This document shows, piece by piece, positions 1-64,000 of a stretch of 64,000 bases of DNA. The notes beneath the pieces were generated by a model, which searched no databases, was not told the DNA's origin, and saw nothing but the letters and a program-made list of their open reading frames with translations. Every line of letters starts with the position of its first letter. Within the stretch, counting starts at the first letter, position 1. Position numbers and translations under genes: made by a program. The DNA is from Lysobacter sp. MMG2 (GTDB taxonomy: Bacteria; Pseudomonadota; Gammaproteobacteria; Xanthomonadales; Xanthomonadaceae): positions 124,001 to 188,000 of the forward strand of contig NZ_JAERQY020000005.1 of NCBI RefSeq assembly GCF_016735495.2, given 5' to 3'.

Positions 1-494
1 GTCACGTTGCCGCGCGCATCCGCGTGGTGCAGGACGTGCTGGGGCGCCGCATCGCGGTGGAGAACGTCTCCTACTACGCCGCGCCGTACCAGGCGCTGGC
101 CGAGATCGATTTCGTCCGCGCCGTGCTCGACGAGGCCGACTGCGACCTGCTGCTGGACGTGAACAACCTCTACGTGAACTCGATCAACCACGGCTACGAC
201 GCGCAGGCGTTCCTTGCGCGGCTGCCGGGCGAGCGCATCGCCTCGTACCACATCGCCGGCCATTTCGACGAAGACATCGACCTCAAGGTCGACACGCACG
301 GCGCGCCGGTGAAGGCCGACGTGTGGGACCTGCTGGCCGACGCGTACCGCCGCTTCGGCGTGCGTCCGACGCTGCTGGAACGCGACTTCAACTTCCCGCC
401 GCTGTCCGAACTGCTGACCGAAACCAACCGCATCCGCACGATGCAGGCCGCCTACGCCGACCGTGCGCGCCTGCTGGAGCTGGCCCATGCATGA
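1..494 (+). CDS. bufB: MNIO-family (DUF692) protein, BufB-like, 5' partial
   Basis: This is the C-terminal part of a DUF692 protein, a family now called multinuclear non-heme iron oxidases (MNIO), which modify cysteine-containing peptides such as bufferins. The frame is open from the window edge, so the true start lies upstream. Visible family signatures are [18 protein letters not shown], the metal-binding H-I-A-G-H, D-T-H-G-A-P-V and L-L-E-R-D-F-N-F-P. Its stop overlaps the start of the downstream partner by 8 bases, as is usual for BufB/BufC pairs, where the partner recruits the precursor peptide. The precursor gene (BufA), if present, would lie upstream of the window. The family call is strong; the BufB name rests on the BufC neighbour. 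Confidence 0.88.
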
Positions 495-1266
495 GCTTCG
501 CCAGCAGCAGTACACGCTTGCGCGTCACCTGCGCGACCCGTCCGCGCACCCGCCGCCGCCCGGCCTGGAGCCGCGCCGGGTGAAGGTGTACGCGGAACTG
601 TTCTTCAACTCGATCGAGGGCTTGCTCTCCGGCGGCTTCCCGGTGATCCGCCAGACGCTCGGCACGACCGCGTGGAAGGCGCTGGTGCGCGAGTTCTATG
701 CGAACCATCGCAGCCGCACGCCGTTGTTCCCGCAGGTCGCGGGCGAGTTCGTCGATTACCTGGACGAGCGTGCGGATGACACGACGCTGCCGCCGTGGCT
801 GCCGGAGCTGGCGCATTACGAGTGGATCGAGCAACTGCTGCTCACGCACGACGCGTCGCATCCGCTCGACGATGCCGACATCGACCCGCTCGACGGCGTG
901 CTGCGCCTGTCACCACTGGCGATGCCGCTGGCCTACCGCTGGCCGGTGACGGAGATCGGCCCGGACTTCGTGCCCGACGCACCGCCGCCGGAGGCGACCA
1001 CGCTGGTCGTGCATCGCGATGCCGACCACGAGGTGCGTTTCGTGCGCATCGCGCCGCTGGTCTATCACCTGCTGGTGTCGATCCAGGCGCATGCGCGCAG
1101 CGGTCGCGGGCATCTGCTGGCGCTGGCGGACGAAGCCGGCGTCGATCCCATCGAATTCCAGGCACACGCCCTGCCGGTGCTGCACGCCTTGCGTGCACAG
1201 GGCGTGGTCTTCGTTCCCCCGCAACTCCCGCACCTTCCCTCCCCCAACGCAATGGAATCCCCGTGA
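487..1266 (+). CDS. bufC: BufC/HvfC-like partner protein (DUF2063 N-terminal domain)
   Basis: A 259-residue protein with an N-terminal DUF2063-type helical domain (roughly residues 5-95, with Q-Q-Y-T-L-A-R-H-L and [10 protein letters not shown]) and a C-terminal domain of the HvfC/BufC kind. Family members bind the precursor peptide and present it to the MNIO enzyme encoded just upstream. I chose the ATG at 487, which overlaps the end of bufB by 8 bases; a start 24 bases further upstream would add residues unlike the family. Its TGA shares one base with the ATG of ohr, so all three genes look translationally coupled. Regulation is not visible because the operon promoter is outside the window. 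Confidence 0.82.
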
Positions 1267-1688
1267 TGAGCACTTCCCTCGAAACCGTCATCTACACCGC
1301 GCACACGCACGTCACCGGCGGCCGCAACGGCACCGGCCGTTCCAGCGACGGCGCGATCGATGTCCTGCTGAGCACGCCCGGCTCGAACAAGCCCGGCACG
1401 AACCCGGAGCAGCTGTTCGGCATCGGCTATTCGGCCTGTTTCATCGGCGCGATTGGCTTTGCCGCGAGCGAACTCAAGGTGAAGCTGCCCGAAGGCTTCG
1501 GCGTCGATGCCGACGTCTCGCTCGGCAAGATCGCCACCGGCGAGTACCAGCTCGCGGTGAAGCTCAACGTCCGCCTGCCGGGCCTGGACGAGGCAACGCG
1601 CCGCCAGCTCGTCGAGATGGCACACCGCACCTGCCCGTATTCGCGCATGACGCGCGGCGAGGTGGAGGTGGAGATCGCGACCTCGTGA
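1266..1688 (+). CDS. ohr: Organic hydroperoxide resistance peroxidase Ohr
   Basis: Ohr reduces organic and fatty-acid hydroperoxides to alcohols in the cytoplasm with a reactive cysteine pair. The 140-residue length is typical. The peroxidatic Cys58 sits in Y-S-A-C-F-I-G-A and the resolving Cys123 in H-R-T-C-P-Y-S, with Arg20 and Glu49 in the positions expected for the catalytic Arg/Glu. The ATG overlaps the stop of the BufC-like gene by one base. Ohr genes usually stand next to the MarR regulator OhrR; here the gene is the last cistron of an MNIO operon instead, which suggests co-regulation with metal or oxidative stress. The family assignment is very secure. Confidence 0.95.
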   Translation: MSTSLETVIYTAHTHVTGGRNGTGRSSDGAIDVLLSTPGSNKPGTNPEQLFGIGYSACFIGAIGFAASELKVKLPEGFGVDADVSLGKIATGEYQLAVKLNVRLPGLDEATRRQLVEMAHRTCPYSRMTRGEVEVEIATS

Positions 1689-1695
1689 CAACAAA

Positions 1696-1813
1696 GCCCC
1701 TCTCCCGCCTGGGGGAGAGGGGTTGGGATGAGGGCCCGAAGCACCGGATGCTCCAATCGCAACGCCTGCCCTCATCCGCCTGCCGGCACCTTCTCCCGCA
1801 CGCGCGAGAAGGG
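1696..1813. repeat. Paired intergenic hairpin elements A and B
   Basis: The 191-base gap between ohr and the lipoprotein gene holds two imperfect palindromes. Element A (1696-1735) reads as a C-rich arm, CCCCTCTCCCGC, followed by its complement and the sequence GGGTTGGGATGAGGGC. Element B (1769-1813) starts CCCTCATCCGCCTGCCGGC and ends in a CTTCTCCCGC/GCGAGAAGGG stem. The same A and B units recur together at 29418-29537 and 49157-49328, and A alone at 20183-20223 and 25304-25344. They behave like REP/BIME-type dispersed repeats and may also act as transcription-end hairpins. Confidence 0.7.
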
Positions 1814-1879
1814 ACGCTTCGGCCGACGCCTCTTCTTCCACTTTCGGAGGAAGATCTTCTGCACCACGGAGGTAGAACC

Positions 1880-2419
1880 ATGTTCCGTTCCATTCTCGCC
1901 ACGCTCGCGCTGGGCCTGTCGCTGTTCATCGCCGGCTGCGCGCCGGGCGCGCAGGCCGAGCCGGCACGCCCGGCACCGGCGCCGGAATTCACCGGCATCG
2001 CGCGATGGCTCAACGCACCGCCGCAGACCATGGCGGGCCTCAAGGGCAAGGTGGTGCTGGTCGAGTTCTGGACGTACTCGTGCATCAACTGCATCCACGT
2101 CCTGCCGCATGTGAAGCAGTGGCATGAGCGCTACCGCGACGACGGTCTGGTGGTGATCGGCGTGCACACGCCCGAGTACGCCGAGGAGCAGAGCACCGCC
2201 AACGTGCAGCGCGCCATCGAGCGCTTCGGCATCACCTATCCGGTGGCGCAGGACAACCTGTACAAGACCTGGGACGCCTACGGTAATCGCTTCTGGCCGG
2301 CGTTCTACCTCGTCGATCGCGACGGCCGCATCGTCCATCGCCATTACGGCGAAGGCGATTACGAGGCCACCGAAGCCCGCATCCGCCAACTGCTGGCGGC
2401 CAAGCCGGTTGCGCACTGA
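1880..2419 (+). CDS. Thioredoxin-like lipoprotein
   Basis: A 179-residue lipoprotein with a signal peptide ending in the lipobox F-I-A-G-C (Cys20), followed by a thioredoxin fold with the redox motif C-I-N-C at residues 67-70 inside T-Y-S-C-I-N-C-I-H. This Y-S-C-I-N-C-type motif belongs to the redoxin/DipZ-like branch of periplasmic thioredoxins. It is probably anchored in the envelope and reduces or oxidises protein thiols there, but the partner is unknown. A strong ribosome binding site (ACGGAGGT, about 1866-1873) precedes the ATG at 1880. The hairpin repeats upstream separate it from ohr, so it may be transcribed on its own. Confidence 0.85.
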   Translation: MFRSILATLALGLSLFIAGCAPGAQAEPARPAPAPEFTGIARWLNAPPQTMAGLKGKVVLVEFWTYSCINCIHVLPHVKQWHERYRDDGLVVIGVHTPEYAEEQSTANVQRAIERFGITYPVAQDNLYKTWDAYGNRFWPAFYLVDRDGRIVHRHYGEGDYEATEARIRQLLAAKPVAH

Positions 2420-2464
2420 CGTACCACGGCACCACCCTGCGCAGTGGCACAATCACCGACATCG

Positions 2465-3223
2465 ATGGACGCCGGCGCCCGAATGGAACACGTAGACCAC
2501 ATCCTCGTCGTGGATGACGACCGCGAGATCCGCCAGATGATCGCGGACTATCTGGAAAAGAACGGACTGCGCGCCACCGCCGTGGCCGACGGCCGCGAGA
2601 TGCGCGCGGTGCTCGACACCCACGCGGTCGACCTGATCGTGATGGACCTGATGATGCCCGGCGAGGACGGCCTCACGCTCACGCGCAACCTGCGCGCCGG
2701 CAAGCATCGCGCGGTGCCGGTGGTGATGCTGACCGCGCGCGACGACCAGACCGATCGCATCATCGGTCTGGAGATGGGCGCGGACGACTACGTCGCCAAG
2801 CCGTTCGCGCCGCGCGAGTTGCTGGCGCGCATCAAGGCGGTGATCCGGCGCACGCGCATGCTTCCGCCGAACCTGCAGGTGACCGAGGCCGCGCGCATGC
2901 TCGCCTTCGGTCGCTGGCGCCTGGACACCACCTCGCGCCACTTGCTCGATCCCGAAGGCACGGTCGTGGCGCTGAGCGGCGCGGAGTTCCGCCTGCTGCG
3001 CGTGTTCCTCGACCATCCCAACCGCGTGCTCAGTCGCGACCAGCTGCTCAACCTGACCCAGGGCCGCGATGCCGAGCTGTTCGATCGCTCCATCGACCTG
3101 CTCGTGAGCCGCCTGCGCCAACGCCTGCTCGACGACGCGCGCGAGCAGAGTTACATCAAGACCGTGCGCAGCGAAGGCTACGTCTTCAGCATGGCGGTGA
3201 CGGTCGTGGGCGAGGACGAATGA
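2465..3223 (+). CDS. OmpR-family response regulator
   Basis: A two-component response regulator with an N-terminal receiver domain (H-I-L-V-V-D-D-D-R; phosphoacceptor Asp61 in I-V-M-D-L-M-M-P-G; Lys in V-A-K-P-F) and a C-terminal winged-helix DNA-binding domain ending in V-R-S-E-G-Y-V-F. It pairs with the histidine kinase that follows, overlapping it by four bases (ATGA). Start choice is uncertain: ATG 2465 gives 252 residues and ATG 2483 would place the phosphoacceptor at residue 55, nearer the family norm; neither has a clear ribosome binding site. The OmpR/Xanthomonas ColR-like class is clear, the signal is not. Confidence 0.9.
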   Translation: MDAGARMEHVDHILVVDDDREIRQMIADYLEKNGLRATAVADGREMRAVLDTHAVDLIVMDLMMPGEDGLTLTRNLRAGKHRAVPVVMLTARDDQTDRIIGLEMGADDYVAKPFAPRELLARIKAVIRRTRMLPPNLQVTEAARMLAFGRWRLDTTSRHLLDPEGTVVALSGAEFRLLRVFLDHPNRVLSRDQLLNLTQGRDAELFDRSIDLLVSRLRQRLLDDAREQSYIKTVRSEGYVFSMAVTVVGEDE

Positions 3224-4539
3224 GCACCGCATCGCGCGAGGGTTCGCGCTGGCTGCCGCGCTCGATGGCCTCGCGGCTGTACCTGCTGCTGGCCGGCGGC
3301 CTGCTGATCGCGCACGGGCTTTCGTTCGGCATGCTCTTCTACGAGCGTTACGAATCGGCCACCTCGATGCTGATGACCAACCTGGAGCAGGACGTGGTCG
3401 TCGCGGTGAACCTTCTCGATCACCTGCCGCCGGAGGAACGCGCGCACTGGTTACCGATGCTGCGGCGACGCACGTTCCACTACACGCTCGATCCCGCGCA
3501 GGAAGGCACACCGCTGCCGAACGAGTCCACGCGCGAGATGGCCGGGATGATCGCCAACGCCCTGGGCCCGCGCTATCCGACACGCGCGCGCCTGGTGTCG
3601 CGCGATCCCGAACGCTTCCAGGTGCAGGTGCGCTTGAGCGACGGCAGTCCGCTGGTGATCGAAGTGCAGCCGTCGGTGATGCCGTTGGCGAAGTGGCTTC
3701 CGTACGTGCTGGCAACACAGTTGGCCTTGTTGCTGCTGTGCGCCTGGGCCGCGGTGCGCCTGGCGACGCGTCCGCTCGCGCGGCTGGCCAATGCGGCCGA
3801 AACGCTGCGCCCCGGCGGCGACGGCGCGCGCCTGCCCACCGGCGGCCCGACCGAGGTCGCGCAGGCCGTGGGCGCGTTCAATGCGATGCAGGACCGCATC
3901 GCCCGCTACATGAAGGAACGGCTGCAGATCCTGGCGTCCATTTCGCACGACCTGCAGACGCCGATCACGCGCCTGCGGCTGCGCGCCGAAGCGATGGGCG
4001 AGTCGCCCGAGCGCGAGAAGATCATCGACGACCTCGACCAGATGCAGCACCTCGTGCGCGAAGGCATCGCCTACGCACGCAGCGCGCACGGCGATGCGGA
4101 AGCGCCCGCTCGCGTGGACCTCGACGCCTTCCTCGACAGCCTGGTTTGCGATTACCTCGACACCGGACGCAACGTGAGTTTCTCGGGCCGTGTCGGCATG
4201 CCGGTGGTCACGCGACCGCAGGCGTTGCGGCGCGTGGTCGTGAACCTCGTCGACAACGCGCTCAAGTACGCCGGCGCGGCGGAAGTGGAGGTGTCCGGCA
4301 GTGACGACGGCGCGGTGATCCACGTACGCGATCGCGGGCCCGGCATTCCGGAAGCGGAGTTGTCGAAGGTGCTGGAACCGTTCTATCGATTAGAAGCTTC
4401 GCGCAATCGCGATACCGGCGGCACCGGGCTGGGGCTGGCGATCGCCACGCAACTCGCCGATGCCATCGGCGCCACGCTCACGCTGCGCAATCGCGACGGC
4501 GGCGGGCTGGAGGCGATCGTGCGTTTGCCGCGAGCTTGA
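3220..4539 (+). CDS. Sensor histidine kinase (HAMP, HisKA, HATPase)
   Basis: The cognate sensor of the preceding regulator, 439 residues. Membrane segments are visible at about 19-40 and 162-182, flanking a periplasmic sensing domain of about 120 residues. A HAMP linker follows, then the dimerisation domain with the phosphorylated His243 in S-I-S-H-D-L-Q-T-P, and an ATPase domain with the N-box V-N-L-V-D-N-A-L-K-Y, D-R-G-P-G-I-P and G-T-G-L-G-L-A. The start overlaps the stop of the regulator, so translation is coupled. Domain order and length resemble EnvZ-like kinases; the stimulus cannot be read from the sequence. Confidence 0.92.
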   Translation: MSTASREGSRWLPRSMASRLYLLLAGGLLIAHGLSFGMLFYERYESATSMLMTNLEQDVVVAVNLLDHLPPEERAHWLPMLRRRTFHYTLDPAQEGTPLPNESTREMAGMIANALGPRYPTRARLVSRDPERFQVQVRLSDGSPLVIEVQPSVMPLAKWLPYVLATQLALLLLCAWAAVRLATRPLARLANAAETLRPGGDGARLPTGGPTEVAQAVGAFNAMQDRIARYMKERLQILASISHDLQTPITRLRLRAEAMGESPEREKIIDDLDQMQHLVREGIAYARSAHGDAEAPARVDLDAFLDSLVCDYLDTGRNVSFSGRVGMPVVTRPQALRRVVVNLVDNALKYAGAAEVEVSGSDDGAVIHVRDRGPGIPEAELSKVLEPFYRLEASRNRDTGGTGLGLAIATQLADAIGATLTLRNRDGGGLEAIVRLPRA

Positions 4540-4659
4540 GGGTCGCTTGTCCTACCCCTCTCCAGCACGCGGCGACCGAAGGGAGTGCAGCGCTGAGAGG
4601 GGCTAATGTCGGCATCAGCCAAGTCGATACGATTGCCATAGACGCACCCGGAGACGCCC

Positions 4660-5577
4660 GTGGACCGCATCGAGGCCATGAAGATCTTCATCGCCGCATT
4701 GGACGAAGGCAGCCTTGCAGGCGCCAGTCGGCGCACCGGGCGTTCGGCGGCGGCGGTGAGTCGCGCCGTCGCCTATCTGGAAGCGCACGTCGGCGTGCCA
4801 CTGCTGCACCGGACCACGCGCTCGATCAAGCTCAGCGAGGCCGGCGAGCGTTACGCCGCCGCGTGCCGCAAGGTGCTGGCCGACCTGGAGGAAGCCGACC
4901 GCCAGGCCGCGGGCGAACGCTCCGTGCCGCGCGGCATGCTGACCATCACGTCCACCGTGTTCGCCGGTGTCGAATTGCTGCAGCCCATCGTCGATGCCTT
5001 CATCGACGAGTTCCCCACCGTCAACGTGCGCATGCACCTTCTAGAACGCCCGGTCAATCTGGTCGAAGAAGGCATGGACCTGGCGCTGCGCATCACCCAT
5101 CTGGCCGATTCGACGCTCGTTGCGCACCACGTGGGCCAGGCGCGACGCGTCGTCGTCGCCTCGCCCCGTTACCTGGCGCTGCATCCGCGCATCGAGGAAC
5201 CGGCGGATCTGGCCAAGCACCAGATCGTCACGACCGCGCACATGGGCCTGGACTCGTGGACGTTCCCGCCGCTGGAGGGATCGAACGTGCCGCGTGCCGT
5301 GTCGTTCGCGCCGCGCCTGGTGGTCAACAACGTGCGCGCGGCGATCGCCTCCGCCGTCGCCGGACACGGCGTCACGCGCATGCTGTCGTACCACGTCGCG
5401 CCGGAAGTCGAGGCCGACGCGTTGCGCGTCGTGCTTGCGCATGCCGAGCCCGCGCTCATCCCGGTGAGCCTGGTGTCGCCGCAGGGCCGCCTGTCGGTTC
5501 CCAAGGTGCGCGCCTTCGTCGATTTCGCCCTGCCCCGGCTGCGCGCGACCTTCGCGCGGCGCACGCTTCCCGCCTGA
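4660..5577 (+). CDS. LysR-family transcriptional regulator
   Basis: A 305-residue LysR regulator starting M-D-R-I-E-A-M-K-I-F, with the winged helix-turn-helix in residues 1-60 (including G-A-S-R-R-T-G-R-S-A-A-A-V-S-R-A) and a substrate-binding effector domain from about residue 90. The N-terminus resembles the CrgA/AaeR-like branch. It is transcribed in the same direction as the SDR and tautomerase genes that follow (gap 153 bases), which it may control; LysR genes more often face their targets divergently, so the target is uncertain. The effector is unknown. Confidence 0.9.
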   Translation: MDRIEAMKIFIAALDEGSLAGASRRTGRSAAAVSRAVAYLEAHVGVPLLHRTTRSIKLSEAGERYAAACRKVLADLEEADRQAAGERSVPRGMLTITSTVFAGVELLQPIVDAFIDEFPTVNVRMHLLERPVNLVEEGMDLALRITHLADSTLVAHHVGQARRVVVASPRYLALHPRIEEPADLAKHQIVTTAHMGLDSWTFPPLEGSNVPRAVSFAPRLVVNNVRAAIASAVAGHGVTRMLSYHVAPEVEADALRVVLAHAEPALIPVSLVSPQGRLSVPKVRAFVDFALPRLRATFARRTLPA

Positions 5578-5730
5578 ACCAAGCCCTGCGGCATGGGCGA
5601 TTCCACCGCTGCGCGGAAGAATGTCTGCCGGAACCGGTGGATTCGCAAGCGCAAGGTGCGCTCCTAGATTGAGTGGCGTCCGGAACAGCCACATCGGCAC
5701 GTCCGGCTCCCCCACTACCGGAGTCACACC

Positions 5731-6441
5731 ATGAACACCCCCACCAAAGTCGTCGCCATCACCGGTGCCTCGCAGGGCATCGGCGCCGGTCTGGTCCAGG
5801 CCTTCCGCGATCGCGGTTACCGCGTCGTCGCCAATTCGCGCTCGATCAAGCCGTCGAACGATCCGGACATCCTCACCGTTCCCGGCGACATCGCCGACCG
5901 CGAAGTCGCGCAGCGCGTGATCGGCGAAGCCGTGGCGAAGTTCGGCCGCATCGACACCCTCGTCAACAACGCCGGCATCTTCACCGCCAAGCCGTTCACG
6001 CAGTTCACGCCACAGGATTACGCCGCCAACCTGTCCACCAACGTGGACGGCTTCTTCCACATCACCCAGGCCGCCATCGCGGAGATGGAGAAGCAGGGTT
6101 CCGGCCACGTGGTGAGCATCACCACGAGTCTGTCCGACCATGCCATCGACGGCGTGCCGTCGGTGCTGGCCTCGCTGACCAAGGGCGGCCTGAATGCGGC
6201 GACGAAGTCGTTGGCCATCGAGTACGCCAAGCGCGGCGTGCGCGTGAATGCGGTCTCCCCTGGCGTGATCAAGACGCCGATGCATGCGCCGGAAACGCAC
6301 GACTGGCTCGCGGCGCTGCATCCGGTGGCGCGCATGGGCGACATCGGCGACGTCGTGCAGGCCGTGCTGTTCCTGGAATCGGCTGGCTTCGTCACCGGCG
6401 AGATCCTCCACGTCGACGGCGGCCAGAGCGCCGGCCACTGA
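5731..6441 (+). CDS. SDR-family oxidoreductase lacking the usual catalytic tyrosine
   Basis: A classical-length (236 residues) short-chain dehydrogenase with the dinucleotide-binding T-G-A-S-Q-G-I-G near the N-terminus, the N-N-A-G motif, and the conserved N-A-V-S-P-G-V-I-K-T-P region. Where the family has Y-x-x-x-K the sequence reads A-S-L-T-K, so the catalytic tyrosine is replaced by alanine while the lysine is kept. It may use an altered mechanism or may only bind its ligand. It is preceded by a purine-poor leader and followed after 26 bases by a tautomerase gene, suggesting a two-gene operon under the upstream LysR regulator. The substrate is unknown. Confidence 0.88.
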   Translation: MNTPTKVVAITGASQGIGAGLVQAFRDRGYRVVANSRSIKPSNDPDILTVPGDIADREVAQRVIGEAVAKFGRIDTLVNNAGIFTAKPFTQFTPQDYAANLSTNVDGFFHITQAAIAEMEKQGSGHVVSITTSLSDHAIDGVPSVLASLTKGGLNAATKSLAIEYAKRGVRVNAVSPGVIKTPMHAPETHDWLAALHPVARMGDIGDVVQAVLFLESAGFVTGEILHVDGGQSAGH

Positions 6442-6467
6442 CGCATCGCTTCCCTCAGGAGAACGAC

Positions 6468-6704
6468 ATGCCCATCGTCACCATCCAGGTCACCCGCGAA
6501 GGCTCCACGCCGGAGCGCGACTCGGTCACGGCGCAGGAGAAGGCCGCGCTCATCAAGGGCGTGAGCGAGCTGCTGCTGGAGGTCCTGCACAAACCGCTGG
6601 ACTCCACATTCGTCATCATCGAAGAGGTCCCGCTGGAGAACTGGGGCTGGGGCGGCCTGCCCGTCCCGGAACTGCGACGACGACGCGCGGCGGGAGAGAA
6701 GTAG
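6468..6704 (+). CDS. 4-oxalocrotonate tautomerase family protein
   Basis: A 78-residue member of the tautomerase superfamily. The N-terminal Met is followed at once by Pro (M-P-I-V-T-I-Q-V), which becomes the catalytic base Pro1 after Met removal; the family's beta-alpha-beta fold and the region E-E-V-P-L-E-N-W-G fit. An AGGAGA ribosome binding site at 6457-6462 sits just before the ATG. It ends in a basic tail, R-R-R-R-A-A-G-E-K. Its place directly after the SDR gene suggests the two act on a common keto/enol substrate, but no pathway is evident. Confidence 0.88.
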   Translation: MPIVTIQVTREGSTPERDSVTAQEKAALIKGVSELLLEVLHKPLDSTFVIIEEVPLENWGWGGLPVPELRRRRAAGEK

Positions 6705-7083
6705 TCCGGTACTCCTCGTCGAGGCCGCGCGAGGTGGAGATTGAAATGCAAAGGCCCCTCCCTCTTGGCATCGAACCGTCAGCTGCGTGCTCCTCTCCCC
6801 TTGCGGGAGAGGGACAGGCTCGCGCAGCGAGCCAGGGAGAGGCGTGGGCCGCTGCAAAGAACGCGCTTCGCGCGCTCCTCTCTTCCGGCGGTTCGCGCCA
6901 CCTTCTCAGCTCTGCACTCCCTTCGGTCGCCTCAAGGGGAGAAGGAAGAGCCAGACCCTTCACCGCAACCCCGCAGCAAGCAGCGCAACCTCGCAACAGC
7001 ACCGCGTCCCCACGGGTACTCGTGGCCGACGTCCCGCCGCCGCGTCGTCATCCAGGACGGAACCGACCTCATCGGAGCCTCCC
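6705..7083. other. Gene-free stretch with hairpins
   Basis: No convincing gene in these 379 bases. The stretch holds several GC-rich inverted repeats: a CCTCTCCCC/GGGAGAGG-like stem at about 6792-6813, a perfect 7-bp stem GGCTCGC-GCA-GCGAGCC at 6817-6833, and further GCGCG-rich stems near 6861-6880. The arrangement resembles a longer, diverged member of the intergenic repeats elsewhere in the window. The right end should contain the promoter of the membrane-protein/hydrolase pair that begins at 7084. Confidence 0.5.
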
Positions 7084-7539
7084 ATGTCCTCCGCCCCCGC
7101 CCCCCATTCACACAGCCACGCACCGTCCGCGTTCGCCCGGCGCCCGATCCTCACCGGCATCGCCGTCGGCATCGTCACGCTGGTGCCGCATGCGTTCCTG
7201 ACACCGCAGGCGTCGCTCGCCTTCGCCGCCGTGGTGATCGCGCTGATCGCCGGGATCTACTTCGGCTTCGCCGTCATGAACGGCTCGCCTTTCGATCAAA
7301 TGGTCGAATTCAACGTGACCGGCCTGTTCACGCTGGCGGGCCTGCTCGGGCTCCTGCTGTGGCCGATTCTTCTGCCGCTGGCGTACTTCGGTCATGCGCT
7401 GTGGGATCTGGCGCACCACAACCGTTCGCGCCTGTCGCTGGTGAAGATCCCGCAGTGGTATGTGCCGTGGTGCGTGGTGATCGACGTGATCGTCGGCGCC
7501 GGGCTGTTGCTGATCTGGCGCAACCGCGGCCTGATCTGA
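7084..7539 (+). CDS. Small integral membrane protein
   Basis: A 151-residue protein with a His-rich N-terminus (H-S-H-S-H) and about four hydrophobic segments (about 24-40, 44-62, 80-98, 127-143). A loop carries F-G-H-A-L-W-D-L-A-H-H, and the C-terminal half contains P-Q-W-Y-V-P-W-C. The pattern is reminiscent of the DUF6010 membrane family, but I cannot confirm that by eye. It is followed after 21 bases by an alpha/beta hydrolase, so the two are probably co-transcribed. Function unknown. Confidence 0.75.
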   Translation: MSSAPAPHSHSHAPSAFARRPILTGIAVGIVTLVPHAFLTPQASLAFAAVVIALIAGIYFGFAVMNGSPFDQMVEFNVTGLFTLAGLLGLLLWPILLPLAYFGHALWDLAHHNRSRLSLVKIPQWYVPWCVVIDVIVGAGLLLIWRNRGLI

Positions 7540-7560
7540 CACTGACTTGCAGAGGTGCCC

Positions 7561-8424
7561 ATGAACCCCGTCGTCTTCCACCGCACGCCCGTCGGCGATG
7601 CGACGATCTTCCACCGCGAGGCCGGCCCGCGCGATGCGCCTGCCGTGTTGTTGCTGCACGGATTCCCCACGTCCTCGCACATGTTCCGGCACCTGATCCC
7701 GCGGCTCGCGGACCGGTTCCGCGTGATCGCGCCGGACCTGCCCGGCTTCGGCTTCAGCGAAACGCCCGGGCGCGATCGCTTCGCGTACACCTTCGATCAC
7801 CTGGCGCAGGTGATGCAGGACTTCACCGATGCGATCGGGCTGGAGCGACATGCGCTGTACGTCTTCGACTACGGCGCGCCGGTGGGCTGGCGCATGGCGA
7901 TGGCGCGGCCGGAGCGCATCACGGCGCTGATCACGCAGAACGGCAATGCCTACGAAGTTGGACTCAGCGACGGCTGGGGCCAGACGCGCGCGTACTGGGA
8001 CGATCCCTCGCCCGCCAACCGCGACGCCATGCGCGCCATGCTCACGCTGGAGACCACGCGCTGGCAGTACGTGCACGGCGCGCCCGACGAATCGCAGGTG
8101 GCACCGGAGGCGTACTGGCTGGATGTCGCGCTGATGTCGCGGCCCGGAAACGACGAGATCCAGCTCGACCTGTTCCTCGACTACGCGAACAACGTCGCGC
8201 TGTATCCGCAGGTCCACGCCTACTTCGCCCGCCACCGGCCGCCGCTGCTGGCGGTGTGGGGCCGGCACGATCCCTTCTTCCTGCCTGCCGGCGCGGAAGC
8301 GTTCCGGCGCGATCTGCCCGATGCCGAGGTGCATCTGCTCGACACCGGCCACTTCGCGCTGGAAACCCATGTCGACGAGATCGCACAGCGGATGCGCGAG
8401 TTCCTGCAGCGACAGGCGCTCTAG
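7561..8424 (+). CDS. Alpha/beta hydrolase, epoxide hydrolase/haloalkane dehalogenase type
   Basis: A 287-residue alpha/beta-fold hydrolase. The oxyanion motif H-G-F-P is at residues 33-36, and the nucleophile elbow reads F-D-Y-G-A-P-V-G with Asp103 as the nucleophile. An aspartate there marks the epoxide-hydrolase/haloalkane-dehalogenase branch rather than serine esterases. The catalytic His lies in D-T-G-H-F-A-L-E-T-H close to the C-terminus. It is probably cytoplasmic, since no signal peptide is seen. The ATG at 7561 follows an AGAGG ribosome binding site. The substrate cannot be told from the sequence. Confidence 0.88.
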   Translation: MNPVVFHRTPVGDATIFHREAGPRDAPAVLLLHGFPTSSHMFRHLIPRLADRFRVIAPDLPGFGFSETPGRDRFAYTFDHLAQVMQDFTDAIGLERHALYVFDYGAPVGWRMAMARPERITALITQNGNAYEVGLSDGWGQTRAYWDDPSPANRDAMRAMLTLETTRWQYVHGAPDESQVAPEAYWLDVALMSRPGNDEIQLDLFLDYANNVALYPQVHAYFARHRPPLLAVWGRHDPFFLPAGAEAFRRDLPDAEVHLLDTGHFALETHVDEIAQRMREFLQRQAL

Positions 8425-8434
8425 CGCATCGCGA

Positions 8435-9676
8435 TCACGATTGCAGCGCGGGATGCAGCGCGTCCGGGTTTCGCGGCCGGCGCGCTGAGGGAAACCACAG
8501 CGCGATCGCCGCGGCCCCAAGGCCTACGGCCATCGAACCGACGTACATCCAGACGTAGCTGCCGTAGCGATCGAACAGCCAGCCGCCGATCAGCGGGCCC
8601 GACGCCATGCCCAGGCTCGACAGCATGCCGGCCGCGCCCAGGACCATGCCGAGGATGCGCGGGCTGAACGCTTCGCGTGCCAGCGAGGCGTACAGCGGCA
8701 TCGTGCCGCCGTAGGCCATGCCGAACACGATCGCCACGGCGTAGAAGCCGTCGAGCCGGTTCACCGCCAGGTACGACACCGCCGCCACGGCCTGCACCAG
8801 CAGCCCCGCCACCAGCACGGGCTTGGCGCCCACGCGGTCGGCGAGCAATCCGCACAGCACGCGTCCGCCCAGCCCCGCCGCGCCTTCCATGCTGTAGATG
8901 GTCACGGCCGTGGTCACGGCCAGGCCGCAGCCGACGGCGTAGCTGACGGTGTGGAAGATCGGCCCCGAATGGGCCGCGCAGCACGCGAAGAACGTCAGCG
9001 CCAGCACGATGAAGGCGCGCGATCGCAATGCCTTGCGTGCGTCGGAGACCGTACCGTCGCCGGTGTCGTCCCCATGCGCATGCGCCGCGGCCGGCGCCGT
9101 GCGCACGAACCACGCCGCCGGCAGCGTCAGTGCCCACGCCAGCACGCCGACGACGAACAACGTCTGCCGCCAGTCGTAATGGCTGATCAGCCACGCGACC
9201 AGCGGCGACATCGTCATCGGCGCCACGCCGACGCCGGCCGATACCAGCGACACGGCGAGGTTGCGGCGCTTCTCGAACGAGGCGGCGGTCGCGGCGATCA
9301 CCGGCGTGAAGAAGCTCGCCACCGCCACGCCCATCAGCACGCCGTAACCCAGCTGGAACTGCCACAGGCTGCTCGCGCGGCTGGCGAGGATGCAGGCCAG
9401 ACCGAGCAGCAGCGCGCCGGCGAACACGACCACGCGCGGGCCGACACGATCGCTCAGCACGCCCCAGCCGAATCCCGCCACGCCCATGCTCAGGAACGCC
9501 CAGGTCATCGCGCCCGACAACGCACCGCGTGACCAGCCCGTGGCGGCGCTCATCGGGCCCAGCAGCACGGCGAGCGCGAAGATCACGCCCACGCCTACGC
9601 AGCCCAGCACGGCGCCGGCGGCGACCAGCGGCCAGTTGCGGTCGAGGGGAACGGGAACGGCAGCGGTGCGGTTCAT
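8435..9676 (-). CDS. MFS transporter (monocarboxylate/oxalate-formate antiporter-like)
   Basis: A 413-residue protein with about 12 hydrophobic segments and the major-facilitator motif A region G-V-L-S-D-R-V-G-P-R after the second segment; the second half repeats it as G-L-L-A-D-R-V-G. The first helix, with G-V-G-V-I-F-A-L-A-V, and the length suggest the monocarboxylate porter or oxalate/formate antiporter branch. It converges with the hydrolase upstream, only 10 bases apart. The cargo is unknown. Confidence 0.87.
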   Translation of the reverse strand: MNRTAAVPVPLDRNWPLVAAGAVLGCVGVGVIFALAVLLGPMSAATGWSRGALSGAMTWAFLSMGVAGFGWGVLSDRVGPRVVVFAGALLLGLACILASRASSLWQFQLGYGVLMGVAVASFFTPVIAATAASFEKRRNLAVSLVSAGVGVAPMTMSPLVAWLISHYDWRQTLFVVGVLAWALTLPAAWFVRTAPAAAHAHGDDTGDGTVSDARKALRSRAFIVLALTFFACCAAHSGPIFHTVSYAVGCGLAVTTAVTIYSMEGAAGLGGRVLCGLLADRVGAKPVLVAGLLVQAVAAVSYLAVNRLDGFYAVAIVFGMAYGGTMPLYASLAREAFSPRILGMVLGAAGMLSSLGMASGPLIGGWLFDRYGSYVWMYVGSMAVGLGAAAIALWFPSARRPRNPDALHPALQS

Positions 9677-9764
9677 GCGGGGCGGCTCCGTCGGGACTCA
9701 TCCGGTTCGACGAACCGGCGGCATCGGAATCGACATCCGGCGCGACGCCCGCGCCTTCGCCCGC

Positions 9765-10274
9765 TCAGTCGGCGCCCGCGGCGCCTGCGCGCGTCCCCAG
9801 CGCCTCCAGTTCCCTCGTCATGAAGACCCATTGCGCCTGGCTGGCCACGGCGAGCTCGCCGAGCAACCGCACCGCCGTGTTCGCGTGCCCGCAGGCGCCG
9901 GACGGATCGGCTTGCGCGGAGGTGAAGGCCAGTTCGACCGCGCGCATGTAGCCCGCGGTCGCGTCCTTCTTGGCCCGTTCCTGCTCCAGGAATGCCGGTG
10001 CCTGCGCCAGCCGGGCATAGAACGCGGCCTTGTCCTGGGCATTCCAGGCGCCAGAGTCGAGGCGCGCCTGCCCCGCCGCGTCCAGGCGGGCCTGGTGCGC
10101 CGCTTCGCTGGACTTGTAGTTCGCATACAAGCGGTCGAGTTCGCCGGTGAATCCGGCGATCAAGGCCTCCGGCGGCACGGACGGGTCGCACGTGTACTTC
10201 CCGGCTGCGCGCGCGGATGGGGGTGCGGTCATCGCAAGCGCCACGGCCGCGATCAGTGCGGTACGGACAAGCAT
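9765..10274 (-). CDS. Secreted protein of unknown function
   Basis: A 169-residue protein with a clear Sec signal peptide (L-I-A-A-V-A-L-A-M-T-A, cleavage near A-R-A-A). The mature part is helical and charged and has two cysteines (C-D-P-S and A-C-G-H) that could form a disulfide. I recognise no family. The ATG at 10274 was preferred over one 42 bases upstream because it places the signal peptide at the very N-terminus. It lies between the MFS gene and the amidohydrolase-like gene on the same strand and could be co-transcribed with the latter. Confidence 0.7.
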   Translation of the reverse strand: MLVRTALIAAVALAMTAPPSARAAGKYTCDPSVPPEALIAGFTGELDRLYANYKSSEAAHQARLDAAGQARLDSGAWNAQDKAAFYARLAQAPAFLEQERAKKDATAGYMRAVELAFTSAQADPSGACGHANTAVRLLGELAVASQAQWVFMTRELEALGTRAGAAGAD

Positions 10275-10367
10275 CGGTTCCCTCCCCAGGGACGCCACCG
10301 GCATGGGGTGGCGCATGCGGCAAGGCTACACGGCATGCGTGCACGTGTGTCGCGCGTCCGGCGGAGC

Positions 10368-11435
10368 TCAACCGCCCGGCGACACCCCCATGAACTTGAA
10401 CGGCTCGGCCGGCACGAACTTCGCCGCGACGTTGCCGGCGAAGACGTTGCGCTGGTCCGGGCCAAGATCGAGCCGGGCGACCTGGCCGGTTTCCTTCGAG
10501 AAGTCCAGGTCGTCGAGCTTCACCCAGAACGTGTTGGGCGTCAGCGCGGACTCGAAGAAGTACAGCCTGCGCTTGTGGTCGGCGACGGTGCGCCAGCGCG
10601 TGGAGGAAATGTTCGGCTGGTCCGGCGTGGTGATGCCGTAGGGCACGGACACGTTGCGGATCACGCTGAACACGCTGGCCAGTGCCACCACGGGATCCTC
10701 GTCCTTGGGGATGGCGTCGATGTAGAACGAAGCACGCGCAAAGCGGTCGGAGGAGCGGTTCGTGCCGGGCAGCATCACCGTCCCGCCGATCTGCTTCCAG
10801 TAGGCGTTGAGCGCGAGTTGCTCGTCGAAGATCGGCGAATTGGTCATCACCTGGTACTGGCGTCCGTGGTGGATGACCTGCTTTCCACCGATGTACTCGA
10901 CGATGGCGCTGTCGCCGCTGGCATCGGACATCGACAGGTGCATCGTCGCCAGGCGGTCCTCGCCGGGCACCTTGTCGGTCACCAGCGTGAAGGGTTCCTT
11001 GCGCAACGCCGCCACGGCCTCGGCGACGGTGGCGAAGTTGTCCAGCACGTACTGGGCCCATAGCGAAATGGCCAGGCCCGGCTTGCGGCCCGCATGCTTC
11101 GGGTATTCGGACTCGACCAGCCACAGCACGTTGGCGACCAGGCCCTTCTCGTTCATGCCGTCGGTGGTGGCGATGTCGTAGCCGGACGCGATGACACTGC
11201 CGTAGCGCGAGGTCCAGCGCAGCGTGCCCGGGCCGGTTTCGCCGGTGCGTTCCATCCCGCGCGGGAACACCCACAGATTGGTGGCCATGTCGCTTTTCCA
11301 ATCCATGGTGCGTGCGGTGATGACATCGCCGTTCGGGCCGAGATAGACCAGGCGCGTGCAGGCCCGCGCTGGCGTGGCCGTCAACGCCGACATCAAGGCG
11401 AAGGTCCCCAAGGCGATTGCGACGGTTCGAAACAT
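10368..11435 (-). CDS. Secreted linear amide C-N hydrolase (choloylglycine hydrolase family, Ntn fold)
   Basis: A 355-residue N-terminal-nucleophile hydrolase related to penicillin V acylase and bile-salt hydrolase, which cleave linear amide bonds. The signal peptide ends A-R-A, and cleavage exposes Cys26 (C-T-R-L-V-Y), the expected N-terminal nucleophile. Further family features are T-A-R-T-M-D-W (the Arg and Asp of the active site) and M-N-E-K-G-L-V-A-N. Export implies a periplasmic or secreted substrate, in related proteobacteria often acyl-homoserine lactones or penicillin V, but that is only known for homologues. Confidence 0.9.
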   Translation of the reverse strand: MFRTVAIALGTFALMSALTATPARACTRLVYLGPNGDVITARTMDWKSDMATNLWVFPRGMERTGETGPGTLRWTSRYGSVIASGYDIATTDGMNEKGLVANVLWLVESEYPKHAGRKPGLAISLWAQYVLDNFATVAEAVAALRKEPFTLVTDKVPGEDRLATMHLSMSDASGDSAIVEYIGGKQVIHHGRQYQVMTNSPIFDEQLALNAYWKQIGGTVMLPGTNRSSDRFARASFYIDAIPKDEDPVVALASVFSVIRNVSVPYGITTPDQPNISSTRWRTVADHKRRLYFFESALTPNTFWVKLDDLDFSKETGQVARLDLGPDQRNVFAGNVAAKFVPAEPFKFMGVSPGG

Positions 11436-11895
11436 GACGCTGGCCTCCGTGTCCTGGGAGTTCGGTCCTGCGAATACCCCGCGTTCGCGGCGCGGATGAA
11501 CGCGGCAATTCGGCGCTGGATCGAGTTAAGGCGCCATGAAAGCAAAGGCGCTGTCGACCGTGTGTGGCGAGGCTGCACCTGCCGTGACGGCAATGGGATG
11601 TGCATGGCGTGGCATGTCCGCATGACGGCTCGACCCTCCCTGCGTCGGGCGTGATGTGACCTGTGCGCCCCCGCCTTCGCAGGGATGACGTCATCCGGAT
11701 CGCCTGGCATGCCGTCACATTCCGCAGACGCGCAGCGCGTGATACGGACCGTTTCCACCTCACCTTCACCGTGCCTCGACTCTCATGCATGAGTCCGCGT
11801 ATCTCATGCGCGGGCCGTGGCGGGCACCCCGTCGCGCGCCAGCGTCGCGGGCATCGACCCCATGCGCCCGCGATGGCCAGCCGGAGGAGTGCTTC
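11436..11895. other. Intergenic region between the amide hydrolase and paoA
   Basis: This 460-base divergent spacer must hold promoters for the leftward hydrolase and the rightward pao operon. I see no convincing gene. A perfect 14-bp palindrome, GGATGACGTCATCC, lies at 11683-11696 and overlaps a segment resembling the local CCTTCGCAGGGATGACG repeats, so it may be either an operator or a repeat remnant. A ribosome binding site for paoA (GGAGGA) is at 11883-11888. Confidence 0.45.
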
Positions 11896-12540
11896 GTGGA
11901 CGGCATCCGCAACTTCCCCATCACGCGGCGCGAGCTGCTCAAGGCGGGCGTGACGTCCGCAACCGCCATGGCCGTTCCTTCCTTTGCAGTGGCCCAGGGC
12001 GCTGATCCGTCCGCCTCGTCGCCACCGGTGGTGGAGAAGGTCTCCCTCCTGGTGAACGGCAAGGCGCAGACGCTCCAGTTGGACACGCGCACGAGCCTGC
12101 TCGATGCCTTGCGCGAGCACCTGCACCTCACCGGGACCAAGAAGGGCTGCGATCACGGACAGTGTGGCGCCTGCACGGTCATCGTGAACGGACGCCGCAT
12201 CAACGCATGCCTGACCCTGGCCGTGATGCACGAGGGCTCGCGCATTACCACCATCGAAGGCCTTGGCACGCCGGACAATCTGCACCCGTTGCAGGCGGCG
12301 TTCGTCAAGCACGATGGCTACCAGTGCGGGTATTGCACGCCCGGCCAGATCTGCTCGGCCGTGGCGATGCTGGAAGAAATCAAGGACGGCGTTCCCAGTC
12401 ATGTCAGCTCCAATCTCACCGCCCGCCCGCAGGCCACGCAGGACGAGATCCGCGAACGCATGAGCGGCAACATCTGCCGTTGCGGCGCGTACTCCAACAT
12501 CGTCGAGGCGATTACCGAGGTCGCGGGGAGGGTCGGATGA
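11896..12540 (+). CDS. paoA: Aldehyde oxidoreductase 2Fe-2S subunit PaoA, Tat leader
   Basis: The iron-sulfur subunit of a periplasmic xanthine-oxidase-family aldehyde dehydrogenase, like E. coli PaoA (YagT). A Tat-type leader (T-R-R-E-L-L-K-A-G) precedes a hydrophobic stretch and V-A-Q. The first 2Fe-2S cluster is bound by Cys85, Cys90, Cys93 and Cys105 (C-D-H-G-Q-C-G-A-C) and the second by Cys144, Cys147, Cys194 and Cys196 (C-G-Y-C and C-R-C-G). I chose the GTG at 11896, seven bases after GGAGGA; longer starts would bury the twin-arginine signal. Its stop overlaps the paoB start (ATGA). The holo-complex is folded in the cytoplasm and exported with its partners. Confidence 0.9.
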
Positions 12541-13487
12541 AGGCCTTCGGCTACGAGCGCGCCACGTCTCCCGCCGATGCGGCGGCGGCGGTCGCGCGCA
12601 CGCCCGGTGCGATGTTCATCGCCGGCGGCACCAATCTGCTTGATCTGATGAAGCTGGAGATCGAGACGCCTGCCTACCTCATCGACGTGAATGCGCTGAA
12701 GCTCGACCGGATCGAACGCACGGGCGACGGGGGGATGCGAATTGGCGCCCTGGTACGCAACACCGACCTGGCCGCTGACGCCCGCGTCCGACGCGACTAC
12801 GCTGTGTTGTCGCGTGCGTTGCTGGCCGGCGCGTCGGGGCAGCTGCGCAACCGCGCGACGACCGCGGGCAATCTGCTGCAACGCACGCGCTGCCCCTACT
12901 TCTACGACACGAACCAGCCGTGCAACAAGCGCCTTCCCGGCAGCGGCTGCGGTGCGCTGGAAGGCTTCAGCCGGCCGCTGGCCATCGTCGGCGGCAGCGA
13001 CCAGTGCATCGCCACGCACCCCAGCGACATGGCCGTGGCGCTGCGCGTACTCGACGCGACGGTGGACACCGTAAAACCGGACGGCACCACGCGCAGCATC
13101 GCGCTCGACGAGCTGTACCTGGCACCCGGCAACACACCGCATCTGGAGACCGTGCTGGAGCGCGGCGAACTCATCACCTCGGTCACGCTGCCCAAGCCGC
13201 CCGGCGGCAAGCACGTGTACCGCAAGGTGCGCGATCGCGCGTCGTATGCGTTCGCGCTGGTGTCCGTGGCCGCCGTGGTGCAACGCGACGGCAGCGGGCG
13301 GGTCGCGATGGGCGGCGTCGCGCACAAACCGTGGCGCATCGCGGAGGCGGACGCCCAGCTGGGCAGCGGCGCCGAGGCCGTCACGGATCGCCTGTTCGCC
13401 GATGCCCGCCCCACCGATCAGAACGCCTTCAAGCAATTGCTCGCGCGGCGCACGCTCGATGCAGTGCTGGTGGACGTGAAGGGGTAA
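12537..13487 (+). CDS. paoB: Aldehyde oxidoreductase FAD subunit PaoB with extra Cys cluster
   Basis: The 316-residue FAD-binding subunit of the PaoABC complex. The FAD site is marked by [13 protein letters not shown] near residue 27 and T-T-A-G-N-L-L-Q near 108. As in E. coli PaoB it has an inserted cysteine-rich segment (Cys119, Cys129, Cys138 and Cys157) that in that enzyme holds an additional 4Fe-4S cluster. It has no signal peptide, so it would be exported as a hitch-hiker on PaoA. The start overlaps paoA by four bases and paoC follows after three bases. Confidence 0.93.
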
Positions 13488-13490
13488 GCC

Positions 13491-15698
13491 ATGAAGTTCG
13501 ACACGCCCGCGGGCACCAATCCCATCGACAATCTCAAGGTGGTCGGCCAGCCACTCGACCGCATCGACGGACCGCACAAGACCACCGGCACCGCCACGTA
13601 TGCGTACGAATGGCACGATGCATTCCCCTCGCCCGCGTACGGCTATGTGATCGCGGCGGGGATCGGCAAGGGCCGTATCGCATCGATGGACATCGAGGAC
13701 GCCAAGGCCGCGCCGGGTGTGCTGGCGGTGGTCACCGCGAAGAATGCGGGGCGGCTCGGCAAGGGCGATTTCAATACCGCCCGGCTGCTGGGCGGACCTG
13801 AAATACAGCATTACCATCAGGCGATCGGCCTCGTCGTGGCCGAGACGTTCGAGCAGGCGCGCGCCGCAGCGCAACGGGTGCGCGTGCAATACGACCGCGG
13901 ACGCGGCGCCTTCGACCTTGCGCTGGCCAAGCCTTCCGCGAAGCGTCCGACCAACGAAGCCAAACCGGACTCCGCGGTGGGCGACTTCGAGCGTGCGTTC
14001 GAGGAGGCCCCGGTGCAGCTGGACGAGACCTACACCACGCCCGACCAGTCGCACATGATGATGGAGCCGCATGCCTCCATCGCGCACTGGGACGGCGACC
14101 AGCTCACGTTGTGGACCTCGAACCAGATGATCAACTGGGGGCGCGGCGACGTTGCCAAGACGCTGGGCATCGGCCGGGAGAACGTGCGTCTGATCTCGCC
14201 GTACATCGGTGGCGGTTTCGGCGGCAAGCTGTTCGTTCGTTCCGATGCCGTGCTGGCCGCCCTGGGCGCGCGCGCCGCGCGCCGTCCGGTGAAGGTCGCC
14301 CTTCCCCGCCCGATGATGGCCAACAACACCACCCATCGCCCCGCCACGATCCAGCGCATCCGCATCGGCACGACGCGCGACGGCAAGATCACCGCGATCG
14401 CGCACGAGAGCTGGTCCGGTGATCTGCCCGGCGGCGGCGCGGAAATGGCCGTGCAGCAGACGCGGTTCCTGTATGCCGGCGCGAATCGCAAGACCACCAC
14501 CCGCCTGGCGGTGCTCGACCTGCCCGAAGGCAACGCGATGCGTGCGCCCGGTGAGGCGCCCGGCCTGATGGCGCTGGAAGTCGCGATGGACGAGATGGCC
14601 GAGAAGCTCCAGATGGATCCGGTCGAGTTCCGCATCCTCAACGACACGCAGGTGGACCCGGAGGATCCGCAGCGTCCGTTCTCGCAGCGGCAACTCAATA
14701 CCTGCCTGAGCGAGGGGGCCGAACGCTTCGGCTGGAAGCAGCGCAACGCCCAGCCGGGCCAGGTACGCGATGGCCGCTGGCTGGTCGGCATGGGCGTGGC
14801 CGCCGGATTCCGCAACAACCTCACGACGAAGTCCGCCGCCCGTGTGCGCCTGGACCGGCAAGGCATGGTCACCGTCGAAACCGACATGACGGACATCGGC
14901 ACGGGTTCCTACACGATCATTGCGCAGACCGCGGCGGAAATGTTGGGCGTGCCGATCGAACGCGTAGTGGTGAAGCTGGGCGATTCCTCCTTCCCCGTCT
15001 CCGCCGGCAGCGGTGGCCAGTGGGGCGCGAACAGCTCCACGGCCGGTGTGTTCGCAGCCTGCGACAAACTGCGTCGCGCCATCGCCGAGAAAGTCGGCCT
15101 CGCGCCGGACGATGCGGTGTTCGCGGATGTTCAGGTCCGTTTCGGCGACCGCATCGTGCCGCTTGCAGAGGCCGCGGCAGACGGCGACATCGTGGCCGAG
15201 GAGGCGATCGAGTTCGGCGACCTGGCGAAGAAGTTCCAGCAATCCACCTTCGCCGCGCACTTCTGCGAAGTCGGCGTGGACGTCGCGACGGGCGAGACGC
15301 GGGTCCGACGCATGCTCGCCGTGTGCGCCGCCGGCCGCATCCTCAATCCGAAATCGGCACGCAGCCAGGTGATTGGCGCGATGACGATGGGCATCGGCGC
15401 CGCGCTGTCGGAAGAGTTGGTGGTCGACAAGCGGCTGGGGTTCTTCGTCAACCACGATCTGGCCGGCTACGAGGTTCCCGTGCATGCGGACGTTCCGCAC
15501 CAGGAAGTGGTGTTCCTCGACGAGGTCGATCCGATGTCCTCGCCGATGAAGGCGAAAGGCGTGGGCGAACTCGGCATCTGCGGCGTGACCGCGGCCGTCG
15601 CCAATGCGATCTACAACGCGACCGGAATACGCGTGCGCGAGTACCCGATCACGCTCGACAAGCTGCTGCCCAAGCTGCCGCCGGTGCAGCGCGCATAG
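13491..15698 (+). CDS. paoC: Aldehyde oxidoreductase molybdenum-cofactor subunit PaoC
   Basis: The 735-residue catalytic subunit, which binds molybdopterin cytosine dinucleotide and oxidises aldehydes to acids. Its N-terminus (M-K-F-D-x-P-A-G-x-N-P-I-D) closely matches PaoC (YagR). Cofactor and active-site regions are recognisable: G-G-G-F-G-G-K, N-A-M-R-A-P-G-E-A-P, and the C-terminal K-G-V-G-E-L-G with the presumed catalytic Glu. The complex usually detoxifies aromatic aldehydes. The XdhC-like chaperone PaoD, normally the fourth gene, is not next to it here, so cofactor insertion must rely on a gene elsewhere. Confidence 0.94.
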   Translation: MKFDTPAGTNPIDNLKVVGQPLDRIDGPHKTTGTATYAYEWHDAFPSPAYGYVIAAGIGKGRIASMDIEDAKAAPGVLAVVTAKNAGRLGKGDFNTARLLGGPEIQHYHQAIGLVVAETFEQARAAAQRVRVQYDRGRGAFDLALAKPSAKRPTNEAKPDSAVGDFERAFEEAPVQLDETYTTPDQSHMMMEPHASIAHWDGDQLTLWTSNQMINWGRGDVAKTLGIGRENVRLISPYIGGGFGGKLFVRSDAVLAALGARAARRPVKVALPRPMMANNTTHRPATIQRIRIGTTRDGKITAIAHESWSGDLPGGGAEMAVQQTRFLYAGANRKTTTRLAVLDLPEGNAMRAPGEAPGLMALEVAMDEMAEKLQMDPVEFRILNDTQVDPEDPQRPFSQRQLNTCLSEGAERFGWKQRNAQPGQVRDGRWLVGMGVAAGFRNNLTTKSAARVRLDRQGMVTVETDMTDIGTGSYTIIAQTAAEMLGVPIERVVVKLGDSSFPVSAGSGGQWGANSSTAGVFAACDKLRRAIAEKVGLAPDDAVFADVQVRFGDRIVPLAEAAADGDIVAEEAIEFGDLAKKFQQSTFAAHFCEVGVDVATGETRVRRMLAVCAAGRILNPKSARSQVIGAMTMGIGAALSEELVVDKRLGFFVNHDLAGYEVPVHADVPHQEVVFLDEVDPMSSPMKAKGVGELGICGVTAAVANAIYNATGIRVREYPITLDKLLPKLPPVQRA

Positions 15699-15875
15699 CG
15701 ATCGCCCGGCGTCGACGCCCTTCTCGCCGTGTTGATGTCGCTGAACCCCAAGCCAATGGATGCCGCCATTGCGTGAGCTGGATGTGGCGGGAGGCGGTAG
15801 AAGTCGTCGAGTCGGTGGACGTGCGCATTCTCGGGCATGCGTGCCGGCCGATGCCATGCCGACAGGGAGCTTCAG

Positions 15876-17486
15876 GTGAACCGTTCCGTCGTCGAGCCCG
15901 AATCCGAACCGCCCGCCTCCACCGCGGCCTGCGACCCCGCGTTCGCGCCGGAGATCTTCGCGCGCATCGTCGAACAGAGCAGCGTCGGCATGGTCGTTGC
16001 GGCAGCCGGTTCGGACAACCCGGTCCTGTACGTGAACGATGCGTTCCTGCGCATGAGCGGCCATGCGCGCGAGGAGGTTCTGGGTCGCAACTGCCGGTTC
16101 CTGCAGGGGCCGGACACCGACCCCGCCGCCGTGGCGGACATCGCGGCGGCGATCCGCGAGGACCGCGAGTTCGTCACCGAAATCCTCAACTACCGCAAGG
16201 ACGGCAGCACGTTCTGGAACCTGCTGCACATCTCGCCCGTGCGCGAAGCCGATGGCAGCGCGAGCTGCCTGTTCGGGTACCAGCGCGACGTGACCCGCCG
16301 CAAGGAAATGGAGGATGCGCTGCAGCAATGCCTGCGGCTGGAGGCGCTGGGCAAGCTGACCGGCGGCATTGCGCACGAGTTCAACAACCTGTTGCAGGTG
16401 ATCGGAACGACGCTCGACATCCTCGAGGTCGACGTGATGCAGAGCCCCGAGCTCTCCAGCCGCAGCCTGCGTCATTTCGCCAGCTGCCGCGAGGCGATCG
16501 ATCGCGTCGATGTGCTGACCTCGCAACTGCAGACCTTCGCGCGTGGGCGCCCGGGCAGTGCGACACCCTTGTCGGTCAACACGTTGCTGGAAAATCTGCG
16601 CACCGTCCTGAGCCGGTCGCTGGGTGAACAAGTGCAGCTCACGCTCCTCAAGGAAGAGGACCTGTGGTGGTGCAGCATCGACCCGGTGCTGGCGGAAACC
16701 GCGCTGCTCAACGTGGCGATCAATGCCCGCGATGCGATGCTGGGACGCGATGACCAGAGCCTGGTCATCACCTCGCGCAACCGGCACGTCGAGGTGCACG
16801 AGGCACGCATGCGCGACATCGCGGCGGGCCGTTATGTGGCGATCGAGCTGGAGGACAGCGGTTGTGGCATGCCGCGCGCGATCCTGGGCCGCGTGCTCGA
16901 TCCCTTCTTCAGCACCAAGGGCGAAGGCAAGGGCGTGGGACTGGGCCTGTCGATGGCCTACGGCTTCGCGCGCCAGTCCGGCGGCACGCTGTTCGTGGAG
17001 AGCCAGGAAGACAAGGGAACCCGCATCACCTTCCTGCTGCCCGTATGCGAGTCTGCCGAACCGTCCGGCGTGGAAGACGCGCGGGACGCCGCGCCGTCGC
17101 AGCCCCGCGTGCTGGTGGTGGACGACCGCGAGGACCTGGCCTTCCTGATGCAGGAAGCGCTCTCGATGGGCGGATACCACGTCGCCACCGCCCACGATGC
17201 CGAGTCGGCTCTCGCCATGCTGCAACAGGACGGGCCGTTCGATCTGCTGCTCAGTGACATCGTGATGCCAGGCGCGCGCGATGGCGTGGCGCTCGCACGC
17301 GATGCGGTGCGTCGCTTCCCGCATCTGAGCGTGTTGCTGATGACCGGCCACGCCGGCGGCGAGTCCGGCGATGGGCCGATCGAGTTCGATGTGCTCGCCA
17401 AGCCGTTCCGGCAACCGGAGCTGCTTGCCAAGGTGCAATCGGCTCTGGAGGCGTCGAGAGGTCGGAGCGCCCAAGGCGGCCGTTAG
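15876..17486 (+). CDS. LOV-domain blue-light hybrid histidine kinase with receiver domain
   Basis: A 536-residue soluble sensor kinase. Residues about 30-145 form a LOV-type PAS domain with the flavin-adduct motif G-R-N-C-R-F-L-Q-G (Cys73), the flavin contacts N-Y-R-K-D-G and F-W-N, and the signal-relay Gln in F-G-Y-Q-R-D-V. A kinase core follows, with His167 in G-G-I-A-H-E-F-N-N-L-L-Q and an ATPase domain with G-V-G-L-G-L-S, then a C-terminal receiver with V-V-D-D-R and the acceptor Asp in L-L-S-D-I-V-M-P-G. No membrane segment. GTG 15876 is preferred over the ATG 39 bases upstream because GGGAG sits six bases before it. It should sense blue light through FMN; its output is unknown. Confidence 0.93.
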   Translation: MNRSVVEPESEPPASTAACDPAFAPEIFARIVEQSSVGMVVAAAGSDNPVLYVNDAFLRMSGHAREEVLGRNCRFLQGPDTDPAAVADIAAAIREDREFVTEILNYRKDGSTFWNLLHISPVREADGSASCLFGYQRDVTRRKEMEDALQQCLRLEALGKLTGGIAHEFNNLLQVIGTTLDILEVDVMQSPELSSRSLRHFASCREAIDRVDVLTSQLQTFARGRPGSATPLSVNTLLENLRTVLSRSLGEQVQLTLLKEEDLWWCSIDPVLAETALLNVAINARDAMLGRDDQSLVITSRNRHVEVHEARMRDIAAGRYVAIELEDSGCGMPRAILGRVLDPFFSTKGEGKGVGLGLSMAYGFARQSGGTLFVESQEDKGTRITFLLPVCESAEPSGVEDARDAAPSQPRVLVVDDREDLAFLMQEALSMGGYHVATAHDAESALAMLQQDGPFDLLLSDIVMPGARDGVALARDAVRRFPHLSVLLMTGHAGGESGDGPIEFDVLAKPFRQPELLAKVQSALEASRGRSAQGGR

Positions 17487-17527
17487 CCGCTCGATGTCAC
17501 GCGCGAGCCTGCGCAGGCGGCAGGCAC

Positions 17528-17949
17528 TCACCGACATGCCTTGCGCACCTGCTCGTCGAGCCGGCTAAGCAAGTCGTACGTGCGTTTGAGGCCCACGCGC
17601 TCCAGCGTCTGCTCGCGCGTTTCGCGCGCGGCTGCGCATGCCGAAGGCGGTGTAGCGCCGCCGGTGGCACGGCCGTTCCGCGCAACGCGGGCGCTCGCGG
17701 TGCCGGCGCGGCGTGAGAGGAACTCCGACTCCGCCCGGTCGTGTTCGCGTGCAAGCAGGCGCGAACGCAGTTGCTCCGCCGTGGGGGGGGTTCGGGTACG
17801 GCGTCCCAGCGGGCGGCTTCGTGGATGCGTCCATCGCATGGAGCGCTCTGGTAGCTCGCCTTGCCCCCGGCGTCCACGCACTTGTACACGGTCTGCGCCG
17901 TCGCCGAGGCGCTCCACAGTGCGGAGGCAAGCCAAGCTCCGTGTCGCAT
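17528..17949 (-). pseudogene. DUF4124-domain secreted protein, frameshifted at a run of eight Cs
   Basis: The start (ATG at 17949, after AAGGG) encodes a signal peptide followed by T-V-Y-K-C-V-D-A-G-G-K-A-S-Y-Q and A-P-C, the hallmark of DUF4124 proteins. The frame then runs into eight consecutive Cs on this strand (complement of 17783-17790). Beyond it a coherent charged helical C-terminus (A-E-Q-L-R-S-R-L-L-A-R-E and R-E-Q-T-L-E-R-V-G-L) continues in another frame to the stop at 17528. One base more or two fewer would join them into about 140 residues. It may be a broken gene, a phase-variable one or a sequencing error. Confidence 0.75.
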
Positions 17950-18101
17950 GTCGTTGCCCTTCGCGAATGATGCGAAAAGGCTACGCGTGAGGCGCAAGCG
18001 AAGGTGTAGGACGCAAGGCCGCTGCGATGAAGCCAACAACGCGACGCGCTGTCGGAATTCGCCTCCGTCTGAGCGGCGGATTCAACCAGAGAGGCCTCGG
18101 A

Positions 18102-18422
18102 TCAGACCGCGTTCACGCGTGTCTGGCACTCCAGCACGAGCATCGCCGCGCCGTTGGGAACGCACATGGACGGACTGGTGTCGAGCACGAGCGCGCGTCC
18201 GCCCGCGAACACCCGCGTGCTGCCCTGCAGCCATTGCCCACCCGTGCAGCGAAGCGCGTCGGCCGGCGCAGGCAGATTGCAGTGCGCGATCTCGTACGGC
18301 GCAGCCACCGTCACCACCGGATGACCCGCCAGCGTCACGCGCGAGTACGGAATCGTCGGCACGGCGGGACCGCCGTGCGAGCACGTGACGCTGGCGCCCA
18401 GGTGCAGCACGAGTCCGGCCAT
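18102..18422 (-). CDS. PAAR-like spike-tip protein
   Basis: A 106-residue protein whose layout resembles PAAR proteins, which cap the spike of phage tails and type VI secretion systems: short beta-hairpins with C-S-H-G-G, V-T-L-A-G-H-P-V-V, H-C, R-C-T-G-G-Q-W-L-Q-G-S and a C-terminal L-E-C, giving His and Cys residues that could bind the structural metal. It follows the gpV-like gene with a single-base gap, and that gene is the natural partner. The family call relies on the pattern and context rather than a strong motif. Confidence 0.72.
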   Translation of the reverse strand: MAGLVLHLGASVTCSHGGPAVPTIPYSRVTLAGHPVVTVAAPYEIAHCNLPAPADALRCTGGQWLQGSTRVFAGGRALVLDTSPSMCVPNGAAMLVLECQTRVNAV

Positions 18423-18423
18423 C

Positions 18424-18951
18424 TCACACCACCGTCAGCGCGCCGTCGTTGATGGTGACCATCGAGCCGGCCAGCACGATGCTCGCGCCGCGACCGTTGC
18501 TGATGGTGATCCCGGCGTCGTTGACCGCGATCGACGCACCCGATTGCGAGCGCAACAGCACCCCGCCGTCGGGACCGGGCATGTCCGACACGCTGAGCGC
18601 ATTGCGGCCCGGCGTCTGCAGCACCAGGCTCGGTGCGACCGCCTGCCCCGCCTGCGCCAGCGACGGAAGCTCGGCCGCATCGACCCAGTAGCCGCCCACC
18701 CAGATCGGCAGCTCCGCATCGCCTTGTTCGAACTCCACCCACACCGGCGCACCCACCGGCGGCAGCAGGAACATGCCGCTCTGGTGGCCGGCCACGGGCA
18801 CGCAGGGCATCGCCCAGCGCGCATCGCCGTTGAAGATCTTGGGAACCTGCACGAGCACGCGCCCGAGTTGCAGCGGGTCGATGTTGTCCACCACCACCCC
18901 GCGATGCTTGCCGTAGTGGCGCAGCGGCGCGGGCTTGCTCGTATGCGGCAT
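18424..18951 (-). CDS. Phage baseplate protein V / VgrG-like spike protein
   Basis: A 175-residue protein with the OB-fold of gpV/VgrG spike proteins: H-Y-G-K-H-R-G-V-V-V-D-N-I-D-P-L-Q-L-G-R-V-L-V near the start, then P-V-G-A-P-V-W-V-E-F-E-Q-G-D-A-E-L-P-I-W-V-G-G-Y-W, a segment typical of baseplate spikes. The C-terminal third (I-T-I-S-N-G, S-I-V-L-A, V-T-I-N-D-G) looks like the start of a triple-stranded beta-helix. The ATG at 18951 was chosen because it gives a family-like N-terminus; upstream starts add unrelated residues. No tail sheath, tube or T6SS genes are nearby. Confidence 0.82.
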   Translation of the reverse strand: MPHTSKPAPLRHYGKHRGVVVDNIDPLQLGRVLVQVPKIFNGDARWAMPCVPVAGHQSGMFLLPPVGAPVWVEFEQGDAELPIWVGGYWVDAAELPSLAQAGQAVAPSLVLQTPGRNALSVSDMPGPDGGVLLRSQSGASIAVNDAGITISNGRGASIVLAGSMVTINDGALTVV

Positions 18952-19039
18952 GTCGCAGGTCCTTGGACGTGTGTCCCCCCTGTCCTTGCGAACGTGAACG
19001 GTGGTTGGCGCAGGACATGCCATGCCGCTCGTCGGAACA

Positions 19040-19097
19040 TTCAACCAGATGGTTGACAATCGATCCGGCACGAATCACATTCAACCACATGGTTGAA
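19040..19097 (+). promoter_or_regulatory. Two palindromic operators and promoter of the ArsR-type regulator
   Basis: Two copies of nearly the same palindrome flank the presumed promoter: TCAACCAGATGGTTGA at 19041-19056 and TTCAACCACATGGTTGAA at 19080-19097. Their centres are exactly 40 bases apart, about four helical turns. The first contains a consensus -35 box (TTGACA, 19053-19058), the second covers the likely start site and the ATG at 19089. ArsR-family dimers bind such sites, so autorepression by occlusion is a strong inference. A -10 near 19076 would make the mRNA leaderless or nearly so. Confidence 0.75.
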
Positions 19098-19487
19098 TTA
19101 ACTTCCGATCGTCTCGACGCCGTGTTCCGCGCGCTCTCCGACCCGACGCGACGCGCGATGCTGCGCAACCTCTCGCGCCAGCCGCGCAGCGTGGGCGAGC
19201 TGGCCGAACCGTTCGAGATCTCGCTGGCCGCCGCCTCCAAGCACATCAAGGTGCTGGAAGGCGCGGGACTGGTGCAGCGCGAAGTGCAGGGCCGTACGCA
19301 TGTATGCCGCCTCGACGCTCGCCCGCTGCACGCGGGCATGGAATGGATGCGCCACTACGAGCAGTTCTGGAACCAGCGCCTGGATGCCCTCGACGCCTTG
19401 TTGCGCGCCGAGGACCGCGATCAAGCCGCACGCAAGGCCCCCACGCGCAAAGCACCTAATGCACGACCGCCCAGGAGCAAGCGATGA
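19089..19487 (+). CDS. ArsR-family transcriptional regulator
   Basis: A 132-residue winged-helix repressor of the ArsR/SmtB superfamily: A-L-S-D-P-T-R-R-A-M-L, G-E-L-A-E-P-F-E-I-S-L-A-A-A-S-K-H-I-K-V-L-E-G-A-G as the recognition helix, and a basic C-terminal tail. It lacks the cysteine metal-binding motif of true ArsR and belongs to the branch that is usually encoded next to SRPBCC/AHSA1 proteins, as here. The ATG at 19089 lies inside the second palindrome; no ribosome binding site precedes it. Probable autoregulated repressor of the downstream SRPBCC gene. Confidence 0.9.
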   Translation: MVELTSDRLDAVFRALSDPTRRAMLRNLSRQPRSVGELAEPFEISLAAASKHIKVLEGAGLVQREVQGRTHVCRLDARPLHAGMEWMRHYEQFWNQRLDALDALLRAEDRDQAARKAPTRKAPNARPPRSKR

Positions 19488-19588
19488 AGCCGGTGACCGT
19501 ACGCGTGAGTCGTCGCTTCAGGGCACACGAGATGGCTGAGCGGCAGATCGAGCCCTTTTCCCCCGACACGACGGAGATTCCACGATGA
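19484..19588 (+). CDS. 34-residue ORF, possible remnant of an SRPBCC gene
   Basis: A short frame overlaps the stop of the ArsR gene by four bases (ATGA) and the start of the next SRPBCC gene by four bases (ATGA). It follows a good AGGAGC ribosome binding site. Its first twelve residues, M-K-P-V-T-V-R-V-S-R-R-F, read like the beginning of another SRPBCC/AHSA1 protein, but the rest does not. The simplest view is that a second SRPBCC gene has been deleted down to its start, leaving a leader that keeps the operon translationally coupled. It could also be a genuine small protein. Confidence 0.45.
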   Translation: MKPVTVRVSRRFRAHEMAERQIEPFSPDTTEIPR

Positions 19589-20124
19589 ACGACTTCGGCA
19601 TCGTCACCGCGCCCGACACGGTGCGCATCGAACGCCTCCTGCCCGGCCCGATCGAACGCGTCTGGGCCTACCTCACCGAATCGGAGAAGCGCGGCACCTG
19701 GCTGGCCCGCGGCGCGATGGACCTGCGACCCGGCGGCGCGGTGGAGCTGGTGTTCCACAACAATCGGCTCACCGACAACGACGTCGCGCCGCCGGAGAAA
19801 TACGCGAAGTTCGGCGGCGAGATCCACTCGCACGGCCAGGTCGTCGAATGCGATCCGCCGCGCCTGCTGGTCTTCACCTGGGACGAGGAGAACGGCGGCG
19901 ATTCGCAGGTGCGCATGGAACTGGCGCCGCAGGGCGACGAGGTGCGTCTGGTCCTCACGCACAGCCGCCTGGCCACTCGCGACGGCATGATCAGCGTTTC
20001 CGGCGGTTGGCACACGCACCTGGGCATCCTGGCCGACCGTCTCGCGGGTCGCACGCCGGCCGGATTCTGGGCGACGCATTCGCGCGTTGAAGCGGAGTAC
20101 GAGCGGCGCATTCCTGCGGCGTAA
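19585..20124 (+). CDS. SRPBCC (AHSA1/START-like) family protein
   Basis: A 179-residue protein of the SRPBCC superfamily, which forms a deep hydrophobic ligand pocket. Typical features are R-L-L-P-G-P-I-E-R-V-W-A-Y-L-T near the N-terminus, G-G-E-I-H-S-H-G-Q-V-V-E-C-D-P-P-R-L-L-V-F-T-W, and a C-terminal helix S-G-G-W-H-T-H-L-G-I-L. These ArsR-linked members often affect stress or drug sensitivity, but their ligands are mostly unknown. The ATG overlaps the stop of the small preceding frame. Confidence 0.88.
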   Translation: MNDFGIVTAPDTVRIERLLPGPIERVWAYLTESEKRGTWLARGAMDLRPGGAVELVFHNNRLTDNDVAPPEKYAKFGGEIHSHGQVVECDPPRLLVFTWDEENGGDSQVRMELAPQGDEVRLVLTHSRLATRDGMISVSGGWHTHLGILADRLAGRTPAGFWATHSRVEAEYERRIPAA

Positions 20125-20182
20125 GGCGCCGTGTGCGGTTGCGTTGGCCGTTGCGTTGGCCGTTGACTGATCCGCCCACCTG

Positions 20183-20223
20183 AGCCCTTCTCCCGCTTGC
20201 GGGAGAGGGGTTGGGGTGAGGGC
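20183..20223. repeat. Intergenic hairpin element A
   Basis: One copy of the dispersed element A: CCCTTCTCCCGC, TTGC loop, GGGAGAGGGG and the tail TTGGGGTGAGGGC. It sits between the SRPBCC gene and the FKBP lipoprotein gene on the same strand and could end transcription of the ArsR operon. Confidence 0.65.
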
Positions 20224-20238
20224 TGCTACTCTTGGCGC

Positions 20239-20691
20239 ATGAACCTTTTCCAGCGCGCTTCACTGCGCATCGCCGCCCTCGCCTTCACCGTCGCGCTCGC
20301 CGCCTGCGCCGATCCGGGGCCGCCGCCGGGCGGCACGATTCCCCGCTTCGAAGCCATCGACCAGCAGGTCGGCACCGGCGCGGTCGCCGCGTCCGGCCAG
20401 GACGTGACCGTGCACTACACCGGTTGGAACTACGACAGCCGCAAGCCCGACGGTCGCGGCGACAAGTTCGACAGCTCGCGCGATCGCAACGAGCCCTTCA
20501 CCTTCCTGCTCGGCGCCGGCCGCGTGATCCGCGGCTGGGACGAAGGCGTGGCCGGCATGCGCGTGGGCGGCAAGCGCGTGCTGATGATCCCGCCGGAATA
20601 CGGCTACGGGCGCAAGGGCGCGGGCGGCGTGATTCCGCCCAATGGCTCACTGGTGTTCGAGGTCGAACTGCTCGACGTCAAGGCGCACTGA
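20239..20691 (+). CDS. FKBP-type peptidyl-prolyl isomerase lipoprotein
   Basis: A 150-residue lipoprotein with lipobox L-A-A-C (Cys23) and one FKBP domain. Conserved elements are V-T-V-H-Y-T-G-W, K-F-D-S-S-R-D, F-L-L-G-A-G-R-V-I-R-G-W-D-E-G-V-A-G-M, I-P-P-E-Y-G-Y-G and L-V-F-E-V-E-L-L. The tryptophan of G-W-D and the tyrosine of Y-G-Y form the proline-binding pocket. It should catalyse cis/trans proline isomerisation at the inner or outer membrane and so assist folding of exported proteins. It converges with the luciferase-like gene 9 bases away. Confidence 0.95.
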   Translation: MNLFQRASLRIAALAFTVALAACADPGPPPGGTIPRFEAIDQQVGTGAVAASGQDVTVHYTGWNYDSRKPDGRGDKFDSSRDRNEPFTFLLGAGRVIRGWDEGVAGMRVGGKRVLMIPPEYGYGRKGAGGVIPPNGSLVFEVELLDVKAH

Positions 20692-20700
20692 GGCCACGCC

Positions 20701-21690
20701 TCAGGCCAGCGACGCGGCGGCCTGCGCGGCGATCTCGAACGAGTGCACGCGTGCGGCGTGTTCGAAGACATTGGCGGTGATCATCAACTCGTCGGGCTTG
20801 TGGCGTTCGATGAAGGCCGCCATGCCATCGCGCACGGTCGGCAGGTCGCCGACCACCGAACAGGCCAGCGCCTGCTCGACGCCGCTCTTCTCCAGCGGCG
20901 TCCAGTACGACTCGATGTCGTCGATCGGCGCCGGAATCAGGCCCGGCCGGCCGCGTCGCAGATTGACGAACGCCTGCTGCAAGGTCGTGAACGCACGCCG
21001 CGCCTGCGCGTTGCTTTCCGCACCGACCACGTTGAGCGCGAGCATCGCATAGGGCTGTTGCAACCGCTTAGACGGCTTGAACTCGCGACGGTACATGGTG
21101 AGCGCGTGATCCATCGCGTCGGGCGCGAAGTGCGAGGCGAACGCGAACGGCAGGCCCAATTGCGCGGCCAATCGCGCCGAGAACAGGCTCGACCCCAGCA
21201 ACCACACCGGCACGTCCAGCCCCGCGCCGGGCACGGCGCGCACGGCCTGCCCGGGCTGCACGGGTTCGAAGTAATGCAGCAGCTCGACCACGTCCTGCGC
21301 GAACATGTCGGCCGCCTCGAAGTAACGGCGCAGCGCGTGCGCGGTCGCATGGTCGGTTCCAGGCGCGCGCCCCAGCCCCAGGTCGATGCGATCGGGATAC
21401 AGCGATGCCAGCGTGCCGAACTGCTCGGCCACCTGCAGCGGCGCATGGTTGGGCAGCATGACGCCGCCCGCGCCGACACGGATCGTGCGCGTGCCACAGG
21501 CAACGTGACCGATCAGCACCGCCGTCGCGGCGCTGGCGATGCCCGGCATGTTGTGGTGCTCGGCCAGCCAGTAACGCTGGAAGCCCAGGCGCTCGGCATG
21601 GCGCGCCAGATCGAGCGTGTTGGCGAACGCCTGCGCGGCGTCGCTGCCTTCGGTGATCGGGGCCAGGTCGAGGACGGAAATCGGAACCAT
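20701..21690 (-). CDS. LLM-class flavin-dependent oxidoreductase (luciferase-like)
   Basis: A 329-residue member of the bacterial luciferase-like monooxygenase family, in the MsnO8/YhbW-like branch (S-V-L-D-L-A-P-I at the N-terminus, then [21 protein letters not shown], and D-L-G-L-G-R-A-P-G). Such enzymes use reduced FMN, usually supplied by a separate reductase, to oxidise an organic substrate. The substrate is not predictable. A run of TGCGGGCACTCCTTGCAGTG upstream contains its AAGGAG-type ribosome binding site. Confidence 0.92.
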
Positions 21691-21809
21691 GCGGGCACTC
21701 CTTGCAGTGACCTTCCGATGTGGGGCCGTGCCGCGCCGATCAAACCCGCGCAGCGTTCCACCCCCGCGCGTTCAGCATTGCACGTACGACGACACCGGCG
21801 TGTGAGGCC

Positions 21810-22256
21810 TCACCACAGGTCGAAGACCACGCCGTCGCGTTCGTTGTCCCAGATCGTGCTGAAGACCCACCACCGGCCATGTTCGAAGCACAGCTGGATG
21901 CTGTTGGCGCCGCGTTTGATCACGGGCGACTCCGGCGATTCGCGCGCTTCGTAGTGGCTCCACACATGGGCGACCTGGCCGAAGCGCTCCACGCGCTGGT
22001 CGATCTCGACCTCGAAGAAGCCGTTGGCGGCGAAGTACGGCGTGACGTCCTCGATGTAGCTGTCCACGCTGAACACCACCGAGCGCGTGCCGCCATCGGG
22101 TTCCACCACGGTACGCAGGCTGCGCGCCTGCGGGTGCTGGAGGAAGCGGAAGCGCGCCCAGTCGCGCGGCGCGCGGGCCGGGCCGGAAATGCACTCGTAG
22201 ATCGCACGCACGATCGTGGGGATGTCCTGCGTGTCCTGCCACCATTGCGGGTTCAT
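21810..22256 (-). CDS. NTF2/SnoaL-like protein
   Basis: A 148-residue cytoplasmic protein with the alpha-plus-beta cone fold pattern of the NTF2/SnoaL superfamily: an N-terminal helix (I-V-R-A-I-Y-E-C-I-S-G), a middle helix with S-V-D-S-Y-I-E-D-V-T-P-Y-F, and antiparallel strands (F-F-E-V-E-I, V-A-H-V-W-S-H-Y-E-A-R, G-R-W-W-V-F-S-T-I-W). No catalytic residues stand out. A ribosome binding site, AGGAGA, precedes the ATG. It lies 34 bases after a serine hydrolase gene on the same strand and may share its transcript. Confidence 0.75.
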   Translation of the reverse strand: MNPQWWQDTQDIPTIVRAIYECISGPARAPRDWARFRFLQHPQARSLRTVVEPDGGTRSVVFSVDSYIEDVTPYFAANGFFEVEIDQRVERFGQVAHVWSHYEARESPESPVIKRGANSIQLCFEHGRWWVFSTIWDNERDGVVFDLW

Positions 22257-22290
22257 CGGGGTTCTCCTTGTGTTTGGGCGATCGTGGCGG

Positions 22291-23916
22291 TCACGAGCCC
22301 GCTGCGCCGGACGCTTCCACCACAGGCTTCAAGCGCAGATCCTGGAAGTCGAAACTGAAATCCGTCAGCGGCGAGATCGCCTCCATCCGCGCCTCACGGA
22401 CTTCACCGTCCGCATCCAGCGCGAAGGTCATGAATGCATCCGCGTTGAGCCAGCGCTCGTTCCAGCGCACCACGAAGGTGTCGTTCTGCCAGGGCTCCAT
22501 CCGGCCGACGAGGTCGGGCGAGCGGCTGAAACGCACGGTGAGGCCGTCGTGCCCCTGTTCGACGACGACGTCGCCGTACCACGGATCGCGATACGTCTTC
22601 GCATAGGTCGACAACGGACGCGACGGCGGCGCATTGGCGGCGCGTGCCTGCACATGCTTGCGCCAGTCCTCGTCCGCCTTGCCTTTCGATTTGGCGAGCG
22701 CGGCGGCGTAGGCGGCCGTCCAGTCGGTGCGCGGCGCTTCGAGGAAGGCATCGAGCACGCGCATCGTCACCGCATTGAAGGCGCCGCCCACCTCAGCGTT
22801 GGTCAGCACGATCACGCCGAGGCCGCGCTGCGGTACCAGCGTCACGCGCGAGACCATGCCCGGCCAGCCGCCGGTATGCCAGACCAGCTTGTTGCCGCGA
22901 TAGTCGGACAACTGCCAGCCTTCGCCGTAGCCCAGGAAGTTCGGCTTCGCCGCTTCCAGTTCGGGCACGCTCGGCTTGGGGATCGTGATGGGGGTGATGA
23001 TCGACCACATCTGTTGCTGGCGTTCCTCACTGAACAACCGCTGCTGCGTGCCCTTGGCGTCGGTGAAGGTGCCGCCGGCGAGTTGCATGCGCATCCAACG
23101 GCTCATGTCGTGCACGCTGGAATAGAGTCCGCCCGCGCCGGACACGTTGCTCCACGACATGCGCGGTGCCGGTTGCAGATCCTTGAAATCGGCCTTGGCG
23201 TGGCCGGTGGCGACGTTGTCGCGTGGTCGCAGCGAGTCGCTGTTGAAGCGCGTGTCGCGCATGCCCAGCGGCGCGAAGATGCGCTGCTGCAGGAACTGCG
23301 CGTAGCTCTGCCCGCTGGCCTTCTCGATCACCAGCTGCGCCACACCGTAGAGGATGTTGTCGTAGGCGTACTGGCCGCGGAAGCTGCCGGTGAGCGGGAC
23401 GTCCTTGAGGCGCCGCGCGACTTCCTCGGTGGAGTAGTCCGTGCCCGGCCAGTACAGCAGATCGCCCGCGCCCAGGCCCAGGCCGCTGCGGTGCGCGAGC
23501 AGGTCGCGCACACGCATTTCCTGCGTCACGTAGGGATCGGACATGCGGAACCACGGCAGGTGGTCGATGACGCGGTCGTCCAGGCTCAGCTTGCCTTCGT
23601 CGGCGAGGATCGACAGCGATGCCGCGGTGAAAGCCTTGGTGTTGGAGGCGATGGCGAACAGCGTGTTCGCGTCGACCTTGGCCGGCTTGCCCATCTCGCG
23701 CACGCCGAAGCCGCGTTCGAGCACCACCTCGCCGTCCTTCACCACCGCCACCGCGATGCCCGGCACGTCGAACTGCCTGCGCACGTTCTCCACGTAGGCG
23801 TCGAAGTCCTGCAATTGCGAAGGCAGCGTGCCTTCCTGCGCCTGCGCGCCCTGCGCCAGCAGCGCGCCGGCCATCATCGTGCCGAGCACGCCCGCCTGCC
23901 TGATTCCCCGAAGCAT
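22291..23916 (-). CDS. Periplasmic serine hydrolase of the class C beta-lactamase family
   Basis: A 541-residue exported enzyme (signal peptide ending A-Q-A-Q) with the three beta-lactamase-family motifs: S-N-T-K at 91-94 (nucleophile Ser91), Y-D-N at 185-187 and H-T-G-G near residue 348. A C-terminal domain of about 100 residues (W-Y-G-D-V-V-V-E-Q-G and F-A-L-D-A-D-G-E-V) resembles DUF3471. Relatives act as peptidases, esterases or D-amino-acid peptidases; real beta-lactamase activity is not implied. Gap of 34 bases to the NTF2-like gene suggests an operon. Confidence 0.92.
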   Translation of the reverse strand: MLRGIRQAGVLGTMMAGALLAQGAQAQEGTLPSQLQDFDAYVENVRRQFDVPGIAVAVVKDGEVVLERGFGVREMGKPAKVDANTLFAIASNTKAFTAASLSILADEGKLSLDDRVIDHLPWFRMSDPYVTQEMRVRDLLAHRSGLGLGAGDLLYWPGTDYSTEEVARRLKDVPLTGSFRGQYAYDNILYGVAQLVIEKASGQSYAQFLQQRIFAPLGMRDTRFNSDSLRPRDNVATGHAKADFKDLQPAPRMSWSNVSGAGGLYSSVHDMSRWMRMQLAGGTFTDAKGTQQRLFSEERQQQMWSIITPITIPKPSVPELEAAKPNFLGYGEGWQLSDYRGNKLVWHTGGWPGMVSRVTLVPQRGLGVIVLTNAEVGGAFNAVTMRVLDAFLEAPRTDWTAAYAAALAKSKGKADEDWRKHVQARAANAPPSRPLSTYAKTYRDPWYGDVVVEQGHDGLTVRFSRSPDLVGRMEPWQNDTFVVRWNERWLNADAFMTFALDADGEVREARMEAISPLTDFSFDFQDLRLKPVVEASGAAGS

Positions 23917-24036
23917 CGTTTTCGCCGGCTCCCACTAGGTCTGTGTACAGCCTGGAAGATACCGCGTCCGCGCGCGAGGGCCGCAGGTCAGGGGCGCCCT
24001 GCATAATGTCGATCCTGCTCCCTCGCTGTGCCCCGC

Positions 24037-25287
24037 ATGCCCGCTTCTCCCGAATCCTCCGTGCGCCTGGCCATCATCGGCGGCGGCCCCGCCGGCCTGA
24101 TGGCCGCCGAAACCGCGCGCGCGACCGGCGTGGAGGTGGATCTGTTCGAGGCCAAGGGTTCGGTGGGGCGCAAGTTCCTCATCGCCGGCAAGGGCGGGCT
24201 CAACCTCACCCACGGCGAACCGCGACCGGCGTTCGATGCGCGCTATGGCGCCCGCGCGCGCGAAGTGGGCGCGTGGCTGGACGATTTCGACGCCGACGCG
24301 CTGCGCGCGTGGGCGCGCGGCTTCGGCGTGGAGACCTACGTCGGTACCTCGGGCCGCGTGTTTCCGGTCGATCGCAAGGCCGCGCCACTGCTGCGCGGCT
24401 GGGTACGGCGGCTGCGCGAGGACGGCGTGCGTTTCCACGTGCATCACACCTGGCTCGGCTGGCGCGACGACGGCGCGCTGCGCTTCGACACGCCCGAAGG
24501 TGAAATCGCCGTGCGGGCCGATGCGACGGTGCTCGCGCTCGGCGGCGGCAGTTGGCCGGAGCTGGGTTCGGATGGCGCCTGGGTTCCGGCCCTTGAGGCG
24601 CGCGAGGTGGACGTGGCGCTGCTGCAACCGTCCAATTGCGGGTTCGACATCGGCTGGAGCGCGCACTTCGCCGAGCGCCACGCCGGCGCGCCGCTGAAGC
24701 CCGTCATCGCGCACTGGCACGACGAACAGGGCCGCCCGCACGAATTGCAGGGCGAATGCGTGGTCACGCAGACCGGCATCGAGGGCAGCCTGATCTACGC
24801 GCTTTCGGCGATGCTGCGCGATGCGATCGCCGCTCACGGCGAAGTGCTGCTGGAACTGGACCTTGCCCCCGGCCGCGAACTGCACCGCCTGCGCGCCGAC
24901 CTGGAGAAGCCGCGCGGCGGCCGCAGCCTCACCGAACACCTGCGCCGCCATGCCGGCATCACGGGCGTGAAGGCCGCGCTGCTCTACGAGCTAATGGGCA
25001 AGGAGGCGATGCACGACACGCAACTGCTGTCGCGCACGATCAAGCGCCTGCCGTTGCGGCTGCTGCGCGCGCGCCCCATCGCCGAAGCGATCAGCAGCGC
25101 GGGCGGTGTGCGTCTGGAAGCGCTGGACGCCGACACGCTGATGCTGCACGCGATGCCCGGCGTGTTCTGCGCGGGCGAAATGCTGGACTGGGAAGCGCCG
25201 ACCGGCGGCTATCTGCTCACGGCCTGCTACGCGAGCGGGTTGCGCGCGGGGCGTGGGGCGGTGGCGTGGCTGGGCAGAAATGAGTGA
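24037..25287 (+). CDS. NAD(P)/FAD-dependent flavoprotein (TIGR03862/HI0933-like)
   Basis: A 416-residue flavoprotein of the HI0933/YhiN superfamily, the TIGR03862 branch. The N-terminal Rossmann FAD site reads A-I-I-G-G-G-P-A-G-L-M-A-A-E and is followed by G-R-K-F-L-I-A-G-K-G-G-L-N-L-T-H; the C-terminus closes the FAD site with F-C-A-G-E-M-L-D-W-E-A-P-T-G-G-Y. The substrate is unknown for this branch. ATG 24037 was chosen; a GTG nine bases earlier is possible. Divergent from the serine hydrolase gene, with about 120 bases between. Confidence 0.9.
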   Translation: MPASPESSVRLAIIGGGPAGLMAAETARATGVEVDLFEAKGSVGRKFLIAGKGGLNLTHGEPRPAFDARYGARAREVGAWLDDFDADALRAWARGFGVETYVGTSGRVFPVDRKAAPLLRGWVRRLREDGVRFHVHHTWLGWRDDGALRFDTPEGEIAVRADATVLALGGGSWPELGSDGAWVPALEAREVDVALLQPSNCGFDIGWSAHFAERHAGAPLKPVIAHWHDEQGRPHELQGECVVTQTGIEGSLIYALSAMLRDAIAAHGEVLLELDLAPGRELHRLRADLEKPRGGRSLTEHLRRHAGITGVKAALLYELMGKEAMHDTQLLSRTIKRLPLRLLRARPIAEAISSAGGVRLEALDADTLMLHAMPGVFCAGEMLDWEAPTGGYLLTACYASGLRAGRGAVAWLGRNE

Positions 25288-25303
25288 GTGATTCGCGGGC
25301 TTC

Positions 25304-25344
25304 GCCCTCACCCCAACCCCTCTCCCGCAAGCGGTAGAGGGGCT
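25304..25344. repeat. Intergenic hairpin element A (inverted orientation)
   Basis: Reads GCCCTCACCCCAACCCCTCT followed by CCCGCAAGCGGTAGAGGGGCT, the reverse complement of the element at 20183-20223. It lies between two convergent genes, where it could serve as a bidirectional terminator. The stem has a mismatch (GGTAG for GGGAG). Confidence 0.65.
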
Positions 25345-25369
25345 TTGTCGGTTCGGGCTGCTGGCGCGC

Positions 25370-26044
25370 TTACCGCCCCTGCGCGATCTTCTTGTCCGAC
25401 GTGTTCACGCCGCCGGCGATCGGGAAGTACTGCACGCTGGCGCACAGCTCGATGCCGTTGGCGGTCGCGGCCGGCAGGTCGGTGCCCTTCAGGCCGATCA
25501 GCTTGAGCGTTTCGCCGGTGGGGTCCTCGACCTTCGCCAGCGCGATGAAACCGGTCCGATTGCCGCCGCACATGGCATTGGCCGGCGACTGCGTCGGCGG
25601 GGTTTCCTCCAGCACGCGGCGCAGCTCCACCGGCTGCGAGGCGTCGACGATCATCGCTTGCGCATACGTGCTGCCCGGCGAGTACTGATCGCCGCCATTG
25701 ACCAGGGCGACGCGTTCGGTGGTGAAGGTCGCGCCGTTCTCGCCCTTGATCACCGTGTCCTCCAGCGAGAGCTTGCCGGTGACGGCGGTGGCCACCGGAT
25801 TGCCGGGATCGAACTCGCCCAGCGCGACCGGCTTGATCATCGGCGGCGCGGCGCGCTCGACCGGCTTGGCGTTGACGTCCGGCTGCGGATTGGCGGCCGG
25901 CGCCGGCGCGGTGATCGCTTCCGGCGGCGCGGTGTTGACCGGTGCCGAGGGCTCGCAGGCCGACAGGCCGGCCACCGCCATCAGCGCCGCCGCGACACGC
26001 GGGGCCATCCACACCACACCGGACTTCGTCATCGCCTTGCTCAC
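25370..26044 (-). CDS. Lipoprotein of unknown function
   Basis: A 224-residue lipoprotein with lipobox G-L-S-A-C (Cys30) and a Pro/Ala-rich linker (about 31-70) that would carry the folded part away from the membrane. The folded part has two cysteines (M-C-G-G and L-C-A-S) and motifs such as K-L-S-L-E-D-T-V-I-K-G-E-N-G-A, F-I-A-L-A-K-V-E and K-L-I-G-L-K-G. I recognise no family. A second ATG 15 bases downstream is an equally plausible start. It is followed after a 52-base gap by trhO on the same strand. Confidence 0.72.
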   Translation of the reverse strand: MSKAMTKSGVVWMAPRVAAALMAVAGLSACEPSAPVNTAPPEAITAPAPAANPQPDVNAKPVERAAPPMIKPVALGEFDPGNPVATAVTGKLSLEDTVIKGENGATFTTERVALVNGGDQYSPGSTYAQAMIVDASQPVELRRVLEETPPTQSPANAMCGGNRTGFIALAKVEDPTGETLKLIGLKGTDLPAATANGIELCASVQYFPIAGGVNTSDKKIAQGR

Positions 26045-26096
26045 AGATCAGGCTCCTTGCTGCCGTGGACGCGGCGGGGGAAGGCCGTGGGCCGCG

Positions 26097-26834
26097 TCAG
26101 GCGGCGTCGTCCACCAGGGGTTGGAGTTCGGGATCGAGCGCCACGCGCTCGTCGAACACGAAGCAGCGACCATCGTAATGGCGGCCGCCGACCTGCTCAA
26201 AGTAACCCAGAATGCCGCCGTCGAGCTGCAACACGTTATGCATTCCGTCGGACTGCATCCACAGTGCGGCCTTCTCGCAGCGGATGCCGCCGGTGCAAAA
26301 GCTCACCACCGTCGTGTCGCGCAGCGTCGGGCGATGCGCCTGCAGTGCCTGCGGCAGATCGGTGAAGTTGTCGATCGGCAGCGTCAACGCACCATTGAAG
26401 GTGCCGTAGGCGAACTCCTCGCGATTGCGCGTATCGAGCATCACCACCGGCTTGCCTGCATCGTCGTGCCCTTGATCGAGCCAGCGCGCCAGCACCTGCG
26501 GTTCCACCGTCGGCGCGCGACCTTGCAGCGGCGAGGCGTTCTCGCGACGGAAGCTGATGATCTCCGGCTTCACCTTCACCTTGAGCCGCGCGAACGGTTG
26601 CGACTGGCTGTGGCTGAACTTGACGATGATCTGCGCGAAGCGCGGATCCTCACGCAATGCATCGAGGAAACCGTGGAGCGCGGCGTCCTCGCCCGCCAGG
26701 AACAGGTTGATGCCCTCGCCCGCCACCAGCATTGTGCCGCGCAGCTCGGCGGCCTCGGCGCGTTCGCGCAGGGTGGCGGCCAGGGCCTCGGGGCGGTCGA
26801 TGGAGACGAAGTGGTAGGCGGCGAGATTCAGCAT
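26097..26834 (-). CDS. trhO: tRNA uridine(34) hydroxylase TrhO (rhodanese family)
   Basis: A 245-residue member of the YceA/TrhO family, which hydroxylates U34 of certain tRNAs with oxygen on the way to the 5-methoxyuridine/cmo5U modification. It has the N-terminal acylphosphatase-like domain (A-Y-H-F-V-S-I-D, then V-A-G-E-G-I-N-L-F-L) and a rhodanese domain with M-L-D-T-R-N-R-E-E-F and the active-site loop F-C-T-G-G-I-R-C-E-K-A. It ends soon after the rhodanese domain and lacks the C-terminal extension of the roughly 350-residue E. coli protein. The ATG at 26834 fits the family start M-L-N-L-A-A-Y. Confidence 0.88.
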   Translation of the reverse strand: MLNLAAYHFVSIDRPEALAATLRERAEAAELRGTMLVAGEGINLFLAGEDAALHGFLDALREDPRFAQIIVKFSHSQSQPFARLKVKVKPEIISFRRENASPLQGRAPTVEPQVLARWLDQGHDDAGKPVVMLDTRNREEFAYGTFNGALTLPIDNFTDLPQALQAHRPTLRDTTVVSFCTGGIRCEKAALWMQSDGMHNVLQLDGGILGYFEQVGGRHYDGRCFVFDERVALDPELQPLVDDAA

Positions 26835-26887
26835 GCGCCTATTGTACGGCGACGTCGTTACTTGAAGTTCAGGGCGTAACTCATTGA

Positions 26888-27541
26888 TCAAACATGGCCA
26901 GAAGGCGACGTTTGCCGCAACCACCGGGCCGCCAGCGCCAGCCAGACCAGGATCGCGGCGATCACCGCCTTCTGACTCAGCCCGCGCGGCAGGTCGCGCC
27001 AGAGCGCGTGCAGCCACAGCGAGATGAAGCAGAACACCGCCAGCGCGAAGGCCAGCGCGAAGTGGCGGCGCCAGCGCGGGTCGCGACGCAGCGACCAGCT
27101 CTGCACGAGCATGCCCACCGTCGTGCCGAGAAAGGCCAGCGGCGCGGAGATCGCGTGCACGTAGGCGTGCGTCGTCATCGCGCCCGGGCCGCCGCGGTCG
27201 GTCTCGGCCCAGGCGGTGATGGCCAGCGCGATCGCGCCGACCAGGAACAGCACCAGCGCCGCAGGACTGCGGCCGGTGCGGGTCGCCGCGCCGTAGTAGC
27301 CCGCGCCGATCAGGCCCAGGCTCATCGCAAGCCCGAGGTAGGCCAGCTGCAACCACAAGCCGACCGGCCCGAGCAGGTAGAAACTCAGCGTCGCACGGAC
27401 CCAGTCCAGGTCCGTGCGCAGGAACTGCATCGCGGCGGCGACCACCGCGAACACGGTCACCCCACCCAGCGCCCAGGTCCCGATCGTTCGCGTCCGTGCC
27501 GCCGTCAGGCGCGCTTCGACTACGACCGGGACGTCGGACAT
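26888..27541 (-). CDS. DUF998 family membrane protein
   Basis: A 217-residue protein with about six hydrophobic segments, typical of DUF998. Conserved-looking features are Y-L-L-G-P-V-G-L-W-L-Q in the second segment region, a charged loop with A-E-T-D-R-G-G-P-G, and H-A-I-S-A-P-L-A-F. The first base of its ATG is also the last base of the preceding gene's stop codon, so the DUF1993 and DUF998 genes are coupled. Function unknown. Confidence 0.85.
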   Translation of the reverse strand: MSDVPVVVEARLTAARTRTIGTWALGGVTVFAVVAAAMQFLRTDLDWVRATLSFYLLGPVGLWLQLAYLGLAMSLGLIGAGYYGAATRTGRSPAALVLFLVGAIALAITAWAETDRGGPGAMTTHAYVHAISAPLAFLGTTVGMLVQSWSLRRDPRWRRHFALAFALAVFCFISLWLHALWRDLPRGLSQKAVIAAILVWLALAARWLRQTSPSGHV

Positions 27542-28050
27542 CAGCGTGCTCCCATGTAATCCAGTTTGCCGACCGGCACGCCGTTGTGGCGCAGCAGCGC
27601 GTAGGCGGTCGTCACGTGGAAGAAGAACTGCGGCAGGCCGTACTGGAGCAGGTAGCCGCGACCGTCGAAACGGCGCTCCTTCGGGGTACCGGGGCGCAGG
27701 ACGATCTCGCGCTCCCCGGCGCCGTCGAACAGCAGCGCGTCCAGGCCTTCGACGAAGGCCAGCGTGCGCGCGATGCGCTCGCGCAACTCGGCGAAACTGC
27801 GCTCTTCGTCGGGCATCGCGGGCACTTCGACATCGGCCAGGCGCGCCGAGATGCTCTTGGCGAAATCGCAGGCGATCTGCACCTGGCGCAGCAGCGGGAA
27901 CATGTCCGGGAACAACCGCGTCTGCAGGAGGACGTCCGGGTCGTAGCCCGCCGTCTTCGCGTGCTCTTCACCCTTGGCGAGCACGCCGTCGAGTGCGCGG
28001 AGCATGTGGCGGAACACGGGCACACTGGCCTCGTGCAGGGAAAGTGACAT
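27541..28050 (-). CDS. DUF1993 family protein
   Basis: A 169-residue soluble protein starting M-S-L-S-L-H-E-A-S-V-P-V-F with the DUF1993 pattern: L-L-Q-T-R-L-F-P-D-M-F-P-L, Q-V-Q-I-A-C-D-F-A-K, and near the C-terminus Q-F-F-F-H-V-T-T-A-Y-A-L-L-R-H-N-G-V-P-V-G-K. The fold is related to the four-helix DinB-like bundle. Function unknown; coupled to the DUF998 gene downstream by a one-base overlap. Confidence 0.92.
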   Translation of the reverse strand: MSLSLHEASVPVFRHMLRALDGVLAKGEEHAKTAGYDPDVLLQTRLFPDMFPLLRQVQIACDFAKSISARLADVEVPAMPDEERSFAELRERIARTLAFVEGLDALLFDGAGEREIVLRPGTPKERRFDGRGYLLQYGLPQFFFHVTTAYALLRHNGVPVGKLDYMGAR

Positions 28051-28118
28051 GCAGCAACTCCATCAGGAACGACGATGCCGGCGATGTTACGGCCGCCGCG
28101 CCGCTCCGTCACTTCCCT

Positions 28119-29312
28119 TCACGTCGCGGCTAGCGCGGCGCGGTCCTGCGCCAACGAGGCGTACAACGTTTCCACCTGGCGCGTGAGCGCTTGCGAACTC
28201 CAACGTCGTGCGTCGTGCGGACCGGCCGCCGACAGCGACGCGCGCAGCTCGGCCGAACGCAGCAGCCTGGCGGTCTGTTCGGCGAAGGCGTCCACGTCCT
28301 CGGGGGCGATCAGCGCGCTGTGCGTATCACGCAGCACCATCGCCGTGCCCATCACCGCGGTGGAGACGATGGGCACGCCCAGCGCCATGGCTTCGATCAG
28401 CACCAGCCCCTGCGTTTCCGTGGGCGAAGCGAACACGAACGCGTCGCCGGCCCGATAGGCGTCCAGCAGCGTCGAGCGGCGGTCCAGGTTGCCGAAAAAG
28501 CGCACGTTCGTCCCAATGCCCAACTCGTCCACGAGCCGGCGCAGGCGCGGTTCGTCCGGGCCTTCGCCGGCGATGAGGAACAGCAGGTCGGGGAACTGCG
28601 CGACCAGCCGCTGCACCACGCGCAGCAGGAAGGCGATGTTCTTCTCCAGCGAGAGCCGGCTGACCGTCACCAGTGCCGGCCGCCCGGGGGCGATGCCGTG
28701 CTGCGCCCGGAAGCGCGCGCCGTCGCCGCCCTGGAACTCGGCCAGGTCGATGCCCGTCGGCAACACCGTGTGCGGCGTGGCGATGCCGTAGCGCTGCAGC
28801 ACGTCGACCATCTGCGCGCTGGGGACGATGAGGTGATCCACGCCGTGGCACAGACGGCGCGAAGCCACGCGTGCGACGTGCCGGCCGATGGCGGTCGGCA
28901 GCCACGGCAGGTAGTGGCCGACGTACTCCTCGAAGTAGGTGTGATACGTCTCCACCGTCGGCACGCCCAGTTCGCGCGCCAACTGCACGCCCATCGCATG
29001 CGCGCGGAAGGGGGTGTGGATGTGGACGACGTCCCATTCGCGCTCGGCCAGTGCATCGCGCACGCGGTGGGCGTCACGGGCACGCATCAGGCGGTCCTCG
29101 GGGTCGAAGAAGATCACCCGCGACGGGACGCGGATCACCTCGAATTCGCCCTGTCCGTCGTGCTGCTCCTGGCCGCTGCCTTCGCCGTAGTCCGGCGCGA
29201 CGATGGTCACCGCATGGCCCCTCTGCGCCAGCGAGCGGGCGAAGGTGCGGATCGAGGTGGAGACCCCGTTGACCCGCGGGAAGTACACGTCGGAAAGCAT
29301 CAGCAGGTTCAT
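28119..29312 (-). CDS. Family 4 glycosyltransferase (GT-B fold)
   Basis: A 397-residue GT4 glycosyltransferase. The N-terminal acceptor domain starts M-L-S-D-V-Y-F-P-R-V-N-G-V-S-T-S and carries H-I-H-T-P-F-R-A-H; the C-terminal donor-binding domain has R-L-S-L-E-K-N, I-A-G-E-G-P-D-E-P and the E-x7-E motif (S-P-T-E-T-Q-G-L-V-L-I-E-A). The N-terminal G-V-S-T-S loop and overall layout resemble alpha-mannosyl/glucosyl transferases that act on lipids such as PimB or MgtA homologues. Probably acts at the cytoplasmic membrane in glycolipid or polysaccharide synthesis. It stands alone. Confidence 0.92.
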   Translation of the reverse strand: MNLLMLSDVYFPRVNGVSTSIRTFARSLAQRGHAVTIVAPDYGEGSGQEQHDGQGEFEVIRVPSRVIFFDPEDRLMRARDAHRVRDALAEREWDVVHIHTPFRAHAMGVQLARELGVPTVETYHTYFEEYVGHYLPWLPTAIGRHVARVASRRLCHGVDHLIVPSAQMVDVLQRYGIATPHTVLPTGIDLAEFQGGDGARFRAQHGIAPGRPALVTVSRLSLEKNIAFLLRVVQRLVAQFPDLLFLIAGEGPDEPRLRRLVDELGIGTNVRFFGNLDRRSTLLDAYRAGDAFVFASPTETQGLVLIEAMALGVPIVSTAVMGTAMVLRDTHSALIAPEDVDAFAEQTARLLRSAELRASLSAAGPHDARRWSSQALTRQVETLYASLAQDRAALAAT

Positions 29313-29417
29313 CGCGTGCGTCCGTCCGGCGCATGCGTCCGGGTTCCGGGAATTGCAGCGGAGTTTTGTTACAGGCGTGTCACATCGTCGCCATCAAGCG
29401 CCCGTTACCTCGCAATA

Positions 29418-29537
29418 GCCCCTCTCCCGCCTGCGGGGAAGGATTGGGGTGAGGGCGTGGGCCGAGGAAGCGCCTGATGTCCTGGCAGCCTGCCCTCATC
29501 CGCCTGCCGGCACCTTCTCCCGCGCGCGGGAGAAGGG
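29418..29537. repeat. Paired intergenic hairpin elements A and B
   Basis: The 267-base gap between the glycosyltransferase and soxR contains element A at 29418-29455 and element B at 29493-29537 in the same order and orientation as at 1696-1813. Element B here forms a perfect CTTCTCCCGC/GCGGGAGAAG stem. The rest of the gap shows nothing. Confidence 0.7.
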
Positions 29538-29579
29538 CTGCTCCAGTGAAGCTTCCACGGATGAGCTTCCACGAGTTCC

Positions 29580-30020
29580 CTACTCCTCCACCCACCGCTG
29601 CGCCCCGCTGCCCTGCTCGGCCAGCACGTCGCCCGGGTTGGCCAACCGGCAGCGGTCCAGCGACAGACAGCCGCAACCGATGCAGTCATCGAGCGTGTCG
29701 CGCATCTGGATCAGCTGCTGGATGCGCACGTCCAGTTCCTCGCGCCAGGCGCTGGACAGGCGCGACCAGTCGCGGCGCGTGGGCGTTCGCGCTTCGGGCA
29801 GGCTGGCCAGCGCATCGCGGATCGTCGCCAGCGGCATGCCCACGCGCTGGGCGGCGCGGATGATCGCGATCCGCCGCAGCATGTCGCGCCCGTAACGACG
29901 CTGGTTGCCGGCCGTGCGCTGGCTGTGGATCAGCCCCTTGGCCTCGTAGAAGTGCAGCGTGGAGACGGCAATGCCGCTGCGCTGGGCCACCTCGCCGACG
30001 GTGAGTTCCTCGTGCGCCAT
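29580..30020 (-). CDS. soxR: Redox-sensitive regulator SoxR
   Basis: A 146-residue MerR-family regulator. The N-terminal winged helix ([21 protein letters not shown]) is followed by the dimerisation helix and the 2Fe-2S ligands [12 protein letters not shown] (Cys113, 116, 118, 124), the SoxR spacing CX2CXCX5C. Oxidation of the cluster by redox-cycling drugs turns SoxR into an activator. No soxS gene is nearby; in such bacteria SoxR acts directly on efflux and reductase genes, and the divergent genes at 30083-32520 fit that role. Confidence 0.96.
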
Positions 30021-30023
30021 GGC

Positions 30024-30054
30024 TTGACCTCAACTTAAGTTGAGGTTCTATCCT
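30024..30054 (+). promoter_or_regulatory. SoxR-type operator within a 19-bp-spacer promoter
   Basis: A perfect 20-bp palindrome, ACCTCAACTTAAGTTGAGGT, occupies 30027-30046 between soxR and the quinone oxidoreductase gene. It matches the known SoxR site design (CCTCAAG...CTTGAGG). It lies between a -35 box TTGACC (30024-30029) and a -10 box TATCCT (30049-30054), a 19-base spacer, which is the stretched spacing typical of MerR-family activated promoters. It also lies seven bases from the soxR start codon, so autoregulation is likely. Confidence 0.88.
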
Positions 30055-30082
30055 CGCCTGCGTCTTCGATTCGAGTCAAACC

Positions 30083-31069
30083 ATGGACACACGCAATGCA
30101 CGCGACGGCTACGTCGCAGGCACGGCACGGAAGCCGACGATGCAGGCGGTCGTGTTCGATGAATACGGCGGCGCGGACGTGCTGCGACTGGCGCAGCTTC
30201 CCCTGCCCTCGCCCGCCCGCGGCGAGGTTCGCGTGCGCGTGCGCGCGGCGGGCGTGCAGCCGGCCGACTGCGCCACGCGCACCGGCTGGTTCGCCCGGCG
30301 CGGCATCGGCCATTCGCCCTTTCCGCGCCAACTCGGCAATGAGTTCGCCGGGGTCGTGGAGGCTGTCGGCAAGGGCGTGGCCGAACTCGCGGCAGGCGAT
30401 GAAGTGTTGGGATGGACCCGCGCGAACGCGTACGCCGAGACCGTCGTCGTGCCCGCGGAGCAGCTCGTGCGCAAGCCGTTGATGATGTCGTGGGCGGTGG
30501 CCGGCGCGTTGTCGGCGTCCGGCCAGACGGCGCACGCCGCGGTGCAGGCGCTGGACATCGCGCCAGGCGACACGGTGCTGGTGCACGGCGCGGCCGGCGG
30601 CGTGGGCACGATCGCCGTGCAGCTGGCGCGTTTGCGCGGCGCGCGCGTAATCGGCACGGCGAGTCGCGATAACCACGACTACCTGCGCTCGCTCGGCGCC
30701 GAACCGGTGCTGTACGGCACCGGGCTCGCCGAACGCGTCCGCCAACTCGCGCCGCACGGCGTGCAGGCGGCGCTGGACGCCAGCGGGCGTGGCGCGCTGG
30801 ACGCGTCCATCGCGCTGGGCATCGCGCCATCGCGCATCGGCACGCTGGTGGATGTCGAGGACGTCGAACGCCTCGGTGTGAACGCCCAGCGCAGCCGCGA
30901 ACGGCTGCAGGCGCTGGTCGCCCTGCACGAGGCCGGCCGCCTGCGCGTGCACGTGCGCGACATCTATCCGCTGGCGAACGCCGCCGCGGCACACCGCGAT
31001 GTGGAGAACGGGCACGGACGTGGCAAGGTGGTGCTCATGATCTATACCCCCTTCGGGCACGCGTCGTGA
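30083..31069 (+). CDS. NADP-dependent quinone-oxidoreductase-like enzyme
   Basis: A 328-residue medium-chain dehydrogenase/reductase of the zinc-free quinone oxidoreductase branch. It shows M-Q-A-V-V-F-D-E-Y-G-G-A-D-V, a GroES-like half with G-N-E-F-A-G-V-V, and a Rossmann half with V-L-V-H-G-A-A-G-G-V-G-T-I-A-V-Q-L-A. No zinc-binding cysteines are seen. An ATG at 30140, preceded by GGAAG, would give a more family-like N-terminus and is an alternative. It is the first gene under the SoxR-type promoter, which fits a role in quinone or redox-cycler detoxification. Confidence 0.9.
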   Translation: MDTRNARDGYVAGTARKPTMQAVVFDEYGGADVLRLAQLPLPSPARGEVRVRVRAAGVQPADCATRTGWFARRGIGHSPFPRQLGNEFAGVVEAVGKGVAELAAGDEVLGWTRANAYAETVVVPAEQLVRKPLMMSWAVAGALSASGQTAHAAVQALDIAPGDTVLVHGAAGGVGTIAVQLARLRGARVIGTASRDNHDYLRSLGAEPVLYGTGLAERVRQLAPHGVQAALDASGRGALDASIALGIAPSRIGTLVDVEDVERLGVNAQRSRERLQALVALHEAGRLRVHVRDIYPLANAAAAHRDVENGHGRGKVVLMIYTPFGHAS

Positions 31070-32520
31070 TGGACGGAAGGCAGGAGCCCGAGGCGCTGTC
31101 GGGCACGCCCGCGCGCGATGGCCGCACGGATGCGACGTGGCCCGCGACCGACGCGCCGCAGGACACGGCGGATGCGCAGCACCTGTTCGCCCGCCGCTAC
31201 CGGGGCACGACGATCGGCGCCGTGGTGCTGATCGCGCTGTATGCGTTCGAGGCGCTCGCCGTGGCGACGGCGATGCCCACGGTGGCCCAGGCGCTCGACG
31301 GCCTGCCGCTGTACGCGCTGGCCTTCGGCGGCGCGCTGGCGGCGTCGGTGGTCGGTATGGTCGCGTCGGGACGCTGGGCCGACCTGCGCGGCCCGTCGCC
31401 ACCGCTGCGGCACGGCATCGTCTGGTTCGCGCTGGGGCTGCTGATCGCGGGGCTGGCGCCGTCGATGTGGGTGCTGTTGCTGGGGCGCATCGTGCAGGGT
31501 TTCGGCGGCGGCCTGATGTCGGTGGCGCTCTACGTCGCGGTCGGGCGCGTGTATCCGCCGGCCATGCACCCGCGCATCTTCGCGGCCTTCGCCGCGGCGT
31601 GGGTGGTGCCGGCGGTGGTCGGGCCGACCATCAGCGGCGCGCTGGTCGAACACCTCGGCTGGCGCTGGGTGTTCCTGTCGGTGCCGTTGCTGGCGATCGC
31701 CGCGGCGGCCTTCGTGCTGCCCGCGGTGCGCGGCCTGGGCCCCGCACCCGGCGAAGTGCACGATGACGACGGCGCCCAGGCGCACCGCCTGGCCTGGGCC
31801 ATCGGCGCGGCGGCGAGTGCGCTCGCGCTGCATTACGCCGGACAGCTGCATCACGCCGGCGGCGTGCTGATGCTGGCGGTCGCGACCGTTTCCCTGCTCG
31901 TCTGCGCCTGGCACCTGCTGCCGCGCGGCACGCTGCGCGCCGCACGCGGATTGCCGACGGTGATCGCCATGCGCGGCATCGCCTCCAGCGCGTTCTTCGG
32001 CACCGAGGTGTTCATCCCGCTGCTGCTCTCGCGCGAACGTGGTCTCTCGCCCACGATGGCCGGCGCCGCGCTCACGCTCGGTGCGCTGGGCTGGTCGCTG
32101 GGGTCGTGGTACCGCAGCCGGCCGTCGCAACCGTTCACGCCGCCGCAACTGCTGCGCATGGGCATGTCGATGATCGTCGTCGGCGTGGCGGGCGTGGCCG
32201 CGTCGGTGTCGCCCACCGTGCCGGTGGCGGTGGGCATCGTCGGTTGGATCGCCGCGGGCCTGGGCATGGGCGCGCTGTTCCCGACGCTGTCGGTGCTCAC
32301 GCTCGCGCTCTCGCCGGCAAACCGCCAGGGCGTGAACGCATCGGCGTTGCAGCTGTGCGATGCGCTGTTCACCGCGACGGTGCTGGCCATCGGCGGTTCG
32401 ATCTTCGCGGCGCTGCTGACGCGCGCGCCGTCGCTGGCGTACCTGGTGGGGTTCGCGATCTCCGCCGCGCTGGCGCTGCTCGGCGCGGTGCTGGCCTCGC
32501 GCGTGCGTCCGCCGGGCTAG
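31069..32520 (+). CDS. MFS drug-efflux transporter
   Basis: A 483-residue transporter with 12-14 hydrophobic segments and a charged N-terminal tail of about 40 residues. Motif A-like G-R-W-A-D-L-R-G, L-G-R-I-V-Q-G-F-G-G-G in segment 4 and the antiporter motif V-V-P-A-V-V-G-P-T-I-S-G-A-L in segment 5 mark a proton-coupled drug exporter (DHA type). Its ATG shares a base with the stop of the oxidoreductase gene, so both should be induced together by SoxR. Its stop codon overlaps the stop of the convergent AraC gene by three bases within CTAG. Confidence 0.9.
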   Translation: MDGRQEPEALSGTPARDGRTDATWPATDAPQDTADAQHLFARRYRGTTIGAVVLIALYAFEALAVATAMPTVAQALDGLPLYALAFGGALAASVVGMVASGRWADLRGPSPPLRHGIVWFALGLLIAGLAPSMWVLLLGRIVQGFGGGLMSVALYVAVGRVYPPAMHPRIFAAFAAAWVVPAVVGPTISGALVEHLGWRWVFLSVPLLAIAAAAFVLPAVRGLGPAPGEVHDDDGAQAHRLAWAIGAAASALALHYAGQLHHAGGVLMLAVATVSLLVCAWHLLPRGTLRAARGLPTVIAMRGIASSAFFGTEVFIPLLLSRERGLSPTMAGAALTLGALGWSLGSWYRSRPSQPFTPPQLLRMGMSMIVVGVAGVAASVSPTVPVAVGIVGWIAAGLGMGALFPTLSVLTLALSPANRQGVNASALQLCDALFTATVLAIGGSIFAALLTRAPSLAYLVGFAISAALALLGAVLASRVRPPG

Positions 32521-33449
32521 CCGGACACGCCGCGCATCGCCATCACTTCGCGCCGCGGCGGTGCGCCGAACAGGCGCCGGTATTCGCGACTGAACTGCGA
32601 CGGGCTTTCGTAACCCACGCGATGGCTCGCAGCGGCGGCTTCGATGCCGTCCACCATCATCAGGCGCCGCGCTTCCTGCAGGCGCAGCTGCTTCTGGAAC
32701 TGCAGGGGCGTCATCGCCGTGGCGGCCTTGAAGCGCTCGTGCAGCGATGAAGCGCTCATGCACGCGACCGCGGCGAGTTGCTCGATGCGCAGCGGTTCCT
32801 GGTAGCGGGTCTTGATCAGATCGATCGCGCGCGCCACGCGCTGCGCCGGGCCGTCCGCGTCACACAGCTCGCGCAGGCGCAGGCCGAGCTCGCCGGTGAG
32901 CACGCGGTAGTGGATCTCGCGCAGCGCCAGCGGCGCCAGCACGGCGGCCTCGTCCGGCGTGTCCAGCAGACGCACCAGGCGCAGCACGGCATCCAGCAAC
33001 GTCGCGCTGGTGCGCGCCAGGTACAACGCGCGTCCGCCGCTCGCCGCGCGGGTGCGTTCGGCCGGCAGTTGCAGCAGCAGTTCGTTGACCAGCGCGGTGT
33101 CGATGTCGATGCGCAGGCACAGGTAAGGCGACTGCGGCGTGGCATCGAGGATCTGGCCGGTGATCGGCAGCGACATCGACACCACCAGGTAATTCAGCGG
33201 GTCGTAGTGGAAGACCTCTTCGCCCAGCAAGGCACGCTTGCGGCCCTGGACGACCACGCACAGGCTCGGGTGATAAACCGACGGCAGCGGCTGCGAGGGC
33301 GCGCTGGCCTGGATCAGCGACAGCGCCGGAACGCAGGACGGATGCAGCCCGTCGCCGGGGATGTTTCGGGCAATCCGGTCGGCCAGCTCGGCCTGTTGGG
33401 CCTCCAGTCCGTGGGGCGCGGCGATCACGTTCGAAGCGTTGTCGTTCAT
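32517..33449 (-). CDS. AraC-family transcriptional regulator
   Basis: A 310-residue regulator with an N-terminal AraC_N-type cupin half (S-L-C-V-V-V-Q-G-R-K, then H-Y-D-P-L-N-Y-L-V-V-S) and a C-terminal double helix-turn-helix (M-S-A-S-S-L-H-E-R-F-K-A-A-T and V-G-Y-E-S-P-S-Q-F-S-R-E-Y-R-R-L-F-G). Regulators of this type usually face and control aldo/keto reductase or SDR genes, and such genes start 171 bases away on the other strand. The ATG at 33449 gives a family-like N-terminus. Confidence 0.92.
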   Translation of the reverse strand: MNDNASNVIAAPHGLEAQQAELADRIARNIPGDGLHPSCVPALSLIQASAPSQPLPSVYHPSLCVVVQGRKRALLGEEVFHYDPLNYLVVSMSLPITGQILDATPQSPYLCLRIDIDTALVNELLLQLPAERTRAASGGRALYLARTSATLLDAVLRLVRLLDTPDEAAVLAPLALREIHYRVLTGELGLRLRELCDADGPAQRVARAIDLIKTRYQEPLRIEQLAAVACMSASSLHERFKAATAMTPLQFQKQLRLQEARRLMMVDGIEAAAASHRVGYESPSQFSREYRRLFGAPPRREVMAMRGVSG

Positions 33450-33620
33450 GGGTTTCCGCCGTGGAGGGCACGCGGCGATTATGCGCCGGGCCATCTTCAC
33501 GCCAAGTGTGCACGGCACAACGCCGGAGGATCGGGCAAGGATCGCAGAGCAATGGGCTAACGCCCGGCGGTGGCGCGGGAGGAGCATGTCCACCTCGCCC
33601 CCACCCTCGCAGGAGTCCCC

Positions 33621-34619
<999 letters not shown>

Positions 34620-34717
34620 TCCACCGCCGGCGCGACCGCGCCGGTTTCACTCCCTCGCCCAACGCGGCCGGTAATTCCGGCCGCGACGGCGCCCTGCACC
34701 CCCGCTACGGAGACACC

Positions 34718-35482
34718 ATGTCCGACTCCCTCGGTTCCAACACCCTCGACATCGCCGGCAAAGTCATCGCCATCACCGGCGCCAGCAGCGGCATCGGCGA
34801 AGCCACCGCGCTGCGTCTTGCCAAGCACGGCGCGCTGCTCGCCCTCGGCGCGCGCCGCACCGATCGCCTCGAAGCCCTCGCGGCACGCATCCGCGAAGCC
34901 GGCGGCGAAGCGCCGCTGGTGCACGCACTGGACGTGACGCGCCGCGAGGAGGTCGAAGCCTTCGTGCAGGCGACACTCGCACGCCACGGCCGCATCGACG
35001 TGCTGGTCAACAACGCCGGCGTGATGCCGCTCTCGCGCATGGCCGACCTCAAGGTCGACGAGTGGGAGCGCATGGTCGACGTCAACGTGAAGGGCGTGCT
35101 GTTCGGCATCGGCGCCGTGCTGCCGTCGATGAACGCTCAGCGCTCGGGCCATATCGTCAACGTCTCTTCCGTTGCGGGTCGGCAGGTGTTCGCCACCGCC
35201 GCCGTCTACTGCGCGACGAAGTTCGCCGTGCATGCGCTGTCGGAAGGCCTGCGCCAGGAATCGCCGTTCCTGCGCGTGACCACCATCGCCCCGGGCGCGG
35301 TGGAATCGGAGCTGACCAGCACCATCTCCGATCCGGCGATGAAGCGCGAGGTCGACGAGGTCTTCCGCAAGGAACAATTGCCGGCCGACGCGATCGCACG
35401 CGCCATCGCCTTCGCGATCGGCCAGCCGGCCGACGTCGACGTCAACGAACTGGTCGTGCGACCGACGGCGCAGCCGTACTGA
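34718..35482 (+). CDS. SDR-family oxidoreductase (classical)
   Basis: A 254-residue short-chain dehydrogenase with T-G-A-S-S-G-I-G, V-N-N-A-G-V-M, the catalytic Ser in V-N-V-S-S-V-A-G and the Tyr/Lys pair in V-Y-C-A-T-K-F-A, so unlike the SDR at 5731 its active site is complete. The C-terminal D-V-D-V-N-E-L-V-V-R-P-T is typical of the YdfG/clavulanic-acid-dehydrogenase-like branch. It probably belongs to the same AraC-controlled unit as the aldo/keto reductase. The substrate is unknown. Confidence 0.93.
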   Translation: MSDSLGSNTLDIAGKVIAITGASSGIGEATALRLAKHGALLALGARRTDRLEALAARIREAGGEAPLVHALDVTRREEVEAFVQATLARHGRIDVLVNNAGVMPLSRMADLKVDEWERMVDVNVKGVLFGIGAVLPSMNAQRSGHIVNVSSVAGRQVFATAAVYCATKFAVHALSEGLRQESPFLRVTTIAPGAVESELTSTISDPAMKREVDEVFRKEQLPADAIARAIAFAIGQPADVDVNELVVRPTAQPY

Positions 35483-35586
35483 GGTGGCGCATCGACGCGG
35501 CCCCACACGGCCGCGTCGATGCGTGTATGTGCGGGAATGGACGAATCGCGGCGGGACCCGCGCGGGCGGCGCGCGGGCGCGTCATC

Positions 35587-36513
35587 ATGAGCGCAACCTC
35601 GATCAATCCCGTGCCGCCAGGCTGGCGACGACGCAGACGGACGGACGCCGTGAACCGCAGCCAGACTTTCGACACCTACAGCGCCCGCATCGGCAAGGTC
35701 GTGACCTACCTGTCGCAGCGGCTGGACCAACCGCTCACGCTGGCGCAACTGGCCGAAGTGGGCCATTTCTCGCCCTGGCACTTCCACCGCATCTACCGCG
35801 GCCAGATGGGCGAAACGGTGACCGCGACGCTGCGGCGCATGCGCCTGCACCGCGCCGCCAGCGACCTGCTGGACAGCCCGCGCAGCATCGCCCAGATCGC
35901 ACGCCGCGCCGGCTACGGCAGCACTGCCGCGTTCACGCGCGCGTTCGGTGCGACGTACCGCTGCACGCCGGCGGTGTTCCGGCAGCGGCGTGCCTCGCCG
36001 CCGGAGATCGCGCGTGGCGACACTTCCCTCACCGCACAGGACATCGCCATGTACAGCGCGCAGATCGCCACTTTCCCGCCCGTCCGTGTGGCCGCCCTTC
36101 CCCATCGCGGCGACTACAAGCAGATCGGCGCGACCTTCGACCGCTTGATGGAATGGGCGGGCCAACACGGCCTGCTCGGCCCTGCGGCGCGCAGCTTCGG
36201 CGTGTATTACGACGCACCCAATGAAGTGCCCGTGGATGCGTTGCGTTCCGACGCCTGCCTGCTCGTGCCGGCCTCCGCGCCGCTGGCCGACGGCATGCGC
36301 TGGATCGATATCGCCGGCGGCCGCCACGCCGTGGTCGTGCACACCGGCCCCTACGCCGAACTCGAACGAGCTTACGACTGGCTGTTCTGCCACTGGCTCC
36401 CGGGCAGCTATGAGGAAGCGGGCGATGCGCCGGTGTTCGAGGAATACCTCAACGATCCGTCCACGCTGCCGCCCGCGCAATGGCGCACCGCGATCTGCCT
36501 GCCGTTGAAGTGA
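35587..36513 (+). CDS. AraC-type regulator with GyrI-like effector domain
   Basis: A 308-residue regulator of the Rob/SoxS-like kind with the domains in the order DNA-binding then sensing. Residues about 30-135 hold the double helix-turn-helix (F-S-P-W-H-F-H-R-I-Y-R and A-G-Y-G-S-T-A-A-F-T-R-A-F). Residues about 155-305 form a GyrI-like ligand-binding domain (V-R-V-A-A-L-P-H-R-G-D-Y-K-Q-I-G, then F-G-V-Y-Y-D-A-P). An alternative GTG start at 35650 would remove the basic N-terminus. Such proteins bind small amphipathic drugs; the ligand is unknown. Confidence 0.92.
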   Translation: MSATSINPVPPGWRRRRRTDAVNRSQTFDTYSARIGKVVTYLSQRLDQPLTLAQLAEVGHFSPWHFHRIYRGQMGETVTATLRRMRLHRAASDLLDSPRSIAQIARRAGYGSTAAFTRAFGATYRCTPAVFRQRRASPPEIARGDTSLTAQDIAMYSAQIATFPPVRVAALPHRGDYKQIGATFDRLMEWAGQHGLLGPAARSFGVYYDAPNEVPVDALRSDACLLVPASAPLADGMRWIDIAGGRHAVVVHTGPYAELERAYDWLFCHWLPGSYEEAGDAPVFEEYLNDPSTLPPAQWRTAICLPLK

Positions 36514-36517
36514 GCCG

Positions 36518-36994
36518 TCAATCGCCCTTCTGATAGGTGCCGATCAGTTCGGTCTGCGCGAGGACGTGTCCTTCCATCGCGCCGAGCAGGCGCATCTTGT
36601 CGACCTCGCCCAGGTCCGGCAATTCGACATCGAGCGCGTAGAGCTTGAAGAAGTAACGGTGCCGCCCGATCGGCGGGCACGGCCCGCCGTAACCGGCTCG
36701 ATGCCAGTCGTTCTGGCCGGGCCTGGATTCACGCGGCAACTGCTCGGTGGTAACGCCTTCGACCAGTCCATCGGCGGTGCCCGGCAGGTTGTAGAGCACC
36801 CAGTGCACCCACACGCGCTTGGGTGCCGCGGGATCGGGCGCATCGGGATCGTCGACGACGAGCGCGAAACTTCGCGTGCCCGTCGGTGCGCCGGACCATC
36901 GCAGCTCGGGAGAACAGTCCTCACCCTCGCAGGTGAACTTCGACGGGATGCCGCCGCGATGGGTGAACGATGGCGAAGCAAGCTGGAAAGTCAC
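36518..36994 (-). CDS. YbhB/YbcL-type PEBP-family protein
   Basis: A 158-residue phosphatidylethanolamine-binding-protein homologue of the bacterial YbhB/YbcL (Raf kinase inhibitor-like) group: F-T-C-E-G-E-D-C-S-P-E-L-R-W, then the ligand-site D-D-P-D-A-P and W-V-H-W-V-L-Y-N-L-P, G-Y-G-G-P-C-P-P and H-R-Y-F-F-K-L-Y-A-L-D. The GTG at 36994 is preferred to the ATG 45 bases upstream because AAGGAG lies six bases before it and homologues begin right there. Biological role unclear. Confidence 0.93.
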   Translation of the reverse strand: MTFQLASPSFTHRGGIPSKFTCEGEDCSPELRWSGAPTGTRSFALVVDDPDAPDPAAPKRVWVHWVLYNLPGTADGLVEGVTTEQLPRESRPGQNDWHRAGYGGPCPPIGRHRYFFKLYALDVELPDLGEVDKMRLLGAMEGHVLAQTELIGTYQKGD

Positions 36995-37128
36995 GCGCGA
37001 CTCCTTGACTGGGCTGCACGGACGAGGCTCCGCATGCATGCGTTCGCGGACGCGATCACCGCCATGTCCGGAACCCTCGCGACACCGCCCGATTCTAGGC
37101 GCGCATCCGCGCCAGCCATCACGGCCCG

Positions 37129-37740
37129 CTAACGTTTTGTCGTCACCGCGCGCCGCAGGTTGCTTCGTGCCTGCGTGTCGAAGCGTTCGTGGAAGAACGG
37201 CGTGAGGTAGATGCGTTCGCGCGTCAGCAGCGCCTTGAGGAATCGCTTGCGGTTGATCTTGAACAACCAGCCGGGAACGACGGCGCGGTACTCCGCGGCG
37301 ATGCCGCGGTCATAGGCGTCGAACACCGCCGGCGAGGCGCCGAGGATCGCCATGTCGCAATCCAGGAACAGCGACGCCTCCTCGTCCACATTGCCGGGCG
37401 AGAACGTGCCGTGTCGCGCGGTGAGTTCGATCAGCTGGCGGACGCGGGCGATATCGATGCCGCGCCCGGGCATCCAGCGTTCGATGTGCTCGGCGGCCAG
37501 ATCGGCCGATCGCGACTCGTTGTCCTGGCACCCCGCCTCGTAGATGGCGTCGTGGTAGAGCACCGCGAGCGCCGCCTCGATCGGCCGCTGCCAGCCCGGC
37601 CCCTGTGCGACGGCGTGGTAATGCCGCAGCACTTCCTGCACATGCTGGAAGTTGTGGTACGCACGCGGCGGCGTCGCGTACGCGGCTTCCAGCGCGGCGC
37701 GCTGTTCTTCGGGGAGTTCGAAGGGGAGCGGGAGCGTCAT
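37129..37740 (-). CDS. HD-superfamily phosphohydrolase-like protein
   Basis: A 203-residue protein resembling predicted metal-dependent HD phosphohydrolases (COG4339). Metal-ligand candidates are Y-H-N-F-Q-H-V, V-L-Y-H-D-A-I-Y (the H-D pair), and L-D-C-D-M-A-I-L-G, with E-N-x-S-R-S-A-D-L-A between. The C-terminus is basic. ATG 37740 was chosen over one 90 bases upstream, which would add a non-conserved Cys/His-rich stretch. The substrate is unknown. Confidence 0.85.
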   Translation of the reverse strand: MTLPLPFELPEEQRAALEAAYATPPRAYHNFQHVQEVLRHYHAVAQGPGWQRPIEAALAVLYHDAIYEAGCQDNESRSADLAAEHIERWMPGRGIDIARVRQLIELTARHGTFSPGNVDEEASLFLDCDMAILGASPAVFDAYDRGIAAEYRAVVPGWLFKINRKRFLKALLTRERIYLTPFFHERFDTQARSNLRRAVTTKR

Positions 37741-37833
37741 GGGGCGGTGCCGGGGCGGGTTGGCGCATTGTCGCACCCGCAGGTGGAAGCACGCTTGCAC
37801 GGTGACTGCGGTGGCGGGCACGCCCTGCATGGG

Positions 37834-37987
37834 CCGTCATCCCGGCGAAGGCCGGGACCCAGGCCGTCACACCATCCGTTCCATCACGCCATTCCCGCGT
37901 TCGCGGGAATGACGACAAGGTGGTTTACCTGAGAGGGAGTGCCCGTGCGTTGTCGGCCTGATTCCCGGCCTTCGCCGGGAAGACGAC
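37834..37987. repeat. Cluster of three short REP-like hairpins
   Basis: Three related inverted repeats sit in the 291-base gap: CCGTCATCCCGGC-GAAG-GCCGGGA (37834-37857), ATTCCCGCG-TT-CGCGGGAATGACG (37891-37914) and ATTCCCGGC-CTTC-GCCGGGAAGACG (37961-37984). Each has a GC stem flanked by GTCAT or ATGAC. A fourth, CGTCATC...GATGACG, is at 58391-58418. This is the REP-like family common in Xanthomonadales. Confidence 0.75.
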
Positions 37988-38031
37988 AGTCCTTGCGATC
38001 ACCGCAACGCGCTAGGCGCCGAAAACACCCC

Positions 38032-38376
38032 TCACGCCTTCCGCAGAAAGATCGTCTTCAACACCAGTCCCTTGATCTTGTCCGAGTTGCCCTCGATGTG
38101 CTCTGCATCGTCCTCGACCAGGCGGATGTTGCGGATCACCGTGCCCTGCTTGAGCGGGATCGAGGAACCCTTGACCTTCAGGTCCTTGATGACGACGACC
38201 GTGTCGCCGTTGGCGAGCACGTTGCCGTTGCTGTCGCGCACGACTACCGCCGAGGCGTCGCCGCCCTCACCCGCTTCCGCGGGCCATTCGTAACCGCAAT
38301 CGGCACAGACGAAGTTCGCCCCGTCGACGTAGGTGTTGGTGAGCGTGCATTGCGGACAGGCGGGCGACGTGGGCAT
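38032..38376 (-). CDS. yjdM: Zinc-ribbon protein YjdM (PhnA)
   Basis: A 114-residue protein with an N-terminal zinc ribbon, C-P-Q-C and C-A-D-C-G-Y-E-W, and the C-terminal PhnA domain (D-S-N-G-N-V-L-A-N-G-D-T-V-V-V-I-K-D-L-K-V-K-G-S). Despite the old name it is not needed for phosphonate use in E. coli, and its role is unknown. It is the last gene of the leftward run that contains the sulfatase operon, 66 bases after the DUF1622 gene, so membership of the operon is uncertain. Confidence 0.95.
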   Translation of the reverse strand: MPTSPACPQCTLTNTYVDGANFVCADCGYEWPAEAGEGGDASAVVVRDSNGNVLANGDTVVVIKDLKVKGSSIPLKQGTVIRNIRLVEDDAEHIEGNSDKIKGLVLKTIFLRKA

Positions 38377-38442
38377 GGGATGGCTCCTGCTGGGGCGCGC
38401 AATTCTACGCGACCGTGAAGGCCTTCCGTGGCGCGGCGCGCG

Positions 38443-38799
38443 TCAAGGCGCAGTCTTCTCGCGTTCCAGCTCGCGGATCTCGGCCACGTCGCGTTCGAGG
38501 AAATAGTTGAGGAAGGTGCGGATCACCGCCACCGCCGCCAACCGGCCGATGCCGTCCCAATCGGGGGTGATCGAGGATTCGATGATGTCCGCCGCAAGCT
38601 GGAACGTCAGCCCCGCCACCAGCCAGTGCGAGTAGCGCATCCACAGGCGACGACGCTCGTGCTTGTCGATGGCGCGGCTGGCCAGCAACGCGATGCCGTC
38701 CTTCAGTGCGATCAGCGTACCGACCACGATGGTGCCCAGCGCGATGAAGTCGATCGCGATGATCACCGGTTCCGATACCGCCACCAGCCACTGTTCCAT
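38443..38799 (-). CDS. DUF1622 family membrane protein
   Basis: A 118-residue protein with two to three membrane segments and the DUF1622 layout: E-P-V-I-I-A-I-D-F-I-A-L-G-T-I-V-V-G-T at the N-terminus, R-L-W-M-R-Y-S-H-W-L-V-A-G-L-T-F-Q-L-A-A-D-I-I-E in the middle, and A-V-I-R-T-F-L-N-Y-F-L-E-R-D toward the end. Function unknown. It follows the formylglycine-generating enzyme gene by 45 bases and is probably co-transcribed. Confidence 0.9.
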   Translation of the reverse strand: MEQWLVAVSEPVIIAIDFIALGTIVVGTLIALKDGIALLASRAIDKHERRRLWMRYSHWLVAGLTFQLAADIIESSITPDWDGIGRLAAVAVIRTFLNYFLERDVAEIRELEREKTAP

Positions 38800-38844
38800 G
38801 ACACCCTCCCGGACTGCGCCGTGAGATCGCGCGGATCGTGTGCT

Positions 38845-39771
38845 TCAGCCGCGCACCACCAGGCGGAAGCCGACATGGCAGGTCGACGTGTCCACCGGCT
38901 GCGCCATGCGCGCGGCCGGACGGTAGCGCCGGCAATAGTTCGGCGCGCACAGGTGCGAACCGCCCTTCATCACGCGACGCGGGATGCGTGCCGCATCGTT
39001 CGGGGCCATGCTCGCCTCGCGTTCGCCGCCGCGTGGGTTCTGCAGCGTGCAGCAGGCGTGCTGCTGCAAGCGGCCGTGATCCTGGTACCAGTCGGCGGTC
39101 CATTCCCAGACGTTGCCGATCATGTCGTACAGGCCGTAGCCGTTCGCATCGAAAGAGCCCACCGGCGCGGTCCAGGCGAAACCGTCTTCGGGCCTCATCT
39201 CCCACGGGAACTCGCCCTGCCAGGTGTTCGCCATGTGGCGCCCGCCCGGCACGAGTTCACTGCCCCAGGCGAATTCGGTGTCGTCCGCGCCGCCCTTCGC
39301 CGCGAACTCCCATTCGGCCTCGGTGGGCAGTTCCTTGCCGATCCACTGCGCGTAGGCCAGCACGTCCGCGTAGGCGACGTGCACGACGGGGTGGTCGTCC
39401 AGCCCGTCCAGGCTGCTGTCGGGCCCGCGCGGATGGCGCCAGTCGGCACCGGCGACGTACTGCCACCAGTGGAAATGATTGCGCAGGTCCACGCGACCCG
39501 GCGGCGGCACGAACACCACCGAGGCCGGCGCCAGCATCGCCGGATCCGCATTGGGGTAATCGGCCGGATCGGCCGGCTTCTCCGCTTGCGTGACATGGCC
39601 CGTGGCCGCGACGAAGCGCGCGAAATCGCGATTGGTCACCGCGTGACGGTCGATCCGGAAGTCGTCCACGCGCACCTTGTGTGCCGGGCGCTCTTCCGGA
39701 TAGTGATGGTCGGAGCCCATCGTGAAGGCGCCCCCTTCGATGCGGACCATGTTGTCGAACGAGACGCTCAA
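38845..39771 (-). CDS. Formylglycine-generating enzyme (SUMF1/FGE family)
   Basis: A 308-residue FGE-type protein, which converts the active-site cysteine of sulfatases to formylglycine. Family features are G-G-A-F-T-M-G-S near the start, W-R-H-P-R-G-P, H-P-V-V-H-V-A-Y-A-D-V, L-P-T-E-A-E-W-E-F-A-A, G-N-V-W-E-W-T-A-D-W and the copper-binding/catalytic cysteines in G-G-S-H-L-C-A-P-N-Y-C-R-R-Y-R. Both cysteines are present, so it should be active. The substrate is almost certainly the sulfatase two genes upstream. Confidence 0.95.
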   Translation of the reverse strand: MSVSFDNMVRIEGGAFTMGSDHHYPEERPAHKVRVDDFRIDRHAVTNRDFARFVAATGHVTQAEKPADPADYPNADPAMLAPASVVFVPPPGRVDLRNHFHWWQYVAGADWRHPRGPDSSLDGLDDHPVVHVAYADVLAYAQWIGKELPTEAEWEFAAKGGADDTEFAWGSELVPGGRHMANTWQGEFPWEMRPEDGFAWTAPVGSFDANGYGLYDMIGNVWEWTADWYQDHGRLQQHACCTLQNPRGGEREASMAPNDAARIPRRVMKGGSHLCAPNYCRRYRPAARMAQPVDTSTCHVGFRLVVRG

Positions 39772-39800
39772 TCCCGACCTCCGTCTGCGTGGCCGACGGC

Positions 39801-40715
39801 TCAGTCGGCGAACACGCGGTTCCAGTCCCTCGCCATGCTCACCACGCCGATGCCGAGTTCGGCCGCGCGGTCGAGCCCTTCCCGCAGCGCACTGAGCTTG
39901 AAGTCGCGGTCGTACGCGAATTCACGCGCGGCATCGTCGTGATGCAGATACCACGCCATGCGCGGCCCATCCCCGGCAAGCGTATACCGGATCATCGCCA
40001 GGTCGCCATCGGAATTTCCGAACGCAAACACCGGCCGACGCCCGATGTGCAGGGCGATATTGACCACCTTTTCCTCGCGATCGTCGAAGCTTCCCAACTC
40101 CGGAAGCTTCCGCAACGCCATGCCGCCCTCGCCGTCCTCCAGCTTCATCTTCGTGCTGGAACCGACGACCTGCTCCGGCGGAATGCCGTACAGCTGTTCG
40201 GCCACGACGCGGACGAACTCGACGCCGCCCCCGGTCACGATGTAGGTCTTGAAGCCGTTGGCGCGCAGGTGGTCGAGCAGCTCGCGCTGCGGCAGGTACG
40301 TGTTGCGGATGAACTGGCGCCTCAGCTTCGGGTGCTCGGCCTGCCGCAGCCAGCGCCAGGCATTGGCGTGGAATTCCTCCACCGTCATGCCGGCGTGCGT
40401 GGCGAACGCCGGCTCGAACACGTCCTTCTTCGGCAGCGACGTCAGCGTCTTCAGATCGCCGTCGATCATCGCCTTGAAGGCCGGCTTGTCCAGCAACGCC
40501 GGATCCTGCTGCGTCAGCCGCCGCACCTCGGCGAGTGCGAAGAACACCTGCACCTGCAACGGGTACTCGCACCACAGTGTGCCGTCGTTGTCGAACACGG
40601 CGATGCGCTCGGCGGGCGGAATGAAATCCGGCCCGCCGTCGCGGGTGGTGCGCGCGACGAAGTCGAGGATCGCCGACTTCGCCGCGCCGTCGTTCCATGA
40701 AGGCAGTGGCTCCAT
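39801..40715 (-). CDS. HAD-superfamily hydrolase
   Basis: A 304-residue haloacid-dehalogenase-like phosphatase. Motif I is A-V-F-D-N-D-G-T-L-W with nucleophile Asp42 and Asp44; motif II is the Thr in Y-I-V-T-G-G-G; motif IV is F-G-N-S-D-G-D-L-A-M. The Ile/Gly-rich cap between motifs I and II and overall layout resemble phosphoserine phosphatase-like enzymes. No signal peptide. It lies between the sulfatase (18-base gap) and the FGE gene (29-base gap), and may remove phosphate from the same type of substrate. Confidence 0.92.
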   Translation of the reverse strand: MEPLPSWNDGAAKSAILDFVARTTRDGGPDFIPPAERIAVFDNDGTLWCEYPLQVQVFFALAEVRRLTQQDPALLDKPAFKAMIDGDLKTLTSLPKKDVFEPAFATHAGMTVEEFHANAWRWLRQAEHPKLRRQFIRNTYLPQRELLDHLRANGFKTYIVTGGGVEFVRVVAEQLYGIPPEQVVGSSTKMKLEDGEGGMALRKLPELGSFDDREEKVVNIALHIGRRPVFAFGNSDGDLAMIRYTLAGDGPRMAWYLHHDDAAREFAYDRDFKLSALREGLDRAAELGIGVVSMARDWNRVFAD

Positions 40716-40733
40716 TGCTTCCGGCTCCGTCGC

Positions 40734-42380
40734 TCAGCTGGACTTGCTGGAGATCTCGCCCATCTTCTGTTTCGCCTGGTCGAGGTTGAAACTGCCCGCC
40801 TCCTGCGCGGGCGGGAACTCCTCGAACGTTTCCATGAACTTGGTGGCGGCCGCCATCGCGCCGTAGATCCAGAAGGCGTTGTGGATCATCCAGTCCCAGT
40901 ACACGTTCGACGTCACGTCCGCGCGCTCGTACGGATCCATGCGAAGGTTGAATATCTTCGGCATCCGCAATGCGGTGAACGGCTCGGCCCACACCTGCAT
41001 GGTGCCCCTGCAGCGCTGTTCCATGAACACGATCTTCCAGTTTTGCCAGCGTATGCCGAGGATGTCGCCGTCGTCGCTGAAGTAGAAGAACCACTTGCGC
41101 GGCGACTCGTCGACCTCGCCGGTCAGGTACGGCAGCAGGTTGTAGCCGTCGACGTGGTTCTTGTACTTGCGTCCGTTGACGGTCGCGCCCTTCTTCAGCC
41201 GATCGACGCAGGTCGTGTCGCCCGCCGCCGCCAGCAGGGTCGGCAACCAGTCGTGGTGCTGGATGATCTCGTTGCTCACGACACCCGCAGGAATACGCCC
41301 CGGCCAGCGAATCAGCTCGGGAATGCGGAAGGCGCCTTCCCAGTTGGTGTTCTTCTCGCTGCGGAACGGCGTCATGCCCGCGTCCGGCCAGCTGTTCATG
41401 TGCGGGCCGTTGTCGGTGGAATAGATGACGATGGTGTCTTCCGCCAGGCCCAGTTCGTCGAGAAGATCCAGCATCTGGCCCACGTTCTTGTCGTGGTCGA
41501 TCATCGTGTCGTGGTATGGCGACTGGTGTTGACCGGCCTGCCCGAGGCTCTCGGGCTTGGTGTGGGTGATGAAGTGCATGTGCGTGGTGTTGAGCCACAC
41601 GAAGAACGGCTTGTCGGCCTTGTTCTGCCGGCGGATGAAGTCCGTCGCGGCTTCGACGAACTCGTCGTCGCAGGTCTCCATGCGCTTGCGATTCAGCGGG
41701 CCGGTGTCCTTGATCTTCTGCTTGCCCACCCTTCCCCAGCGCGGATGCGTGGTCGCATCGTCCTTGTCGGTGGCCCAGCTGTGGATCACGCCGCGCGGGC
41801 CGAACTGCTCGCGATAACGGGGATCCTTCGGATAGCCGTCCATCTCCGGCTCTTCTTCGGCGTTGAGGTGGTAAAGATTGCCGAAGAACTCGTCGAACCC
41901 GTGCAGCGTGGGCAGGAACTTGTTGAGATCGCCCAGGTGGTTCTTGCCGAACTGGCCCGTCGCGTAACCACGATCCTTCAGAAGCGACGCGATCGTGACC
42001 ACCGACTCCACCATGCCCTGCGGCGCACCGGGGATGCCCACCTTCGATAGACCCGTGCGATGCACGCTTTGGCCGGTAATGAACGACGAGCGACCAGCGG
42101 TACAGCTCTGCTCACCGTACGAGTCGGTGAAGCGCATGCCCTCGTTGGCGATGCGATCGATGTTGGGCGTGTGGTAGCCCATCAACCCGTGCGTGTAGCA
42201 GCTCAGGTTGGCGATGCCGATGTCGTCGCCCCAGATCACCAGGATGTTCGGGGGCCGCTTTCCAGCGCCCGGTTTCGCGCCCTTGGCACCTGCGTTCGCC
42301 GGTTGCTTGTCGGTTCTCTCCGACGGCGGGGCGGACTTGGCCACTTTCGCGGGCCGGGCCACCTTCTTCGCCTTTGCCAT
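40734..42380 (-). CDS. Arylsulfatase with histone-like N-terminal tail
   Basis: A 548-residue type I sulfatase. The modification motif is C-T-A-G-R (Cys93-Arg97), followed by the family's S-S-F-I-T-G-Q; metal ligands lie in W-G-D-D-I-G and Y-S-T-D-N-G-P-H. The Ala replaces the usual Pro of C-x-P-x-R, which FGE still accepts. It has no signal peptide; the first 45 residues are a Lys/Ala/Pro-rich tail (A-K-A-K-K-V-A-R-P-A-K) like histone H1-type proteins. The genes for FGE and a HAD hydrolase follow. It hydrolyses sulfate esters, but the substrate is unknown; the cytoplasmic location is inferred. Confidence 0.93.
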   Translation of the reverse strand: MAKAKKVARPAKVAKSAPPSERTDKQPANAGAKGAKPGAGKRPPNILVIWGDDIGIANLSCYTHGLMGYHTPNIDRIANEGMRFTDSYGEQSCTAGRSSFITGQSVHRTGLSKVGIPGAPQGMVESVVTIASLLKDRGYATGQFGKNHLGDLNKFLPTLHGFDEFFGNLYHLNAEEEPEMDGYPKDPRYREQFGPRGVIHSWATDKDDATTHPRWGRVGKQKIKDTGPLNRKRMETCDDEFVEAATDFIRRQNKADKPFFVWLNTTHMHFITHTKPESLGQAGQHQSPYHDTMIDHDKNVGQMLDLLDELGLAEDTIVIYSTDNGPHMNSWPDAGMTPFRSEKNTNWEGAFRIPELIRWPGRIPAGVVSNEIIQHHDWLPTLLAAAGDTTCVDRLKKGATVNGRKYKNHVDGYNLLPYLTGEVDESPRKWFFYFSDDGDILGIRWQNWKIVFMEQRCRGTMQVWAEPFTALRMPKIFNLRMDPYERADVTSNVYWDWMIHNAFWIYGAMAAATKFMETFEEFPPAQEAGSFNLDQAKQKMGEISSKSS

Positions 42381-42415
42381 GACGCGTCTCCTTGCCTTGC
42401 TGGGGGGGATTGGAG

Positions 42416-43054
42416 TCAACCGGCCGCCACGTCGAACACCATGCTCACGATCGCGAAGAGCCCGATCATCAGCAGTGCGATGGCCGTCAACAACGTGTAG
42501 GAAATCGGATAGGCGCTCTCGCCGTGCACCAGCCCCTCGTGGACCAGGGCGTTGCGCTGCGCGCGAAGGCCGCGCATGAAATTGACGTGGTACGCGATGC
42601 CCACGATGAGCAGCACCACGCCCAGCGCGACCAGCGCCAAGCCGAAGTTGCTGGGCGCGGCGGTGCTGATCTTCAGCAGCCCGGCATCGCGCGCCTTGGT
42701 GAACACCTGGAAGATCGTGAAACCGAAGCCGATCAGCGACAGCGCGGTGCGGATCACCGACATCAGCGTGCGCTCCGCACTCATGCGCGTGCGCTGGAAC
42801 GACATGCCGGTGCGCCGCATCGACATTTCGGTGCGGCCGCTGGACAGGTCGGTACGGTATTCCGACAGCGAGGTGCGGTGCTCCGACAGCGCCGTGCGAT
42901 GCGTCGACAGCTTGGTGCGATGCTGCGAGTACTCCACCGAGGCGAGGTCCGGGGTGGAGATGTCGACGCTCGGGATCGGCGGCGGCGGCGTTTCCGGCAG
43001 ACGCGCCGGTCGCACCAGCGGATGATCCTCGGGCGTTCCGGGCGTCTGGCTCAT
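42416..43054 (-). CDS. DUF202 membrane protein with nine heptad R-T repeats
   Basis: A 212-residue protein with a DUF202 (YidH-like) C-terminal half: three membrane segments at about 104-121, 130-152 and 182-205. Before the first segment, residues 45-105 are a tandem seven-residue repeat of the form R-T-x-[L/M]-S-x-x, with R-T pairs at 46, 53, 60, 67, 74, 81, 88, 95 and 102, exactly seven apart. DUF202 proteins normally have two or three such R-T units. It is 35 bases before the sulfatase gene. ATG 43054 was taken because the upstream residues look unrelated. Confidence 0.88.
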   Translation of the reverse strand: MSQTPGTPEDHPLVRPARLPETPPPPIPSVDISTPDLASVEYSQHRTKLSTHRTALSEHRTSLSEYRTDLSSGRTEMSMRRTGMSFQRTRMSAERTLMSVIRTALSLIGFGFTIFQVFTKARDAGLLKISTAAPSNFGLALVALGVVLLIVGIAYHVNFMRGLRAQRNALVHEGLVHGESAYPISYTLLTAIALLMIGLFAIVSMVFDVAAG

Positions 43055-43062
43055 GCGCGACC

Positions 43063-43473
43063 TCATGCGGTCCGGTGCGAACGCGCCCGCCACCAGCGCA
43101 CGAGCCGGTTGATCGGTCCGCGCAGCAGCAGGTAGGGAACAAAGCACAGCACGATGATGACGTTCACCGCCTCCAGCACGTGGAAGCTGCCCAGGACGCG
43201 GTACTGGTAGATCACTTCCATCACCAGTCCGAGCAGAAGGATGCGGCCGGTGGCCTTGACGCCCTCGTGCAGCGATTCGCTTCGCGCGGAGGGATCGTTG
43301 AGGATCTTCCAGAAGTACGGACGCCGCCCGGTTTTCGCATCCTTGACGCCATCACGGAACGCCATCAGCAGGGCCATGGCCGGCTGAAGGAAGAATCGGA
43401 ACGACAGGGGCCCCGTGGTGCGACCGATCAGATCGTTGTAGAAGCGCATCACGTCGTGCATGAAAGCTTCCAA
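43063..43473 (-). CDS. Small membrane protein, first gene of the sulfatase operon
   Basis: A 136-residue protein with about two membrane segments (around 82-101 and 106-124), a basic N-terminal half (F-R-D-G-V-K-D-A-K-T-G-R-R-P-Y-F) and a basic C-terminus. The TTG at 43473 is the best start: AGGAGGAG lies five bases before it, whereas the next ATG (43461) is 17 bases away and the ATG of the longer frame has no binding site. I recognise no family. It lies eight bases before the DUF202 gene and so heads the operon that includes the sulfatase. Confidence 0.75.
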   Translation of the reverse strand: MEAFMHDVMRFYNDLIGRTTGPLSFRFFLQPAMALLMAFRDGVKDAKTGRRPYFWKILNDPSARSESLHEGVKATGRILLLGLVMEVIYQYRVLGSFHVLEAVNVIIVLCFVPYLLLRGPINRLVRWWRARSHRTA

Positions 43474-43734
43474 ACCTGCTCCTCCTGCATGACGCCATCG
43501 GAACTCACCGCGCGATCTCCGGCGCGACGGCGCGGCCCCGGCGCATCGCGGCCGGGCGGAAGGTTTTGCGTGCGCCCGTCGGACTGGCAAACCTCCCCGG
43601 AAGGGCGTGCCGATGATCGTGTTCGCGCGGTGAAAGGGTCGTGACGGAACGGTCAACGATGGCGCGTCGTGACGCTGCCGCGCGCGCCCTCCCCTGTCAT
43701 CCGGGAAGGACGTGCGCAGCTCGCTGTCGATGCG

Positions 43735-44187
43735 CTACTTCACCACCAGCAGCTTTCCGCGCATCTGCGTGGCGTGGCCGGGGAACGTGCAGTAGAACGC
43801 ATAGTCGCCACCGGGCGAGAGACGCGAACCGGCGAAGGAGGTCTTCGCCTGCTGGCCGCCGCCGATCATCGCGGTAGCGGCGATCACGCGCGTATCGCCC
43901 GTCATTACATAGCCCGACGCCGCGCCCGCCTTGAGGCCGTCGCGCGCGATCGCGTCATACAGCACGGTCTGCGAGACGACGACGTTATGCCCCATCGCCG
44001 TCACGGGCAGCTTGCCCGCATGGGTCAGTTCGAAGGTGATGGTCGGGCACGAGGCCGACACCGTGGCCGTCTTGATGTCGTATCGCATCGCGTCGTCGGA
44101 GGTGATCTTCACCACACACGCATTGGCGAAGGCATGCGAGGACATTCCGGCCATCAGCAGGCCGGACAGCAGCAGAGCGGATTTCAT
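43735..44187 (-). CDS. azu: Azurin (periplasmic blue copper protein)
   Basis: A 150-residue cupredoxin with a signal peptide (S-H-A-F-A-N-A-C). The copper ligands are all visible: Gly-His in M-G-H-N-V-V, Cys in F-Y-C-T-F-P-G-H with the His of that segment, and the axial Met in A-T-Q-M-R. The disulfide pair C-V-V-K and A-S-C-P-T is present. Azurin carries electrons in the periplasm, for example to cytochrome oxidases or nitrite reductase. It stands alone; the 56-base stretch downstream of its stop separates it from unrelated genes. Confidence 0.96.
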   Translation of the reverse strand: MKSALLLSGLLMAGMSSHAFANACVVKITSDDAMRYDIKTATVSASCPTITFELTHAGKLPVTAMGHNVVVSQTVLYDAIARDGLKAGAASGYVMTGDTRVIAATAMIGGGQQAKTSFAGSRLSPGGDYAFYCTFPGHATQMRGKLLVVK

Positions 44188-44291
44188 TGGGATCCCCTGA
44201 TCGATGATGGCGCGCAGCACCCCTGCGCGCGGCCGCATGGGCGGCTGCGGGGAAGTCTAGGAAGGCGCCGCGCATGCGCCTTTGATCACGA

Positions 44292-45077
44292 TCAATCCGC
44301 GCTGCGGCGCCGCGTGGAAGCCACGACCTTCTTCGCCGTTACCCGCGTTTTCGCCAGATCCCGCAAGGCGTCCTTGCCGATCCATCGCGCGCTTGCGTCA
44401 TCGCTGGCGGCCAGTCGGCGCGCGAGGGCAAGCGCATCGGCATGGCTGGCCGCGTGGCGGCCGATGGAACGCAAGGCCCAGCTCACGCCCTTGCGGACGA
44501 AATTGCGCTCGTCGCCGGCTTCGCGCTCGACCAGCGCCAGGCCCTTCGCATACTGCGCATCGTCCGCGAGGCGACCGTGCAGGGCCAGGCTGGCGAGCAG
44601 CGCGAACGCGGCGCGCTTCTGGATCTCGTCGCGGCGCGACGACCACTGCTCCACTTTTCGCCACGCGTGCGCGGTGCGATCGAACAGCACGAAGCACAGC
44701 GTGTCGCACACGGCCCAGTTGTCGAAATCGCGGCACCAGGCATCCATCTGCGCGGCCGTGACACTCGCCGGATCATCGACATAGGCCGCGAGCAACCGCG
44801 CCTCATACACGCCGGCGTCCCACAAGGCGCCGGCCAACGCGTGATCGCGGCCCAGCTCCTTGGCGAGCGACTGAATGTCCTTCATCGCCACGCCCAGCGC
44901 GTTCTCGTTTGGAATCGCGTAACGCGCCAAGCCGTCGCGCGTCTTCTTCGATGCATGCTCGCGCAACCATCGCAATGCGTTATCGGCGCGAGCCTGGGGC
45001 GATTCGGCCGCGTCCTGCGCGCGGCGTCGGCGCGTGGGCGCGGTTGCGGAAGCAGCGGTCTGGGTGCGTGCAGGCAT
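44292..45077 (-). CDS. DNA alkylation repair protein (AlkD-like HEAT-repeat)
   Basis: A 261-residue protein of the AlkD/DUF1061-type family, built of HEAT-like helices. Typical features are N-E-N-A-L-G-V-A-M-K-D-I-Q, L-W-D-A-G-V-Y-E-A-R-L-L-A-A-Y, a D-A-W-C-R-D-F-D-N-W-A-V-C-D segment and W-S-S-R-R-D-E-I-Q-K-R-A-A-F. AlkD members excise bulky N-alkylated purines by contacting the backbone. A Lys/Arg-rich C-terminal tail is present. It follows a VOC gene by eight bases and is probably co-transcribed. Confidence 0.9.
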   Translation of the reverse strand: MPARTQTAASATAPTRRRRAQDAAESPQARADNALRWLREHASKKTRDGLARYAIPNENALGVAMKDIQSLAKELGRDHALAGALWDAGVYEARLLAAYVDDPASVTAAQMDAWCRDFDNWAVCDTLCFVLFDRTAHAWRKVEQWSSRRDEIQKRAAFALLASLALHGRLADDAQYAKGLALVEREAGDERNFVRKGVSWALRSIGRHAASHADALALARRLAASDDASARWIGKDALRDLAKTRVTAKKVVASTRRRSAD

Positions 45078-45085
45078 CGGCCGGC

Positions 45086-45454
45086 TCACTTCGGCTTGAG
45101 CTGGTGCAGCAGCAGCGCATTGCCCTCGCTGTCCGCGCACACCGCCATGCGGCATACCGGCGTGTCGATGATGTCGGTGCGGAACGCCACGCCCTTGCCC
45201 TTGAGATCGGCGATGAGCGCGTCCAGGTCGTCCACCTCGAACGCCACCGTGCCGCCCGCCGCTTCACTGGGCTTGGACTGGGTGGCGTTGGTGAGCGCCA
45301 GACAGCCGCCGCCGGGCAGGTCGTATTCGATCCAATACTGACCGCCCTGCTCGCCCAGCGAGCCATGCTTGAGTCCGAGCGTCTGCTCGTAGAACGCGCG
45401 GGCGCGAGCCACGTCGGTCACCGGGTACATCGTGAAGGCGATCTTCTTCAGCAT
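45086..45454 (-). CDS. VOC-family (glyoxalase-like) protein
   Basis: A 122-residue vicinal-oxygen-chelate protein. The beta-alpha-beta-beta-beta repeat is visible: I-A-F-T-M-Y-P-V-T-D-V-A-R-A-R-A-F-Y-E-Q-T-L-G-L at the N-terminus and V-A-F-E-V-D-D-L-D-A-L-I-A-D-L-K-G-K-G in the second half. These small proteins bind a metal and act as lyases or resistance proteins; no specific substrate is suggested. It lies eight bases before the AlkD-like gene. Confidence 0.88.
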   Translation of the reverse strand: MLKKIAFTMYPVTDVARARAFYEQTLGLKHGSLGEQGGQYWIEYDLPGGGCLALTNATQSKPSEAAGGTVAFEVDDLDALIADLKGKGVAFRTDIIDTPVCRMAVCADSEGNALLLHQLKPK

Positions 45455-45658
45455 GGCCAGTTCCTTTCGGCAACGGTGCGGTGTTGCTGTATCGGGCGAG
45501 CGACCTCTCGCGTCAAGGGTCGCACCGCACCTTCCGACCGACGGCCGGGCGTGCGACGGGCCGTGTCGATTTCCAAGCCGCTGCTTCGTCACTCACCTAC
45601 TGGCCGCGATGATGGCGGACAGCCTTTCAACCTTTCCGCCTGAACAGGAGATACCCGC

Positions 45659-46153
45659 ATGTCCCGTTTCCAGCGCATCACGCCCTTCCTGTGGTTCGAC
45701 GACCAGGCCGAAGCGGCCGTGAAGCAGTATCTCGCCATTTTCCCGCACTCACGCGTGATCGAAGAGATGCGCTACGACGCCGAAAGCGCGCGCGTGTCGG
45801 GCCGTCCCGAGGGCTCGGTGATGGTGATCGATTTCGAACTCGACGGCTCGCGCCTGAGCGCGCTCAACGGCGGTCCGCATTTCCGGTTCAACGAGGCCGT
45901 CTCGCTGGTCGTCAACTGCAAGGACCAGGCGGAGGTGGACCATTACTGGGAGCGCCTTGGCGACGGCGGCGATCCGGCCGCGCAGCAGTGCGGTTGGCTC
46001 AAGGACCGTTACGGCGTGTCGTGGCAGGTGGTGCCGCAGGAAATGAACGCACTGCTCAAGGACCCCGACCCGGTGAAAGCGCACAAGGCGATGACGGCGA
46101 TGCTGAAAATGAAGAAGCTCGACGTGGACGCCATGCGTGCGGCGATGCGCTGA
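45659..46153 (+). CDS. PhnB-like VOC protein (3-demethylubiquinone methyltransferase fold)
   Basis: A 164-residue VOC-family protein of the PhnB/3-demethylubiquinone-9 3-methyltransferase group. Family features: I-T-P-F-L-W-F-D-D-Q-A-E-A-A-V, D-F-E-L-D-G, the conserved L-N-G-G-P-H-F-R-F-N-E-A-V-S, W-E-R-L-G-D-G-G, C-G-W-L-K-D-R-Y-G-V-S-W-Q and M-L-K-M-K-K-L-D at the C-terminus. AGGAGA precedes the ATG. The family's function is mostly unknown. Confidence 0.93.
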   Translation: MSRFQRITPFLWFDDQAEAAVKQYLAIFPHSRVIEEMRYDAESARVSGRPEGSVMVIDFELDGSRLSALNGGPHFRFNEAVSLVVNCKDQAEVDHYWERLGDGGDPAAQQCGWLKDRYGVSWQVVPQEMNALLKDPDPVKAHKAMTAMLKMKKLDVDAMRAAMR

Positions 46154-46174
46154 CGCAACGCCCTCCGGCCGACC

Positions 46175-46663
46175 TCAGCCGCGCCGGAGCGCGCGCCGCG
46201 CGAACAGCACGCAGATCACGCCGAACAGCATGTGCGCCAGGACGCTGTAGGCAATCCAGTCCGGGTGCGCGAACGAAGGCGAGCGCCCCACGCGCGACAG
46301 GGGCATCACCACGAAGTTCATCACCACGTACAGCACGACGCCGTACGCGATGCCCAGCAGGATCGGCCGCGCGAGCAACTTGGGATTCCGGCGCGCGACG
46401 AGCGTGTAGATCAGCACAAAGACCGTCGCCATCAGCACATGCAGCACGGCGCCCAGCGTCGCGGAGCGCAAACCGCCATCGAAACTCGCCTGCCCCAGCA
46501 CGCCCACCGCGATGGTCTGGAAGACGCGCTCCAGCCCGGCCGCATCCCACGAGAACCACAGCGTGGTGGCGAAGATGAAGTCACCCAATGCGACGAGGAG
46601 CCCGCCGAGGAGGACCGCGCCCCAGGCGATCGGCTGCGCTGCATACGTGCGGATCGAGGCCAT
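46175..46663 (-). CDS. Small integral membrane protein
   Basis: A 162-residue protein with about five membrane segments (about 14-33, 66-85, 96-115, 136-155). Conserved-looking features are G-D-F-I-F-A-T-T-L-W in the first segment, F-V-V-M-P-L-S-R-V-G in a loop, and a basic C-terminus. It resembles unnamed proteobacterial membrane proteins of the YagU-like kind, but I cannot place it. It converges with the PhnB-like gene 22 bases away. Confidence 0.72.
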   Translation of the reverse strand: MASIRTYAAQPIAWGAVLLGGLLVALGDFIFATTLWFSWDAAGLERVFQTIAVGVLGQASFDGGLRSATLGAVLHVLMATVFVLIYTLVARRNPKLLARPILLGIAYGVVLYVVMNFVVMPLSRVGRSPSFAHPDWIAYSVLAHMLFGVICVLFARRALRRG

Positions 46664-46741
46664 CGCATCCCTCCCGGCGCCCCCTGGCGCGGCGCGGTCA
46701 TCCTAGTCGCTGCACGCGCCGGATACCCATGACTTTCGTCA

Positions 46742-46773
46742 TAGACCAAACGGTCTAGACAAGTCGTTCTAGA
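46742..46773. promoter_or_regulatory. Inverted-repeat operator upstream of the BlaI-type repressor
   Basis: Two overlapping inverted repeats lie right before the regulator gene: TAGACC-AAAC-GGTCTA (46742-46757) and TCTAGA-N8-TCTAGA (46754-46773), the latter ending at the A of the ATG. BlaI/MecI dimers bind inverted repeats of this size near their own promoter. Their position next to the start codon suggests autorepression and a very short leader, as there is no ribosome binding site. Confidence 0.65.
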
Positions 46774-47210
46774 TGAGCCAGCATGCCGTCACGCCCGAAC
46801 CGACGGATGCCATGAGCCGCAAGCCCGCCAAACCGCCCAAGCCCACTGCCGCGGAACTCGACCTGCTCCGCGTGATCTGGCGCTTGGGTCCGTCTACGGT
46901 GAAGGACGTCCACCAGGCCCGCCTGGCCGAGCGCCCGGACGCCACCTACGCCACGGTGCTTCGCCTGATGCAGGTGATGCACGGCAAGGGGCTGCTCACG
47001 CGCGACGAAAGCCAGCGCTCGCACGTCTACGCCGCCGCGCATGCGCAGGACGCATTGCAGACCAACCTGCTGAGCGAGCTGATCCAGAAGGCGTTCTCCG
47101 GTTCCGGCAAGGCGCTGGTGATGGCCGCGTTGAGCGAGCACGTCACCGCACGCGAACGCGAGGAGATCAAGCGCTTCCTCAAGGACAACCCGGAGCATCG
47201 CGATGACTGA
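46773..47210 (+). CDS. BlaI/MecI/CopY-family repressor
   Basis: A 145-residue repressor with a winged helix (T-A-A-E-L-D-L-L-R-V-I-W-R-L-G, V-K-D-V-H-Q-A-R, Y-A-T-V-L-R-L-M-Q) and a C-terminal dimerisation helix. In the BlaR/BlaI system the M56 sensor cleaves the repressor on sensing a ligand; the sensor gene here overlaps by eight bases. ATG 46773 or an inner ATG (46812) may be used. It has an extended basic linker R-K-P-A-K-P-P-K-P. No beta-lactamase is adjacent. Confidence 0.93.
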   Translation: MSQHAVTPEPTDAMSRKPAKPPKPTAAELDLLRVIWRLGPSTVKDVHQARLAERPDATYATVLRLMQVMHGKGLLTRDESQRSHVYAAAHAQDALQTNLLSELIQKAFSGSGKALVMAALSEHVTAREREEIKRFLKDNPEHRDD

Positions 47211-49113
47211 CGCAATCGTGGCACTGATCCCGGTGCTGGGCCGTGCGCTGCTGCACTTCCTCTGGCAAGGCGCGCTGATCGGGCTGCTCGCCGCGTTCGC
47301 GCTGCACCTGCTGCGCGATGCGCGACCGCAGGCGCGTTATGCGCTCGCGTGCGTGGCGCTGCTGGCGTGTGCGGCGTTGCCGGTGCTGTACGTGGTCGCG
47401 CACTGGCTGGTGCCGGCCGCAGCGACGGAAACGGCGAACGGCACGACGATGCTGCGTGCCGGCATGGCGTTCATCGGCAACGCGGACACCGCACCGGACT
47501 GGAGTTCGCGCCTGGACGCCGCGCTGCCGACCATCGTGATGGCGTGGGCCGCCGGTGCATGCGCGCTGTCGTTGCGCATGGGCGCGGGCCTGTGGTGGAT
47601 CCAGCGCCTGCGCAGCACGCCGCAATTGCCGGTACAGCGTGAATGGCAGTCGCGACTGGATGCGCTGGCGCAACGCTTCGGCCTGCGTCGCACGGTCGCG
47701 CTGCGACTGGTGGCCTCGCTCGCCTCGCCCGTCTCCGCCGGCTGGTGGCGTCCGGTCGTGCTGCTGCCGGCAGGATTGCTCACGCGCATGCCGGCCGACC
47801 TGATCGAAGCGCTGCTCGCGCACGAGCTGGCCCACATCAAGCGCCACGACTACCTCGTCAACCTGTTGCAGAACCTCGTCGAAGCCCTGCTCTTCTACCA
47901 CCCGGTGACGTGGTGGCTGTCGCGCCGCATCCGCATCGAACGCGAGCACATCGCCGACCGCCTCGCCGCCGAAGTCACCGGACAGCCGCGCCGTCTCGCG
48001 CTGGCGCTGTCCGAACTGGCGGACTGGTCGTGCAGTCACGCCGAATCCCCGTCCTCGCCCCACCTCGCACAAGCCGCTCATGGAGGCTCCCTGATGTCCC
48101 GCATCGAACAACTCGTCCGTCCCGGCCAGCGTGCCGTGCGCGGCGGAATCGCACTGCCGCTGGTCGGCGTCGCCGTCGCGTGCCTGGCGTTCTACGCACA
48201 CGCGCAGATCAATCCGGCCGCCAAGCCCGCCGCGAACGCACAGGCCACCGCCGATGCCGCCAGCAACGCGGCACGCGCGCAGCCGCAGACCCGCACCGCG
48301 GCGCAGCCGCAGTCCAAGCCCGCCGCGGCCGCGGCGCCCACCAGCCACCTGACGCTGCGCCCGCATCGCGATAACGAGGACGCCTATGCGCTGGTGAGCA
48401 AGGACCGCGACGGCATCCGCATGAGCGGCTCCACCGACGACCTGCCCGACATCGAACGCGCGCGTCGCAGCCTCACCAATTCGGACTTCGTCTGGTTCCG
48501 TCGCGCGGGCAAGGCGTACGTCGTTTCCGATGCGGCGACGATGGCGCAGGTGCGCGATGCCTGGCGCGACAGCGACCGCATCGGCGCGCAGATGGACGTG
48601 CTGGGCAAGCAGATGGAAGTGCACGGCGACCGGATGGAGGCGCTCAGCGCGCAGATGGAGAAGCTCGCGCCGAAGGAGGAAGAAAGCGCCGCGATCGAAG
48701 CCGCATCGCGCCGCATGGAACAGCTGGCCGATCAGCAGAGCTCGCTGGCCGAACGCCAGGCGCAGATCGCCACGCAGCTGTGGCGGGTCGACAGCGCCGA
48801 ACGCGATCGCCTCCAGGCAAGCATGGACGAGCTTGCGCGGCAGCAGGACGAGCTCGGCCGGAAGATGGATGAACAGAGCCGTGTGATCGACCGCGCGTCC
48901 GCCAACATGGAGCGCAACTCCGCGCCGATGGAGGCGCTGGGTCGGCAGATGGACGAAGCCGGCAAGCCGATGGATGCCCTGGGCAAGCAGATGGACGCGC
49001 TGGGCAAGGAGCAGGAGAAGTACGCCCGCGAGGCCGAGCGTCGGACGCTGGCCCTGCTCGACACGGCGATCTCGCGCGGACTGGCGCAGCCGCTGCCGCT
49101 GTCGGCGCAGTGA
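47203..49113 (+). CDS. M56 (BlaR1-like) sensor metallopeptidase with heptad-repeat tail
   Basis: A 636-residue membrane protein. The N-terminal 270 residues are the M56 protease: several membrane segments and the zinc motif H-E-L-A-H at 207-211 with the downstream Glu region E-R-E-H-I-A-D. A further membrane segment at about 313-335 leads to the external part. Instead of the penicillin-binding domain of BlaR1 there is an Ala/Gln linker, a small domain (about 380-455), then a long coiled coil (about 460-610) with Met at every seventh position (464, 471, 478, 485, then 555, 569, 576, 583, 590, 597). It probably senses an envelope signal and cleaves the partner repressor. Confidence 0.92.
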   Translation: MTDAIVALIPVLGRALLHFLWQGALIGLLAAFALHLLRDARPQARYALACVALLACAALPVLYVVAHWLVPAAATETANGTTMLRAGMAFIGNADTAPDWSSRLDAALPTIVMAWAAGACALSLRMGAGLWWIQRLRSTPQLPVQREWQSRLDALAQRFGLRRTVALRLVASLASPVSAGWWRPVVLLPAGLLTRMPADLIEALLAHELAHIKRHDYLVNLLQNLVEALLFYHPVTWWLSRRIRIEREHIADRLAAEVTGQPRRLALALSELADWSCSHAESPSSPHLAQAAHGGSLMSRIEQLVRPGQRAVRGGIALPLVGVAVACLAFYAHAQINPAAKPAANAQATADAASNAARAQPQTRTAAQPQSKPAAAAAPTSHLTLRPHRDNEDAYALVSKDRDGIRMSGSTDDLPDIERARRSLTNSDFVWFRRAGKAYVVSDAATMAQVRDAWRDSDRIGAQMDVLGKQMEVHGDRMEALSAQMEKLAPKEEESAAIEAASRRMEQLADQQSSLAERQAQIATQLWRVDSAERDRLQASMDELARQQDELGRKMDEQSRVIDRASANMERNSAPMEALGRQMDEAGKPMDALGKQMDALGKEQEKYAREAERRTLALLDTAISRGLAQPLPLSAQ

Positions 49114-49676
49114 TGCGTTAGTACGTTTGTGCTGGGGTGAGGCGGACGCTTCGTTTGCCCTCACCCCAACCCCTCTCCCGCAGGCGGGAGAGGGGCTAGC
49201 AGGCCGCCCGTCTCCGTAGGGCTGGCCTCTTCTTGTTGTTTCTTGCCGGCGAGGAATGCCCTCTTCCCCGACGAAGAGCAACCCTTCTCCCGCTGCGCGG
49301 GGGAAGGTGCCGGCAGGCGGATGAGGGCATGAGCGCCCGAATCGTCGCCTTTCACGGCATTACGCCATTGGCTCCGGATCGCCCGCCTGGCCCGGCCATC
49401 CATGGCCGGGCTTTCGGCAGGCCACGCGGCAGTGCCGCTTCTGCATCGCTGCGATGGTTTTCGACCGCCGCCGTCCATGGCGTCACGCTATCGGCTCCGG
49501 ATCGCCCGGCCCGGCCATCCATGGCCGGGCTTTCGGCAGGCCACGCGGCAGTGCCGCGTAAGCGGCCTGCCTCAACCTTCCCACCTGTCCCCTTCCTGCC
49601 CCCTGTTGCGTTCGATTTGAACGATGGCCCGGTGTGCGCGATTCGCTCCGGGCACGAACGTCCAAGGGGCAACCAG
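49114..49676. other. Repeat-rich intergenic region
   Basis: No gene is visible in 563 bases. Element A is at 49157-49197, element B (reverse orientation) at 49282-49328. A direct repeat follows: copy 1 at 49370-49438, copy 2 at 49493-49557, about 122 bases apart, each with the hairpin CCCGGCCATCCATGGCCGGG and the tail CTTTCGGCAGGCCACGCGGC. The region right of 49560 should contain the promoter and leader of the GMC gene. Confidence 0.65.
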
Positions 49677-51347
49677 TTGATTTTCGATTACAGGAAGGCG
49701 GCTTCGCCGGCTGACATCGAGGCGGATATCTGCATCATCGGTGCCGGTGCCGCCGGGTTGGCGATCGCATGGGCATTCCTCGGCACGCAGACACGTGTGT
49801 GCGTCGTCGAGAGCGGCGGCCTGGCCGCCGATGAACGCAACCAGGCGCTGCTGGAAGGCCATTCGATCGGCGAGCCGGACTTCGACCCCGGTGCCTCGCG
49901 CCTGCGTGCCTTCGGTGGCACCTGCAACTATTGGGGGCGCGGCTGCATTCCGCTGGCCAACCTCGCGCCGCGCGACTGGGTGCCGCACAGCGGCTGGCCC
50001 ATCGGCTTCGACGATCTGGAACCGCATTACCGCAAGGCCCGCACGTTCTGCGGGCTGGAACAGCACGACTTCGGCGAGGACACCTTCCTCACGCCGTCAT
50101 CGCGACAGCCGCTGGCGTTCGAAAGCGACGCGCTGGTGCACAAGACGTTCGCCTCCAGCCCGATGATCTTCGGCCACGCCTATCGCGAGGCCTTCGAGCG
50201 CGCGGAGAACATCAGCGTGCTGCTGCATGCCAACCTGATCGAGCTGGATGCCGTGGCGTCCACGCAGGCGGTGCGGCAGGCGCGCATCGGCACGCTCGAC
50301 GGCCGGCGCGGCACGGTGCGTGCGGGCCATTACGTGCTTGCCTGCGGCGGCATCGAGAACGCGCGGCTGCTGCTGTCCTCCCGCTCTGTCAACGAGGCCG
50401 GGCTGGGCAACCAGTACGATCTGGTCGGCCGTTATTTCATGGACCATCCCAGCGGCAAGCTCGGCACCTTGTTCAGTCCGCAGCCGCACGTGGTCACGCG
50501 GCCGTACGACCGCAACGTGCCGAAGGGCCGGCCGCAGGCGCATCCGGAAATCTGCCTGTCCGATGAAGCCCAGCGCCGGCACCGCATCCTGAGCGGGCGC
50601 GTGCGGCCGTTCGCGTTCGAAGAGCCGGTGCCGGAAGGTCTGCAGGCGCTGCGCGACCTGCGCGCTGCGATGCGCGCACGGCAGCGTCACGAGAACTGGG
50701 CGATCAAGGCGCGTGTGTGCGGTCGTCGCAATGGCGAACCGGATTACATCGCCAAGGCGATGCCACCGGCCGAGGATCTGCGCGCGTTGACGCTGCGCGC
50801 GGGCCTCAACGCGGGCGACATCGCCAAGGCGATGGGCCGCAAGCTCACGCGCAAGCCGACGGTGCGCACCGAACGCGTGGACCTGATCGGCTACTTCGAG
50901 CAGGTGCCCAACCACGACAGCCGCATCACCCTGAGCGAGGAGCGCGACGCGCTCGGGCTGCGCAAGGTCAATGTCGACTGGCGCCTGACCGAACTGGACC
51001 GCCACACCTACCGCACCGCGGCCACGCTGTTCGGCGAAGAGCTTTCGCGCGCATGCAACGGTCGCTTCCAGCCCGAGCCCTGGCTGGAGGAGAACGGCGG
51101 CGTGCCGCAGGTGTTCGGCACCTCGCACCACATGGGCACCACGCGCATGGCCGACGATCCCAAGCAGGGCGTCGTCGACCGCCATTGCCAGGTGCACGGC
51201 GTGGACAACCTGCACGTCGCCGGCAGCTCGGTGTTTCCCACGGGCAGCTGGGCCTTCCCGACCTTCACCATCATCGCCCTGAGCCTGCGCCTGGCCGAAC
51301 ACCTGCGCACGCGCCTGGAGCATGCGACGCCGTTGCTGGGGATCTAG
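49677..51347 (+). CDS. GMC-family oxidoreductase
   Basis: A 556-residue flavoprotein of the glucose-methanol-choline family. The FAD site reads C-I-I-G-A-G-A-A-G-L-A-I-A, the C-terminal half contains the usual V-F-G-T-S-H-H-M-G-T-T-R-M and the cofactor-closing V-A-G-S-S-V-F-P-T-G-S-W. The active-site His lies in S-H-H-M-G. The TTG at 49677 is the likely start: AAGGGG ends seven bases before it, and the N-terminus (I-F-D-Y) matches the family; no upstream ATG in frame has a binding site. The sugar or alcohol substrate is unknown; the electron acceptor is probably not oxygen. Confidence 0.88.
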   Translation: MIFDYRKAASPADIEADICIIGAGAAGLAIAWAFLGTQTRVCVVESGGLAADERNQALLEGHSIGEPDFDPGASRLRAFGGTCNYWGRGCIPLANLAPRDWVPHSGWPIGFDDLEPHYRKARTFCGLEQHDFGEDTFLTPSSRQPLAFESDALVHKTFASSPMIFGHAYREAFERAENISVLLHANLIELDAVASTQAVRQARIGTLDGRRGTVRAGHYVLACGGIENARLLLSSRSVNEAGLGNQYDLVGRYFMDHPSGKLGTLFSPQPHVVTRPYDRNVPKGRPQAHPEICLSDEAQRRHRILSGRVRPFAFEEPVPEGLQALRDLRAAMRARQRHENWAIKARVCGRRNGEPDYIAKAMPPAEDLRALTLRAGLNAGDIAKAMGRKLTRKPTVRTERVDLIGYFEQVPNHDSRITLSEERDALGLRKVNVDWRLTELDRHTYRTAATLFGEELSRACNGRFQPEPWLEENGGVPQVFGTSHHMGTTRMADDPKQGVVDRHCQVHGVDNLHVAGSSVFPTGSWAFPTFTIIALSLRLAEHLRTRLEHATPLLGI

Positions 51348-51350
51348 CGC

Positions 51351-51731
51351 ATGACGACGCGGCTGTCGCACATCGGGCAGATCGCGATCACCGTCGCCGA
51401 TGTCGCGCAGGCGCTCACGTTCTATCGCGATGCGCTGGGATTGAGGCACCTGTTCGACGCCGGGCCGGATCTGGCGTTCCTCGACGCAGGCGGCGTTCGC
51501 CTGATGCTGACCACGTCGCAGGGCGCGGGCGATATCGGGCACAACTCGCTGCTGTACTTCAAGGTCGACGACATCGAGACGGTGCAGGCCGCGCTGGTGG
51601 AACGCGGCGCGGCGCAGGAACGCGCGCCGCAACTCACCGCGAGGCTGCCCGATCACGAGCTGTGGATCGGCTTCCTGCGCGACCCGGACGGAAACCTGGT
51701 CGGATTGATGGAAGAGCGTCGGCCGGATTGA
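51351..51731 (+). CDS. VOC-family (glyoxalase/bleomycin-resistance) protein
   Basis: A 126-residue protein with two VOC modules: I-A-I-T-V-A-D-V-A-Q-A-L-T-F-Y-R-D-A-L-G-L and Y-F-K-V-D-D-I-E-T-V-Q-A-A-L, ending F-L-R-D-P-D-G-N-L-V-G-L-M. Glu and His metal ligands appear as in glyoxalase I-like proteins. It lies three bases after the GMC gene and is therefore likely co-transcribed with it. No specific function can be assigned. Confidence 0.9.
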   Translation: MTTRLSHIGQIAITVADVAQALTFYRDALGLRHLFDAGPDLAFLDAGGVRLMLTTSQGAGDIGHNSLLYFKVDDIETVQAALVERGAAQERAPQLTARLPDHELWIGFLRDPDGNLVGLMEERRPD

Positions 51732-51773
51732 ACCCGGACGACGGAGGCCCGACGGGCATTCGCCACGCGGCAC

Positions 51774-52040
51774 TCAGCGCAACTGGCTGTCCTTGCTCCC
51801 GCGGCGGTTGTAGCCGCTATGCGGGCCCTGCTCCTGGTCATGCGCTTCCTGGCAGGCGATGCACAGCCGCACGCCGGGCACGGCGTCGCGTCGGGCCTGC
51901 GGGATCTCGACGCCGCAGTCCTCGCAATGCGTCAGGCCGGGGCCCGACGGCAACTGGCTGCGTGCGCGCTGGATGGCGTCCTTGATGGTCGCGTCGATCT
52001 GGTCCTGGACCGCGCCGTCACCTGCCCAACCGGTGGCCAT
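51774..52040 (-). CDS. DksA/TraR-type C4 zinc-finger protein
   Basis: An 88-residue protein with the C4 zinc finger C-E-D-C-G-V-E-I-P-Q-A-R-R ... V-R-L-C-I-A-C-Q-E of the DksA/TraR family, close to E. coli YbiI. The short size means it lacks the long coiled-coil of DksA, so it is unlikely to reach the RNA polymerase active site as DksA does. Start at 52040 gives M-A-T-G-W. A hydrophilic Gly/Arg tail follows the finger. Confidence 0.9.
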   Translation of the reverse strand: MATGWAGDGAVQDQIDATIKDAIQRARSQLPSGPGLTHCEDCGVEIPQARRDAVPGVRLCIACQEAHDQEQGPHSGYNRRGSKDSQLR

Positions 52041-52196
52041 GTGGCTCTCCTGCTGCGAATCGTCGTCGCGGAAGGATAGCGCCGCGGCCCTGAACTGCCC
52101 TGCGCATCGCTGAACGCCCCGCACACATCCCGCAGCGCGTCACGGGACTACACTGCGCGCAGCCGTTCCTGCGGCCCTAGCCGCGAAGGCATCCGG

Positions 52197-53261
52197 ATGC
52201 GCCGCGTGGTCGTCGCAACTGTGCTGGTTGCGCTCCTGCTCCAGATGGGCGGGGCGTTCGCCCAGGTCGTCGCGCCGGGCGAGGTCATGGCGCTGCCCGG
52301 CGAACTGCGCGAGCGCGTTCACCGCGACGTGCTGGTCGGCAATCCCGGCATGCTGACGCGGCTGGAGCGCCTGTCGAGCCTGATGTACACCCCCGAAGGG
52401 TTGGGCATGACCTACCGGGAAACGGCGAACCTGACGGTCGCGCAGGCCTACGAATCGCGCACCGCCAACTGCCTGACCTTCACCCTGCTCTTCCTCGCGC
52501 TGGCACGCGAGGCCGGCATCGACGCGACGCCGCAGGAGATCGAACAGATCCTCGGCTTCCGCCAGGCCGACGGCACGCTCTACCTGAGCAACCACGTCAA
52601 TGCGCTCGTGCGCGTGCAGGGCCGGCGCTACATCGCCGACGTGGCCGGCGACCTCATCATCGCGCGCGATCGTCCCAAGCCGATCACGCAACAGCGCCTG
52701 ATCGCCCACTACTACAACAACCTCGCGGTGGAGCGGCTCTCCGCCGGCGACTACGCCGCTGCGCAGTCGCTGCTCCGCACCGCGCTGGAACTGGACCCCG
52801 ACTACGCGGCCTACTGGAGCAACGCCGGCGTCGTGCACCTGCGCAGCGGCGATGCGCGCGCCGCCGAACAGGCATATCGCAAGGCGCTGGCGCTGGATCC
52901 GGACAACGTCAACGCGCTGTTCAACCTCGCCGGGCTGGCCACGCGCACGGGCGACAGCACGCTGGAGCGCGAGTACCGCCAGCGCCTGGCCAATCTGCAG
53001 CGCAACGATCCCTTCCACCATTTCATGCAGGCCGTGAACGCGCAGAACGCGGGCGATCTCACGCGCGCGATCCGCCATTACCGCCGTGCGGTGGCGCTGC
53101 AACCGGAGGAGCACCGCTTCCATTCGGCGCTGGCGAACGCCTATCTGGAACAGGGCCGCACGCAGCTGGCGATCCGCTCGCTGGCCCGCGCCCAGGCCCT
53201 CAGCGACGGCGACACCCGGGCCGCCTACCGCGACCGGATCGACGCCCTGCGCGCCCGCTGA
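52197..53261 (+). CDS. Exported transglutaminase-like protein with TPR repeats
   Basis: A 354-residue protein with a signal peptide (V-A-T-V-L-V-A-L-L-L-Q, cleavage near A-F-A-Q). Residues about 60-165 resemble the transglutaminase-like/SirB1 core (A-N-C-L-T-F-T-L-L-F-L-A-L-A-R-E-A-G with a candidate Cys; S-N-H-V-N-A-L-V with a candidate His; I-A-D-V). Residues about 175-345 are four to five tetratricopeptide repeats (Y-Y-N-N-L-A-V-E-R, A-Y-W-S-N-A-G-V-V-H, A-L-F-N-L-A-G-L-A). Probably a periplasmic scaffold. Function unknown. Confidence 0.85.
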   Translation: MRRVVVATVLVALLLQMGGAFAQVVAPGEVMALPGELRERVHRDVLVGNPGMLTRLERLSSLMYTPEGLGMTYRETANLTVAQAYESRTANCLTFTLLFLALAREAGIDATPQEIEQILGFRQADGTLYLSNHVNALVRVQGRRYIADVAGDLIIARDRPKPITQQRLIAHYYNNLAVERLSAGDYAAAQSLLRTALELDPDYAAYWSNAGVVHLRSGDARAAEQAYRKALALDPDNVNALFNLAGLATRTGDSTLEREYRQRLANLQRNDPFHHFMQAVNAQNAGDLTRAIRHYRRAVALQPEEHRFHSALANAYLEQGRTQLAIRSLARAQALSDGDTRAAYRDRIDALRAR

Positions 53262-53328
53262 CGGCGCCGCGTCCCCTTTTTCCCGCGCATCGCGTTTGCT
53301 TGTCCGAGACGATCGGAGGGGAACGCCT

Positions 53329-54159
53329 GTGCAACACGACATGTTGATGGCCAAGCGCAATCTGGTACGCATCGCCATCGAGACCGCCGAGCTTCCCGGA
53401 ATACGCCTGATCGCACGACCGCTCTACCGGCGCCTGTTCAACCGACCCTACTACGGCGGCAACGCCTATTACGGCGCCTACGATTCGCGCGCGCAGGCGC
53501 TCGCGGCGGCGCCGTCGCTGCCGACCAGCTACGACCAGCCCTCGACCACGGGCATGTACATGGACCGGCACGGCAGCATCCGCGTGAGCGACTACCCGAT
53601 GGTCCACTGGCTTTCGCGCCTGCTGGCCGAAGGCCGGCACCGCATCTTCGACCTGGGCGGCCACATCGGCGTGACGTACTACGGCTTCCGCCGCTACCTC
53701 ACCTACCCGCACACGATGGAATGGCGCGTGCACGACGTGCCCGCGGTCATCGATGCCGGCCGCAGCTGGGCCCGCGAGAACGATCCCGACGGCCTGCTGC
53801 ATTTCGCGGACGCTCCGGACGCCGCCAACGAGCACGACGTGCTGATCACCTGCGGCGCATTGCAGTACCTGGACTACACGCTGCCGGAACTTCTCGGCCG
53901 CCTGACCGCCCCGCCCACGCACGTGCTCGTGAACCTGACGCCCGCGCACCCCAGGCGCGGCTACGTGACGTTGCAGAACATCGGCAAGGCGGTGCTGCCG
54001 TACCGGGTGATGGCCAAGCCCCAGTTCGTCGCCGAGATGCAGGCCCTGGGTTACCGGCTCGAAGACCAGTGGCAGTCCAAGGAGCGCCACCTGCGCGTGC
54101 CGTTCGAGCCGGAGTGCTCGCTCGATCACTACGCGGGGTTCTACTTCAGGCGCGCCTGA
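53329..54159 (+). CDS. TIGR04325-family methyltransferase
   Basis: A 276-residue protein of the TIGR04325 family (putative methyltransferase, LIC12133-like). SAM-binding features: R-I-F-D-L-G-G-H-I-G-V-T-Y-Y, W-R-V-H-D-V-P-A-V, and L-I-T-C-G-A-L-Q-Y-L-D-Y. The GTG at 53329 is preceded at a distance of seven bases by GGAGGGG, a better start than the ATGs at 53341 and 53347. It converges with azoR; the two genes overlap by 14 bases. In related genomes these genes occur near polysaccharide loci, but none is present here. Confidence 0.9.
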   Translation: MQHDMLMAKRNLVRIAIETAELPGIRLIARPLYRRLFNRPYYGGNAYYGAYDSRAQALAAAPSLPTSYDQPSTTGMYMDRHGSIRVSDYPMVHWLSRLLAEGRHRIFDLGGHIGVTYYGFRRYLTYPHTMEWRVHDVPAVIDAGRSWARENDPDGLLHFADAPDAANEHDVLITCGALQYLDYTLPELLGRLTAPPTHVLVNLTPAHPRRGYVTLQNIGKAVLPYRVMAKPQFVAEMQALGYRLEDQWQSKERHLRVPFEPECSLDHYAGFYFRRA

Positions 54160-54847
54160 GCCCGGACATCCGCTGCGTCTGCGCAACCAGGCGCGCAACG
54201 AGCGCGTCCACCTCGGCCTCGGCCGCCGCAATGGACGCATGCAGTCGTTCGTCGGCGAACTCGTCGTACTCGATCGCGATGCGTTCCACCGCATCGATGC
54301 CGATGTAGCGCATCGGCGTCTCCACGCCGCGCTCGACATGATTGTCCGCACACAAGCGCCCACCCGGATCGTAGCCGTGGTCGCCACGCGAACTCAGCAG
54401 GACCAAGCGCTTGCCATGGCCGGCGAGCAGCGGCCAGTACGGCTCGCCTTTGCGGCTGCGGTCGAAGCCGAACGTTCGCCCGACGCGAACGATGTTGTCT
54501 ATCCACGCCTTGAGCGTCGACGGCATGCCGAAGTTGTACATCGGCACGCCAACGACAATGAGGTCGGCAGCACTCAGTTCGTCGACCAGGACGTCGCTCT
54601 CGGCAAGCGCTGCGTGCATCCACGGCTCCCGTCGCGCCGGCGCGGTAAAAGCCGCGTGCACCCAGTCGCCTCCGACAGGCGATGGCGGCGACAGCGCAAG
54701 ATCGCGGTGAACGACGGCATCGCCCGGTCGCAGCGCCTGCCACTGCCTCACGAAACGGGCCGACAGCCGACGCGTGTGCGACCCGTGCGCGTGTTCGCCG
54801 GAGCGTCCCGGCCGGGCGCTTGAGTCGATGTGTAGTAACCTGACCAT
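54146..54847 (-). CDS. azoR: FMN-dependent NADH-azoreductase (AzoR-like)
   Basis: A 233-residue flavodoxin-fold enzyme of the AzoR group. Features are L-L-H-I-D-S-S-A-R, the FMN-binding G-V-P-M-Y-N-F-G-M-P-S-T-L-K-A-W-I-D and L-L-S-S-R-G-D-H-G-Y. It reduces azo compounds and quinones with NADH. It is divergent from a LysR-type gene (82 bases), a common arrangement in which the regulator controls the reductase in response to quinones or azo dyes. It overlaps the 3' end of the methyltransferase gene by 14 bases. Confidence 0.93.
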   Translation of the reverse strand: MVRLLHIDSSARPGRSGEHAHGSHTRRLSARFVRQWQALRPGDAVVHRDLALSPPSPVGGDWVHAAFTAPARREPWMHAALAESDVLVDELSAADLIVVGVPMYNFGMPSTLKAWIDNIVRVGRTFGFDRSRKGEPYWPLLAGHGKRLVLLSSRGDHGYDPGGRLCADNHVERGVETPMRYIGIDAVERIAIEYDEFADERLHASIAAAEAEVDALVARLVAQTQRMSGLRRA

Positions 54848-54852
54848 GGTTC

Positions 54853-54877
54853 ACCTGTGCTGGAAGAGGTCACAGGT
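54853..54877. promoter_or_regulatory. Inverted repeat between azoR and its LysR regulator
   Basis: The 82-base divergent spacer contains ACCTGTG-N11-CACAGGT at 54853-54859 and 54871-54877, a clean 7-bp inverted repeat, which is a plausible recognition site for the LysR regulator. A second small palindrome, ATACGTAT, lies a little further right. No binding has been shown; inference from position and symmetry. Confidence 0.5.
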
Positions 54878-54929
54878 TCAACTCCATACGTATCGGCGTA
54901 AAACGATCATTCCGCACCCGACGGATGCA

Positions 54930-55847
54930 ATGAATTCACCCATGGACAGGCGCCGCCTGCCGCCACTCACGGCCCTGCGCGCCTTCGAAGCCGCCGCCCG
55001 CCTTCTGAGCTTCAAGCACGCCGCGGCAGAGCTGTCGCTGACCCCGACGGCGATCAGCCATCAGGTCCGGCAGTTGGAAGACCGGCTCGGCGTGGCGTTG
55101 TTCGTGCGCGGCACCCGTCGCGTCGACCTGACACCCGCCGGGCAAAGCCTGTACCCGGCACTGCGCGATGGCTTCGATGCGATGGCGCGCGCCGTGCAGA
55201 CCGTGCACCCGCAGGAACGGCCCCGCTCCGTCGTGCTCAGCACGACGATGGCATTCGCCTCACGCTGGCTGCTGCCGCGCTTGGCCAGGTTCGCAGCCCT
55301 GCGGCCGGACATCGCCTTGCACCTGCACACGGGCGACGCGCCTGTCGACCTTCAAGGCGGCGGCGCGCAGCTCGCGATCCGCTACGGTCCGGGTCGATAT
55401 CCGGATCTCACGAGCGCGTCACTGCTCACTTCACGCTTTGCGCCGGTGTGCGCGCCGGGCCTGCGCGCGCGCGGCGTGGACGACCTCGAACGCGTCCCGC
55501 TGATCAGCTTCGAATGGTTCCGGCGTGACGCGGTGACGCCCGACTGGCCGCTCTGGTTCGCGCACGCCGGACGTGCGCAGGTGCCGCGACAATTGCATTT
55601 TTCCGACGAAGTCCACGCCATCCAGGCGGCGATCGGTGGCCAGGGCATGGCGCTGGTCAATCTCGCGCTGGTCGCCGATGAACTGGCCGGCGGATTGCTG
55701 CACCGGCCGTTCGGCCCGGAACTGCCCGGGCACGACTTCCATCTGGTTTGGCCGCAGTCGCGCGATTCCGATCCGGAACTGATCGCGGTGCGCACGTGGC
55801 TGCTCGACGAGGCGACGCGACGCGCCACCCCGCCTACGCTGGGCTAA
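54930..55847 (+). CDS. LysR-family transcriptional regulator (GcvA-like)
   Basis: A 305-residue LysR regulator of the GcvA-like type. The N-terminus reads R-R-L-P-P-L-T-A-L-R-A-F-E-A-A-A-R, then S-F-K-H-A-A-A-E-L-S-L-T-P-T-A-I-S-H-Q-V-R as the helix-turn-helix, followed by the effector domain. It is divergent from azoR and likely controls it. The ATG 54930 was chosen; an internal ATG at 54942 is possible. Ligand unknown. Confidence 0.92.
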   Translation: MNSPMDRRRLPPLTALRAFEAAARLLSFKHAAAELSLTPTAISHQVRQLEDRLGVALFVRGTRRVDLTPAGQSLYPALRDGFDAMARAVQTVHPQERPRSVVLSTTMAFASRWLLPRLARFAALRPDIALHLHTGDAPVDLQGGGAQLAIRYGPGRYPDLTSASLLTSRFAPVCAPGLRARGVDDLERVPLISFEWFRRDAVTPDWPLWFAHAGRAQVPRQLHFSDEVHAIQAAIGGQGMALVNLALVADELAGGLLHRPFGPELPGHDFHLVWPQSRDSDPELIAVRTWLLDEATRRATPPTLG

Positions 55848-55936
55848 TGCGCTGTTGCGTCCCAACCGCGCACGCGGGTACGTGCGTGCGCCCGGCGCAT
55901 GCGCTATGAAGGCGCCACCTTCCCCGGGACCCGGCC

Positions 55937-57610
55937 ATGCACTACGCGTCCGTCCATGCCGGCTTGCGCAGCACGGGGCTGTTGGCCGCGCTGTGCCTGG
56001 TCTCGTGCGCATCCGTGTCGCCCGGGATGCGCGCACCCGAGGCGTGTGACGCAGCGGCGTGCGCCATGGAAGATGCTTCACCGCTCGGGACCGCCCGCAC
56101 CAAAGCCCGCCTTGCCGCGCAGTACGACGACCGGCGGGCGCGGCAGGCCTGGATGGACTGTGCGAGCGCGGCATGGATCGCCCTGGACGACCCGACCACG
56201 ACACGCGACGCGGCCGTGCTGGCCACACGCTGCACCGATTCGTTGCTCGGTGAGTTGCTGCAGGAGCGCCACGGCGAGTGGGTCGAGGGCCCGACGCAGA
56301 TCGGCGGTATCGAACTGAACGTCGAATTCCGCGATCTGTCGCCCTACCTGATCGAGCCGCTCACCCTCACCCGCGCGCGCGACATCCCGCTGCGCACGCA
56401 TGTGGGCCCGCACGTGCAGCATCCGGGATTCGGCGTGCCGCTGTCGGCCATCTCGCGCCGCTGCGACGACCGCGCGATCTGCGAGCTGCTTCCACCCGAA
56501 GGCGTGTTCCGCGATGTCACCGCATGGATCGAAGCACCCGCCACGCACGATGCGCCCGCGCGTCTGGTGATCGCCAATGCGCTTGCGTCGCCCACGTTGG
56601 CCGTCGGCACGCAACGCATTCCGCTGGCCTACGACACCTCGGCGGCATTCGCGCAGGGTTCGGGCACGTCGAAGCTGCCGCGTCTGGCGGTGTGGGGGTT
56701 GCTCGGCGGGCACGAGGTCGGCCGACGCGCCGGTGTTTACCTGCTGGAGGACTACGATCCGCGCAAGCATCCGCTGGTGATGATCCACGGACTGGGCAGC
56801 AGCCCGTTGACCTGGGCGCCGCTTTCCGACGCGGTCTGGGGCGAGGCGGACCTGCGCGCGCGTTTCCAGGTGTGGCATGTCGTCTATCAGACCAACGCAC
56901 CGACGCTGGTCGCGCGGCGTCGCGTGAAGGAATACCTCGACGAAGCCTGGAGCGTGCTCGATCCCGAGGGCGACGACGATGCGCGCCACGGAACGGTGCT
57001 GATCGGCCACAGCCTCGGCGGCGTGATCTCGCGATTGCTGTGCGTGGACACCGGGGACGTGCTGTGGAACGCGGCCTTCACCGTGCCACCGCAGCGGGTG
57101 CGGGCCGATGCGGTCGATGTGGCGTCGGTTGCCGACACGTTCCGCTTCACGCCCTACCCCGGCGTCACGCGCGCCATCTTCATCGCCTCGCCGCACCGTG
57201 GCAGCCCGAGCGCGGCGAGCTGGTTCGGCCGACTCGCGCGCGTGCTCGTGGGCCGGCGCACGCCGGAGCTGCAGGCACTCAAGCGCGTTGCCGATGCCGA
57301 TCCCGACGCCGTGCGCCCCGAGCTGCTCGAGTTCTACCAGCAGGCACGCCTGAACAGCATCAGCACGCTGCAGGTCATGCAGCCGGTGCGCGCGGCGGGC
57401 GAATCGCTGATGCCGGTGCCGGGCATCGCATACCACACCATCGCCGGATCGCAGCGCGGACAGATTCCGCCCGGCGACGGCGTGGTGCCGCTGGAAAGCG
57501 CGCTGCTGCCCGGCGCCGCCTCGACACGCGTGCTCGACGCTGGACACGACGTGCACATGCAGCCGGAGGCGATCTCCGAAGTGCTGCGCATCCTGCGCGA
57601 AGCGCCGTGA
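55937..57610 (+). CDS. Alpha/beta-hydrolase lipoprotein
   Basis: A 557-residue lipoprotein with lipobox C-L-V-S-C. The N-terminal half (about 35-265) is a domain I do not recognise. The C-terminal half is an alpha/beta hydrolase of the PGAP1/lipase type: H-P-L-V-M-I-H-G-L-G-S-S (oxyanion region), V-L-I-G-H-S-L-G-G-V-I-S with the nucleophile Ser, and the catalytic His in D-A-G-H-D-V-H-M-Q. It is probably an envelope-anchored lipase or esterase. Convergent with the DUF4136 gene; a strong hairpin lies between. Confidence 0.85.
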   Translation: MHYASVHAGLRSTGLLAALCLVSCASVSPGMRAPEACDAAACAMEDASPLGTARTKARLAAQYDDRRARQAWMDCASAAWIALDDPTTTRDAAVLATRCTDSLLGELLQERHGEWVEGPTQIGGIELNVEFRDLSPYLIEPLTLTRARDIPLRTHVGPHVQHPGFGVPLSAISRRCDDRAICELLPPEGVFRDVTAWIEAPATHDAPARLVIANALASPTLAVGTQRIPLAYDTSAAFAQGSGTSKLPRLAVWGLLGGHEVGRRAGVYLLEDYDPRKHPLVMIHGLGSSPLTWAPLSDAVWGEADLRARFQVWHVVYQTNAPTLVARRRVKEYLDEAWSVLDPEGDDDARHGTVLIGHSLGGVISRLLCVDTGDVLWNAAFTVPPQRVRADAVDVASVADTFRFTPYPGVTRAIFIASPHRGSPSAASWFGRLARVLVGRRTPELQALKRVADADPDAVRPELLEFYQQARLNSISTLQVMQPVRAAGESLMPVPGIAYHTIAGSQRGQIPPGDGVVPLESALLPGAASTRVLDAGHDVHMQPEAISEVLRILREAP

Positions 57611-57623
57611 GGCGCAGGCGCAC

Positions 57624-57648
57624 GAAGGCCGGCATCGCGCCGGCCTTC
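57624..57648. terminator. Strong hairpin between convergent genes
   Basis: GAAGGCCGGC at 57624-57633 and GCCGGCCTTC at 57639-57648 form a perfect 10-bp stem with a five-base loop (ATCGC). It lies in the 59-base space between two convergent stops and can end transcription from both sides. There is no U tract, so the mechanism (Rho-independent or Rho-assisted) is unclear. Confidence 0.6.
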
Positions 57649-57669
57649 GATGCGGTCATCGCGCAGGCG

Positions 57670-58221
57670 TTACTTCGCCGGCGCGCTGCCCGGCGGGAAG
57701 TCGGCGAACATCTTGTCGACGCCGGCCTGCGCCTTGGCGTTCACCTGCTCCGGCGAATCCGGCACCGTACCCGACGCCGTGCCGCGCCAGATCGCCTGCT
57801 TGGTCTTCATGTCGAACATGTCCACGACGAGCGTGCCGACCTCGTAGTTGCGCACGGTCGTGGTCGCCGAGCCCATGCCGACGCCGCCGCCCCAGCGGCC
57901 CCAACCGTAACCGCCCCAGGCCGGACCGCTGTAGAAGGTATCCAGCGTTTGTTGCTGCTGCGTGGCGACGTGCGCGGCGATGCCGACATCGGCGTCGGTG
58001 CCGCTGGTCTGCTGCCAGCCGTGCGCGGCCAGCTTGGCATCGATGGCGGCGACGACGCGCTGCTCCACCAGCGGCGAACGGCCTTCGGGCTTCTTCAACC
58101 AGGTGTAGGTGCGGTAACTGGAGAACGGCGTGCCCGGATCGTAGTCGGTGTGCACGGTGGGTGTGCTGGCGCAACCGGCCAGCGCAACCAGCAGGACCGC
58201 GCTCGAGACGAGGTGCTTCAT
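57670..58221 (-). CDS. DUF4136 lipoprotein
   Basis: A 183-residue lipoprotein with lipobox L-A-G-C (Cys17) and the DUF4136 pattern: S-S-Y-R-T-Y-T-W-L, V-V-A-A-I-D-A-K-L-A-A-H-G-W, D-V-G-I-A-A-H-V, a glycine/tryptophan-rich loop (W-G-G-Y-G-W-G-R-W-G-G-G) and T-L-V-V-D-M-F-D-M-K-T-K-Q-A-I-W-R-G. These are common envelope lipoproteins of unknown function. Confidence 0.92.
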   Translation of the reverse strand: MKHLVSSAVLLVALAGCASTPTVHTDYDPGTPFSSYRTYTWLKKPEGRSPLVEQRVVAAIDAKLAAHGWQQTSGTDADVGIAAHVATQQQQTLDTFYSGPAWGGYGWGRWGGGVGMGSATTTVRNYEVGTLVVDMFDMKTKQAIWRGTASGTVPDSPEQVNAKAQAGVDKMFADFPPGSAPAK

Positions 58222-58526
58222 ATGCCTTCACTCCGTGGTGGTAGACGAGAACGCGAACCCGATGCCGCGTGCCACGACCGCACGCGCCGCGTGCTGGCGA
58301 CATAGAACTCAGGGCCGTGAAACAGGCGTGAAGGGGTCGAGGTCGCTCGAGCCAGGAGGCGGAGCTTTCGTTGCGCGTGTGCCCTCGAATCGTCATCACG
58401 GCGAAGGCCGGGATGACGGTGCAGTTGGCGGCGCATGCGGATGCGGACGCATGCGCATGCCGATACAGCAACGCATGTTGAGCGCCCCCACCCGCACGCC
58501 CGAAGCTTGCGGACAGGGTCGATGAG
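58222..58526. other. Intergenic region with one REP-like hairpin
   Basis: No gene in 305 bases. A REP-like repeat, CGTCATC...GATGACG, is at 58391-58418 with the internal CGGCGAAGGCCGG. Right of it is a short run of GCATGCG-type repeats (58435-58470). It separates the DUF4136 lipoprotein gene's promoter on the left from the end of the fibre operon on the right. Confidence 0.5.
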
Positions 58527-60005
58527 TCAGAACGAAATCGGCACGCGCGCCGTCAACGTCATGTCCGGCGTGTCACGCGTGACGCCCACGCCCAACGCCA
58601 CGTTCAACGACCAGCGTTCGCTGAAGCGGTACGTGCCGCCCAGCAACAGCGTGCCCAGCGTGATGCGCACCGAGCCCGGCGAATCACGGCCGTTCTGCTT
58701 CGTCTTGCCGATCAGGCTGGTGTCGTAGCCCAGGCTGATGGACGCCTTCTCGTTGAGCGCCAGGCCCAGGCCGAGGTTGAAGCCCCAGATGTCGCCGGCC
58801 TGCACATCGCCGAGGAATTCCTGTTCGCGGCCGAGCACGGTGCGCGACACATTGCTGCGCTCGAAGTTGTAGAGGTAGCTGAAGGTGCCGAAGAACACGA
58901 CCGGATCGGACGGATACAACCAGGTCACGCCGGGCTGGAGGGATTCGAAACCCGTGCCCGTGGGCAGCTCCAGCGGCAGGCCCGTGCCGGTGGCGTTCTG
59001 GATGCAGCGTTGCACGCAGTCGGTGGTGACTTCGAACAGATCCTTGCCGGTGCGGCTCTTGTAGCGGAGCCAGCCGATGTAGAACGCCTTGTCCGGACCG
59101 CCGCGATTGAGCTGGTAGCGCGCGGTGGCCTCGATGTCGCCCATGCCGTCGCCGTGCGCGTTGAACACGCGGTCCTGCGCGCTGCCGGTGAAGATCTCGC
59201 GGCTGACGGTATCGCCGTTGAGATAGACGTAAGGAACCTTGGCTTCCAATTCGAAACGCCCGCCGATGCCCATGCGGCCGGTGATCGTGGCCACGCCCGA
59301 GGTGGTCTTCACCTGGCGCACGTCGATCAGGCCGATCAGGATCGCCGGGATCACGGTGAAGCCGACCAGGGCGACACGATCGTTCGCGGAATAGCCGTAT
59401 TGCAGCGAGGGTTCGAGGATGAACTGGCCCGCCGGCGTGAGCACGCCGGGCTGGTCGAAGATCTGCGCCACTTCCGGCGGGCGCGTCGCCGATTCCGGCG
59501 CCTGCCCGACTGGTTGCCGCTGCTGCTGTTGTTGCTGCTGCTGTTGTTGCTGTTGCGGTTGTTGCGCCTGCTGCGGCTGCGCCTGCGCCACCGGCGCCTG
59601 CGAGGCCGCGGGAGCCTGCGTCTGCTGCGCGAGCGAAGGCAGGACGGTGCCCGGCGCTGCGCCGGCGCCGCGTTCGGTCGCCAGGCGTTCCTCGTCGACC
59701 ACGCGCTGCAGGTTCGCCAGCGCCTGTTCCTGTTGCGCGACGGACTGCCGGAGTTCTTCCAGGCGGCGCGTCTGTGCGTTGATCTCACGCTGCAGATCGT
59801 CGAGCGACGTCTGCGCTGCGGCGGGCGCGGCGGGCGCGACCGTCGCGGGCGGTGTCGCCGAAGGAACCCCGCCCACCTGAGGCTGCGCGGCCGGCCGGGC
59901 CGGCCCCAGTCCCTGCCACTGGTCCTGCGCCTGGGCCGCCGCGGCGGCGGCGAGCCACAGGCATGGAACGAGCATCAGGCGGCGGGGCAATTGCGTCCTT
60001 CTCAT
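58527..60005 (-). CDS. FapF-like outer-membrane beta-barrel with coiled coil and polyglutamine
   Basis: A 492-residue exported protein, last gene of a five-gene operon. After the signal peptide (A-A-A-A-A-Q-A-Q) come a coiled coil (about 65-115: L-D-D-L-Q-R-E-I-N-A-Q-T-R-R-L-E-E-L), a Gln-rich linker with a run of twelve glutamines, and from about residue 190 a beta-barrel with alternating strands ending V-P-I-S-F, the terminal Phe used for outer-membrane insertion. This order of signal, coiled coil, linker and barrel is that of FapF, the pore of Pseudomonas functional amyloid. The ATG 60005 follows AAGGA. Similarity to FapF is inferred from layout only. Confidence 0.85.
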   Translation of the reverse strand: MRRTQLPRRLMLVPCLWLAAAAAAQAQDQWQGLGPARPAAQPQVGGVPSATPPATVAPAAPAAAQTSLDDLQREINAQTRRLEELRQSVAQQEQALANLQRVVDEERLATERGAGAAPGTVLPSLAQQTQAPAASQAPVAQAQPQQAQQPQQQQQQQQQQQQRQPVGQAPESATRPPEVAQIFDQPGVLTPAGQFILEPSLQYGYSANDRVALVGFTVIPAILIGLIDVRQVKTTSGVATITGRMGIGGRFELEAKVPYVYLNGDTVSREIFTGSAQDRVFNAHGDGMGDIEATARYQLNRGGPDKAFYIGWLRYKSRTGKDLFEVTTDCVQRCIQNATGTGLPLELPTGTGFESLQPGVTWLYPSDPVVFFGTFSYLYNFERSNVSRTVLGREQEFLGDVQAGDIWGFNLGLGLALNEKASISLGYDTSLIGKTKQNGRDSPGSVRITLGTLLLGGTYRFSERWSLNVALGVGVTRDTPDMTLTARVPISF

Positions 60006-60068
60006 GCGGCGTCCTTCTGGTGTGACCGGGGGAGGGTCCATCCGGTTACAACGCAATCCGGCGCGACA

Positions 60069-60569
60069 TCAGGGCGCGGTGGCGGTCACCATCGCGTTCT
60101 GCAGCGCCGTCTGGGTGTTCAGATCCTGGAATGCGCCGAGCGTGTCCACGCCGACGTTCACGGTGGTGAGCGCGCGGATGTCCTGGCCGTCGAGCGTGTT
60201 CTGGATCAGCACGCCATTGAGGTTGCCGGCCTGCTCGAACGTGTTGCCGCCGCCCACCTGCACGACCATGCCGCGGTTGAAGCGTTCAAGCTGCTGCGCC
60301 TGCTCGGTGGTCATGCGGCCCACGTCGGGAATCTGCACGCGCGTGGTCGCCATCAGTTCGCCGTTGACGTATACGGCGCGCTCGATACCGAACGACAGCG
60401 CCGTGCCGTCGCCGGTCATGAAGCCGCCGCGCATGTCGTCGAGCAATGCGGGGTCGATCGCCACCCACTCCGGCCCCAGCGCGTTCGCCGTCTGCGGCGG
60501 CGCGGCCAGCGCGGGCGCGCACGTCATCAGCGTCGCGACGATGAGGAATTTCAGCGAAGGCGAGTCCAT
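60069..60569 (-). CDS. Small exported protein with D-M-R-G-G motif (B)
   Basis: A 166-residue protein with a signal peptide (A-L-A-A). At residues 39-49 it carries D-P-A-L-L-D-D-M-R-G-G, the same motif as protein A of the operon, followed by F-M-T-G. This looks like a double-glycine leader cleavage site for the C39 peptidase encoded 13 bases upstream. The rest is Asn/Gln-containing and repetitive at the end: G-N-L-N-G-V-L-I-Q-N-T, then T-Q-T-A-L-Q-N-A-M. Ribosome binding site GGAGGGGG precedes the ATG. Probable fibre subunit, adaptor or nucleator. Confidence 0.8.
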   Translation of the reverse strand: MDSPSLKFLIVATLMTCAPALAAPPQTANALGPEWVAIDPALLDDMRGGFMTGDGTALSFGIERAVYVNGELMATTRVQIPDVGRMTTEQAQQLERFNRGMVVQVGGGNTFEQAGNLNGVLIQNTLDGQDIRALTTVNVGVDTLGAFQDLNTQTALQNAMVTATAP

Positions 60570-60582
60570 GGTTCCCCCTCCT

Positions 60583-61284
60583 TCAGATGTCGCCCGGGCC
60601 ACGCCGGGGCGTCACGATGTTGTAGAGGCTGTCGCGCGCGATGCCCGCATCCAGCGGTGCAGGCGGCGCCGTGCGCCAGTCGCGCGGCATGTTGAATTGC
60701 GCCAGGTCGCGACGGTTGTGCACCACGAACAGGATGCGGTTGTCCCACAGTTTCTCGAAGCGCGAGCGCGGCATCGCACGCGTGCCACGCGCGGGATCGC
60801 CGAGCAGCACGCGCCCGTTCTTGTAGCCTTTCACCACCACGAAATGGCGGTAGCCACGGTCGTTGAGCAGCACGATCGCCGGCAGCCCTTCCTGGATGAG
60901 TTTGTCCAGCGGCTGCTCGAAGCCATCGGCCTCGAAACCCAGTGACCGCAGGTAGCGGCGCATGTCCAGCAGCGAGAATCCGCGTTGGCGGATCTTCGCC
61001 TGGTCGCCGGTCTGGTACATGTGCAGGAACACTTCCTGCTCCGTGACCGCGTGGCCGTACTGGTAGGTCAGCAGCGTCGCGGTCGCAGCAGAGCCGCAGC
61101 TGAAGTCGTACTGCTGCGGGATGGTGGTCTTGAAGCGCGCCTCCTTCAGGCTCGTCACTTTCAGGGCGTAGTTGCCGCCCGGTGGCGCGCGCACATCCAC
61201 GGTCCCGGCCTGCACCAGGCCGGAAATGAGGATCCACGCCGATGCCGTCAGCCAAGCCCGGCGCCGGAGTGGCCGCAGGCTCAT
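60583..61284 (-). CDS. Periplasmic-type C39 cysteine peptidase (FapD-like)
   Basis: A 233-residue peptidase with an N-terminal hydrophobic signal. The C39 signature is complete: oxyanion Gln in I-P-Q-Q-Y-D-F-S-C-G-S (catalytic Cys63), His147 in Y-R-H-F-V-V-V-K-G-Y and Asp163 in L-L-G-D-P-A-R-G. No ABC transporter domains are attached, so as in FapD it acts alone in the periplasm. Its start overlaps the stop of the preceding gene (ATGA), so protein A and the peptidase are translationally coupled. The likely substrates are the two D-M-R-G-G proteins. Confidence 0.93.
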   Translation of the reverse strand: MSLRPLRRRAWLTASAWILISGLVQAGTVDVRAPPGGNYALKVTSLKEARFKTTIPQQYDFSCGSAATATLLTYQYGHAVTEQEVFLHMYQTGDQAKIRQRGFSLLDMRRYLRSLGFEADGFEQPLDKLIQEGLPAIVLLNDRGYRHFVVVKGYKNGRVLLGDPARGTRAMPRSRFEKLWDNRILFVVHNRRDLAQFNMPRDWRTAPPAPLDAGIARDSLYNIVTPRRGPGDI

Positions 61285-61691
61285 GGGCCCGCTTCCGCGA
61301 ACTTCACGTTCACGATCATCGCGTTCTGGATCAGCACGTTCGCGCCGGTGTTCTGGATCACCGTGTTGATGCCGCTGGCGCTGTCGAACGAACCGGCAAC
61401 CGAGTTGCTGCCGGAAAGCACGTCGACGGCGATCGCGTCTTCGACGCGTCCGTTGACGAGGATGTCGTTGTCGACGATCTCCGCGCCGCCGCGCATGTCG
61501 GCCAGCGCGCCTGGATCGACGGCCGAGCCGAACACCGCGTCCTGCGGTGTTGCGTCGATCACGGCCGGAGTTACTTCGATGACCGGTTGGACCACCACCT
61601 CGGGTGCCTGCTGTGCGCAGGCCATGCCTGACGCAAGGCACGCGAGGACAGCCACCAGTCCGCTCAATGCGATGGAACGTTTGCGTTGCAT
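61281..61691 (-). CDS. Small exported protein with D-M-R-G-G motif (A)
   Basis: A 136-residue protein with a signal peptide (A-C-L-A-S-G-M-A-C-A). Residues 59-69 read D-P-G-A-L-A-D-M-R-G-G, nearly the same as in protein B. After it come I-L-V-N-G-R-V and an amyloid-like tail G-I-N-T-V-I-Q-N-T-G-A-N-V-L-I-Q-N, which resembles the very C-terminus of the glycine-rich protein. ATG 61691 is chosen because AAGGAG is seven bases before it; another ATG six bases upstream is too close to that site. Stop overlaps the C39 start. Confidence 0.82.
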   Translation of the reverse strand: MQRKRSIALSGLVAVLACLASGMACAQQAPEVVVQPVIEVTPAVIDATPQDAVFGSAVDPGALADMRGGAEIVDNDILVNGRVEDAIAVDVLSGSNSVAGSFDSASGINTVIQNTGANVLIQNAMIVNVKFAEAGP

Positions 61692-61820
61692 CGTCATGCT
61701 CCTTGCCCGATCGCTCCGCGTCTTGCGTGATGTCCCGCCGGCGATCGCCGCCGGCGGGAACACGTTTGCGCGACAACGTACCGGAGGCCCGAGGGTCCCC
61801 GGCACGTCGTGAGGAGCGCG

Positions 61821-63140
61821 TTACGGGCCTACGGACAGGTTGGCCTGGACAGTGACACCCTGCTGGATCAGCGAGGAGAAGCCACTGTTCTGCGCCGCGA
61901 CGGTGATGCCTGCCGCGCCACTTGCCGTACCGGTCATCGTCGACGACATGTTGAACGTGCCTGCATCGGCCGTGTTGGTGCCACCGGCACCACCCGCACC
62001 GCCAGTCGCGCCGTTGCCGACGCCACCGTTGCCCACGCCTCCATTGCCGTCACCGCCGCCGCCGCCGGCACCGCCGGCTGCACCGACCGCGCCGCCCGCA
62101 CCGGCCGCGCCGTTACCGGCAGTGGCCGAGCCGTTGGTCGCACTGGCGTCCGCATCGCCGTTGGTGGCTGCGCCACCGGCGCCGCCGCCGCCCGCACTTG
62201 CGGTCACGGTGCCGCTCGCGCCGCCGTCACCCGCGGTCGCGCCGGACGTGCCGGTGCCTGCGCCGGAGGTTGCGGTCGAGGTCGAGCTCGAGGTCGAGCT
62301 CGGCGCACCGCCTGCACCGCCCGCGCCACCGGTACCGGTGCCGCCTGCGCCGCCTGCGCCGCCCGTGCCGTCGTTGCCGGCATCGTTGCCGCCACCGCCG
62401 CCACCGCCGTCGTTACCGCCTGCGCCGCCACCGCCGCCGCCATCGCTGCCGCCGGCCAGCGAGCCGGAGCCCGAAGCCGAGCCGGCCAGGCTTGCGCCGC
62501 CAGCATCGCCGCTGTCGTTGTCGGCATCGCCGCCACGGCCGCTGTAGACGTCATAAACGTCGCCGCCACGGCCGCCGCGTCCTGCGGTCGCATCGCCGAT
62601 GCTCGCGTCACCAGAGGTCGCGCTGCCGTTCTCGGCCGAACCGCCGCTGCCGCCGCTGCCGCCGTTGCCGCCGTTGCCGCCGTCACCGCCGTCGCCGCCG
62701 CCGCCGCCGTTGCCTTCACCGCCCCAGCCGCCGCCGCCGTACCCTGCGCCGCCCTTGCCACCGTGACCACCGTTCGCACCGCCGTTGTTGGTGGCGATGT
62801 TGCCGATGCCATAGGTCGCCACGTCGGAGACCGAGCCTTCCAGCTTGGTCAGCGCGGTGATGTGGCTGGAAGTCTTGCTGAAGGTCGAAGAGTCGGTATA
62901 GGTGTTGGTGGCGGTGCCACCGCTGTGTGCTGCGGCTGAGCCGGCGTCGGCGCTTGCGTCGCCGTCGTTGCCGCGGTTGTCGCCACTTTCGGTAGTGGTG
63001 CTGTTATCGGAGTTGTCGGCGGCGGTGAATACATCGTCACCGTCACCGCCGTCACCGTTCGTCTGTTGTGCCATCGCTTGGCCGCCGAGACCAAGGGCGA
63101 GGAGCACTGCCGTTGCCATCAAGCTGGTACGAATGCGCAT
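61821..63140 (-). CDS. Secreted glycine-rich repetitive protein, candidate fibre subunit
   Basis: A 439-residue protein with a signal peptide (M-A-T-A-V-L-L-A-L-G-L-G-G-Q-A-M-A-Q). The mature chain starts with an Asp/Asn/Ser-rich acidic stretch, then a hydrophobic-spaced segment (I-T-A-L-T-K-L-E-G-S-V-S-D-V-A-T-Y-G), then about 300 residues dominated by Gly, Asp, Asn, Ala and Ser in G-G-x and G-G-x-G-G-x arrays. The C-terminus (G-I-T-V-A-A-Q-N-S-G-F-S-S-L-I-Q-Q) resembles the tail of protein A. AAAGGAG precedes the ATG. It heads the operon and is probably the major secreted product. Confidence 0.82.
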   Translation of the reverse strand: MRIRTSLMATAVLLALGLGGQAMAQQTNGDGGDGDDVFTAADNSDNSTTTESGDNRGNDGDASADAGSAAAHSGGTATNTYTDSSTFSKTSSHITALTKLEGSVSDVATYGIGNIATNNGGANGGHGGKGGAGYGGGGWGGEGNGGGGGDGGDGGNGGNGGSGGSGGSAENGSATSGDASIGDATAGRGGRGGDVYDVYSGRGGDADNDSGDAGGASLAGSASGSGSLAGGSDGGGGGGAGGNDGGGGGGGNDAGNDGTGGAGGAGGTGTGGAGGAGGAPSSTSSSTSTATSGAGTGTSGATAGDGGASGTVTASAGGGGAGGAATNGDADASATNGSATAGNGAAGAGGAVGAAGGAGGGGGDGNGGVGNGGVGNGATGGAGGAGGTNTADAGTFNMSSTMTGTASGAAGITVAAQNSGFSSLIQQGVTVQANLSVGP

Positions 63141-63583
63141 TTTTGTTCTCCTTTACGGTACGTCGAGTGGCGCCCGGGGGAGGCGCGCGTGAACGACGCA
63201 AGGAACTACACGCATGGGCGGTGCCAACTGTCGTTCAGGCACGCCAAGGCCTTGATCCAGCGGCCTAAGCGCGCTGAACCAAGCCACCTCCATCGACGGC
63301 GCAGGCGAACGGACGCAGCAAAGCGCCCGAGGCGTTGCAAAACTGGAATGGCACTTTGCGCATCCACATGCGCTGGCGACGCGAATAGACGTGCAAGCCA
63401 TTGATGCGGCGACGGTGCGCACGAGGCGCGCGGCATTCATCTTCGCGTTTCACTGTCGCAACGCGGGACATTACACGGGTACTTCAGGGGCGCGCCGCGC
63501 TTTTTCCGTCAGTGCCTTACGTCAATGAGTTCAGACGCGACTGACGTTGCGGGGCGGCAACACGCGGATAATGCTCGGGTTCG
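63141..63583. other. Promoter region of the fibre operon
   Basis: A 443-base gene-free region between rarA (whose stop is at 63584) and the glycine-rich gene, on the same strand. It has lower GC than its neighbours on its right side. Two inverted repeats stand out, CGTCAGT (63507-63513) with ACTGACG (63540-63546), and GTTGC (63546-63550) with GCAAC (63557-63561). The length suggests a regulated promoter; no consensus -35/-10 pair is clear. No gene is seen. Confidence 0.45.
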
Positions 63584-64000
63584 TCACGCTCCACCGCTCA
63601 CATCCCCGTCACGTCGGGCAGCATCGCGAAGCGCGCGCAGGCGATCGAGTTTCTCCTTGAGCTTGATCTCCAGGCCGCGCTCGACGGGCTCGTAGTACAC
63701 GCGTTCGCCCATCGCATCAGGAAAGCCAGTCTGCCCTAGCGCGATGCCGCCTTCCGCGTCGTGGTCGTACTGATAGCCCTTCGCGTAGCCCAGTTGCTTC
63801 ATCAGCCGCGTGGGCGCGTTGCGCAGGTGCAGCGGAACCTCCTGCGTCCCGTACGCCTGCACGTCGGCACGCGCGGCGTTGTACGCGGCGTACACCGCGT
63901 TCGACTTCGCGGTGCTCGCCAGATACACGACGACCTGCGCGAGCGCGAGCTCGCCTTCGGGGCTGCCGAGTCGCTCGAACGTGTCCCATGCTTCCAGCGC
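63584..64000 (-). CDS. rarA: Replication-associated recombination protein RarA, 5' part outside window
   Basis: The C-terminal 138 residues of an AAA+ ATPase of the RarA/MgsA family, which acts at stalled replication forks. The frame is open at the window edge. Recognisable are G-S-P-E-G-E-L-A-L-A-Q, Y-L-A-S-T-A-K-S-N-A-V-Y-A-A-Y, V-P-L-H-L-R-N-A-P-T-R-L-M-K-Q-L-G-Y-A-K-G-Y and E-R-V-Y-Y-E-P-V-E-R-G-L-E-I-K-L-K-E-K-L. The ATPase core would be to the right of the window. Highly secure from this conserved C-terminal domain. Confidence 0.95.
   Translation of the reverse strand, partial: ALEAWDTFERLGSPEGELALAQVVVYLASTAKSNAVYAAYNAARADVQAYGTQEVPLHLRNAPTRLMKQLGYAKGYQYDHDAEGGIALGQTGFPDAMGERVYYEPVERGLEIKLKEKLDRLRALRDAARRDGDVSGGA

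Follow-up and report, generated by a model that had tools for sequence, protein, structure and literature searches.

The closest described system is the Pseudomonas Fap operon (fapABCDEF), in which exported subunits are encoded upstream of a signal-bearing C39 peptidase and a coiled-coil barrel, with the FapE gene between the latter two. According to the available text of PMC12392863, FapC contains three imperfect repeats separated by linkers of widely differing length, and it is mentioned in the available parts of a 2025 review that Fap operons are highly conserved and possess three repeats almost invariably, the criterion of the survey in that review being a FapB/C repeat located close to other fap genes (PMC12822426). 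In the available sections of PMC5557850, the active cysteine of FapD is described as required for FapC secretion, the FapE N-terminus as absent from the mass spectrometry data and the Fap proteins as having no canonical C39 sites, and the FapD target "remains unclear"; FapE and FapF are named as suspected FapD substrates in passages of PMC5135000, PMC7764130 and PMC12822426.

The window, i.e. the whole 64-kb stretch of Lysobacter sp. MMG2 DNA analysed here, contains an operon of similar plan, with the D-E-F order identical to that of Pseudomonas and a FapE-like gene in the same place. The five closely spaced leftward genes listed in the preliminary description are indeed present, with 129 bases between g1 and g2, a 4-base overlap of g2 and g3, 13 bases between g3 and g4, and 63 between g4 and g5:

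61821..63140, minus strand: g1, putatively exported Gly-rich protein of 439 aa, proposed main subunit in the FapC position
61281..61697, minus strand: g2, small, putatively exported double-glycine protein with a FapB-like C-terminus
60583..61284, minus strand: g3, signal-bearing C39 peptidase of 233 aa, relative of FapD and FilB
60069..60569, minus strand: g4, putatively exported double-glycine protein of 166 aa, remote FapE homologue
58527..60005, minus strand: g5, protein of 492 aa with a coiled coil and a FapF-type outer-membrane barrel

Each of the five products begins with a hydrophobic signal-like stretch, as judged by eye, and the start codon of g2 is either ATG 61691 or ATG 61697. A promoter scan gave no hit, and there is one terminator-like site, which is below the number obtained in shuffled sequences. 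On the same strand, the interval from g1 to the upstream MgsA_C-type gene holds no ORF above 95 aa. Unlike in the Pseudomonas operon, no FapA-sized gene was seen, judging by ORF sizes and with models other than that of FapA in the comparison. FapA is often absent from accepted fap operons.

By its sequence g3 is a FapD-type C39 peptidase with a putative signal, as a homologue and not as an equivalog: it matches Pfam Peptidase_C39 (3.8e-23) and NCBIfam FapD (2.2e-41, 141.6 bits), the equivalog cut-off of 330 not being reached either by g3 or by a classical-type Lysobacteraceae FapD (209.7 bits). Residues Q57, C63, H147 and D163 are invariant. The Acinetobacter Fil system, a putative pilus with FilB and FilC, resembles the locus in having a C39 peptidase with a score near that of FapD and a distantly related barrel, and its FilB model matches g3 no better than FapD (1.2e-40, 139.7 bits; cut-off 475 not reached). 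With this near-equal score, and in trees free of Fil sequences, g3 could stand nearer to either Fap or Fil. A C39 ABC exporter (PCAT) was also considered for g3 and rejected, as only C39 models were matched in Pfam and the 233-aa protein has no ABC part. It shares the C39 catalytic residues with such transporters but represents the peptidase domain alone with a signal-like start, and its partner is an outer-membrane barrel.

The barrel g5 is, judging by homology and predicted fold, a FapF coiled-coil barrel, though not an equivalog. It matches NCBIfam FapF at 3.7e-43 and 147.9 bits (equivalog cut-off of 700 not reached) and the PDB FapF in a profile search at 1.7e-33, and the 18 best matches of its predicted fold in a fold search are all FapF chains, the solved-structure sequence search and the fold search both supporting the relation to FapF. 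The FilC model gave only 35.5 bits (cut-off 630) and covers residues 346-490; Fil was compared through its protein models, and g1, g2 and g4 have no credible NCBIfam match, which also sets the locus apart from Fil. A generic porin or phenol-uptake channel was rejected for g5, Pfam Phenol_MetA_deg being far weaker than FapF (1.8e-6) and COG4313 standing below FapF in the fold search. The export parts g3 and g5 are thus relatives of FapD and FapF by HMM, as had been supposed.

The FapF model, run over 149 same-family genomes, gave two clean score groups. The upper one comprises 33 matches with 322-389 bits, 12 of which were fetched and all proved to be fap-like loci (12/12), and the lower one comprises 31 matches with 125-162 bits, which are of the window's kind; both kinds are present in 11 of the 149 genomes by our own count. 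The order g1-g2-g3-g4-g5 is kept in 31/31 fetched same-family loci of the window's kind and in 76 of the 80 titled loci taken from other genomes (some genomes contribute to both sets), with two further loci, L140 and L153, having all five genes and the barrel on the opposite strand. In addition, a barrel relative is encoded in 445 of 475 pattern-matching stretches of species genomes, of which the best 80 were inspected. Since the order recurs in this way, the arrangement is more than chance, and the genes can be regarded as conserved together, in line with what the preliminary description had anticipated. In contrast to classical Fap, the window's kind forms a separate branch with 100/100 support in each of the peptidase and barrel trees, both built without Fil sequences.

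The subunits had been described earlier as different from FapB and FapC, and this holds in part. None of g1, g2 and g4 has a credible match in Pfam or NCBIfam, FapB, FapC and FapE models included, and no subunit matches the FapB or FapC models at E <= 1; in the PDB profile search g4 gave one match at E 0.48 and g2 none. What does not hold is a complete separation from Fap, as g4 appears by profile comparison to be a remote FapE homologue (hhalign prob 91.8, E 7.5e-7, 0/60 shuffles as good, the direct FapE model giving no match) and the C-terminal unit of g2, common to g1, resembles a Fap repeat:

61284..61415, minus strand: Fap-repeat-like unit at the g2 C-terminus, from profile comparison with FapB and the FapB/C repeat
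61824..61970, minus strand: conserved C-terminal unit of g1, homologous to the g2 C-terminus by hhalign

There is moderate support for one such unit in g2, which matches the FapB profile (E 1.3e-4, prob 53, 0/60 shuffles as good) and, with its C-terminus, the FapB/C repeat profile (E 5.5e-4, prob 30, 0/100 shuffles as good); its match to whole FapC is not significant (2/60 shuffles as good). The g1 unit is clearly related to that of g2 (prob 97.3, E 1.7e-11, 0/100 column shuffles as good) and has no significant match to the Fap repeat itself (5/100 shuffles as good). In contrast to Pseudomonas, three-repeat FapB or FapC proteins were not found, the single repeat-like unit being that in g2. Homologues of g1 occupy the equivalent position in 31/31 same-family loci, two being truncated by contig ends. 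The protein is mostly a low-complexity spacer with conservation restricted to short blocks, and this main subunit, again unlike that of Pseudomonas, is Gly-rich in the window and Asn-rich in 7 of the 8 distant loci with a scorable g1, so glycine richness has to be dropped as a hallmark of the group.

A spacer switching between Gly-rich and Asn-rich composition, with short blocks alone conserved, is what would be expected if the operon exported a non-amyloid, hydrated, gel-like surface polymer or adhesin whose Asn/Gln unit served only for export or anchoring, and one repeat-like unit per subunit compared to three imperfect repeats in FapC, as described in the available text of PMC12392863, points the same way. 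Such a polymer seems unlikely, however, considering that the unit is common to g1 and g2 and that in g2 it resembles the Fap repeat, and that the FapC linkers are also highly variable in length according to the same text.

Substrates of C39 peptidases of the double-glycine type have the consensus of Leu at -7, a hydrophobic residue at -4 and Gly-Gly at -2/-1. The D-M-R-G-G sequence reported for both small proteins is present in both, but it is more readily understood as a site for the peptidase than as the sign of a new subunit type:

61485..61505, minus strand: g2 motif L-A-D-M-R-G-G, proposed C39 site, from motif conservation
60423..60443, minus strand: g4 motif L-D-D-M-R-G-G, proposed C39 site, from motif conservation

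In g2 and g4 the motif has the form LxxΦ(R/S/T)GG and lies past the signal stretch, a location that differs from that in C39 ABC transporters, with which the spacing is shared. Among non-redundant g2 proteins [LM]xxxxGG was found in 86/86 and [LM]xxx[RST]GG in 85/86 (0.9 expected), and among g4 proteins in 83/86 and 82/86 (3.0 expected), the three g4 proteins missing [LM]xxxxGG being one at a contig edge and two whose ORFs were called too short, at MRGG. At position -4, 74/86 g2 and 71 of the 83 motif-bearing g4 proteins have M, L, I or V, and both families thereby show the double-glycine pattern of candidate C39 substrates. The double-glycine site of g2 is a further difference from the Pseudomonas Fap system. 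Anywhere in the sequence, [LM]xx[MLIV][RST]GG occurs in 6 of the 284 ORFs of at least 90 aa in the window, g2 and g4 being among the six. RGG is kept in only 1 of 10 distant g2 proteins read, so the "double glycine" is not universal. In the model of g4, which is weak (pLDDT 57.7), a short helix 40-46 leads into the motif.

This spacing, together with a C39 peptidase, could also be taken to mean export of a processed bacteriocin or signal peptide by double-glycine leaders, yet g3 has no ABC transporter part, each product has a signal-like start, the gene group includes a FapF-type pore, and g4 and g2 resemble FapE and FapB, which makes peptide export highly improbable.

A further candidate site is found in the barrel:

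59661..59684, minus strand: g5 motif L-A-T-E-R-G-A-G, proposed third C39 site, at the end of predicted helix 65-113

The g5 family has LxxxR(G/A) at the coiled-coil end. Of the 90 non-redundant barrels 89 contain L...R[GA], against an expectation of 16.4 +- 3.6; this count is post hoc since the pattern was fixed after reading the barrel sequences. The sole exception, L025, has Met in place of Leu, and in L034 the match lies within the coil, so coil-end matches number 88 at most, placement in other barrels having been judged by eye. A stricter earlier pattern, L...RG.G, gave 21/78 (0.4 expected) with 12 barrels unanchored. It is possible, though rather doubtful, that g3 matures only g2 and g4 and that the barrel motif is an uncut helix-capping or linker feature; most barrels do not conserve the second Gly, and 24/90 have strict LxxxRGG, but the excess of L...R[GA], its location where the predicted g5 helix of the window stops and the suspicion, voiced in the available text of PMC5557850, PMC7764130 and PMC12822426, that FapD cuts FapF argue against this.

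The classical sequences compared were from Lysobacteraceae and other Gammaproteobacteria, with no Pseudomonas fap sequence among them. Classical FapE has [LM]xxx(R/S/T)G(R/K)(F/Y) in 22/22 sequences (L069, L071 and L075, copies or near-copies, left out), the Arg/Lys position being Gly in the window's kind. Among 16 classical FapF proteins only 3 have the strict motif, and in one, L072, it lies within the coil; 20 were found, of which L055 and L068, whose N-region could not be cut out, and duplicates L069 and L071 were left out. An xG(R/K) near the coil end was seen by eye in 13/16, partly in another register, and is not claimed as a motif.

Starting from the observed gene order, homology, and motif conservation and placement, we propose, with a probability of roughly 0.65, that the operon represents a divergent Fap sister lineage exporting a surface fibre, with g3 maturing g2 and g4 and probably g5. 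All five products would be routed through Sec, and g3 in the periplasm would strip g2 and g4 of their N-terminal leaders by cutting behind a helix that ends in LxxΦRGG. It would probably also cut g5 at the junction of coiled coil and linker, by which the FapF-like pore would be freed or gated. The pore would let through g1 and mature g2 and g4, and outside the cell g1 and g2 would polymerise into a fibre, possibly amyloid, in which g1, with its long low-complexity spacer and conserved Asn/Gln C-terminal unit, would be the main subunit and g2, bearing the same unit, a short subunit or nucleator; the role of g4 may be FapE-like. This reading best explains the FapD/FapF homology with bimodal FapF scores, the gene order and the 100/100 tree splits, the relations of g4 to FapE and of g2 to g1 and the repeat, and the motif in g2, g4, g5 and classical FapE next to invariant catalytic residues. 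It also accounts best for the g5 predicted helix ending at the motif, the g4 helix leading into it in the weak model, and the need for the FapD cysteine and the unseen FapE N-terminus in the available text of PMC5557850. Several results weigh against it: the subunits have no direct match to the FapB, FapC and FapE models, the g2 unit matches the repeat at prob 30 only and the g1 unit not significantly, the strict motif is rare in classical FapF and RGG in distant g2 proteins, the barrel pattern is post hoc, and FilB scores nearly as well as FapD on g3.

A broader version, put forward only tentatively and at odds somewhat short of even, would be a second large Fap lineage with the repeat shrunk to one C-terminal unit, an interchangeable Gly-/Asn-rich body and a C39 peptidase maturing two subunits and its own pore at LxxΦR(G/A)x, the same rule giving the FapD site in classical FapE.

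What is new here seems to be a strongly diverged relative of the known Pseudomonas Fap system with a related peptidase and pore and a Gly-/Asn-rich main subunit. The five-gene combination had been thought undescribed, and no description was found among the top literature matches listed, some queries being loose. A survey requiring a FapB/C repeat, as set out in the available text of PMC12822426, would be expected to miss this lineage. The FapD substrate and cleavage site have been in question since 2017, judging by the available text of PMC5557850, and with the near-canonical double-glycine site in the window's counterparts and the classical FapE motif in 22/22 sequences the FapD site can be predicted specifically. 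The question of Fap secretion would become readily testable with a candidate motif for peptidase cleavage in three of the proteins.

The five closely spaced leftward genes of the preliminary description (58527..63140) were confirmed in both coordinates and spacing, and each product has a signal-like N-terminus as judged by eye. The genes and their neighbours are:

63587-64000, (-) strand, gene with an MgsA_C domain at the protein's end, the neighbour upstream of g1
g1, (-) strand, Gly-rich protein, 439 aa
g2, (-) strand, double-glycine protein, 137 aa counted from the second ATG at 61691 (138 aa with the preceding Thr codon, which is not taken as a start)
g3, (-) strand, C39 peptidase, 233 aa
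g4, (-) strand, double-glycine protein, 166 aa
g5, (-) strand, barrel protein, 492 aa
57673-58221, (-) strand, DUF4136 protein gene, the next gene downstream on the same strand

The g3 product matches Peptidase_C39 in Pfam (E 3.8e-23), and in NCBIfam it matches FapD (2.2e-41) with FilB of Acinetobacter nearly level (1.2e-40), while g5 matches FapF (3.7e-43) far ahead of FilC (6.8e-9), all NCBIfam scores of both proteins being under the curated equivalog cut-offs. The Fap-like character previously ascribed to these export parts is borne out by the family models and, for the barrel, also by structure: the best solved structures for g5 by sequence are those of FapF (2.2e-26 as a single sequence, 1.7e-33 as a profile), and the predicted model (mean pLDDT 67.5), consisting of a helix at residues 65-113, a low-confidence region at 114-186 and then the barrel, retrieved FapF chains as its 18 top fold matches (TM-score 0.75-0.84 by target length), ahead of the COG4313 channel. 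The disordered linker includes a long Gln run (window 59510-59566, approximate), and a barrel loop at residues 329-334 carries two Cys (DCxxRC) invariant across 29 aligned sequences.

The FapF model found two distinct kinds of barrel in 149 same-family genomes, with 33 matches of 322-389 bits (the classical kind), 31 of 125-162 bits (the window's kind), two of 20-25 bits and none between 162 and 322 bits; by our count from the score table, both kinds occur together in 11 genomes. All 31 low-scoring and 12 of the 33 high-scoring loci were fetched. The 12 are all fap-like, each with a peptidase and a barrel, and the FapB, FapC, FapD, FapE and FapF proteins tested from L053, L057 and L060 match the NCBIfam Fap models below their cut-offs. 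The Lysobacteraceae classical loci L057-L059 and L061-L063 have two or three consecutive FapC-like genes.

The survey of gene order that had been suggested shows conservation: the order g1-g2-g3-g4-g5 is kept in 31/31 low-scoring loci (in L030 and L040 a contig end truncates g1, of which just the C-terminal part was recovered) and, on one strand, in 76 of the 80 loci examined as the best of 445. These 445 encode a barrel relative among 475 pattern matches in species genomes, and the 80 are labelled as Lysobacter, Luteimonas, Pseudoxanthomonas, Dyella, Luteibacter, Rhodanobacter, Fulvimonas, Mizugakiibacter, Cupriavidus, Ralstonia, Paraburkholderia, Burkholderia and unclassified bins. In L140 (Paraburkholderia) and L153 (Burkholderia) the barrel gene and g1-g4 are on different strands and converge, and L124 and L145 lack genes at apparent contig ends. 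Two g1-like genes were seen in L140. In a class-wide search, the barrel profile matched 48 of 369 genomes at E <= 0.001, with many of the matches weak. Fifteen distant loci were fetched, of which 13 have g3 and g4 together with the barrel, L187 shows the barrel alone and L192 is of the classical kind.

Residues Q57, C63, H147 and D163 (window numbering) are shared by every peptidase row compared: 24 of the classical kind, 78 of the window's kind and 13 distant ones. Trees of the peptidase (55 rows) and of the barrel (53 rows), covering classical, window-kind and distant sequences with no Fil protein among them, both have a single 100/100 branch that parts the classical kind, including L192, from the window's kind and its distant relatives. 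The window's kind contributes 17 peptidase and 18 barrel rows (the window itself and, respectively, 16 and 17 of the 80 loci), and long branches meet, as flagged by the tree program.

Against Pfam and NCBIfam, g1, g2 and g4 have no credible match (best E 0.018 for g1, 0.028 for g2, none <= 1 for g4), and they were compared profile to profile with the classical Fap sets, column shuffles serving as the control. No shuffle out of 60 equalled the scores for g4 with FapE (prob 91.8, E 7.5e-7), g2 with FapB (prob 53, E 1.3e-4), FapE (prob 56, E 1.1e-4) or g4 (prob 96.4, E 1.2e-9), or g2 with the g1 C-terminus (prob 89.7, E 1.9e-6, first set); for g2 with FapC, 2/60 did. With larger sequence sets, the g1 and g2 C-termini matched at prob 97.3 (E 1.7e-11, 0/100 shuffles), and the g2 C-terminus matched 78 FapB/FapC repeats at prob 30 (E 5.5e-4, 0/100), while 5/100 shuffles equalled the score of the g1 C-terminus with these repeats. 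Because of these results, g4 is read as a remote homologue of FapE in FapE's place, and the g2 C-terminus as one Fap-repeat-like unit, a unit common to g1 and g2. The earlier view that the subunits show no FapB/FapC repeats holds insofar as three such repeats were not found, but not for the end of g2, and g4 is also remotely related to Fap, through FapE.

Gly makes up 12-34% of the whole g1 ORF in the 29 same-family copies that are uncut (median 28%), and 11-36% in 73 copies from the overlapping set of 80 loci (median 29%). Among eight distant loci with a clear g1, seven have g1 with 3-9% Gly and 12-28% Asn, only L178 being Gly-rich; the eight do not include L180, whose 71-aa ORF is cut, or L186, which fits the g2 model better.

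A candidate peptidase site recurs in g2, g4 and g5, with the patterns defined post hoc and the counts including related, non-independent sequences. In non-redundant g2, [LM]xxxxGG is found in 86/86 and [LM]xxx[RST]GG in 85/86 (0.9 expected from shuffling the same stretch), with Ser, Thr or Tyr preceding GG in Rhodanobacteraceae (n=12); in g4 the figures are 83/86 and 82/86 (3.0 expected), and of the three without the motif, two were truncated at MRGG in the ORF call and one sits at a contig edge. RGG is retained in 13/13 distant g4 (including L180), and of the distant g2 (n=10) only L178 has it, most others having RGx or RAx. The L191 g4 homologue (7472-8683, 403 aa) has an apparent long coiled-coil stretch before its RGG site. 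Among 90 non-redundant barrels, L...R[GA] occurs in 89 (16.4 +- 3.6 expected; in L034 it falls inside the coil) and LxxxRGG in 24 (0.4 expected); in g5 itself, LATERGAG (residues 108-115) lies where the predicted helix stops. Two distant barrels, L189 (6212-7405) and L191 (6187-7446), have LxxxRGG close to the barrel N-terminus. All 22 classical FapE sequences contain [LM]xxx[RST]G[RK][FY] (0.0 expected), with Arg before Gly in 15/22; among classical FapF, no more than 3/16 show the strict form.

The operon probably works like Fap but is better not classed within that system, since FapB/FapC with three repeats were not found. Surveys of 2025 required such repeats close to other fap genes (PMC12392863, PMC12822426), the FapD and FapF models match larger families beyond fap operons (Dueholm 2013, PMC3792158), and a 2018 review noted adjoining fapD-fapF in five other phyla (PMC6173800). 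The combination had seemed previously undescribed, and the literature search, with subscription papers and preprints outside its scope, found no description of the five-gene operon among the matches listed, absence being unproven.

The g1-g5 products would be exported by Sec, g3 would trim g2 and g4 in the periplasm, and g5, likely cut between coil and barrel, would pass g1, g2 and g4 outward, where a surface fibre would form. This is in line with the published Fap model, in which FapD is periplasmic and its Cys is required for FapC secretion, FapE was detected by mass spectrometry without its N-terminus, and processing of the FapF linker is considered possible (PMC5557850). Reviews have remarked on a double-glycine in FapF (2016, PMC5135000), named FapF as a possible FapD cleavage target (2020, PMC7764130) and presented FapE and FapF as thought to be FapD-processed (2025, PMC12822426). 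What is new relative to these earlier suspicions is a single conserved candidate site across all three protein kinds.
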